DNA of 27,379 nt, taken from a virus. The stretch's first letter is position 1. Each line of letters begins with the position of its first letter. The notes beneath the pieces are model-generated. The model saw only the letters and a list, made by a program, of their open reading frames with translations. It did no database searches and had not been told where the DNA came from. Both the position numbers and the translations under genes were made by a program. The stretch spans positions 1 through 27,379 of the IMG/VR virus record IMGVR_UViG_3300033388_004037; one strand, 5' to 3'. Below, piece by piece: positions 1-27,379 of the stretch.

Positions 1-33
1 CACTGCTAAAGATTGTTTCTCTGTCATTTCCAT
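1..33 (-). CDS. Small gene cut by the window edge (5' end only)
   Basis: Only the first 11 codons are visible (MEMTEKQSLAV). The ATG is preceded by TTTAGGAGAGACTG, a good Shine-Dalgarno at normal spacing. The same leader (AATTTTAGGAGAGAC) stands before the genes starting at 14408 and 20463, and the latter also begins MTEK, so the two 5' ends may share ancestry. A start at the second ATG (MTEK) is possible. Function unknown. Confidence 0.55.
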   Translation of the reverse strand, partial: MEMTEKQSLAV

Positions 34-54
34 CAGTCTCTCCTAAACTCGATG

Positions 55-72
55 TTTGATACTAAGATCAAA
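55..72. repeat. Boundary motif copy 1, TTTGATACTAAGATCAAA
   Basis: One of six copies of an 18-base imperfect palindrome (arms TTTGAT/ATCAAA here). It begins two bases after the stop codon of the gene at 75-299 and lies about 20 bases before the Shine-Dalgarno of the next gene. No -35/-10 pair is visible between it and that gene. Role unknown; operator or recombination junction are the main options. Confidence 0.7.
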
Positions 73-74
73 AA

Positions 75-299
75 TTAATATTCTTCCAACATCCAAAGAT
101 TTTCAGTCAGCTTAAACGGCCCTGACTTTATTTGAAGACTGTAGGAAGGGTCTTCGTTCCCACGGTAATCAGGTTTTGTGTTTGCCATGATTTCAACAGC
201 TTCCTCTTTCGAGTTTGCCCAGATCAGTTTATTCAAATGTCTGGTGTCGTTACCAACATGCATTTCTATGTGAATCAAATAAGCGTTTTCAATATTCAT
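75..299 (-). CDS. Hypothetical protein, 74 aa
   Basis: Not recognised. The product is soluble and mixed in charge, starting MNIENAYLIHIEMHV and ending WMLEEY. The ATG has AGGAAACACGATA upstream, a usable ribosome site. The gene stands between terminator 338-363 with boundary motif 323-340 on its 5' side and motif 55-72 on its 3' side, so it may be its own unit or be reached by read-through. No promoter with a clear -35 was found. The N-terminal strand pattern followed by a helix with KEEAVEIM suggests a small alpha/beta fold, which is inference only. Confidence 0.7.
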   Translation of the reverse strand: MNIENAYLIHIEMHVGNDTRHLNKLIWANSKEEAVEIMANTKPDYRGNEDPSYSLQIKSGPFKLTENLWMLEEY

Positions 300-322
300 T
301 ATCGTGTTTCCTATTTTAAATG

Positions 323-340
323 TTTGATACTAAGTTCAAA
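323..340. repeat. Boundary motif copy 2, TTTGATACTAAGTTCAAA
   Basis: This copy lies between terminator 338-363 and the ribosome site of the gene starting at 299. It is the only copy not directly at an upstream stop codon. On the minus strand it is followed by ATTTAAAAT, which could pass for a weak -10, so the element might contribute to a promoter here. Confidence 0.7.
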
Positions 341-363
341 AAGGTGAAGCCCCCGAAGGGGCT
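338..363 (-). terminator. Rho-independent terminator after the 370-615 gene
   Basis: On the minus strand AGCCCC-TTC-GGGGGCT forms a strong GC stem, then TCACCTTTTT supplies a short U tract. It lies 6 bases after the stop codon at 370. The stem shares its AGCCCC/GGGGCT arms with terminators at 685-710 and 1963-1987. Confidence 0.8.
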
Positions 364-369
364 AGTTGG

Positions 370-615
370 TTAAGCGTTAAAAGAAGTACACATTGAGTAA
401 GTGCCGTAGGGGTAACAAAATTCATTACCTTCAGAATCAAGTTTGATTCCAACAGTCTTAACTCCGTAAAGATCGGTATCAAGAGTAACCCGCTTGGCAG
501 TACGCTTGATAACAGTTGCAGTAAAAATACATTCGTGGTTACAAATGCTGCGGTCTGAAAGTTCCTGTCCTGCGTAAAATTTGTTCATCGTGTTGTTCTC
601 TTTGTTTGTTTTCAT
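370..615 (-). CDS. Hypothetical protein, 81 aa (72 aa from the internal start)
   Basis: Function unknown. The body reads NKFYAGQELSDRSICNHECIF and ends FCYPYGTYSMCTSFNA, a compact beta-rich sequence with Cys/His in CNHEC. Two starts compete. The ATG at 615 coincides with the first base expected to be transcribed from the promoter at 622-651 (leaderless MKTNKENN). The ATG at 588 (MNKF) has only a weak AAAGAG upstream. The longer frame seen further upstream (VYTYS) runs through the -10 and cannot be real. The gene is monocistronic, with terminator 338-363 behind it and a CRP-type site before its promoter. Confidence 0.75.
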   Translation of the reverse strand: MKTNKENNTMNKFYAGQELSDRSICNHECIFTATVIKRTAKRVTLDTDLYGVKTVGIKLDSEGNEFCYPYGTYSMCTSFNA

Positions 616-621
616 ACTATA

Positions 622-651
622 AGTATACACCACTCTGAAATTATTTGTCAG
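622..651 (-). promoter_or_regulatory. Sigma70-type promoter for the 370-615 gene
   Basis: Minus strand: CTGACA at 651-646, 18-base spacer, TATACT at 627-622. The -35 continues into AAATAATTTC, as in the other promoters here. The predicted start is 615, the A of an ATG. A perfect TGTGA-N6-TCACA lies 7 bases upstream of the -35. Confidence 0.85.
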
Positions 652-658
652 TTATCTG

Positions 659-674
659 TGTGATGTGTATCACA
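659..674. promoter_or_regulatory. CRP-type site TGTGATGTGTATCACA
   Basis: Perfect TGTGA-N6-TCACA, the core of the enterobacterial and Vibrio CRP-cAMP operator. Its centre is at about -51.5 from the predicted start at 615. The same spacing recurs at three other promoters in the window. Confidence 0.75.
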
Positions 675-684
675 TTTCCAGAAA

Positions 685-710
685 TAAAAAAAAGCCCCAA
701 TCAAGGGGCT
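685..710 (-). terminator. Rho-independent terminator after the 740-1111 gene
   Basis: Minus strand AGCCCC-TTGATT-GGGGCT followed by eight T. It separates the 1288-740 unit from the CRP-site promoter of the next gene. Confidence 0.9.
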
Positions 711-719
711 AGTTTTGAG

Positions 720-737
720 TTTGATACTAAGGTCAAA
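720..737. repeat. Boundary motif copy 3, TTTGATACTAAGGTCAAA
   Basis: Begins two bases after the stop codon of the gene at 740-1111 and precedes terminator 685-710. Here the element is transcribed with the upstream gene instead of sitting next to a -35. Confidence 0.7.
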
Positions 738-739
738 AA

Positions 740-1111
740 TTAAAGGTAGGTTTTCTTACCAGTGAAAACATTTACAACAGTCTCGCCTTCTCCAAAAGCA
801 GCCCTCATTTCAAAACGCTCTTCGGCAAGTTGGTCTTCACTTCTGTTGGCTTGACTTTCGATATAGTCAGCAATAAAAGAATCTTGATCGGCTTCCCGTT
901 TTGCAACTGAATTTTCCATACTGAATTCAACTCCAATGTGAGCAGCTAATTCAAGGATGTCATTTGCGGGAACCCTGTCATTTGATACCCAAGTGAAAAC
1001 AGAACCTTCACCAATGTAGCTGTTACACTGGATGCTTTCCAGAGCACTGTCAGCTTGACACTGTTCAGATTTGTTGCGGGGATTTTCGTAATAATTAATT
1101 AAGTCGCTCAT
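740..1111 (-). CDS. Hypothetical acidic protein, 123 aa
   Basis: Not recognised. It is acidic, with a central DRVPANDILELAAHIGV segment and a long probable helix (ADYIESQANRSEDQLAEERF), ending VVNVFTGKKTYL. The ATG lies 3 bases after the stop of the gene at 1115-1288, and the Shine-Dalgarno GGAG lies inside that gene's end, so the two are probably translated in concert from the promoter at 1295-1324. Transcription should stop at 685-710. No catalytic motif is visible. Confidence 0.8.
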   Translation of the reverse strand: MSDLINYYENPRNKSEQCQADSALESIQCNSYIGEGSVFTWVSNDRVPANDILELAAHIGVEFSMENSVAKREADQDSFIADYIESQANRSEDQLAEERFEMRAAFGEGETVVNVFTGKKTYL

Positions 1112-1114
1112 CGT

Positions 1115-1288
1115 TTAGTTACTCCAAATCCGTGAGTCACCCAGAGCAGGAACTACAATCATCATCCCGCTACGCATGATGTAAAACATGTTGCTGTTAA
1201 GGTATCCAACTTCAGGATTTGCCTTTAACCATGCTGCTATTTTTTCTGATTTGTTCATTTCGTTTACCGTGTTATTGTTTGTTTTCAT
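1115..1288 (-). CDS. Hypothetical small protein, 57 aa (47 aa from the internal start)
   Basis: Unknown function. From the inner start the protein is NKSEKIAAWLKANPEVGYL followed by a hydrophobic stretch (MFYIMRSGMMIVVPALG) that may be a buried strand pair and is rather short for a membrane helix. The ATG at 1288 is exactly the predicted transcription start and continues in frame as MKTNNNTVNE to the inner ATG at 1258, which has no clear Shine-Dalgarno. Which start is used is open. It is the first gene of a two-gene unit with 740-1111. Confidence 0.65.
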   Translation of the reverse strand: MKTNNNTVNEMNKSEKIAAWLKANPEVGYLNSNMFYIMRSGMMIVVPALGDSRIWSN

Positions 1289-1294
1289 ACTATA

Positions 1295-1324
1295 AGTATA
1301 GTACACTATAGAATTATTTGTCAG
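1295..1324 (-). promoter_or_regulatory. Sigma70-type promoter for 1288-740
   Basis: Minus strand CTGACA at 1324-1319, 18-base spacer containing CTATAGTGTA, TATACT at 1300-1295. Predicted start 1288 coincides with an ATG. No CRP-type site upstream. Confidence 0.8.
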
Positions 1325-1345
1325 TTTATTTGCATTTATTTTTAA

Positions 1346-1639
1346 TTAAGCGTATTTTAAAAAGTCACCCGCAAAATCTTCTGCATCGATACGTGCAGCA
1401 ATTTCCTTCTTGATCTGGGTACGAGCTTTCAAAGCTTCCGCACGGGTTAAACCCCAAGCTTTAGGTCTAGTAATAGACCACTTGATTTCAACCCCCACGG
1501 GGGATTCATCATAGCCTACCAACGCAGTGATCTTGCCAGAGGCATACCAACCCCCCGTAAGATTGTAAACGTCCAGAACAACCCGCAAACCAGAGTGCTC
1601 TAATACTTGTGTTCCATTTTCATCATGAATTTTTTTCAT
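1346..1639 (-). CDS. Hypothetical protein, 97 aa
   Basis: Not recognised. It has a beta-rich N-terminal half (GLRVVLDVYNLTGGWYASGK) and a helical, basic C-terminal half (TRAEALKARTQIKKEIAARI). Its ATG lies immediately after the stop of the gene at 1641-1904, with GGAAG at five bases spacing inside the junction, so translation is probably coupled. It belongs to the unit started by promoter 1911-1940. Confidence 0.78.
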   Translation of the reverse strand: MKKIHDENGTQVLEHSGLRVVLDVYNLTGGWYASGKITALVGYDESPVGVEIKWSITRPKAWGLTRAEALKARTQIKKEIAARIDAEDFAGDFLKYA

Positions 1640-1640
1640 A

Positions 1641-1904
1641 TTAGCTTCCGTTATTTTTAGCAGTTAATATTCCGTACTTGCCATCAAAATAAACCTGAGT
1701 TATTTTAGTAATCTGGTCTAACGCAATTATGTGATCAACAAACATACCGTCTTTGTCCGTGACTAAATCAGTCGCTTTATTTATCTGACTTCCCTTGAGA
1801 CAAGTTTGACCAAGAAAATTAATTACCTTTGTGTCGTAAAGATAAATAGTTTTTCCTGACTGCCTGACTCTGGCGAATTGCATATGTTGTATGTTTGTTT
1901 TCAT
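1641..1904 (-). CDS. Hypothetical protein, 87 aa, likely leaderless start
   Basis: Function unknown. It is basic at the N terminus (FARVRQSGKTIYLYDTKVIN), then MFVDHIIALDQITKITQVYFDGKYG, suggesting a small beta-barrel-like protein. The ATG at 1904 (MKTNIQH) is precisely the predicted first transcribed base of promoter 1911-1940. The next in-frame ATG (1883, MQFARV) has no Shine-Dalgarno at all. This is one of the better cases for translation of a leaderless message. Confidence 0.7.
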   Translation of the reverse strand: MKTNIQHMQFARVRQSGKTIYLYDTKVINFLGQTCLKGSQINKATDLVTDKDGMFVDHIIALDQITKITQVYFDGKYGILTAKNNGS

Positions 1905-1910
1905 ACTAAG

Positions 1911-1940
1911 AGTATAGCACACTATAGAATTATTTGTCAG
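1911..1940 (-). promoter_or_regulatory. Sigma70-type promoter for 1904-1346
   Basis: Minus strand CTGACA at 1940-1935, 18-base spacer with CTATAGTGTGC, TATACT at 1916-1911. CTATAGTGTGCTATAC is nearly palindromic across the -10 edge and could be an operator. Predicted start 1904 is an ATG. Confidence 0.82.
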
Positions 1941-1962
1941 TTATTTTCATTTATTTTTGACA

Positions 1963-1987
1963 TAAAAAAAGCCCCTGTGAGGGGGCT
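1963..1987 (-). terminator. Rho-independent terminator after 2012-2176
   Basis: Minus strand AGCCCC-CTCACA-GGGGCT followed by seven T. It would also end any message reading through from the DNA polymerase gene. Confidence 0.88.
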
Positions 1988-2011
1988 AGTTCTGGTTTTA
2001 CAAAAAGTGGT

Positions 2012-2176
2012 TTAAGCTTTCCAGTTGTAGACTCCGATTTTGAAACCCAGAGCTTCCATCTTTGATACTAATGAAGCCTTTACTACGATTTCTTTTTCTG
2101 AAGTCTTGTGAATCATGTTTACTGATTCAGTGGTCTTTGAAGTTTCTTCGCTCATTAATTCGTTGATTCTTTCCAT
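2012..2176 (-). CDS. Hypothetical small protein, 54 aa
   Basis: A short open frame, MERINELMSEETSKTTESVN ending KIGVYNWKA. The N-terminal half is polar and Ser/Thr/Glu rich; the C-terminal half looks like a short strand-helix unit. The ATG is preceded by AACACGGTAAAAGAAA, a weak site resembling leaders of other genes here. A terminator follows 24 bases after the stop and a degenerate promoter precedes it, which supports a real monocistronic gene. Codon 37-39 region contains GCTTCATTAGTATCAAAG, a partial match to the boundary motif. Function unknown. Confidence 0.65.
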   Translation of the reverse strand: MERINELMSEETSKTTESVNMIHKTSEKEIVVKASLVSKMEALGFKIGVYNWKA

Positions 2177-2211
2177 TTTCTTTTACCGTGTTGTTTGTTT
2201 GTTGTCCTATA

Positions 2212-2241
2212 AGTATAGCACCTTGACAAATAATAACAGGA
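2212..2241 (-). promoter_or_regulatory. Degenerate promoter with a reversed -35 block
   Basis: The TATACTTATAG -10 region (2217-2212) and the CRP-type site upstream match the other CRP-site promoters in position. Where CTGACAAATAATT is expected, the minus strand reads CCTGTTATTATTTGTCAAGG, the reverse complement of that kind of block, so TTGACAAATAA is present on the plus strand at 2223. The distance between the AGATAAT flank and the -10 is unchanged. As read it should be a weak minus-strand promoter unless an activator helps. Confidence 0.5.
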
Positions 2242-2248
2242 TTATCTA

Positions 2249-2264
2249 TGTGATTTACTTCACA
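2249..2264. promoter_or_regulatory. CRP-type site TGTGATTTACTTCACA
   Basis: TGTGA-N6-TCACA, four bases beyond the end of the polymerase gene. Same distance to the -10 as in the other three copies, even though the -35 is reversed at this promoter. Confidence 0.7.
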
Positions 2265-2267
2265 CTT

Positions 2268-4595
2268 TTATGAATAAGTTATATCCCCCAAAGTTCCAAG
2301 ATTCAGCCCGTATTCGCAATCAACTGGAAACGGCAACTGAGGAACCCACCCAAAATATTCTTTCAACGGCAAGGTCTCCATAATATTTTTCATTTCAGGA
2401 ATCCAAAAATCTCGTTCCCGCAAATCGACATAAGCAGTTAGTGAATCATGAGTCATTCCAAAAAACTTACACGCTAAAGGATTACCATGCTTTCTTCTAA
2501 ACTCAGAAAATGCCAAACAGGAAAGATCAGATAGGGTGGATTGAATCGGGGAATTGATTGCCTGTCTTTCAGCCTTCAACATAATGGAAAAGTTTTTAGA
2601 ATTGATTAAAGGTAAATGTCTGACCCTGCCCAACGGAGATTGAATGTACCCGTATTCATGGGCATGGGCTTTATATTGTTTATGGTAAGTTACCAGTTCA
2701 GGATACATTTCAAAAAATTGCTCCCGTTGAACTGTGGCTTCTTCGATAGAAATTTCTACCCCGAAAGTGTTACGTGCATATTCAACAAATCCTTCTGGGA
2801 AAATTCCGTAGATCAATCCGAAGTTTCCTGCCTTGCCCCCTTGCCTGATTGCCCCGATATCTTCATGCCCTTGTTCTTTCATTCTCAGGGCTTCAGCTAA
2901 AGTGTACCCATTCAACTCCGCACCTGTTTTCAAATGCATATCGATTCCATCATGATAGGCTTGAATCATTGTTGGTTCATTTGCTACGCAAGCGATTACC
3001 CGAAGTTCTCCCTGAGAGTAATCCCAATTCACAATGCAGTAGCCTTCAGGGGCAGGGTAGGCAAGTCTTAATTTCTTTGCCCACGCAGTATGCTTGGATA
3101 AGGTTTGCCAAGCAGGGTCTTTAAATGAGAGCCTTCCTGTGACTGTCCCAGAGTCATCACCAGTTCCCCCGTAATCCCCCCGATACAAAATTGCTGTGGG
3201 ATGAAGCAACCCATCTTCCCGAAGATGTTTCAGGAATCCAGTGATGTAAGTGCTTTCTGTTTTCTTAGCTGAATTCCATTCCTTATATATTTTTACAAAC
3301 TCAACTGCTTCAGGAACATCCTCAAACATTTTTAGATGATCGAATGCAGTGCTTGGTTGCTCCGTTTTTGCTGTCACCATTTTGGGTTCCAACTTCAACC
3401 CGTTAGGATGTACGAACATAAAATCTTTTATGATTGCTGATTTGGTCAGACTGAAATCTTCCCCATATTTATTCAGCAGTCTTCGGGGCATCAAAGCTTT
3501 TGCTTCGTTAGTCAGTCTCGACATTTCGGAAAAAAGCTCAACCTGCAATTCTGCAAACTTATCTATGTCTACATGAATGCCATTAAACTCCATATCTTCA
3601 AAAGCACGGGAAGCAGGATGGAGAAGGTGGGTATAAAATTTGGTCTGGGATTTGGATTCAGTTAGTTTTTTCAACATCTGATTTGCAACCCGTAAAGTCG
3701 CGTCCGTATCTCCCCCCGCATATTTCAGCAAAGGCTCATCAGGAACCAAATCCATTCTGTCTTTTTTGAATTCCAGATTAAAGGCATCATCGTACCCCCC
3801 CAATTCAGGAACATAAATTTTGGTGTGGGTGTTCAGCGAGTTGCTTCGATTTTCATCTAGCAGGGAACCCACCAGAGTTGTGTCCATTTTAAAATTGGTA
3901 CAAAGGATTCCCCACTTCATCCGAATCCAAAGCAGATCATATTTCAGGTTTGCCCCAATCAGAGAAATCCTGTCATCATTCAGCAACCAATTTATTTGAT
4001 CGAACAGCAGTGAATTCTTATTGGGTTGGTCATCTACTCCGCTGAATCGAATTAAATCAGAAAACCCTTCTTCCATTGTAAAAGAAATACTGACAATAAA
4101 TTTACTGGAATCAAAAGGATTAAGTCCCACGGTTTCCAAGTCCATAGAAACCCGAACACGTTTTTCTGTTTTGTTGTACTGGTCATTAATTTGGTAGGGT
4201 ATGTGATCAAAATCTTGACACCACTCGTATTGACCATAAACAGGTTCCAAACTTCCAGTGTCCAAAAATCTTTTAGTCAAAGAAATATCTGTTTGAAGTT
4301 TCACGTAGTTGGCGTAGTCGAAATCTTTGATATCAACATCAAATGTGACAAGGCAACAACCGTCACCAACAGCATGAATTTTCTCACGCATGGAAGTTAT
4401 GGTTCTGCCTTTGGGTAAATGTCCTGCCTGTTGAATTGCTTTTAGATTCTCCCCACCCATGCTAAGTAGCACATCATCGGAAGCTAATTGAGGAACGGCA
4501 CTACCAGAAGGGAAGGTGAAACCTTGACCCTTTTTAAGTACATCCAATTCTTTTATAAATTCTGGATGCTCAGACTGCGACCAAATTTTTAGCAC
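2268..4595 (-). CDS. Family A DNA polymerase with 3'-5' exonuclease
   Basis: Replicative phage polymerase of the Pol I family, 775 aa. After about 145 residues of unknown N-terminal sequence comes a proofreading domain: ExoI DLET (152-155), ExoII NLKYD (216-220), ExoIII YAGGDTDAT (292-300). Polymerase motifs follow: TGRLS (486-490), motif A DYSQGELR (525-532), motif B with R584, K588, F592 and Y596 in NFGLIYG, and motif C HDS (716-718). Asp525 and Asp717 are the metal ligands. Motif A carries Gly where Pol I has Ile709, and motif C has Ser where Glu883 is usual. No 5' nuclease domain is present. Start is GTG at 4595, inside the end of the preceding gene (GTGCTAA overlap), with no better ATG nearby. 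Confidence 0.97.
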   Translation of the reverse strand: MLKIWSQSEHPEFIKELDVLKKGQGFTFPSGSAVPQLASDDVLLSMGGENLKAIQQAGHLPKGRTITSMREKIHAVGDGCCLVTFDVDIKDFDYANYVKLQTDISLTKRFLDTGSLEPVYGQYEWCQDFDHIPYQINDQYNKTEKRVRVSMDLETVGLNPFDSSKFIVSISFTMEEGFSDLIRFSGVDDQPNKNSLLFDQINWLLNDDRISLIGANLKYDLLWIRMKWGILCTNFKMDTTLVGSLLDENRSNSLNTHTKIYVPELGGYDDAFNLEFKKDRMDLVPDEPLLKYAGGDTDATLRVANQMLKKLTESKSQTKFYTHLLHPASRAFEDMEFNGIHVDIDKFAELQVELFSEMSRLTNEAKALMPRRLLNKYGEDFSLTKSAIIKDFMFVHPNGLKLEPKMVTAKTEQPSTAFDHLKMFEDVPEAVEFVKIYKEWNSAKKTESTYITGFLKHLREDGLLHPTAILYRGDYGGTGDDSGTVTGRLSFKDPAWQTLSKHTAWAKKLRLAYPAPEGYCIVNWDYSQGELRVIACVANEPTMIQAYHDGIDMHLKTGAELNGYTLAEALRMKEQGHEDIGAIRQGGKAGNFGLIYGIFPEGFVEYARNTFGVEISIEEATVQREQFFEMYPELVTYHKQYKAHAHEYGYIQSPLGRVRHLPLINSKNFSIMLKAERQAINSPIQSTLSDLSCLAFSEFRRKHGNPLACKFFGMTHDSLTAYVDLRERDFWIPEMKNIMETLPLKEYFGWVPQLPFPVDCEYGLNLGTLGDITYS

Positions 4596-4960
4596 GCTAA
4601 TGTCTCTATCACAAAATCAGATTTCCACTTACCTTCAACAAGGTGGGTAAGCAACGCATCAAAATCTTTGCTATCCAAATAAGATTTAGCATCAGCAGCA
4701 GCGAAGTCAATCAGACAAATCTTTTTCAGAGCACCATCACCCGCATGAGCAATAATTCCTAGATCACCAATCTGCATGACCGCATACATATTCAGATCAG
4801 ATTCAAAAAGGTAAAGCCCCTGTATTCTGACTTCAGCCTTAATGAAATCATTATTGATTATGATAGGAGTTAGGATTTTAAATACACCACCCGTTCCTAC
4901 TTTCGCATTGATTTGGAAAGCATCTAAAATCTCATATAAATTAGCTTGGCTTATGTTCAT
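4589..4960 (-). CDS. Hypothetical protein upstream of polymerase, 123 aa
   Basis: Not recognised. MNISQANLYEILDAFQ is a likely helix, followed by a beta-rich middle (FKILTPIIINNDFIKAEVR, LNMYAVMQIGDLGIIAHAGDG) and an acidic C terminus. The ATG at 4960 follows TTTGGGGGGTTTC, a strong G-rich ribosome site, and was preferred to an in-frame start 13 codons upstream with no such site. The gene overlaps the 59-residue gene before it by 20 bases and the polymerase after it by 7, so it is probably co-translated with both. It may be a polymerase accessory protein, a guess from position only. Confidence 0.82.
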   Translation of the reverse strand: MNISQANLYEILDAFQINAKVGTGGVFKILTPIIINNDFIKAEVRIQGLYLFESDLNMYAVMQIGDLGIIAHAGDGALKKICLIDFAAADAKSYLDSKDFDALLTHLVEGKWKSDFVIETLAC

Positions 4961-5120
4961 GAAACCCCCCAAAATGTTTTCCCATAGAAACCCCACCATG
5001 TTCTAGCGTGATTGACTTGGGGGTTGTACTGGTTACTAGAAGGACATTTTTGCTTCCCTTCAACCAAACCCCCGCATCAAATTTAAGTTTCTTGATGGGC
5101 ATTTTTGTGACCTTAGCCAT
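4941..5120 (-). CDS. Hypothetical basic small protein, 59 aa
   Basis: A short frame between two larger genes: MAKVTKMPIKKLKFDAGVWL ending GGFHEHKPS. It is basic at the N terminus and His/Gly rich at the C terminus. Its ATG shares bases with the stop of the 270-residue gene (TAATG), the usual coupling arrangement in this window, and it overlaps the next gene by 20 bases. It fills what would otherwise be the only gap in the polymerase operon. Function unknown. Confidence 0.75.
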   Translation of the reverse strand: MAKVTKMPIKKLKFDAGVWLKGSKNVLLVTSTTPKSITLEHGGVSMGKHFGGFHEHKPS

Positions 5121-5932
5121 TATACACTCAGACCCCTGATTTTGGTTTCATCAAACTTGGCAACTTCCCAAGTATCCAAACCTGCTTTCATCATTGCCAT
5201 GTATCTTTTCAGAGACAGAGTATTACCCATATCGAAGTGACCAGAAGCATAAACACCATTGTCATTCAATCCAAGGATATCACTGTCAGCAGATAATGCT
5301 GTGGTGTAGGGTTCCATCCGAACAGAACACTTATCACCTTTCAGTCGAACAGCAATTTTTGCAGTCCCACCTTTTTTCTGGGCAAGGAATACATACCTAG
5401 AATGTTCGTTGGTTGAGCGTACCGACTGATAGAAATGGGTAGCATCTTTTAACCACGGAGCAGTTACAACCCCTGTGGCTTCATCTTCAATTGATTTATG
5501 TTTCATTTCTACTTGGTCTTCCATCCCCGCATTTATAAGAGCAGAATCATTTGCGGTATCTTGATAATCCTCTAACTGAGCATCATCCATACCGTCAAAC
5601 ATTCCATCCATTAAAGTGTTTCCTGCTACTGTCATTCCAAGATGAAAGAAAACAGCAGCTTTAATAAGGTCTGCTTTTTTCTGTGAAGAAAATGTGGCAG
5701 GTAAAAGAGTTTTGATTTCTGCATCACCAATTTGGAAAGTGGATTCAGCACCATTAACATACAGGAAGTAATCTTTCTTTCCCTGTTTCAATATTGTTGT
5801 AGCAACAGTATTCACTAATTTATGAATAGTCTGGGTACTGATCTTAGTAAGTTCAGCACTCTTCAACGCTTTGAAAAGTGGCAAAGGAACCTTTGCATCA
5901 GTAATTTCTAATTCGGGTTTTTGAATTTGCAT
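5120..5932 (-). CDS. Hypothetical protein, 270 aa, first gene of the polymerase operon
   Basis: No family recognised. The protein is alpha/beta with an acidic central linker (about residues 105-150, DGMFDGMDDAQLEDYQD) that may separate two domains. The second part has strand-like repeats (SRYVFLAQKKGGTAKIAVRL). The ATG sits behind TTAACTAGGAGGTTAC, the strongest ribosome site class in the window, and a good promoter lies at 5955-5984, so it should be abundantly made. It heads an operon of this gene, two small genes and DNA polymerase, which suggests a replication-related role such as single-strand binding or processivity. No OB-fold signature is clear enough to claim that. Confidence 0.85.
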   Translation of the reverse strand: MQIQKPELEITDAKVPLPLFKALKSAELTKISTQTIHKLVNTVATTILKQGKKDYFLYVNGAESTFQIGDAEIKTLLPATFSSQKKADLIKAAVFFHLGMTVAGNTLMDGMFDGMDDAQLEDYQDTANDSALINAGMEDQVEMKHKSIEDEATGVVTAPWLKDATHFYQSVRSTNEHSRYVFLAQKKGGTAKIAVRLKGDKCSVRMEPYTTALSADSDILGLNDNGVYASGHFDMGNTLSLKRYMAMMKAGLDTWEVAKFDETKIRGLSV

Positions 5933-5954
5933 GTAACCTCCTAGTTAATGTTCC

Positions 5955-5984
5955 ATTGTAACATAAGTTTAATATATTTGTCAA
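5955..5984 (-). promoter_or_regulatory. Sigma70-type promoter of the polymerase operon
   Basis: Minus strand TTGACA at 5984-5979, 18-base spacer ending TGT, TACAAT at 5960-5955. The TG one base before the -10 makes it an extended -10 promoter. It is followed by TTAACTAGGAGGTT. Confidence 0.85.
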
Positions 5985-5989
5985 TCACT

Positions 5990-6688
5990 TTAATCATCCT
6001 TGTTTACTATCAAGCAACTATGCTTGGATGATACGGCAATATAAACTTGTGGTTTGTTTGTTGTGACCTTTCCCTGAATCCAATCTTCAGTTAGGTCAGT
6101 TCCAAAATTGTAGGTAGGATTTTTTCCCTTACCTTTTTTGGTTCCCCAAACATTCGAAAGTTTAGCTTTGCTTCCTTCAACTTTCTTGATTCCAAAATGT
6201 TTGTTCAGCCAATTAATTTGTTCAGAAGATTCCACTGCTTTCTTACAGTAATTTTCCCGCACTGTGGTAATCGCATCTTTGTCACCTGTCATAACTTTAG
6301 TCAGGGCAGCAAGGAACAATCCTGTTCTACCATGTCCACCAATACACCCCACAAAAACTTTCTTCCCTGCCTTCATCTGCTTAGCAGTGTAGGACAGGAG
6401 TTTTTTAAATTCAGTCAGGTCTTTGGGAACACTCATATCTACAATCTTGAAATAAATATCTACTCCCTTATTCCAAGGATAAGACCTAGCACCTTTTTTG
6501 CCTGAACCATCCAGAGCAATGAAAACATCAACATCAGGATATTCACTTGTACAGGAACCCCCAATGATTTCCAGATCACCAATTTTATAAACAGGGTGCG
6601 TAGTCCAACAAGAAACATAAGAACTTTTCTTGGACTTAGAGTTAGATTTCTTTCCTGCCTTGCCCCACATGTCAGCTATATTAGACAT
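5990..6688 (-). CDS. Protein tyrosine / dual-specificity-type phosphatase 1
   Basis: Cysteine-based phosphatase of 232 aa. The signature VGCIGGHGRTG gives the CX5R loop with nucleophile Cys115 and phosphate-binding Arg121. Asp84 (VDMSVP) is a candidate general acid. The later VRENYCKKAVESSEQINWL matches the conserved helix of dual-specificity phosphatases. The first 25 residues are Ser/Lys rich and flexible; about 60 residues after the phosphatase fold are unassigned. The ATG is next to the stop of the 338-residue gene (TAAG-ATG) behind GGAAAATAAG. A paralogue lies at 7792-8322. Substrate could be a protein, RNA 5' phosphate or another phosphoester; the sequence does not decide. Confidence 0.9.
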   Translation of the reverse strand: MSNIADMWGKAGKKSNSKSKKSSYVSCWTTHPVYKIGDLEIIGGSCTSEYPDVDVFIALDGSGKKGARSYPWNKGVDIYFKIVDMSVPKDLTEFKKLLSYTAKQMKAGKKVFVGCIGGHGRTGLFLAALTKVMTGDKDAITTVRENYCKKAVESSEQINWLNKHFGIKKVEGSKAKLSNVWGTKKGKGKNPTYNFGTDLTEDWIQGKVTTNKPQVYIAVSSKHSCLIVNKDD

Positions 6689-6689
6689 C

Positions 6690-7706
6690 TTATTTTCCCG
6701 TCCTTTTTAGTGTGGGGATTTTCACTACCCCAAAATCAAGAATTCCGTGTGAATAAAAATCATCATTAAAAGTATCATCCTCAGATGCAGTGCTTTTCTT
6801 TTCAGTCACATCTTTTTTAAATGTTGCTTTCGATAATGCCCCTGCTTCATTAATCGTAGAAGGGGAAACGTAAGCAGCAAAACTTTCCCCCAAAACTTCA
6901 GTGGCAGCATCAACGTAAGCAGAAAACTCAGCGTTGAAATCAGTGGTAACACTGAAGTTAGGGCAATTAGTTTTGTATTCACCATGATGCTTAATCATAG
7001 CGGGGATTGCTCCACCCCTTTGCATATCAAGCAACTGAGTTAAACCATAACTATTCTGTTCGTGATGGTAAATTGTGTTCTTGTTGAATATTGAACCTGT
7101 GTTGTGAACCAAAGCCCACGCAATATCAACCATTGTGAAAGGGGAAATTTCGCCTTCCAGAACTTGAGTAATTTTTTGGCTAATGTTTTTCCATTTCTGC
7201 CCACCGTAAGAACCCATCCCCGCAAAACAATTAACAAACATCCAATCGCAATAACGGGAGAAATCAAGAAGGTCTCTATCACAAGAAAGGAATTCTTGTC
7301 TTGACCCTGAACGATTTTTCTTACCGTTTGTGACCTGACCGAAATTCTTAACATCACCACCATACTTACTTTGGATGGTTGCTGTCTTAGATGAGATTTT
7401 TCCGTGACGAGATTCGCCCACAGAAATTAAAAGAATGTATGTGAAGATACGAAAGAAAACTTCTTCCATATTTGCATGATGGATTTTAACTAGCTCTTCA
7501 ACTTCTTGGGGAAGCTCATTGTCTATCCCAAATTTAGATTCAACGACACCCATAACGTGAGCACCAAGATAGAACCTGATAATATCTTTTTCAGGTTGAA
7601 TCATGGAACCGTCATTAACGGAAATAAATTTTTCCATGCTCATCTTCTGCTTGTTATATTTACAAGCCTTGAACAGCATTGAATTTTTTACTTCTCTGAG
7701 AATCAT
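6690..7706 (-). CDS. Uncharacterised protein, 338 aa, partner of phosphatase 1
   Basis: I do not recognise the family. Conserved-looking segments are ISVGESRHGK (about 93-102), SYGGQKWKNISQKI, and MVDIAWALVHNTGSIFNKN with an HNTGS that resembles an active-site or nucleotide-binding turn. The C-terminal 60 residues are Ser/Thr/Asp rich and probably flexible. No transmembrane segment is clear. It starts behind TAACTAGGAGGTTCC and promoter 7733-7762 and is followed at once by phosphatase 1, so the pair is a two-gene operon lodged between the dikinase operon and the polymerase operon. It is a reasonable candidate for a substrate or partner of the phosphatase, which is inference. Confidence 0.85.
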   Translation of the reverse strand: MILREVKNSMLFKACKYNKQKMSMEKFISVNDGSMIQPEKDIIRFYLGAHVMGVVESKFGIDNELPQEVEELVKIHHANMEEVFFRIFTYILLISVGESRHGKISSKTATIQSKYGGDVKNFGQVTNGKKNRSGSRQEFLSCDRDLLDFSRYCDWMFVNCFAGMGSYGGQKWKNISQKITQVLEGEISPFTMVDIAWALVHNTGSIFNKNTIYHHEQNSYGLTQLLDMQRGGAIPAMIKHHGEYKTNCPNFSVTTDFNAEFSAYVDAATEVLGESFAAYVSPSTINEAGALSKATFKKDVTEKKSTASEDDTFNDDFYSHGILDFGVVKIPTLKRTGK

Positions 7707-7732
7707 GGAACCTCCTAGTTAATTAAGACTCT

Positions 7733-7762
7733 ACCTTACCACACCTTGAAAGTATTTGTCAA
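7733..7762 (-). promoter_or_regulatory. Sigma70-type promoter of the 7706-5990 operon
   Basis: Minus strand TTGACA at 7762-7757, 18-base spacer, TAAGGT at 7738-7733 as a weak -10. Boundary motif copy 4 ends six bases upstream of the -35, a position suited to a repressor or activator. Confidence 0.72.
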
Positions 7763-7768
7763 GCTTTA

Positions 7769-7786
7769 TTTGATACTAAGTTCAAA
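7769..7786. repeat. Boundary motif copy 4, TTTGATACTAAGTTCAAA
   Basis: Starts immediately upstream of the -35 of promoter 7733-7762 and five bases after the stop codon of phosphatase 2. Confidence 0.75.
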
Positions 7787-7791
7787 TCAAT

Positions 7792-8322
7792 TTAGTTGAC
7801 AACATCCAAGCAGTTGTGAATTCGAACACGAATAGCCAACATTTCTGTGGGGTCATACCTGCTTACAAAATCGCACTGCTCATCAGTTTCAACAGCAGTT
7901 GAAAGATATTCATCCCTCACGAAATTGATAGGGTAATGTATCATCCCCAGATTGGGGGAAGGGTCAGCACCTAAGAATTTCTTGATCTTGTACCACCAAG
8001 TTTTTTCTTCACGTTGCAGATTAAGAATGCCAATTGTTTTGATCAGCATAGCCATGAACATTCCTGTTCGACCAATGCCCCCCATGCACCCAATATAAAT
8101 TGCACCATCTTCACACAGGATTTTTAAAGCCTGATAAACAGCATCATCGACATCTGCATATCTGGGTACGCCAAAGTCAGGGACATCCACTCGGACATCA
8201 CAAGGAGCATCAATTTCTACTGCGAGTTTTACGCCTTTGATGCCCACGGGCTTTTCTCGGTAACGTCCTCCCATTACCGTGACTTTGCGACCTAACAATT
8301 TTGTTTCTATCATTCCATTCAT
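7792..8322 (-). CDS. Protein tyrosine / dual-specificity-type phosphatase 2
   Basis: Second CX5R phosphatase, 176 aa: IYIGCMGGIGRTGMF with Cys79 and Arg85, then VRDEYLSTAVETDEQCDFV, aligned to the same region of phosphatase 1. It lacks the Lys/Ser-rich N terminus of its paralogue but has an inserted basic segment (QREEKTWWYKIKKFLG) between the catalytic loop and that helix. ATG 8322 is preceded by AGGGGATAGAA and preferred to an upstream TTG. It overlaps the zinc protein before it by 113 bases in another frame, unusually long for this window. It is the last gene of the dikinase operon. Confidence 0.88.
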   Translation of the reverse strand: MNGMIETKLLGRKVTVMGGRYREKPVGIKGVKLAVEIDAPCDVRVDVPDFGVPRYADVDDAVYQALKILCEDGAIYIGCMGGIGRTGMFMAMLIKTIGILNLQREEKTWWYKIKKFLGADPSPNLGMIHYPINFVRDEYLSTAVETDEQCDFVSRYDPTEMLAIRVRIHNCLDVVN

Positions 8323-8695
8323 TTCTATCCCCTGCAATTTGCTTCCCCGTACAATTCGGACAAGCGATTAATTTAAAATCTAAACCCTCTTTACAATCTT
8401 TGCATCCTGTCCCATCACAAAAATTGCAGGGGTCTCCCACTTCAATTGTCTGTGAATCAAAACACACATCACATCTGAAGTTAAAATATCTTGCATACCT
8501 GTCTAAATGAAAAAGTGTGATTCCAACAATTTCCTTTTCACTTCGATTCACAATAACATTGTTGAATCTTATATTCCCTACTTTGTGATCACAGGGACTT
8601 CCATTCTTGATGTAAGAAACTACATCGGCATAACTATGTTCGTTGTACAGGGCTATTAAATCTTCCTTAGCACCTTTACTAAATTTGTGTAACAT
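8210..8695 (-). CDS. Cysteine-rich zinc-binding protein with DnaJ-like CxxC repeats, 161 aa
   Basis: The middle holds four CxxC pairs: CDVC (75-78), CNFC (90-93), CKDC (98-101) and CPNC (112-115), with CDGTGC resembling the CxxCxGxG repeats of DnaJ. That pattern normally binds two zinc ions. The first 70 residues are alpha/beta and unrecognised; the last 40 are Arg/Lys/Asn rich and lie entirely in the overlap with phosphatase 2, so that tail may be a by-product of the overlap. ATG 8695 is chosen over an adjacent GTG because AGGGTAGGTG lies before it. No J domain is present, so it is not a chaperone DnaJ. Confidence 0.82.
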   Translation of the reverse strand: MLHKFSKGAKEDLIALYNEHSYADVVSYIKNGSPCDHKVGNIRFNNVIVNRSEKEIVGITLFHLDRYARYFNFRCDVCFDSQTIEVGDPCNFCDGTGCKDCKEGLDFKLIACPNCTGKQIAGDRNEWNDRNKIVRSQSHGNGRTLPRKARGHQRRKTRSRN

Positions 8696-8698
8696 CAC

Positions 8699-8986
8699 CT
8701 ACCCTTTATGTTTTTTCTGCCCACGATCAATCGGTATGCTTCTAGGGGCATCGACTAATACCCGTACAAAACCATCCTTGTTTGTGTCCGTTCCCAACAT
8801 CATTTTTACATCAGTGGTAACAGGAATATATCTCATGTCATTTATGACCATTTGAGAAGTCAGATATTTCCCATGAACTGTAATCGCAGTTTGCTTTGGA
8901 TTTAAAATCTTGTCGATGGTTATCAATAAATCTCCCACCCAGATTTCATTATCCTTTTCTAAATTCATCCCAAGAACTAAAGCCAT
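8699..8986 (-). CDS. CsrA/RsmA-like RNA-binding protein with an insertion, 95 aa
   Basis: The two ends match CsrA. Residues 1-26 (MALVLGMNLEKDNEIWVGDL then LITI) parallel [22 protein letters not shown], and residues 74-89 (VRVLVDAPRSIPIDRG) parallel VRIGVNAPKEVSVHRE, including an Arg at the position of CsrA Arg44. Between them lie about 45 extra residues. CsrA dimers bind GGA motifs in mRNA leaders and block or aid translation; RsmN-type proteins also carry an insertion between strands 2 and 3. ATG 8986 is preferred over one five codons upstream because GGGGGGAAGTGAT precedes it and the CsrA match begins there. Family assignment is from memory of the motif, not a search. Confidence 0.62.
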   Translation of the reverse strand: MALVLGMNLEKDNEIWVGDLLITIDKILNPKQTAITVHGKYLTSQMVINDMRYIPVTTDVKMMLGTDTNKDGFVRVLVDAPRSIPIDRGQKKHKG

Positions 8987-8987
8987 A

Positions 8988-9416
8988 TCACTTCCCCCCA
9001 TACCATTTCTTTTTAACTACATTATGAGTAGCCCACAAGGAACCACCCAACCGTCCTTTTCGATCTTCCAAAGCAGTTATCAATCCTCTCTTACGCAAAA
9101 TAGAAAGATTGGTTGTTGCCTTGTCTACTGTGATACTCAGTTGCCTAGCAATTTGGTGGGAAGTTAATTCCCCCAGACCAACCAAACAACCTAAAATTTG
9201 TGAAAGCTGACTTCCCCTAACGGGGAGTACAACCGTACTTATTGTAACTGGAACTCTGGTAAGAGTTGTCCCGTCAATTTTAAGGTACAGAAACTTATTC
9301 AATCCGCAAACACAATGTTGCATAACTGAATCTTCTTCAAACTTAATCCAAGATAAGCCCCCACATTTAGGGCAGGGTAGTCCCATAAGAAAAGCTATCA
9401 GCAAAAAAAGTGTCAT
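8988..9416 (-). CDS. Zinc-ribbon winged-helix DNA-binding protein, 142 aa
   Basis: A probable transcription regulator. N-terminal CPKCGG with a later HCVCG forms a zinc ribbon (about residues 15-38). The second half, LGELTSHQIARQLSITVDKA then LSILRKRGLITALED and RLGGSLW, is a winged helix-turn-helix with recognition helix and wing of the MarR/ArsR kind. The start ATG has AGGGTAAACTC overlapping the dikinase stop. The first 12 residues are hydrophobic, so an internal start at MGLPCPKC is possible but has no ribosome site. As the second gene of the dikinase operon it may regulate that operon or switch phage gene classes. Confidence 0.78.
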   Translation of the reverse strand: MTLFLLIAFLMGLPCPKCGGLSWIKFEEDSVMQHCVCGLNKFLYLKIDGTTLTRVPVTISTVVLPVRGSQLSQILGCLVGLGELTSHQIARQLSITVDKATTNLSILRKRGLITALEDRKGRLGGSLWATHNVVKKKWYGGK

Positions 9417-9420
9417 GAGT

Positions 9421-11343
9421 TTACCCTATATGAATCCGTTTTTCGAGAAGACCCAATGCACTTTCCATTGCGACAACTCTTGAAGACAACCCAAGTTGCT
9501 CACTGATCTTTTCAAAAGTTTCAGCATCACCCATAACATTATCAATAAAATCTTTCTCAATGTAACCGATAAAATCAGGGTTCATAACATCTGCCATAGT
9601 CTTATATGCTTTGGCAACATTAGAAGTAACCCAAGTTCCAGAATCAAAAAATACATTTTCCAGATTGTAATCCCCAATGTGTGAATCCAGTTCACGGGCA
9701 TTTTCCATTCCTTCAGGATTAGGTTCACCCAGAAAGTCACTCACCTTATCCCTACGTTCAGGATTGATAAGAACAACTTTGTCAAAACGCTCAGCTAGGT
9801 CAATCAATTCTTCAGATGTAAGACCTTCAACTGGAACCCCAATTTTGTAAATGTAATCTTCAAGGCTCAAGGCTTCTTCATAGTTGTGAACCATAATCCA
9901 ATCTTCTTCGGTAATGGCAACTTCAAAAAGACTGCCCAAAAGTTCAACTGGAATGTTGGTATTAAATTCCAAATCGAAAGGCATTTCTGATAAGTAAACT
10001 TCACCAGTTTGACCATCGATCAAAACGTAAGAGAAAGTTCCAAAAGCAAAATCATCTTCCACATCAGGACAACCAACAACACAAGGTTTATTCATTCCCC
10101 TTGCGACAACAGCAGCGTGACAGGTAGCTGAACCTTTAAAGGTCAAAATACCTTCAGCTTTTTCCATTGCCTTAATATCATCTGGGGTAGTTTCTTCAGC
10201 AACAAGAATTGTTGGCTCAGCAGATTCCATAACTTCCTTCACAGAAAAAGCAGCCTTGCCTGTAGCAAAGTAACCACCAGAACCAATACCTTTAGCATTA
10301 GCTTTCTTTTTAAAATCAGCAGGGAGAACAGGAACCCTAAGTTTCATAAAAGTCCCTTCAGTAATTCTATCTCCCAACTCTTCAATAACTCCTTCCTCCA
10401 AAAGATCAAGAGCAATCTTGATTTCTGCATAGGAAGAACGCAATGGATTACGGGTTTGCAGAATTGACAGTACACCATCTTCAACAGTGAATTCAATTTC
10501 CTGCAAATCCTTGTTCTTCAGTTCAAGCCCTTCACCGATTTTAACCAGTTCATTATAAAGCTTGCTGTTCCACTTTTTCATTTCTGAAATCGGGGGAGCA
10601 GTAATCGCACCTGCAACAACATCTTCACCCTGACAATTGGTAAGGAAGTCTCCAAAGATTTCCTTTGCACCTGTGTTGGGGTTACGAGTAAACATAACTC
10701 CTGAACCAGAGTTGTCATTGTAGTTTCCAAAAACCATCGACTGAATGACAACAGCAGTTCCCATATCGTTAGGAATTTTGTTCATCTTTCTATAGTGAAC
10801 ACAACGCTCATTATCAAAAGAATCCCAAACTGCTTGGATTGAATTTCTGATGATATCCTTTACTTCAGGAATATGCTTTTTGATGGTCTTCATCCATTTA
10901 ACAGGGTCTTCAATTTTGCCCTTATGCTCCATAACAACATCAGCATACATTTCAACAAACCGTCTACGACAATCCGCTTTAAGTTCTTTGTGTAAATCCT
11001 TGTCATGATATCCTGCCCCAACATTCAGAAGGGTATCCATCATTCCTGCCATAGAGACAGGAGCACCAGAACGAACAGATAAAAGTTTGTGATTTGTTTC
11101 AGGATAAATGTGAGTTTCCAAAGCTTCCATAACTGCTTCAGTTACCTGATCAAGAAGCAGGGTTTTACCTGCATCCGTGTCGGCACGATATTGATTACAT
11201 ATAGCAGTAGGTATGACTAAGCCCGTGGGAACATTAATCCCACTTCGTTTCATTTCAATCAGGTTGTGACCCTTACCACCGTTTTTATTAACAGTAGAGT
11301 TGGTGTCAATTTGTCCTGATGTGAAAAGGTTAATTAAATTCAC
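9421..11343 (-). CDS. Truncated pyruvate phosphate dikinase-like phosphotransferase, 640 aa
   Basis: The protein follows PPDK for about 450 residues: the ATP-grasp start GGKGHNLIEMKRSGINVPTG (22-41), SVRSGAPVSMAGMMDTLLNV (89-108) with the ATP-contacting Arg91, MVFGNYNDNSGSGVMFTRNP (203-222), QGEDVVAG (238-245), IEFTVEDGVLSILQTRNP (283-300), and the phosphohistidine loop KGSATCHAAVVARGMNKPCV (403-422) with His409. PPDK of about 870 aa then has a PEP/pyruvate barrel; here there are only about 185 unrelated, acidic residues. It should still form phospho-His from ATP and phosphate, giving AMP and PPi, but the acceptor is unlikely to be pyruvate. GTG start behind AGGAGGTTGTAA, with promoter 11376-11404. 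Confidence 0.92.
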   Translation of the reverse strand: MNLINLFTSGQIDTNSTVNKNGGKGHNLIEMKRSGINVPTGLVIPTAICNQYRADTDAGKTLLLDQVTEAVMEALETHIYPETNHKLLSVRSGAPVSMAGMMDTLLNVGAGYHDKDLHKELKADCRRRFVEMYADVVMEHKGKIEDPVKWMKTIKKHIPEVKDIIRNSIQAVWDSFDNERCVHYRKMNKIPNDMGTAVVIQSMVFGNYNDNSGSGVMFTRNPNTGAKEIFGDFLTNCQGEDVVAGAITAPPISEMKKWNSKLYNELVKIGEGLELKNKDLQEIEFTVEDGVLSILQTRNPLRSSYAEIKIALDLLEEGVIEELGDRITEGTFMKLRVPVLPADFKKKANAKGIGSGGYFATGKAAFSVKEVMESAEPTILVAEETTPDDIKAMEKAEGILTFKGSATCHAAVVARGMNKPCVVGCPDVEDDFAFGTFSYVLIDGQTGEVYLSEMPFDLEFNTNIPVELLGSLFEVAITEEDWIMVHNYEEALSLEDYIYKIGVPVEGLTSEELIDLAERFDKVVLINPERRDKVSDFLGEPNPEGMENARELDSHIGDYNLENVFFDSGTWVTSNVAKAYKTMADVMNPDFIGYIEKDFIDNVMGDAETFEKISEQLGLSSRVVAMESALGLLEKRIHIG

Positions 11344-11375
11344 TTACAACCTCCTAAGTTTTCAAGTGAGTTACT

Positions 11376-11404
11376 ATCTTAAACTATGAGTAATTATTTG
11401 TCAA
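11376..11404 (-). promoter_or_regulatory. Sigma70-type promoter of the dikinase operon
   Basis: Minus strand TTGACA at 11404-11399, 17-base spacer, TAAGAT at 11381-11376. The -35 overlaps the stop of the gene at 11401-11604. A TGTCAA/TTGACA inverted pair (11399-11417) puts a second -35-like hexamer on the plus strand. Confidence 0.85.
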
Positions 11405-11604
11405 GCTTTTTTTGACATTAATTTTCGGTAATCTTCAGACCCAAAAAACTCACCCCGCTTGCTATCGTGCTTGATCAGCGGATGAAGATGACTGCTGAAA
11501 TACTTGTAATGAGAACAGCTACAGACTAGGGGCTTGCCCCCCCACTTTCGAATTTGAGTCAGGGCTTCAACCTTGTTGAGAATCACCCAAAGATGATCAG
11601 TCAT
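11401..11604 (-). CDS. Hypothetical protein, 67 aa
   Basis: Unknown. MTDHLWVILNKVEALTQIRK is followed by GGKPLVCSCSHYKYFSSHLH, a Cys/His cluster (CSCSH...H.H) that could bind a metal, then a polar C terminus ending KLMSKKA. ATG 11604 overlaps the end of the 366-residue gene (ATGACTGA). A GTG eight codons upstream is possible but less convincing. It is the last gene of the operon started at 14440-14468, and its stop codon forms part of the next promoter's -35. Confidence 0.68.
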   Translation of the reverse strand: MTDHLWVILNKVEALTQIRKWGGKPLVCSCSHYKYFSSHLHPLIKHDSKRGEFFGSEDYRKLMSKKA

Positions 11605-12697
11605 CTTGAAGTGCTCTGTGCATTCCACTCAATACGGTTTTCATTTTCTCAGGGGTCACTTCCTGCCCGTGCATCATATCGCTTTCATAGTCCCTGATGA
11701 TTATCCCATACAGGGGATTCCCCGCAACTGTTGCCTGTATAAAAATCCGTTCCTGCTTATCAACTGGAAGCTTCCTGTGATTCATCTTCAGTCTCCAATG
11801 ACCTCTTCGGATATGAAGGGCAACACCCCCCTCTCTTTTTCCATCAGATTCTTTTGGTTCTGAATATATGGTTCCCGTGTAGTCACCAAGCTTGGAAACA
11901 AAATAGCGTTCATACGGATTCTTATTCCGCTTGCGTCTTCGCTTTTGCAATCCTTCGGGTGGTTCAACCACATCATAATTAATTCTCTGGTGCTTATACA
12001 TGAACATGAAAGAGCCAACCACAAACATGCACATAGCTGCGTGACTCTTTGCCCAATCGATAGCCGAATTATGATCTTGATTAGGGTAAAGGAATTTTTC
12101 AATTTTCTTATCAAAATGGATTAGCTGATGATGACGTTCACCATCTTTCTGTATAAACAATTGTACAGGGGTTATTGAGGGGGCATAATACCTGCGTCCA
12201 TCTGGTTCTGCTTTTCCCTGTAAAGAGTACATAGCTATTTCCACCACCTTTCCATATTGGACTTTAGCCCAATCCACATTCCATTCTTTTGTTATGTCAG
12301 TCACCCTAATTAAAACCCCATTTTGCTCTGGCCAGTTATAGGTCTGAATATCCCCCACACACAGAATAAAATCTTTGAAAGGCAAGGCAAGTTCTTCACC
12401 ATGAAGAAGGTCATCAGTAACCGTAGCAGTGAAGTCAGCAAACTTTTCATCGTTATCAAGTGCCTGAAGGATAGTCAGCATATCCATTTGAAAATCTATG
12501 ACAGGGGGATTCTTGGTTTCCAGAAACATATTCTGTTCCCCCAAGTGCAAAAGAAAAGGGTCATCTTGATACGTGTTCTGTTTAAAAAGCTCAGTCACAT
12601 CTGTACGGTTATATCTGGTTAAACAATAGCCCCGCAAGATTGCCCTAATGGATTCACCCAATAGAATTTTGGTTTCTGCTAATTTAGATTTAAACAT
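11597..12697 (-). CDS. Hypothetical protein with C-terminal HIRRGHWR motif, 366 aa
   Basis: No named family recognised. The first 220 residues are mixed alpha/beta, with a hydrophobic segment AAMCMFVVGSFMFMYKH near 220-235 that might be a membrane-touching helix. A very basic stretch (LQKRRRKRNKNPYERY) follows. The C terminus has VALHIRRGHWRLK and later FIQATVAGNPLYGIIIRDYE, a combination I associate with phage hypothetical proteins. The ATG is behind TAACTAGGAGGTTAA, whose TAG is the dCMP deaminase stop, so synthesis should be efficient. Nucleic acid binding is plausible from the charge; that is inference. Confidence 0.8.
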   Translation of the reverse strand: MFKSKLAETKILLGESIRAILRGYCLTRYNRTDVTELFKQNTYQDDPFLLHLGEQNMFLETKNPPVIDFQMDMLTILQALDNDEKFADFTATVTDDLLHGEELALPFKDFILCVGDIQTYNWPEQNGVLIRVTDITKEWNVDWAKVQYGKVVEIAMYSLQGKAEPDGRRYYAPSITPVQLFIQKDGERHHQLIHFDKKIEKFLYPNQDHNSAIDWAKSHAAMCMFVVGSFMFMYKHQRINYDVVEPPEGLQKRRRKRNKNPYERYFVSKLGDYTGTIYSEPKESDGKREGGVALHIRRGHWRLKMNHRKLPVDKQERIFIQATVAGNPLYGIIIRDYESDMMHGQEVTPEKMKTVLSGMHRALQDD

Positions 12698-12705
12698 TTA
12701 ACCTC

Positions 12706-13197
12706 CTAGTTAAAAATATCGAATCTGATTCCTGCCTCTAAAAAAAGTTGTTTCGAAAGTTCAATATTAACATGGTGCTTTTCCATTTTCTCAGCCGAAG
12801 ATTGTAGAGTAACAACCCTGCCCAACTTTCTGCTGATGATACTCATTGTGCAATTGATGCAAGGGGGGTAAGTCACATACAAAGTTCTGCCCACCAAATC
12901 CTTAGTTGAATTGTCCATTGCATTTTGTTCCGCATGAATTATCAACTTGTGTTTCAGATCGTAATCGTTCAACCGTTCTTTCAGGTCTGCAATCCCCGCA
13001 GGAAATCCGTTGTATCCAATATCGATATCCCGTTTTCCATTTGCAATGACTGCCCCGACTCCTGTTCGTGGGTCTTTGCTCCACCCCGAAACATGAAGTG
13101 CTAAATTCATTAATCGCATATCCCAATGAAGACCAACTTCTTCTGCTCTAATATTGTTGGTATATTTCAGTGAAACACTCTTTCCAATTTTTACCAT
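12706..13197 (-). CDS. Deoxycytidylate (dCMP) deaminase
   Basis: Converts dCMP to dUMP, feeding dTMP synthesis. The zinc site is HAEQNA (His88, Glu90) and YPPCINCTMSII (Cys113, Cys116). Substrate-side residues DPRTGVGAVI and GYNGFP (61-66) are typical of the family. At 163 aa it is normal length for phage dCMP deaminases, though it lacks the second zinc-binding cluster seen in T4. Its ATG overlaps the stop of the 58-residue gene upstream (ATGGTAA). It shares the nucleotide-metabolism region with the dNMP kinase at 14472-15062; no thymidylate synthase was found in the window. Confidence 0.95.
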   Translation of the reverse strand: MVKIGKSVSLKYTNNIRAEEVGLHWDMRLMNLALHVSGWSKDPRTGVGAVIANGKRDIDIGYNGFPAGIADLKERLNDYDLKHKLIIHAEQNAMDNSTKDLVGRTLYVTYPPCINCTMSIISRKLGRVVTLQSSAEKMEKHHVNIELSKQLFLEAGIRFDIFN

Positions 13198-13367
13198 CGT
13201 AGTTCTATTATCCTCTTCAGAAAATCCCCTGTAGCATCCCCCTCTGGAAATCGCTTATTCAGGTAGTTCATTGCACTGTCATTCTTTCTCCAATGTTTAA
13301 TCAGGGTTTCAGTAACCACAGATTCATCAATCACTTTTGAAAGTTTTTTGACTCGCAATTTTCTCAA
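13191..13367 (-). CDS. Hypothetical basic protein with TTG start, 58 aa
   Basis: A frame of 58 codons fills the 158-base space between two genes. It starts at TTG 13367, overlapping the previous stop (TTGA) with AAGGGGG a few bases upstream, and ends overlapping the dCMP deaminase start. The product, LRKLRVKKLSKVIDESVVTE ending FLKRIIELRW, is basic and helical. Both overlaps and the ribosome site fit the coupled pattern of the region. The non-ATG start lowers certainty. Function unknown. Confidence 0.62.
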   Translation of the reverse strand: MRKLRVKKLSKVIDESVVTETLIKHWRKNDSAMNYLNKRFPEGDATGDFLKRIIELRW

Positions 13368-13606
13368 GCAGCCCCCTTGATTATTCTTCGTTTCGGAATC
13401 CCATAATGATTTCTAAAATCCCGTACTGCTAATTTTTCGGTTTCGTACCTGTACCCCATCACCCCACAGGCAGAACATTCAACATGGAAGGAATCTCCAT
13501 TGTCATGAATATCAGATGTGGTTTCACAATTGGGGCAAAGAGTCAGCAGAGATATAATTGTGCTCTCTACGCTTCCCGTTTGTAATTTTTTAAGTAGCTT
13601 CGGCAT
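13364..13606 (-). CDS. Lar-like zinc-ribbon protein, 80 aa
   Basis: CPNCETTSDIHDNGDSFHVE followed by CSACG and a conserved RDFRNHYG tail matches the arrangement of Lar-type restriction alleviation proteins (CPxC, ~17 residues, CxxCG, then Ala/Val-x-x-Trp/Phe-Asn). Lar of the Rac prophage modulates type I restriction, but many phage relatives have no tested role. ATG overlaps the previous stop (TGATG). Zinc ribbon is clear; the restriction-alleviation function is inferred from family resemblance only. Confidence 0.72.
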   Translation of the reverse strand: MPKLLKKLQTGSVESTIISLLTLCPNCETTSDIHDNGDSFHVECSACGVMGYRYETEKLAVRDFRNHYGIPKRRIIKGAA

Positions 13607-14157
13607 CAGAACACCCGCTTAATTCGTTGAGGATGAGTTTTATTCACTGTGGTTTCTATCATCAGGAAAACATCAACTTCATTTTCTTGAAGTTCCTTCA
13701 CCAACTTAAGCCAGATATTTACATCTGTAGAATTGAAATTAAAAGTCAGGTCATTCTCATTTACCTGTTTAAGAAGATCACTGACCAACCCCGATATGAA
13801 ACCCAAAGGAAGTTCATAGTCTGGATTTTTAACCACATAAATTCCGTGGGTATCTCCATCTTGACTTGAAGGGTCAATAGCCACAACTACACCACCATCC
13901 ATTTCTGCCTGATCAGCAGCCATAAGAAGTTTCAAATAATTAGCAGTGAGATTGAAAGCTTCATTCTTGGATGGGTCTTGTGTGACTATCCAGTTACAAT
14001 AACCCGCTTGCTGTTCCATCAGCAAAGATAGAGTCATACCCTTGTGCTTTCCAAAAGGAATTTCCCAATTTGAGGCAGCAGCTATTTCAAGAGACTCCTG
14101 AGATTCCTTAGAGTCAATCTGATTTTGAACTAGTTGCCCGAAAGTCACAGCAGTCAT
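13606..14157 (-). CDS. Protein with exodeoxyribonuclease X C-terminal-like domain, 183 aa
   Basis: Residues 30-60, EIPFGKHKGMTLSLLMEQQA then GYCNWIV, match the small FGKHKG-x-L...GYxxWxx module found at the end of ExoX-type nucleases and in DUF3820-like proteins, where it is thought to contact DNA. No DEDD exonuclease domain is present. The remaining 120 residues are acidic and unrecognised (VVAIDPSSQDGDTHGIYVV). ATGA overlap with the upstream gene indicates translational coupling. A DNA-end or replication-fork accessory role is a guess. Confidence 0.7.
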   Translation of the reverse strand: MTAVTFGQLVQNQIDSKESQESLEIAAASNWEIPFGKHKGMTLSLLMEQQAGYCNWIVTQDPSKNEAFNLTANYLKLLMAADQAEMDGGVVVAIDPSSQDGDTHGIYVVKNPDYELPLGFISGLVSDLLKQVNENDLTFNFNSTDVNIWLKLVKELQENEVDVFLMIETTVNKTHPQRIKRVF

Positions 14158-14408
14158 ATTAATGTATGTTCACCTGTATCAATTTCATCAGCATGTGTAA
14201 CCGAAAGATCAGAAGCAAGTTCTGCGTAAGCAACTGCAATTGAATCCTGATTATAGAATACAACCTCACAATGATCTTCACCATGCGGGTAAATTGAACC
14301 GATATGAAAAGAGGACATATCAATATTCTTCCATTGCATGTACTCAGCAAAGTCAGTTTTGATTGCCTTCTCAGTTTCGGCGTTTGAAATTCGTGTAACA
14401 AATGTCAT
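14154..14408 (-). CDS. Hypothetical protein, 84 aa, first gene after promoter 14440-14468
   Basis: Not recognised. N-terminal half is helical (NAETEKAIKTDFAEYMQW); the second half has GSIYPHGEDHCEVVFYNQDS, a His/Asp/Cys-rich beta segment. ATG lies behind CGAATTTTAGGAGAGACTAG, the same leader as the genes starting at 33 and 20463. A frame of nearly equal length in another phase is its shadow and lacks this ribosome site. It heads a seven-gene operon ending at 11401. Confidence 0.8.
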   Translation of the reverse strand: MTFVTRISNAETEKAIKTDFAEYMQWKNIDMSSFHIGSIYPHGEDHCEVVFYNQDSIAVAYAELASDLSVTHADEIDTGEHTLI

Positions 14409-14439
14409 CTAGTCTCTCCTAAAATTCGATGTATACCCC

Positions 14440-14468
14440 ATTTTACAGTACGCAGAAATATTTGTCAA
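14440..14468 (-). promoter_or_regulatory. Sigma70-type promoter of the 14408-11401 operon
   Basis: Minus strand TTGACA at 14468-14463, optimal 17-base spacer, TAAAAT at 14445-14440. It is one of the best promoters in the window. Boundary motif copy 5 lies nine bases upstream of the -35. Confidence 0.9.
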
Positions 14469-14471
14469 GGT

Positions 14472-15062
14472 CTAATATTTGACCTTAGTATCAAATAACG
14501 CTCCTAGCTTGAACATTGTGGCTAATGCAGTTTCCAATCTGTTCCCCAAAATTTCTATCGTATTATCATTGGTAATTCTGTAGTCAATCAGATGTGCGGA
14601 AATTCCATTTTCTGAAGAATGGTGTTCTTCTTCTGCCCCCAGATTTGTTTCCTGTTGTCGAACACACTCGATCACCACCCCACCCCTTGCGTGAACCCAA
14701 TCAGCTTCGTTATCGAATCTGACATCAGTAATAAAAACCAATTGAATAGCAGGGGGAATACCCTGAATCTTAGAGTGCAACCACTTCACCCAAAAATCCT
14801 TGTCAATCATATCCCGTGCAAACTCGGTTCCAAGTTTTTGCAACATCTCCCTGTACGAAATTCCCCACTGCTCAGAAACCTCTTCTTTGTGTTCATAGAA
14901 CTTTCCGATAGGCTCCCGAAATATAGCAGCAGCAGAATGCTTCACCCCATCCCCAAAAGAAAATCTTTGCGCTAATGGGTGGTTAGGTCTTTTTAAATAC
15001 TCTTCCACCATCGTATCTTTTCCGCTTCCTGCTTTCCCACAAATTCCAATTATTTCTGCCAT
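14472..15062 (-). CDS. Deoxynucleoside monophosphate kinase (T4 gene 1 type)
   Basis: Phosphorylates dNMPs to dNDPs for phage DNA synthesis. P-loop GKAGSGKDT at residues 9-17; FITDVRFDNEADWVHARGGV is the highly characteristic mid-protein motif of this family, followed by a lid-like basic region (CVRQQETN) and EHHSSENG. 196 aa is near the usual 200-240. ATG overlaps the end of the membrane protein gene by 13 bases and has AGGGG upstream. The last seven codons (FDTKVKY) are encoded by boundary motif copy 5, so the motif is both coding and upstream of the next promoter. Confidence 0.93.
   Translation of the reverse strand: MAEIIGICGKAGSGKDTMVEEYLKRPNHPLAQRFSFGDGVKHSAAAIFREPIGKFYEHKEEVSEQWGISYREMLQKLGTEFARDMIDKDFWVKWLHSKIQGIPPAIQLVFITDVRFDNEADWVHARGGVVIECVRQQETNLGAEEEHHSSENGISAHLIDYRITNDNTIEILGNRLETALATMFKLGALFDTKVKY
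14478..14495. repeat. Boundary motif copy 5, reverse orientation
   Basis: On the plus strand TTTGACCTTAGTATCAAA, i.e. the motif turned round relative to the other five copies. It overlaps the last codons of the dNMP kinase gene and lies upstream of promoter 14440-14468. Confidence 0.75.
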
Positions 15063-15313
15063 TCTAAAACCCCTGTTATAAATTTACGAACAAGCAGATG
15101 GAACCCCCGCGCAAAATATCGGCGCGTATAGTATCTGCGAATATATGAACTAACTGTAAAAATCATCACGAACCCAAAAGAAGTTCTTGCTGTTGATTCA
15201 TACTCTGGATAGACCAAAGGAATCACCCAGAGCAATACGCACCACGATACACAAAATCCAAGTGCCATGTCTGCGCTAGTCTCGATATGAGACTCAAGTT
15301 TAGTTTGTTCCAT
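15050..15313 (-). CDS. DUF7220-like small membrane protein, 87 aa
   Basis: Two predicted membrane helices: ALGFCVSWCVLLWVIPLVYP and TSFGFVMIFTVSSYI, followed by a basic RRYYTRRYF segment that should lie in the cytoplasm. The QTKLESHIET start, the Pro ending helix 1 and the FTVSSYIRRYYTRRYF end match the phage DUF7220 pattern as I remember it (FTxxSxxRSYxxRRxF). ATG 15313 sits behind AGGGGAAAGGGG, better than the in-frame start 11 codons upstream. Function unknown; holin activity is possible for any such protein but unsupported here. Confidence 0.72.
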   Translation of the reverse strand: MEQTKLESHIETSADMALGFCVSWCVLLWVIPLVYPEYESTARTSFGFVMIFTVSSYIRRYYTRRYFARGFHLLVRKFITGVLEWQK

Positions 15314-15375
15314 CCCCTTTCCCCTACCATATATACTACTGCCCAAAAAAGCTACCCTGTCTGTTGTGGAGCACC

Positions 15376-15738
15376 CTAGTAATCTTGAAAAGCTGCGTGT
15401 CCCACAGCAACCATTTCTTTGTTAATATTCATTTCCGTAGACTCACCCCTATCCATCCAAAGAGTACCTATCCACCTTCCATATTTACCCTGCTTATCCT
15501 TCAAAGTCGTTACAACCAAATCACCTTTCATATCATCCAACAGTCTCACCAAAAACTTAGTGGATTCTATGCCTTTTAGTTTTTCCTTAAGGTCTTTGGT
15601 TCTCGATTCGGGGGCATTGATTCCATACAACCGGAACCGTTCATGAACCTTGATGTGAAATCCAAGGTCTACCCATAGATCAACAGTATCCCCATCTACT
15701 ACTCTGTCTACCGTACATTTATATTCAAACATCTTCAT
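15376..15738 (-). CDS. Thermonuclease (SNase)-like nuclease, 120 aa
   Basis: Staphylococcal nuclease fold: VDRVVDGDTVDLWVDLGF (10-27) with metal-binding Asp15 and Asp20, RFRLYGINAPE (35-45) with Arg37 and Glu44, and GKYGRWIGTLW (84-94) with Arg88. All three catalytic positions of SNase (Asp/Arg/Glu plus second Arg) appear present, so activity against DNA or RNA is likely. There is no signal peptide, so it would act in the host cytoplasm, perhaps on host DNA or in recombination. The start overlaps the C2H2 protein end, with GGGGAGAA upstream. Confidence 0.92.
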   Translation of the reverse strand: MKMFEYKCTVDRVVDGDTVDLWVDLGFHIKVHERFRLYGINAPESRTKDLKEKLKGIESTKFLVRLLDDMKGDLVVTTLKDKQGKYGRWIGTLWMDRGESTEMNINKEMVAVGHAAFQDY

Positions 15739-16027
15739 TTCTCCCCATGTGTTTTGCAGCTATGTGTTGTTGTAGTCCAACTTCAGCAACCATTTTATCA
15801 CAGTACGAGCATTTTACTTTCGGGGATTTACCCTGAGTAGCATGGTGCTGTGGGTTTACGGTTTGCTGTTTCTCTGGAAGATCGAAAATACTTGGGTCAT
15901 CATCTTCTGGTTTGTCACCCCCGCATCCCGCGCATGTGTAAGGATAACCCTGTGGGTCTCTCCCATCAGAGCAACAACATAATTGGCAAATCATCCCCTC
16001 AACAATCTGGTCTGCAATATCACCCAC
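15725..16027 (-). CDS. Zinc protein with a C2H2-type finger, 100 aa
   Basis: Two metal sites are visible. The first is CQLC (14-17) with CAGC (32-35), a zinc ribbon. The second, KCSYCDKMVAEVGLQQHIAA then KH, has the C-x2-C-x11-H-x4-H spacing of a classical C2H2 finger (Cys73, Cys76, His88, His93), which is uncommon in bacteria and phages outside Ros/MucR. GTG 16027 is taken as start because AGGTGA lies six bases before it and it overlaps the previous stop (GTGGGTGA). An ATG upstream would give 123 aa with a long overlap. Nucleic acid binding is likely. Confidence 0.76.
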   Translation of the reverse strand: MGDIADQIVEGMICQLCCCSDGRDPQGYPYTCAGCGGDKPEDDDPSIFDLPEKQQTVNPQHHATQGKSPKVKCSYCDKMVAEVGLQQHIAAKHMGRNEDV

Positions 16028-16253
16028 GGTCTTCACCTGTTGGTTTACCTGTATAACTTCTGGTAGGGCTTTGGATATCCATAAGTGATTCCACACTTTT
16101 CAGGATTGCTCTGGCATCAGAATTAGACTGACCTTCTAGGGCATCAGCTATATCAACCAAAGCCTTTCCCTGTTTTCGCAATTCCTCAGATGCATTTTCA
16201 CAACTGGCATCTAGGATTTCAAGTATATCTTTTACTACTTCCGATTTTCTCAT
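16020..16253 (-). CDS. Hypothetical helical protein, 77 aa
   Basis: Not recognised. Almost entirely helical: SEVVKDILEILDASCENASE then QGKALVDIADALEGQ and ARAILKSVESLMDI, with a polar tail. ATG 16253 overlaps the preceding stop (TAATG) with GAGGGTAGG upstream, preferred over a start seven codons earlier. Coupled on both sides. Might be a small oligomeric adaptor, unsupported. Confidence 0.75.
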   Translation of the reverse strand: MRKSEVVKDILEILDASCENASEELRKQGKALVDIADALEGQSNSDARAILKSVESLMDIQSPTRSYTGKPTGEDRG

Positions 16254-16624
16254 TAGCCTACCCTCTCTACGCATTCATAAAGTTTAGCGTCATCACAAAG
16301 CGACACACTATCAAATATTTCATACTGGTCATTCATCGGTTCTGAAAAGGGAACTTCACGATCAACAAATTGATTGACCGTCATATCAACAACAATGTCT
16401 TCCCCTGTTTCAAGGTCTTGGACAACCAACCAACTATGATCTTTATTCCAGAACGTACCGAAGCACCAAGCAATATTATATTCAAGCAGCTTGGCTTTTT
16501 TGATTTGAACGATTAGCCACACACACGCATTATGACAATGACCGTGCGTAGATGATACGCCCGTATCTTTCAGACATTGATCGACATCTGCCAATGCCAA
16601 TACTTCTTCAACTGTTGTAGCCAT
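16253..16624 (-). CDS. Transglutaminase/papain-like protein, 123 aa
   Basis: A cysteine-histidine-aspartate arrangement is visible in order: THGHCHNACVWLI (Cys30, Cys34), KDHSWLVVQD (His63) and IVVDMTVNQF (Asp80). The pattern Cys-(~30)-HSW-(~15)-D-x-T-x-x-QF is what small transglutaminase-like proteins of phages and bacteria show. It could be a protease, amidase or deamidase acting on a host protein, or an inactive binding module. ATG behind GGGGAAATAAAA. Fold assignment is by eye; a structure prediction would settle whether the three residues meet. Confidence 0.62.
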   Translation of the reverse strand: MATTVEEVLALADVDQCLKDTGVSSTHGHCHNACVWLIVQIKKAKLLEYNIAWCFGTFWNKDHSWLVVQDLETGEDIVVDMTVNQFVDREVPFSEPMNDQYEIFDSVSLCDDAKLYECVERVG

Positions 16625-16626
16625 TT

Positions 16627-16959
16627 TTATTTCCCCAATTTCGTTTCATAATAATCATCCACCGTATAATCACTAGGTAGAATTTTCTTCTTGTGAAAAA
16701 ACCCCTTGTACTGTGGAAATTCTTTTTCAAACATTCGACCATAATAAGGGCTAGTATCATTCAAAATTTTATAGCCTGATTTCTCCCCCCACTTTTCTCC
16801 TGAAATCATAGAATCCCATCTGAGCTTGTGGAAAATCCCCCTACAAGAAAAATGCCTTTTGGTTCTTATTGCTTCCAATGCGAGTTTTTTAAATGCTTCA
16901 TAGATGTGGGGATTTTCAGCATGATACTTTTTAAATTTCTTTTCCATTTCTATGCTCAT
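16627..16959 (-). CDS. Tandem paralogue A, uncharacterised phage protein, 110 aa
   Basis: Close relative of the next gene (16959-17243). Shared blocks are KKYHAENPHIYEAFKKLALE, a basic RTKRHFSCRGIFHKLRWDS, and SPYYGRMFEKEFPQYKGFF. I recognise this arrangement from phage genomes but know no function. The helical N terminus with basic middle suggests nucleic acid binding. This copy has a longer C terminus (YTVDDYYETKLGK) and an inserted WGEKSGY. ATG overlaps the stop of the sister gene (TAATG) with GAGGAA upstream, consistent with recent tandem duplication. Confidence 0.82.
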   Translation of the reverse strand: MSIEMEKKFKKYHAENPHIYEAFKKLALEAIRTKRHFSCRGIFHKLRWDSMISGEKWGEKSGYKILNDTSPYYGRMFEKEFPQYKGFFHKKKILPSDYTVDDYYETKLGK

Positions 16960-17243
16960 TATTCAAATTCCTCTGGCAAGATTTTCCTTTTCTTAAAAAA
17001 TCCTTTGTACTTTGGAAATTCTTTTTCGAACATTCGTGCATAGTAGGGGCTTGCATGATCCCAAATTTTGAACTGACCTGTTCCTGTCACGGGGGTTTCC
17101 CATCTGAGAATACAAAAAATTGCCCTAGCAGAAAACCTCACTCTACGCTTTGCAGCTTCCAAAGCTTTTTCTTTGAAGGCTTTATAGATGTGGGGATTCT
17201 CCGCATGATAAATCTTAAACTTTTTTAATATTGCTGAACTCAT
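16959..17243 (-). CDS. Tandem paralogue B, uncharacterised phage protein, 94 aa
   Basis: Same family as 16627-16959: KIYHAENPHIYKAFKEKALE, RRVRFSARAIFCILRWETPV, SPYYARMFEKEFPKYKGFFK. ATG behind GGGGGAAAGTAT. It is the first gene after terminator 17260-17297 with no clear promoter of its own, so it relies on read-through or on an unrecognised promoter. About two thirds of aligned positions match its sister by eye, whereas the linking segment between blocks differs. Confidence 0.82.
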   Translation of the reverse strand: MSSAILKKFKIYHAENPHIYKAFKEKALEAAKRRVRFSARAIFCILRWETPVTGTGQFKIWDHASPYYARMFEKEFPKYKGFFKKRKILPEEFE

Positions 17244-17259
17244 ATACTTTCCCCCAGAT

Positions 17260-17297
17260 AAAAAAAATCCTGTCCCTGAGATTAATCAAGAACAGGA
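17260..17297 (-). terminator. Rho-independent terminator after the HD hydrolase gene
   Basis: Minus strand TCCTGT...ACAGGA outer stem with an inner GATTAATC-like pairing, then eight T. Confidence 0.8.
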
Positions 17298-17321
17298 CTC
17301 TACTCCCTCCCCATCAATTTT

Positions 17322-17852
17322 TTACGCAGCAAAGTCATAAAGTATTTTTTCAACTTTAGCATACAAGGCAGGATGTCCACCTTTCAAAGACTTCAACAGC
17401 AATTTGTTTTCCGCAACATAGACCTTTGCAAACTTCGGGTCATGTATAATTATGGTTGGAGTGTTGTGAGAAATATCAGCAAGCTTGATTGTCTTAACTT
17501 CATTCGGAGCTTTAGCCAAATGTGCAGCAATCAAAGCTTTCCTTTCTTTTCTGGTTGTGGCTTCAGGATATTCTTTGTTGCTCAACCACTCAACAAAAGT
17601 AGCAGCAACCATACCACCATGCTTTTCAACTTCACTCAGGGGGTGGTCAGTGTCTTCAAGAATGTCATGCATCATAGCAGCAGCTATCATGTCATAATCA
17701 AGCCCTACCGTGTCCCTTACAATCCTAGCAACTTCCATTGGGTGCTCAACGTAAGGCTCACCAGTATAATTTCTGGTCTGCCCATCGTGAGCCATTGTAA
17801 TGAACTCAATAACATTGTCGATGTCGTGAATAAATGTGTTTTCGTTTTTCAT
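17322..17852 (-). CDS. HD-domain hydrolase resembling small alarmone hydrolases, 176 aa
   Basis: Metal-dependent HD fold of the RelA/SpoT and MESH1 kind. GEPYVEHP gives His37, AMMHDILEDTD gives His62-Asp63 and Glu66-Asp67, and IKLADISHNT gives Asp126 and Asn130, equivalent to the KLADRxHN of SpoT. No synthetase domain. Family members remove the 3' pyrophosphate from (p)ppGpp or related nucleotides. The ATG at 17852 is at the predicted +1 of promoter 17859-17887, and no later ATG would keep the first helix (IDNVIEFITMAHDGQ), so translation must begin on a leaderless message. It is monocistronic, with its own promoter and terminator. Confidence 0.85.
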   Translation of the reverse strand: MKNENTFIHDIDNVIEFITMAHDGQTRNYTGEPYVEHPMEVARIVRDTVGLDYDMIAAAMMHDILEDTDHPLSEVEKHGGMVAATFVEWLSNKEYPEATTRKERKALIAAHLAKAPNEVKTIKLADISHNTPTIIIHDPKFAKVYVAENKLLLKSLKGGHPALYAKVEKILYDFAA

Positions 17853-17858
17853 ACTATA

Positions 17859-17887
17859 AGTATAGCCCCATCTATAATATTTGTCAA
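17859..17887 (-). promoter_or_regulatory. Sigma70-type promoter of the HD hydrolase gene
   Basis: Minus strand TTGACA at 17887-17882, optimal 17-base spacer, TATACT at 17864-17859. The predicted start 17852 is the A of the only plausible ATG. Confidence 0.88.
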
Positions 17888-17889
17888 CC

Positions 17890-18060
17890 CTAATATGTGA
17901 TAAATCCAAAGAAAAATAACCCTGCTGTACCGAACCAATAAACCCCCATAACCATCATAATTACAAATGGGTGCTTGCTGTAATCGACACGCTTAACCAT
18001 GTAGATGTGAATCCCGAACAGAATTATAACGGTCATCAGAATGTACAGTTTAATGTTCAT
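17890..18060 (-). CDS. Small membrane protein, 56 aa
   Basis: MNIKLYILMTVIILFGIHIY is one membrane helix and VMGVYWFGTAGLFFFGFITY the second, separated by a basic loop (VKRVDYSKH), so both ends probably face the periplasm. ATG overlaps the preceding stop (ATGA). Last gene of the CRP-site operon; its stop lies beside the -35 of the HD hydrolase promoter. Function unknown; no lysis gene neighbours support a holin call. Confidence 0.75.
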   Translation of the reverse strand: MNIKLYILMTVIILFGIHIYMVKRVDYSKHPFVIMMVMGVYWFGTAGLFFFGFITY

Positions 18061-18194
18061 GTCTTCACTGTGACCATGTAAGGTCTGGGGTTGGGTCTCA
18101 TATCAACAGACCACTTTACCGCATGTCCACGATCTTTCATGTGCTCCATGTAGGCAACGGTCTCAGACCAATTTGTAAAAAATCTAGTAATCAT
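18057..18194 (-). CDS. Hypothetical basic protein, 45 aa
   Basis: MITRFFTNWSETVAYMEHMK followed by DRGHAVKWSVDMRPNPRPYM and VTVKT. It reads like a small strand-helix-strand domain of the kind that binds nucleic acid. ATGA overlaps at both ends link it to its neighbours, which is the main reason to accept so short a frame. Not recognised. Confidence 0.72.
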   Translation of the reverse strand: MITRFFTNWSETVAYMEHMKDRGHAVKWSVDMRPNPRPYMVTVKT

Positions 18195-18385
18195 GCTGCT
18201 TTGCTCCTTGCTGCTAATTCCATCCCGCAGTAATTAATTTCATCGGCGTAGTAACCCGCTTTAGTACCTTCGGGGTTTGCCCTCATTGCTTCGTAAGCAT
18301 CTTTCATGATGTAACGAAGGGAATCATCACACTTGTTTTTCAGCATGATGGGATAAGTTCTGTGATTGATGTGGACTATGACCAT
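18191..18385 (-). CDS. Hypothetical protein, 64 aa
   Basis: MVIVHINHRTYPIMLKNKCD then an amphipathic helix (SLRYIMKDAYEAMRANPEG) and a Gly/Tyr/Cys segment (AGYYADEINYCGMELA). TAATG overlap upstream, ATGA downstream. Second gene of the CRP-site operon. Function unknown. Confidence 0.75.
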   Translation of the reverse strand: MVIVHINHRTYPIMLKNKCDDSLRYIMKDAYEAMRANPEGTKAGYYADEINYCGMELAARSKAA

Positions 18386-18612
18386 TATTTTTTCATCCTG
18401 TAAAGTCTAAGAGTGGCAGCACAAACGGGAACTTCAAAAAGAACGATTCCAAATTTGCGAACAGCGATACCTGCTTGATGTGCTTCAGGGTGCTTGTGGC
18501 AAATGCGTTGAGCCAACTGGTGAGTGGTAACTTTTCTCCAATGCTTGAAACCTGCAACCGCGAAAATCGCTACGGGGATTTGAAGGCTGAAGAAGATAAT
18601 TAGTGTTTCCAT
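18385..18612 (-). CDS. Hypothetical membrane-anchored protein, 75 aa
   Basis: Begins with a hydrophobic helix (LIIFFSLQIPVAIFAVAGF), then a His/Arg-rich segment (WRKVTTHQLAQRICHKHPEA) and a second moderately hydrophobic stretch (KFGIVLFEVPVCAATL) with a basic end. Probably one or two membrane passes. ATG is behind GAGACACGAA, the leader also seen before 27284. First gene after the CRP-site promoter at 18643-18672. Not recognised. Confidence 0.75.
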   Translation of the reverse strand: METLIIFFSLQIPVAIFAVAGFKHWRKVTTHQLAQRICHKHPEAHQAGIAVRKFGIVLFEVPVCAATLRLYRMKK

Positions 18613-18642
18613 TTCGTGTCTCGTTTTCTTTTCTATACCTTA

Positions 18643-18672
18643 AGTATAGCGCACTACGAAATTATTTGTCAA
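18643..18672 (-). promoter_or_regulatory. Sigma70-type promoter of the 18612-17890 operon
   Basis: Minus strand TTGACA at 18672-18667, 18-base spacer, TATACT at 18648-18643. Predicted start 18636, with a conventional 24-base leader. CRP-type site upstream. Confidence 0.87.
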
Positions 18673-18679
18673 TTATCTG

Positions 18680-18695
18680 TGTGACGTACTTCACA
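18680..18695. promoter_or_regulatory. CRP-type site TGTGACGTACTTCACA
   Basis: TGTGA-N6-TCACA centred near -51.5 from the predicted start at 18636. Flanks CAAAG...ACAGATAA are shared with the other copies. Confidence 0.75.
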
Positions 18696-18705
18696 CTTTG
18701 TAAAA

Positions 18706-18735
18706 TAAAAAAAAAGGGGGGTATCTCAACCCCCC
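18706..18735 (-). terminator. Rho-independent terminator of the oxygenase operon
   Basis: Minus strand GGGGGG-TTGAGATA-CCCCCC followed by nine T. It ends the unit begun at promoter 20497-20526. Confidence 0.92.
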
Positions 18736-18760
18736 AAGTCACACATCACGCTCTTCGCGT

Positions 18761-18988
18761 TCAGTCTTTCAGTAAATCCGAACAGGCAGGGGGTTTTAAA
18801 TATCCTTCCCGAAGGGCATTCAGTTCAGGGCTACCCACATCCATAGAACAAGTTGCGTGTCCACCGTGATTATCGAAGAACCCGCAGTGGGGAGTATTCA
18901 CCCCCGACAACTTGCAGCAAAAGTCTCCATCAGGAACCAAGATTTTCAGGTTCACCATTTTGTATCCGTTATTTATTTTCTGATTCAT
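18761..18988 (-). CDS. Cysteine/histidine-rich hypothetical protein, 75 aa
   Basis: A small protein with five Cys and three His: FCCKLSGVNTPHCGFFDNHG, GHATCSMD, PPACSDLL. The spacing suggests a metal site, though not a standard ribbon. ATG 18988 has AGGAGAATCAGAAA upstream and overlaps the previous gene by 20 bases; a start at 18958 (MVNLKILVPDG) with GGATACAAA is an equally reasonable choice. Last gene before terminator 18706-18735. Function unknown. Confidence 0.74.
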   Translation of the reverse strand: MNQKINNGYKMVNLKILVPDGDFCCKLSGVNTPHCGFFDNHGGHATCSMDVGSPELNALREGYLKPPACSDLLKD

Positions 18989-19199
18989 TTTCTGATTCTC
19001 CTATTCCATTCATTTCATTGTCCAGTATCATTGATTCGATTTCTTCCCGAAGTAAATTCAATTCGATTCGTGTTTGGTTTATTGCAACAATAAACTGAGT
19101 GTGCCTTTTCACTTCATTTACTTTTTTGGTTTTCTCATAATGGTTTTTGAGTCCCACATGGTAGTTCAAAAGTTCTTCTAATTTTTCTTGTACGTCCAT
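18969..19199 (-). CDS. Coiled-coil hypothetical protein, 76 aa
   Basis: Charged heptad-like helices throughout (EKLEELLNYHVGLKNHYEKT, RIELNLLREEIESMILDNEM) and a Glu/Ser/Asn-rich tail (ESENESENK). TAATG overlap with the oxygenase gene. Probably an oligomerising helix bundle; no function can be assigned. Confidence 0.75.
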   Translation of the reverse strand: MDVQEKLEELLNYHVGLKNHYEKTKKVNEVKRHTQFIVAINQTRIELNLLREEIESMILDNEMNGIGESENESENK

Positions 19200-19879
19200 T
19201 ATCTTATCCAGTAGACAAGCGAATATCTTTCGCCTTTGGTTACAGGGTTTGCCCTATGAGCCGTGATAGGGTTCCCCGAAAATAGAAGGGCATGACCCTT
19301 CGGAATATTAATCTCCTGTTCTGGGTTTCGCACGAATGTCATACTGCCCCCTTCGTATTCATCATTCAAAGCCACTGAAACAGATAGCAGAGAACTCCCG
19401 TCATGATGCATCTCCATACTTCGATAGCCAACCTGAGTTGTGTACTTGATCAGAAAGCATTTTGAAACCTTGTCCACCCTGTAACCAAATAATCCCATGT
19501 ACAAAGAATTCAAAATATACAGGCAAATAAAATCTTCGTGATAACTGTTAATCCACGGATTCATTTTCTTTAACGGAATTTCAAATGCAGCATACCCATC
19601 TTTATTATCGAAACACCATTGGTCAGAATCGTTAGCTATCTTGATAAGCCAATCGCAGTATTCATATGAGAGCAGGGGAACCGAAAAAATGTAAGGTGCG
19701 GGTTCCTGTAGTCGTTGTAAAAGATTGCTTTGTTCATGAACCTGTCCCTCTTTGTTAAACACCCCCTTCCAATCTGCGTTCAATAATTCGGGGGTAGGTT
19801 TCCAATTCCAGACTTCAGGTTTCTCAGAAGGCAACCACCTGTCCACGGCATTAATTAAAGTTCCCCGAAATTTGCTCAC
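19199..19879 (-). CDS. 2-oxoglutarate/Fe(II)-dependent oxygenase, prolyl/lysyl hydroxylase-like, 226 aa
   Basis: The C-terminal double-stranded beta-helix carries the iron triad: HHD in MEMHHDGSSLLSVSVALN (His158, Asp160) and His208 in GNPITAHRANPV, followed by GERYSLVYW whose Arg218 would bind 2-oxoglutarate. FEGGSMTF-like EYEGGSMTFV between them is typical of prolyl-4-hydroxylase and PLOD relatives. About 65 N-terminal residues are unassigned. Substrate unknown; phage relatives have been proposed to modify proteins or nucleobases. GTG start overlapping the previous stop (TAGTG), supported by AGG upstream. Confidence 0.9.
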   Translation of the reverse strand: MSKFRGTLINAVDRWLPSEKPEVWNWKPTPELLNADWKGVFNKEGQVHEQSNLLQRLQEPAPYIFSVPLLSYEYCDWLIKIANDSDQWCFDNKDGYAAFEIPLKKMNPWINSYHEDFICLYILNSLYMGLFGYRVDKVSKCFLIKYTTQVGYRSMEMHHDGSSLLSVSVALNDEYEGGSMTFVRNPEQEINIPKGHALLFSGNPITAHRANPVTKGERYSLVYWIR

Positions 19880-20205
19880 TACCTGTCCTTGTGTTTATGG
19901 GGGATACTTTCAGCAAGTTCATAATCGTAATCGACAAAAGCTGCTTTCAAAAAATCGATAGCATTTCGCTCCGATTCGAAAACCCTAGAATCTTCTTGGG
20001 GGAGTGCTCTGATTGCAGTTTTGTATTTGACCTGAATGAAGTTCAAGCCATAGATATTTATTTGACCGTCCAGTGATCTTGCCTTGCAAAAGGTAAGGGT
20101 TTTTATTTTGCCCTCATAATTAGAAATGACCCCGTAGACTTCGTTCAGTCCAGAGTCATTTAAAAAGGTTTCCAATCTGGCAGTCAAGTCCCTGCGTAAA
20201 TTCAT
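19879..20205 (-). CDS. Hypothetical protein, 108 aa
   Basis: Not recognised. The start MNLRRDLTARLETFLNDSGL is helical; the middle is beta-rich (VYGVISNYEGKIKTLTFCKA, INIYGLNFIQVKYK); the end is acidic then His/Lys rich (IPHKHKDR). ATGA overlap with the small Gly/Tyr gene upstream and TAGTG overlap with the oxygenase downstream, so it is made together with the oxygenase and could be a partner or substrate. That is inference from position. Confidence 0.8.
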   Translation of the reverse strand: MNLRRDLTARLETFLNDSGLNEVYGVISNYEGKIKTLTFCKARSLDGQINIYGLNFIQVKYKTAIRALPQEDSRVFESERNAIDFLKAAFVDYDYELAESIPHKHKDR

Positions 20206-20312
20206 GAATCCATTTTCCCCGCAAAATATCCGCGCCAGTAGGCAAGGGTGAATTTGTGTTTACGTGCGTTCAGATATCCCACCAGATACCCACTGTAGTA
20301 GCCCCTACGCAT
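20202..20312 (-). CDS. Gly/Tyr/Arg-rich peptide with an internal repeat, 36 aa
   Basis: MRRGYYSGYLVGYLNARKHK then FTLAYWRGYFAGKMDS. The unit RGY-[YF]-[SA]-G occurs twice. No Shine-Dalgarno is visible, but the frame overlaps its neighbours at both ends (ATGCGTAG upstream, ATGA downstream) and fills the gap between them exactly, suggesting coupled translation. RRYFARGF in the membrane protein at 15050-15313 uses similar codons in a similar context, possibly by chance. Confidence 0.55.
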   Translation of the reverse strand: MRRGYYSGYLVGYLNARKHKFTLAYWRGYFAGKMDS

Positions 20313-20463
20313 TGTGATACGCAAAGTGGTCTAACTCATATGCAGCAGCTTGCTCTTCAGCAGCCACATCAGCAGCATCAACTGCTTCAAAATGCTCCAC
20401 CATCTCTGAGGCTTCACAATCCATAAAATATGCTTCCATCTCTTCATGCGTCTTTTCAGTCAT
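20305..20463 (-). CDS. Acidic Ala/Glu-rich small protein, 52 aa
   Basis: MTEKTHEEMEAYFMDCEASE, then an Ala-rich acidic helix (AVDAADVAAEEQAAAYELDH). The start is set by AATTTTAGGAGAGACCCG-ATG, a strong site; a longer frame runs back through the promoter and is not real. First gene of the oxygenase operon. Its acidity recalls small inhibitor or anti-restriction peptides, but nothing specific matches. Confidence 0.78.
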   Translation of the reverse strand: MTEKTHEEMEAYFMDCEASEMVEHFEAVDAADVAAEEQAAAYELDHFAYHNA

Positions 20464-20496
20464 CGGGTCTCTCCTAAAATTCGATTTCGTACCTGA

Positions 20497-20526
20497 AGTA
20501 TAGCACACTATAAAACTATTTGTCAG
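20497..20526 (-). promoter_or_regulatory. Sigma70-type promoter of the 20463-18761 operon
   Basis: Minus strand CTGACA at 20526-20521, 18-base spacer with TATAGTGTGC, TATACT at 20502-20497. Boundary motif copy 6 lies four bases upstream of the -35, as at 7733-7762. Confidence 0.85.
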
Positions 20527-20530
20527 TTTA

Positions 20531-20548
20531 TTTGATACTAAGATCAAA
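20531..20548. repeat. Boundary motif copy 6, TTTGATACTAAGATCAAA
   Basis: Lies exactly between the stop codon of 20549-20857 and the -35 of the next promoter, with no spare base on the stop side. Arms TTTGAT/ATCAAA are complete here. Confidence 0.78.
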
Positions 20549-20857
20549 TTATTTTCTCTCGTAGGGTTCACCACAGTAAAGGCAATTATCCAGTGCAGGG
20601 TCTTCCCCCTCATCATAAACACACAAAGGAAACGGATTCCCGTGGTTGAACTTTTCACATACCCACCCATCAGCAGGATACATAATCCACTGTTTCCGAT
20701 CTGGGAAATCTCTGCTCACAACCGATTTAACTATGTTGGCAATCTGGTCATTCATCTTGTTCACTCTTCTTTGAATAGCATTCAGATTTTGAGTAATTCG
20801 TTTTATCTGAAGTTCCATATCCAAAACTAATTTTCCTGCTTTCCGTTTTGATATCAT
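20549..20857 (-). CDS. Coiled-coil protein with C-terminal zinc knuckle, 102 aa
   Basis: The first 50 residues form a long helix (LVLDMELQIKRITQNLNAIQ, RVNKMNDQIANIVKSVV). The C terminus has WVCEKF, PLCVYD and CLYCGEPYERK, whose CxxCG ending with earlier Cys residues suggests one zinc. ATGA overlap with the gene before it. The combination of a helical oligomerisation arm and a zinc end is compatible with nucleic acid or protein binding; function unknown. Confidence 0.75.
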   Translation of the reverse strand: MISKRKAGKLVLDMELQIKRITQNLNAIQRRVNKMNDQIANIVKSVVSRDFPDRKQWIMYPADGWVCEKFNHGNPFPLCVYDEGEDPALDNCLYCGEPYERK

Positions 20858-21045
20858 CGGACTCTTCCCAACTGAACATTGACGGTAGCAAGATCGTGCA
20901 TCAAGGTTTTTTTAACCCCTTCAAGATCGTCTATTTTTTCCAACACCCTATTAATTTGTTCCAACGTAAAACAGATAATCGGTTCTTCCATAGTGGCAAT
21001 TGCGTCTGCCCGTTTATGTCGAATCATACTTAGTGTGTCCATCAT
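20854..21045 (-). CDS. Hypothetical helical protein, 63 aa
   Basis: MMDTLSMIRHKRADAIATME then FTLEQINRVLEKIDDLEGVK, mostly amphipathic helix. Two ATGs in a row follow AAGGTGCA; the second (21042) has the better spacing. The Shine-Dalgarno overlaps the stop of the preceding gene. Function unknown. Confidence 0.72.
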   Translation of the reverse strand: MMDTLSMIRHKRADAIATMEEPIICFTLEQINRVLEKIDDLEGVKKTLMHDLATVNVQLGRVR

Positions 21046-21051
21046 TGCACC

Positions 21052-21351
21052 TTATGAGTAACTAACTTCATTATGATTTTCCCATTCAAGGGTAAACCCT
21101 GAGTGCTCTTGAATAAAGATACCTAGTTCGTTGTGCGTTCTGGTAATAGCATTCAAAGTCTGATAATGAAAATCCAAATGCGATATCCTGAACTTAATCA
21201 AAATCAAATGCCACGGTCTATCCTCAGACCATTTTGCAATTGTCAGACCCTTATACCAAAGTTCCTTTCCATTAGTACGCCGAAGATTACCCTTCCATTT
21301 CCAACGGGTTCCAAACGGTTTACGATTTACAAATGCTTCCATCCAATTCAT
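21052..21351 (-). CDS. Hypothetical Trp-rich protein, 99 aa
   Basis: Basic and aromatic: MNWMEAFVNRKPFGTRWKWK, LWYKGLTIAKWSEDRPWHLI, then FRISHLDFHYQTLNAITRTH. ATG behind GGGGATAGTGAA. It follows terminator 21378-21403 with no recognisable promoter in the 26 bases between, so its transcription is unexplained. Not recognised; aromatic/basic composition hints at nucleic acid or carbohydrate binding only loosely. Confidence 0.75.
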   Translation of the reverse strand: MNWMEAFVNRKPFGTRWKWKGNLRRTNGKELWYKGLTIAKWSEDRPWHLILIKFRISHLDFHYQTLNAITRTHNELGIFIQEHSGFTLEWENHNEVSYS

Positions 21352-21377
21352 TTCACTATCCCCATAGTTACTGTGTT

Positions 21378-21403
21378 AAAAAAGAGGGTCATTTCTGACC
21401 CCC
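21378..21403 (-). terminator. Rho-independent terminator of the 16-gene operon
   Basis: Minus strand GGGGGTC-AGAAAT-GACCCTC followed by six T. Ends the unit begun at promoter 25193-25221. Confidence 0.88.
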
Positions 21404-21439
21404 AAAGTTATGAGAGCGATTACTTTAAACCCTCACAAT

Positions 21440-21766
21440 TCAATGCTTCATTGGAAAGCGATTAACAAACCACTCTTGCCAATGTTCAAGAGAAAATTTT
21501 TCTATCCGTGTGTACGCTTCGTGCATCTGTCTCAAGGTCAAAGTAGGGAACATCAAATCAATGCCCGTACAAAATGAGTCAGCATTCAATCTCATTTTCC
21601 ATCCCGTGAAATAAGTAACTTCAAAAGTCAGATCAGTGGGGTCAAAGTCAAGATTCTGAATTAAATCCAGACACCCATCTTTGTCTACTCGTTGGTTAAA
21701 TTCGTTTTCCTGTTCCATGTTAAAACCTGTGGGAAAAGTAGGAGTTGATATTACCATAGTGTTCAT
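21440..21766 (-). CDS. Hypothetical protein, 108 aa
   Basis: Not recognised. Acidic N-terminal half (MEQENEFNQRVDKDGCLDLI), a strand-rich middle (TFEVTYFTGWKMRLN) and a helical C terminus (EHWQEWFVNRFPMKH). ATGA overlap with the Cys-rich gene upstream; a second ATG three codons in is possible. Last gene before the terminator. Confidence 0.76.
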   Translation of the reverse strand: MNTMVISTPTFPTGFNMEQENEFNQRVDKDGCLDLIQNLDFDPTDLTFEVTYFTGWKMRLNADSFCTGIDLMFPTLTLRQMHEAYTRIEKFSLEHWQEWFVNRFPMKH

Positions 21767-22107
21767 ACGGCTTCTTCCTCATAGGCATAAATCATATCGT
21801 CAACAGACTGGTACACAATATCATAAGCAGGTTTGAATCCTTCCTCACACTCAGCAACATCTTCTTCTCCCAACTCTGCTGCTTTCAGGGTAATGAACCC
21901 CGCACATTCTTTTGTGGTTTCAACACACATCATTTCCCCTTCTTCAGAATCTTCATCTGAAACAGTGGTCTTGTGACAAACAAAACTGCTGTAGGGATTT
22001 TGTGCAGAGTACGCTAAATCTGTTGCCCGTTCTGCCCGTAAAAAAGGTCTGACATCTGACCGAAAGGGACAATGTATACACGGCTTTTTTACGAAGCTTA
22101 CAATCAT
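21763..22107 (-). CDS. DUF6283-like cysteine-rich protein, 114 aa
   Basis: KPCIHCPFRSDVRPFLRAER (Cys10, Cys13), SSFVCHKTT (Cys44), then MCVETTKECAGFI with two more Cys. The CxxCPFR start, the FxCHKT centre and the CxGF end match the family I know as DUF6283, where the Cys residues are thought to hold zinc or an iron-sulfur cluster. The last 40 residues are acidic. ATGA overlaps at both ends. Biochemical role unknown. Confidence 0.75.
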   Translation of the reverse strand: MIVSFVKKPCIHCPFRSDVRPFLRAERATDLAYSAQNPYSSFVCHKTTVSDEDSEEGEMMCVETTKECAGFITLKAAELGEEDVAECEEGFKPAYDIVYQSVDDMIYAYEEEAV

Positions 22108-22292
22108 GTTTCTGAACTCACTTCATCAAAAGCCTGAATCGCGTTCTGATAATCAGAGATATTCATTTGCAAGTAGGTACGATATTCCCTGTCCACCTTG
22201 TTTTGAGAATTTGCGGGTAGAGCTTCCATTTCTGTCAGCATCAAAGATAATTTGGTTCGTGCCTCTCCGACACTCATTCGTATTTCAGTCAT
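22104..22292 (-). CDS. Hypothetical helical protein, 62 aa
   Basis: MTEIRMSVGEARTKLSLMLT then EMEALPANSQNKVDREYRTY. ATG 22292 has GGGGAGTAGTG upstream, better than the adjacent GTG. Helical, no motif. Part of the coupled chain from 25170. Confidence 0.73.
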   Translation of the reverse strand: MTEIRMSVGEARTKLSLMLTEMEALPANSQNKVDREYRTYLQMNISDYQNAIQAFDEVSSET

Positions 22293-22294
22293 CA

Positions 22295-22513
22295 CTACTC
22301 CCCTAATAAATTTTTGGCATATCGGCGCAGAGCACCAAGTTCTTTCGATATGTGTTCATGAGATTTGCGGTAAACAGTACCCCCCGCAAACCCCTGTATT
22401 TCAAGTTCCAACTTTTTCAAACGCTCAGCCAATTCCTGAATCATGTCATACTCTTCTGAATCGCAGTTTTCTTGTCCTGCCATATCAAAAGCTCTGGTAG
22501 TTAATTTGCTCAT
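22295..22513 (-). CDS. Hypothetical helical protein, 72 aa
   Basis: A charged helix (YDMIQELAERLKKLELEIQG) followed by a basic segment (GGTVYRKSHEHISKELGALR). ATGA overlap upstream. The C-terminal RYAKNLLGE resembles the neighbouring small helical proteins in style but is not alignable by eye. Function unknown. Confidence 0.73.
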   Translation of the reverse strand: MSKLTTRAFDMAGQENCDSEEYDMIQELAERLKKLELEIQGFAGGTVYRKSHEHISKELGALRRYAKNLLGE

Positions 22514-22734
22514 CCTAATTTACTCCACCATAAAATTTCCGTGAAACAAGCTGCTAACCCGTTTTCTTTTTTAGCGTGTTCCGAAGTTTCATTTGTCAAA
22601 GTTTCAATCCCGATATCTGACTGCGGGGTTATCCTGTCATTGAGTACCAGATTCCCATACCCCTGAACAAGCCTAGAATCTTCAAAACCCATCCTGCCTG
22701 TATAATGGTAGCTCACAAATAAATCACTCATCAT
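22510..22734 (-). CDS. Hypothetical protein, 74 aa
   Basis: MSDLFVSYHYTGRMGFEDSR with LVQGYGNLVLN is a beta-strand pattern of the form SYxYT...GxGN that I have seen in short phage proteins of unknown role. The C terminus is helical with WWSKLG. ATGA overlap upstream, two ATGs in tandem. Confidence 0.74.
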   Translation of the reverse strand: MMSDLFVSYHYTGRMGFEDSRLVQGYGNLVLNDRITPQSDIGIETLTNETSEHAKKENGLAACFTEILWWSKLG

Positions 22735-23357
22735 AGGTTCCCGAATTGATTAACAATTGAAGCCTTCGTTTCATCAGAAGGTTTCCAGTATCCAGACTGG
22801 TCTTCCGTAGATAAATACGCTTCTTCATACTCCCCTGACTTCTTCAACTCCATAAGCTTAATCCAATTCATAGGCGCGACTTCATGCAGGAAAAGAACTA
22901 AATCATTTCCGTTAATCTTGATCGAAACAGAATAGGCAAGTCTTGCATAATCCCATTTACCTGTTGGTTTGGTTTCGGTTCCCACTCTGGAAACAGCGAA
23001 AATATCCCCGAAATCAACACCCACCATATCGCCCGACTCAGGCACACCAAAATTTGCTGATTTCATTATCAAAATATGTTTGGCTTCTTCAATCTCATTC
23101 ATCTTTTCAATCGTATCTTCAAAAGACAAATCAGTTGAGCCTGTCATTCCCCAGACATCACCATGCCCAAAATGTTTAGCACAACCCGAACACATCCCAT
23201 CGTGTGCTTCAATAGTCATCTTGAACTTCCTGCTCAATTTCATCTTGAACCCACAGGCTCTACAGGTTTCATGTGCTACCTTTCTGGGTTTCCGTTTCAC
23301 CTTTGGTTTGGGTGGTTCTGGTCTCAGACTCCCATCATTTTCATTGTATCTAGCCAC
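22731..23357 (-). CDS. Zinc-ribbon hypothetical protein, 208 aa
   Basis: A Pro/Lys-rich start (PEPPKPKVKRKPRKV) leads into CRACGFKMK...MCSGCAKHFGHGD, a four-Cys zinc ribbon at about 32-60. The remaining 140 residues are alpha/beta (SKSANFGVPESGDMVGVDF-like segment, LVLFLHEVAPMNWIKLM) and unrecognised. GTG start at 23357 overlaps the previous stop (TAGTG), with a weak ribosome site. Largest gene of the 16-gene operon; DNA or RNA contact by the basic tail plus ribbon is likely, the rest is open. Confidence 0.8.
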   Translation of the reverse strand: MARYNENDGSLRPEPPKPKVKRKPRKVAHETCRACGFKMKLSRKFKMTIEAHDGMCSGCAKHFGHGDVWGMTGSTDLSFEDTIEKMNEIEEAKHILIMKSANFGVPESGDMVGVDFGDIFAVSRVGTETKPTGKWDYARLAYSVSIKINGNDLVLFLHEVAPMNWIKLMELKKSGEYEEAYLSTEDQSGYWKPSDETKASIVNQFGNL

Positions 23358-23572
23358 TACGCAACTTCACTAATCGTAGTCAGAAAAGATTTCCTAAGAG
23401 TGATACCCTTACCCAAAGAAACTTCATTTGCAGCCACTAGCATTGTTGGATTTCCTTCGACCAACTTACCTGTCACCCATTCAGAATCTTGGTGTGTTAC
23501 CTTCACAGTAAAACTACCCTTCCGACAATGAACAACATTGTAAATTTTTCCTTTAAGCATTTTATCTTCCAT
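23357..23572 (-). CDS. Hypothetical small beta protein, 71 aa
   Basis: MEDKMLKGKIYNVVHCRKGS, FTVKVTHQDSEWVTGKLVEG, then LGKGITLRKSFLTTI. The alternation of short strands and turns suggests an SH3-like barrel. ATG 23572 overlaps the stop of the single-helix membrane gene (TAATG); MLKGK four codons later has GGAAGATAAA and is an alternative. Unknown role. Confidence 0.75.
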   Translation of the reverse strand: MEDKMLKGKIYNVVHCRKGSFTVKVTHQDSEWVTGKLVEGNPTMLVAANEVSLGKGITLRKSFLTTISEVA

Positions 23573-23670
23573 TAGTCTTTGTCTCTCCATTTAAAATAGA
23601 GGGCAAACGCAAAAGCGATTAGCCCAGAAATAATTAGTGCTGTAGGGATTGCCCACAATTCTTCGTTCAT
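23572..23670 (-). CDS. Single-pass membrane micropeptide, 32 aa
   Basis: MNEELWAIPTALIISGLIAF then AFALYFKWRDKD: a short acidic N terminus, one clear 20-residue hydrophobic helix and a basic C terminus, so N-out/C-in orientation. It overlaps its neighbours at both ends (ATGA and TAATG), filling the space exactly. The size and layout resemble phage-encoded membrane micropeptides; function unknown. Confidence 0.7.
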   Translation of the reverse strand: MNEELWAIPTALIISGLIAFAFALYFKWRDKD

Positions 23671-23957
23671 GATTTCTTCACCTTGGGTTTCGGGAAGTTA
23701 CCTACCCCCCAATCTTCTTTAATTTGGTTCGTGAGATTCTTGACTGCTGCAATTCTCTTTTGATATACCCCTCTGGACTTTCCAAGATCGATAACCAAAA
23801 GATTCAGAACTTCTAATCTGGGGTCTTCCCCCAAACCAGTACATTCAGTTCCACAGGATTTACACAAAATGGGATTTCGAAAACCCTCATCATCAAACGT
23901 GATTTCCCTGTCTACTTTAAAATCCCCGCACTCGGAACAATAGTATCTAAAAGCCAT
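23667..23957 (-). CDS. Zinc-ribbon hypothetical protein, 96 aa
   Basis: MAFRYYCSECGDFKVDREIT has CxxC at 7-10 and ILCKSCGTEC gives the second pair, a small zinc ribbon. A helical segment (LEVLNLLVIDLGKSRGVYQK) and a basic Lys/Pro tail (FPKPKVKKS) follow. AAGGT stands nine bases before the ATG. No further assignment. Confidence 0.76.
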   Translation of the reverse strand: MAFRYYCSECGDFKVDREITFDDEGFRNPILCKSCGTECTGLGEDPRLEVLNLLVIDLGKSRGVYQKRIAAVKNLTNQIKEDWGVGNFPKPKVKKS

Positions 23958-23958
23958 T

Positions 23959-24129
23959 TTAAGATACCTTTAGTTCCTGAATAAAGTCTTCCTTCAACGT
24001 GATAGCAGATTCTAATTTACCCATCTGGGCAGCATCCCGCAAAGTCATGTCACTTAATGTTTCCCACTCAGATTTCAAGCGAATCAAATCAAGCTTGGCT
24101 TTATCCAACTTCGAAAATTCCTTAGTCAT
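23959..24129 (-). CDS. Coiled-coil hypothetical protein, 56 aa
   Basis: MTKEFSKLDKAKLDLIRLKS, then EWETLSDMTLRDAAQMGKLE, fully helical. ATG 24129 is chosen over a longer frame because GAGGAACAGGAAG precedes it and the longer frame runs through the acidic gene with improbable composition (repeated KMMK). Overlaps that gene by eight bases (ATGACTAA). Confidence 0.7.
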   Translation of the reverse strand: MTKEFSKLDKAKLDLIRLKSEWETLSDMTLRDAAQMGKLESAITLKEDFIQELKVS

Positions 24130-24229
24130 CTTCCTGTTCCTCCCCTTCATCATCTTCATCATCTTCATCAGAATACACAAATATAATTTCTGCATCCGAC
24201 TCTGTGAAATCTGTTTCATCTTTATTCAT
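24122..24229 (-). CDS. Highly acidic peptide, 35 aa
   Basis: MNKDETDFTESDAEIIFVYS followed by DEDDEDDEGEEQEDD: 15 C-terminal residues almost all Asp or Glu. It overlaps the preceding stop (ATGA) and the next start, filling the space exactly. Such acidic tails can mimic nucleic acid or bind basic proteins, and the first gene of the same operon encodes a very basic 42-residue peptide. That pairing is speculation. Confidence 0.65.
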   Translation of the reverse strand: MNKDETDFTESDAEIIFVYSDEDDEDDEGEEQEDD

Positions 24230-24498
24230 TTTTCTACCCTCTCCCTGACAACTGTGTAGATGGAATCCAGTTGAACCATCACATCATTATTTTCCGTTAT
24301 CAAAGCATCAAACTGTGTTTCTATATTATCGTCATCATCATCCAGAGTTTCGAACATGCCCACATACAGGGCTTTGACTTTATAGTTCCCCAACCCAACA
24401 GCAACAAGTTCATCTGTCTTATTGACAACTCCCCAAACATCATCAGTTTTATAACTGATGGTTTCACGGGCTTCATGCTTGATTTTTCCGGTAGTCAT
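24226..24498 (-). CDS. Hypothetical acidic protein, 90 aa
   Basis: MTTGKIKHEARETISYKTDD, WGVVNKTDELVAVGLGNYKV and an Asp run (ETLDDDDDNIETQFDALI). ATG 24498 is behind GGGGAGAGAA, overlapping the previous stop (ATGA). Beta-rich N-terminal half, helical C-terminal half (VMVQLDSIYTVVRERVEK). Not recognised. Confidence 0.75.
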   Translation of the reverse strand: MTTGKIKHEARETISYKTDDVWGVVNKTDELVAVGLGNYKVKALYVGMFETLDDDDDNIETQFDALITENNDVMVQLDSIYTVVRERVEK

Positions 24499-24824
24499 TT
24501 CTCTCCCCATAAACTGTCAGGTACAAAAACATTATTTTGCGCCTTCGAATAAAAAGCATTGTGTGTCATTAAAATATCAATTCGATTTTGCTTCCATACA
24601 TTCCTGTGATTATTATAAGGAACAAGATCATATGACATCACCGCAATATCAGATATTGATTGAAGAACATCAGCATCAATACCATCAGCAAATTGCTGTG
24701 CGTGAATCTCTGCTGCTTCTTCAAAAATTTCTTCGTGTCGGGGTTTCTTTTTTTTCACTGCTTGCAAGAAAGCCGAAATAAATCGGCTACCTATCCCCCA
24801 TCCAAATTTCTTTGCCCATTTCAA
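24495..24824 (-). CDS. Hypothetical protein with amphipathic N terminus, 109 aa
   Basis: KWAKKFGWGIGSRFISAFLQ then AVKKKKPRHEEIFEEAAEIH: a basic, membrane-seeking N-terminal helix followed by an acidic helical body, ending FVPDSLWGEK. The only start that covers the frame is TTG at 24824, with a poor ribosome site, so a later start is possible. Function unknown. Confidence 0.65.
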   Translation of the reverse strand: MKWAKKFGWGIGSRFISAFLQAVKKKKPRHEEIFEEAAEIHAQQFADGIDADVLQSISDIAVMSYDLVPYNNHRNVWKQNRIDILMTHNAFYSKAQNNVFVPDSLWGEK

Positions 24825-24826
24825 TC

Positions 24827-25045
24827 TTACTTACACCCTAGAAGATCACGGATTTGTCCCTTCATGATATCTTCCCCATGTGCAATACCGCGCCTAACCA
24901 TATTTTGAATTTTGGCTAAGTCAGATGAATTCAATTCAGTATGAAAGGTATTCCAACTGCATTCGAAATCCCCATCAATATAAAGCTCAACCTGCTTCAC
25001 CCCCGCAATTTCCTGATCTGATTGCACAACCCTTGCAGTGCTCAT
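24827..25045 (-). CDS. Hypothetical protein, 72 aa
   Basis: MSTARVVQSDQEIAGVKQVE, LYIDGDFECSWNTFHTELNS, then a helical end (LAKIQNMVRRGIAHGEDIMK). ATG 25045 overlaps the stop of the basic peptide gene (ATGA); a longer frame upstream is that gene read in another phase. Not recognised. Confidence 0.74.
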   Translation of the reverse strand: MSTARVVQSDQEIAGVKQVELYIDGDFECSWNTFHTELNSSDLAKIQNMVRRGIAHGEDIMKGQIRDLLGCK

Positions 25046-25170
25046 GACAGTGCAGCCTTTGCTGCTTTGCGGCAAGCTTTGTTGGCAATACGCTTGGCAG
25101 CAGGTTTTGCAGTTCTGCCCCAAGTTTTTGCTTTAAAGCGACCAAGCTTTTTTTCAGTATTCGCATTCAT
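25042..25170 (-). CDS. Lys/Ala-rich basic peptide, 42 aa, first gene of a 16-gene operon
   Basis: MNANTEKKLGRFKAKTWGRT, then AKPAAKRIANKACRKAAKAA. Roughly a third of residues are Lys or Arg, in KPAAK / RKAAKAA patterns like histone H1 tails and bacterial HU/H1-like nucleoid proteins. The strong leader TTAACTAGGAGGTTTTAA directly behind promoter 25193-25221 suggests high early expression. Likely DNA or RNA binding. It was too short for a standard gene caller, but the ribosome site and ATGA link to the next gene make it convincing. Confidence 0.76.
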   Translation of the reverse strand: MNANTEKKLGRFKAKTWGRTAKPAAKRIANKACRKAAKAALS

Positions 25171-25192
25171 TTAAAACCTCCTAGTTAATAAG

Positions 25193-25221
25193 AGCCTACA
25201 CTATGTATAAATCTTTGTCAA
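25193..25221 (-). promoter_or_regulatory. Sigma70-type promoter of the 16-gene operon
   Basis: Minus strand TTGACA at 25221-25216, 17-base spacer, TAGGCT at 25198-25193 as a weak -10. Here the -35 continues AAGAT instead of AAATA. Followed by TTAACTAGGAGGTT. Confidence 0.72.
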
Positions 25222-25491
25222 TCAGAATCTATCGATATTATCCTCAATAGCTTTTTCAATTTGTGAATCGATGTCCGACCATAAATCTTTGTCAAACGCT
25301 ATCTTGTACAACCACTTTGCATCCCCGTTCTTGGGGTAGCCCTTGCGGTCTTTCAAATCATATTCCATTTCCGTGTAACCGTAGCAGTCAACATCTGAGT
25401 CTGCCCACCTACCTTGCGGGGGAACATTAATGTAACTGGTCAGTTCTGCCAGAGCAGGAATACCATCAACCGTAATTTTGAATGTGTCCAT
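25222..25491 (-). CDS. Hypothetical protein, 89 aa
   Basis: MDTFKITVDGIPALAELTSY, then INVPPQGRWADSDVDCYGYT, DLKDRKGYPKNGDAKWLYKI. The VPPQGRWADSD-x-DCYGYTE block is distinctive and looks conserved, but I know no function for it. ATG 25491 follows the previous stop by one base; the frame continuing upstream overlaps the neighbour and has no ribosome site. Confidence 0.76.
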   Translation of the reverse strand: MDTFKITVDGIPALAELTSYINVPPQGRWADSDVDCYGYTEMEYDLKDRKGYPKNGDAKWLYKIAFDKDLWSDIDSQIEKAIEDNIDRF

Positions 25492-25492
25492 T

Positions 25493-25756
25493 TCAGAACT
25501 CGTAACAATCTTGCGCGACAAACCCAAGTTTGTTTAACTGTTTGACTGCACTCATGTAACTGCGGTATTTGGCTTGAGCAGCAGAACGGGATATCTCACC
25601 ATCACAGTGTAGATTCTCAGGAGAAAGTCCTGAGTCAATGCGTTGGTATAGTTCTTGAGCATCTTCATTGCTCAAAGAATTAATTTCCATTAAGGGCTTA
25701 TCAGTCATCTTTGCCCAGAAATTCATTTGATCTATTTGCTTTTGTAGTGCTGTCAT
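25493..25756 (-). CDS. Hypothetical helical protein, 87 aa
   Basis: MTALQKQIDQMNFWAKMTDK, EINSLSNEDAQELYQRIDSG, SRSAAQAKYRSYMSAVKQLN: helices throughout, with two Cys. ATG 25756 is behind GAGGATTCTTAAT. Third gene after the CRP-site promoter at 26525-26554. Not recognised. Confidence 0.75.
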   Translation of the reverse strand: MTALQKQIDQMNFWAKMTDKPLMEINSLSNEDAQELYQRIDSGLSPENLHCDGEISRSAAQAKYRSYMSAVKQLNKLGFVAQDCYEF

Positions 25757-25757
25757 A

Positions 25758-25943
25758 TTAAGAATCCTCTGCTGATTTCGCACACTCTTCAAGAGTGGGA
25801 AAATATTTAGGCATCATCATAGACATCGATGAACCTTCGGGCAAAAAGAAATATCCTTTGGTGGGGTTTGCGTAAACAACTCCTACGTCTTCCCCATCAA
25901 CTCGGACTTCCCAATGTTCTACGTGTTTAGTTTCTACAGTCAT
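25758..25943 (-). CDS. Hypothetical small protein, 61 aa
   Basis: MTVETKHVEHWEVRVDGEDV, then GVVYANPTKGYFFLPEGSSM and a Met-rich turn, ending EECAKSAEDS. Beta-rich first half. ATG is behind CGGAGACACTAAT, a good site. Unknown role. Confidence 0.74.
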   Translation of the reverse strand: MTVETKHVEHWEVRVDGEDVGVVYANPTKGYFFLPEGSSMSMMMPKYFPTLEECAKSAEDS

Positions 25944-25957
25944 ATTAGTGTCTCCGT

Positions 25958-26518
25958 TTATACTGCGTTTTTAACTTTTCTGGTAGGAAACTGATTGAAC
26001 AATTTTCCCAACTTGCTTACATTGATTATCATCTGGGTCTTCCAAATCTGGCTTTCACCATCAGCAGTTTCAACAGTAAGAAAGCTGTAACCCCAAACGT
26101 GATTTCCTTCAAGGGTAGCAGAAGAAACTTCGCCAACCTTCTCAGTCAACTTGGCAACAAAAGCCTCATACTGAGCAGCAGCATCTTCACGAACAATGTT
26201 AATGAACCGTGCTTCTGATACATCACACTGCTTACGAATGTTAGGGTCTCTCATGCTACGTGAAGTCTGAGTGTATGTAGCAATCGAACCGTAAAGAGTG
26301 TGCTTCGCGTTCATTGAAATGTAGGTCTTGCGGTCATAAACATTTTTGGCACGGGGAGCAACTAAATCTAAATCCCAACCTGCTGCTTCAAGTTCAGTCA
26401 GAACTTTTTCGATTGTCTCAACAGCATTTTGAGTGGCGCGTTCTACTGCCTCATCTTTAAGGTGGCTAACTGCTTTTTCAACTATGTTCATTTCGCGTGT
26501 CTCGTTGTTTGATTTCAT
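25958..26518 (-). CDS. Uncharacterised phage protein, 186 aa (177 aa from the internal start)
   Basis: Helical N-terminal half (SHLKDEAVERATQNAVETIE, VLTELEAAGWDLDLVAPRAK), beta-rich second half ending SKLGKLFNQFPTRKVKNAV, a C-terminal block I associate with small phage proteins of unknown role. ATG 26518 lies exactly at the predicted +1 of the CRP-site promoter (MKSNNETRE). ATG 26491 (MNIVEK) has GAGACACGCGAA, the leader used at 18612 and 27284, so it is at least as likely. Both are in one frame. First gene of a four-gene unit. Confidence 0.78.
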   Translation of the reverse strand: MKSNNETREMNIVEKAVSHLKDEAVERATQNAVETIEKVLTELEAAGWDLDLVAPRAKNVYDRKTYISMNAKHTLYGSIATYTQTSRSMRDPNIRKQCDVSEARFINIVREDAAAQYEAFVAKLTEKVGEVSSATLEGNHVWGYSFLTVETADGESQIWKTQMIINVSKLGKLFNQFPTRKVKNAV

Positions 26519-26524
26519 ACTATA

Positions 26525-26554
26525 AGTATACACCACACAGAAATTATTTGTCAA
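26525..26554 (-). promoter_or_regulatory. Sigma70-type promoter of the 26518-25222 operon
   Basis: Minus strand TTGACA at 26554-26549, 18-base spacer, TATACT at 26530-26525. Predicted start 26518 is an ATG. CRP-type site seven bases upstream of the -35. Confidence 0.88.
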
Positions 26555-26561
26555 TTATCTA

Positions 26562-26577
26562 TGTGATGTATTTCACA
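26562..26577. promoter_or_regulatory. CRP-type site TGTGATGTATTTCACA
   Basis: TGTGA-N6-TCACA centred near -51.5 from the predicted start at 26518, the same geometry as the sites at 659, 2249 and 18680. Confidence 0.75.
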
Positions 26578-26592
26578 CTTTGGAAAATTCAA

Positions 26593-27030
26593 TTATGTCA
26601 TCTTCGACATCTTGTAAACTGCTTTAACTGTCTTCCCTGTTCGTGGGGCAAAGGCAGTTGAAACTTTGTGGGTGCTGAACGTGTCTATAAACATGTCACC
26701 CTGCACTGCAACATAATGACCAGTGATGTAAACAACATAGATGGAATCATCATCACCGTTAATCGATTTCATGAATTGCTTGAGCGTCATTTTCCCATCA
26801 GCATATTTGCATTCATAGGTAGGAAAGTATTTCCATCCCAAAGTTCTGAATGCTGTTTTCAGTTGTCTGGGATGAACTCCGCAAACTCCCCGTGTGTCGG
26901 GTCTACCCTTCGCACGATTAATTGCCGTGCGGATTACTTCAAATGATTGCCCTGTGATTGCTGCCATTACATAAGGCCCACAATACCACCTGCCTTTTTT
27001 TCTCGCAGGTACGTTCATTAATTTATTCAT
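26593..27030 (-). CDS. C39/papain-like cysteine peptidase, 145 aa
   Basis: RWYCGPYVMAAITG places a nucleophile Cys17 at the start of a helix, GHYVAVQGDMFIDTF supplies His105 and Asp116, and GVHPRQLKTAFRTLGWK lies between, the order seen in C39-like bacteriocin-processing peptidases and their phage relatives. No ABC transporter or leader-peptide gene is nearby, so the target is not a bacteriocin; a phage or host protein is more likely. ATG 27030 is behind AGGAAACAAT, preferred over an upstream frame that overlaps the neighbouring gene. Confidence 0.78.
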   Translation of the reverse strand: MNKLMNVPARKKGRWYCGPYVMAAITGQSFEVIRTAINRAKGRPDTRGVCGVHPRQLKTAFRTLGWKYFPTYECKYADGKMTLKQFMKSINGDDDSIYVVYITGHYVAVQGDMFIDTFSTHKVSTAFAPRTGKTVKAVYKMSKMT

Positions 27031-27038
27031 ATTGTTTC

Positions 27039-27284
27039 CTATGCTCTGAGTGCGACCTTCGCGGTCTTGGTAATTCCAAAATTCTTCCCGCACTTGCGAA
27101 GTGCTTTCTTCGCTTTGTTGGTTGGGTAGTCGATGACCGTGTATCTGGAATCAAGTTTTACTTTCCTGATTCGCATTCCTTTAGAGTCGGGATAGATCAC
27201 CCCAATATATTTGTGACCAACACTGACCACCAATCCAGTTCTGTAACCTTCATCTTCGTGAAGCCTTATTACTGAGTCTTTCAT
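27039..27284 (-). CDS. Hypothetical basic protein, SH3-like, 81 aa
   Basis: MKDSVIRLHEDEGYRTGLVV then GVIYPDSKGMRIRKVKLDSR: alternating short strands of the kind found in SH3 or KOW barrels, then a strongly basic tail (NKAKKALRKCGKNFGITKTA). ATG behind GAGACACGAAT. First gene after promoter 27318-27346. Nucleic acid binding is likely from the charge; no specific family recognised. Confidence 0.76.
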   Translation of the reverse strand: MKDSVIRLHEDEGYRTGLVVSVGHKYIGVIYPDSKGMRIRKVKLDSRYTVIDYPTNKAKKALRKCGKNFGITKTAKVALRA

Positions 27285-27317
27285 ATTCGTGTCTCGTATA
27301 ATTTAACTTACCCCATC

Positions 27318-27346
27318 ATTTTAACACAGCTAATTTTATTTGTCAA
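27318..27346 (-). promoter_or_regulatory. Sigma70-type promoter of 27284-26593
   Basis: Minus strand TTGACA at 27346-27341, 17-base spacer, TAAAAT at 27323-27318. One of the strongest matches in the window. No boundary motif or CRP-type site is beside it. The bases from 27347 to the window end show no gene start. Confidence 0.9.
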
Positions 27347-27379
27347 GCTCTCATTTTCCGCAAACCCCCGACACAGCTA

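Follow-up and report, generated by a model that had tools for sequence, protein, structure and literature searches.

A phage protein derived from pyruvate, phosphate dikinase lacks the pyruvate barrel and belongs to a conserved cassette with Cys-dependent phosphatases

The DNA analyzed here, hereafter the window, is the whole 27,379-nucleotide stretch of a virus (IMG/VR record IMGVR_UViG_3300033388_004037), for which a near-identity search among annotated phages returned no match. Its minus strand encodes a protein derived from pyruvate, phosphate dikinase (PPDK), followed by genes for two phosphatases, two conserved proteins and a DNA polymerase. The dikinase gene is organized as follows:

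9421..11343, minus strand: barrel-less PPDK-derived protein of 640 aa with a GTG start, matching phrog_18609
10339..11343, minus strand: ATP-grasp (nucleotide-binding) domain, residues about 1-335, delimited from the PPDK alignment, invariant columns and AF2/VIA
9979..10338, minus strand: linker and phospho-His swivel domain (PF00391), residues 336-455, with T407 and H409
10117..10119, minus strand: codon of the catalytic His409, which aligns with the PPDK histidine and is an invariant column of the family
9424..9978, minus strand: C-terminal domain (the tail), residues 456-640, in the place of the PEP/pyruvate TIM barrel; positions 9421-9423 are the stop codon
9526..9606, minus strand: most conserved block of the tail, YKTMADVMNPDFIGYIEKDFIDNVMGD, residues 580-606, which links it to the tails of other clades

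A Pfam search of the 640-aa ORF detected PPDK_N (PF01326, E 2.9e-36) and PEP-utilizers (PF00391, residues 376-447, E 9.3e-24), and a PHROG search matched phrog_18609 over residues 16-458 (E 7e-135). In the alignment, K24, R91, E284, Q296, R298, T407 and H409 correspond to K22, R92, E323, Q335, R337, T453 and H455 of PPDK (C. symbiosum numbering), residues whose catalytic roles we take to be those known from the C. symbiosum enzyme. The PPDK metal ligand D321 is E282 in the window protein and D in most of the family. The swivel histidine lies within KGSATCHAAVVARG, T407 and H409 were invariant in 62 sequences, and the assignment of the phospho-His to position 409 in the preliminary description was thus correct. 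The AlphaFold2 model of the ATP-grasp domain had pLDDT values mostly above 90 and a VIA Z of 41.5 against 1kbl; 471 residues of the core model superposed on PPDK at 2.3 Å, and the K22A, R337A and T453A mutants of PPDK were among the structures matched. This superposition reached the linker helix that follows the swivel (residue 477 on PPDK 529) and went no further.

Past residue 455, the Pfam search gave nothing meaningful. The remaining 185 residues are acidic (39 D/E vs 14 K/R), contain both peptides quoted from them in the preliminary description, and open with the post-swivel linker helix (466-476). The same position in canonical PPDK is occupied by a 340-residue TIM barrel, aa 535-874 (PMC5371819). 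No PF02896 match was found in the window protein or in five relatives, and the protein scored 381.6 bits with TIGR01828, the PPDK equivalog, less than half of the 843.45 cut-off, and 361 bits with NF004531, the short PPDK model, against a cut-off of 456. Judged from sequence, these comparisons show that the ATP-grasp domain (the ATP half) and the swivel with its His409 (the phospho-carrier half) are intact and that the pyruvate half is gone. The claim that the tail, a domain of unrelated appearance, stands in place of the catalytic barrel was therefore upheld, and the replacement proved to be family-wide.

IMG/VR and GenBank phage records yielded 102 distinct complete ORFs, 560-780 aa long, with the shared core, a barrel-less count that includes two doubtful members: L169 (755 aa), which retains part of the PF02896 barrel, and L224, which branches with bacterial PPDK. 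The full-length counterparts were 17 proteins of about 875-966 aa. Named members of the barrel-less family are found in Stenotrophomonas phages DLP3 and DLP5, Vibrio phages SIO-2, Ares1, LV6 and KarBoss, Rhodobacter phage RcZahn and Rhizobium phage RHph_TM16. Those assigned to phrog_18609 (DLP3, DLP5, SIO-2, Ares1, LV6, J26, RcZahn and RHph_TM16) share the domain order and length class of the window protein, 32-46% identity in the core, and the same downstream cassette of phosphatase, p340 and family A polymerase, so that both the profile match and the conserved neighborhood expected of this family are present. The 780-aa dikinase of L224 (L224:6992-9334) has no PF02896 match and is followed 20 bp downstream by a phosphatase-like ORF, without p340, making it a possible intermediate.

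Two-component dikinases such as HpeHI and PpsAB carry their parts on separate proteins (PMC12167813), a precedent for regarding the tail as a mere linker ahead of a separately encoded barrel, and the preliminary description had named such a barrel gene beforehand as the observation that would count against its view. No PF02896 gene was detected in any of 24 whole phage records (about 80-118 kb), while all 14 control genomes were positive; as the window is a 27-kb fragment, this genome-wide search used the whole records of its relatives. This result, together with the predicted folding of the segment as a domain in a relative, leaves almost no probability to the linker explanation. The protein thus combines the ATP-grasp residues and swivel phospho-His of PPDK with the absence of a barrel from protein and genome, the combination seen in VadK, which is discussed below.

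The statement that the tail matches nothing holds for named families only: Pfam, PHROG and PDB sequence and profile searches yielded none above noise, whereas about 90 other phage proteins carry homologous tails. By profile comparison, the tails of the DLP5 and SIO-2 types are homologous to that of the RcZahn type (P 97-98%). The window-type tail is very divergent from those of the phrog_18609 phages and better conserved within its own clade, and joins the others through the 44-column block YKTMADVMNPDFIGYIEKDFIDNVMGD (hhalign P 91%, E 1e-6), which is near-identical in all five window-clade sequences. The tails of these five relatives are about 75% identical, with dN/dS of roughly 0.15-0.25 in the closest pairs, indicating purifying selection. 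Such conservation and the homologs elsewhere argue that the tail is no product of chance, and on these sequence comparisons we regard it as a genuine domain belonging to a phage-wide family. Among 299 genomes from one bacterial phylum, the tail was found in a single one, the center genome itself, at the end of a contig, where the phage cassette lies.

The structural comparison of the tail alone that had been suggested was carried out and gave no confident match, the 44-column profile link to other phage tails being its positive outcome. AlphaFold2 modeled the window protein's own tail poorly (pLDDT 36-76), and statements about its fold therefore rest on the relative L071, whose tail, predicted from a 72-row alignment, reached pLDDT 91 and consists of a few short strands with helices. 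Foldseek searches with the tail domain model against PDB and BFVD produced no match at E <= 0.001, the best viral rows being two unnamed proteins, A0A411BJN5 (399 aa, E 2.7e-3, prob 0.99) and A0A8F2DCL7 (685 aa). VIA-align returned mostly TIM barrels with a best Z of 6.5, including PPDK 5jvl (Z 5.4, rmsd 7.5), all in the range below 8 that the tool's own note treats as noise. As TIM barrels and PPDK itself appear in this list, none of them confidently, the predicted structure makes a shrunken barrel remnant possible. A barrel decayed but still recognizable by sequence was rejected: when seven tail clusters were compared with 17 real barrels by hhalign, P did not exceed 2%, and alignment with genuine PPDK barrels was confined to the first ~25 columns of the tail, the linker helix after the swivel.

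These results bear on how the family has been described. Phage papers name the gene PPDK (PMC9229204, PMC12038007, PMC5834331, PMC7326821), two of them (PMC9229204, PMC12038007) class it with the metabolic genes of glycolysis, and residues 524-691 of J26 ORF98 have been assigned to a four-strand PEP-binding TIM barrel into which PEP was docked (PMC12038007). On that account the protein would be a working PPDK, an auxiliary metabolic gene acting on PEP and pyruvate through a small C-terminal barrel, and the TIM barrels in the VIA-align list agree with it. However, neither the size of that region (168 residues, four strands) nor its sequence, in which hardly any polar residue is conserved across the family and PF02896 is not matched, sustains the barrel assignment, and no residues for PEP are conserved. 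With the few short strands of the relative's model, the absence of a Foldseek match at E <= 0.001, the noise-range VIA-align scores, the P <= 2% against real barrels, and the missed TIGR01828 cut-off, we consider a working PPDK very improbable, and the published metabolic-gene and PEP-binding barrel claims for these phage proteins not supported.

The conservation of the tail was compared with that of the core and of the neighboring gene products. In three well-sampled clades, mean pairwise identity of the tail was 0.21, 0.25 and 0.29. Its invariant polar residues numbered 0, 1 and 1 in these clades, all of which lie outside that of the window; misalignment may contribute in part to such low conservation. 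The corresponding numbers were 27, 41 and 35 for the ATP-grasp domain, 8, 11 and 8 for the swivel, 8, 13 and 10 for the phosphatase, and 18, 22 and 20 for p340. Several family members have tails cut to 132-170 residues, lacking the C-terminal half, and the tail is wholly absent from gp139 of Bacillus phage G (365 aa). In the window clade (five sequences), on the other hand, conservation of the tail equals that of the core (identity 0.75 vs 0.73 and 0.75, with similar dN), so the tail matters in that clade.

From the need of a phospho-His domain for an acceptor, the preliminary description had proposed that the tail holds the acceptor or specificity site. Extended to the family, the C-terminal domain would be the substrate-binding domain of a phage dikinase whose specificity varies from phage to phage. 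In favor of this, the domain sits where the substrate domain would be, its L071 version has a confidently predicted fold, purifying selection acts on it in the window clade, and a variable substrate would account for its fast divergence. The scarcity of invariant polar residues and the truncated tails argue against a shared catalytic acceptor site, as does the tailless gp139, and we find an acceptor domain unlikely for the family as a whole. The proposal finds no support across the three clades and stays alive in the window clade, where the sequence conservation would also fit a clade-specific binding role or a substrate site. Most likely the tail is a structural, dimerizing or docking module, and the handling of the substrate would more plausibly fall to co-encoded partner proteins.

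Downstream from the dikinase, the window carries the following genes:

7792..8337, minus strand: PTP1, Cys-dependent phosphatase (DSP/PTP type), motif GCMGGIGRTG, catalytic Cys84
6690..7706, minus strand: p340, an uncharacterized enzyme-like protein of 338 aa (phrog_20946)
5990..6688, minus strand: PTP2, a second phosphatase of the PTP1 fold, motif GCIGGHGRTG
5120..5932, minus strand: p280, a conserved cassette protein, found in 84/89 barrel-less loci
2268..4595, minus strand: family A DNA polymerase (PF00476, E 5e-56), which closes the cassette

PTP1 scored above the cut-off of the Pfam model Tc-R-P and matched PTP/DSP structures by profile (E 2e-15), and C84, R90 and D54 are invariant in the phosphatases. 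The name "thymidylate synthase" given to PHROG 17568, to which PTP1 and PTP2 belong, was discarded as a misnomer, its members here being Cys-phosphatases; the wrong name has been carried into GenBank for DLP3_141, SIO-2 VPEG_00063 and CAU_VPP01.

Linkage was counted in the 89 barrel-less loci for which 3.5 kb or more of downstream sequence was available, taking partners on the same strand at a distance of up to 5 kb. A DSP/PTP-type phosphatase was found downstream in 88 of these loci, with two phosphatases in 77; p340 was present in 86, and in 84 of those 86 it followed PTP1. Around the full-length PPDK genes, neither a phosphatase (0/17) nor p340 (0/17) was detected, 12 of these 17 loci having 3.5 kb downstream. 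The family A polymerase comes after the cassette in annotated relatives, and the window carries the whole set of PTP1, p340, PTP2, p280 and polymerase in the order seen in DLP3, RcZahn, SIO-2 and others. When the search was run outward from p340, the dikinase was found in 73 of 88 loci, and most of the others were contigs that end upstream of p340. True exceptions were divergent p340 proteins, accompanied by a phosphatase in L394 and L463-467 and alone in L393. Models of defense systems matched none of the five cassette proteins.

The p340 protein has the invariant motifs ExRH, GGxxW, D, HNxGxxFNK and LDxQxxG, with Y46, E98, R100, W172, D194, H201, N202, N208, K209, D227 and Q229 as invariant residues. 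Searches of Pfam and PDB gave no match above noise, and by its sequence it looks like an uncharacterized enzyme. None was found in Bacillus phage G, in a search run without a positive control.

Several observations were made on divergent p340 proteins and on the surroundings of the cassette. Two giant tandem p340 proteins (1217 and 1322 aa; L393:2174-9798) are encoded near a MraW gene on a Ca. Uhrbacteria contig, a p340 with a phosphatase was found in a Woesearchaeota MAG (L394:7855-10397), and another accompanies a 518-aa phosphatase on phage contigs (L465:6909-9844), near a uracil-DNA glycosylase fused to a family A DNA polymerase (L465:13476-15596). In the window, the dikinase gene is directly followed by one for a 142-aa protein (8988-9416, minus strand) whose start resembles a zinc ribbon and which gives weak winged-helix matches, and DLP3 has a "transcriptional repressor" at a similar place. 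Upstream of the dikinase, also on the minus strand (12706-13197, 14472-15062, 17322-17909 and 19199-19879), lies a nucleotide-metabolism set comprising a dCMP deaminase, a deoxynucleoside monophosphate kinase, an HD phosphohydrolase and a 2OG-Fe(II) oxygenase, which could hint at modified nucleotides.

Loss of the barrel is known in bacteria. VadK (Rv1127c) of Mycobacterium tuberculosis, a PPDK that lacks the pyruvate domain, phosphorylates itself on His422; it binds proteins and functions as a histidine kinase, with a partner encoded in its operon (PMC13400623). Together with the short actinobacterial PPDK-like proteins of NF004531, it shares with the window protein the PPDK ATP-grasp and swivel domains and the lost barrel. 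Canonical PPDK (1kbl, TIGR01828) has the same domains, catalytic residues and post-swivel linker helix, and differs in its PEP/pyruvate TIM barrel. HpeHI, CreHI, PpsAB and rifampin phosphotransferase likewise work as swivel-His dikinases, with acceptor modules that are different or separate; their ATP-grasp domain is on a separate protein or in a different domain order, whereas in the window protein ATP-grasp and swivel are fused in the order of PPDK. Barrel-less PPDK-like proteins of 539-570 aa are also encoded on Rhodococcus, Streptomyces and Aquabacterium plasmids (L488:2890-4548, L489:2830-4542, L490:2947-4593 and L491:2905-4524), annotated as "pyruvate, phosphate dikinase" or "PEP/pyruvate-binding", two of them adjoining a transcriptional regulator gene. 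Unlike the phage proteins, these four have 79-125 residues after the His and no comparable C-terminal domain, and no phosphatase/p340 cassette is annotated alongside the short bacterial PPDKs that we read.

In a tree of the shared core, the phage barrel-less set and full-length PPDK lie on either side of a single branch (SH-aLRT 97), a topology compatible with one barrel loss in the phages. In a second tree, the four plasmid-borne short PPDKs grouped with full-length PPDK; support for this set, which also takes in L224, was 100, in a tree that has some long branches and from which VadK itself is absent. Since the short bacterial proteins branch with full-length PPDK, the losses in bacteria and phages look independent from these sequences, and the two groups need not have a function in common.

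VadK, the sole studied barrel-less PPDK that we found, offers a model in which the phage protein is a regulatory histidine kinase that binds or phosphorylates host proteins, its cassette neighbors being merely co-transcribed; the autophosphorylation and protein contacts of VadK speak for it (PMC13400623). The linkage to phosphatase and p340 is, however, too constant for chance, and the short bacterial PPDKs branch apart from the phage clade, which makes such a host-directed kinase a rather improbable explanation. By analogy, the best reading of the phage dikinase is a PPDK-derived histidine kinase comparable to VadK, of apparently separate origin.

The near-constant company of phosphatases and p340 suggests that this dikinase is probably part of a phosphorylation relay, contrary to its annotation as an enzyme of carbon metabolism. 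In the proposed relay, the dikinase would autophosphorylate His409 from ATP, the phosphoryl group would pass from His409 to a partner, with p340 or a substrate that it holds as the likeliest recipient, and the Cys-phosphatases would provide reset or processing steps, with the C-terminal domain serving in the barrel's place as a structural, dimerizing or docking module rather than as a chemical acceptor site. In its favor, the tail is the fastest-changing part of the dikinase while p340 keeps 18-22 invariant polar residues in the same phages, and VadK and two-component dikinases such as HpeHI are precedents; against it, gene linkage is in itself no proof of phosphotransfer, and pairs of p340 and phosphatase are also encoded where there is no dikinase. 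We give roughly even credence to this scheme, in which the barrel-less PPDK hands its His409 phosphate to a partner, likeliest p340, the phosphatases reset the system and the tail is a scaffold or dock. More doubtful, and put forward tentatively, is the fuller proposal of a new relay operating beside the replicative polymerase, with a His charged from ATP, transfer to p340 or its ligand, Cys-phosphatases, and a tail that is a clade-specific dock or dimerizer.

The cassette is a more interesting object than the tail itself. The pyruvate half is missing across the family, and the gene belongs to a phosphotransfer and phosphatase cassette; what has been annotated as a metabolic gene becomes a testable phage phosphorylation system, with p340 named as the first candidate partner. 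A phage phospho-histidine relay through a barrel-less PPDK and p340, if true, has not been described before, and would represent a second, apparently independent, case in which PPDK lost its barrel and became a kinase, beside VadK.
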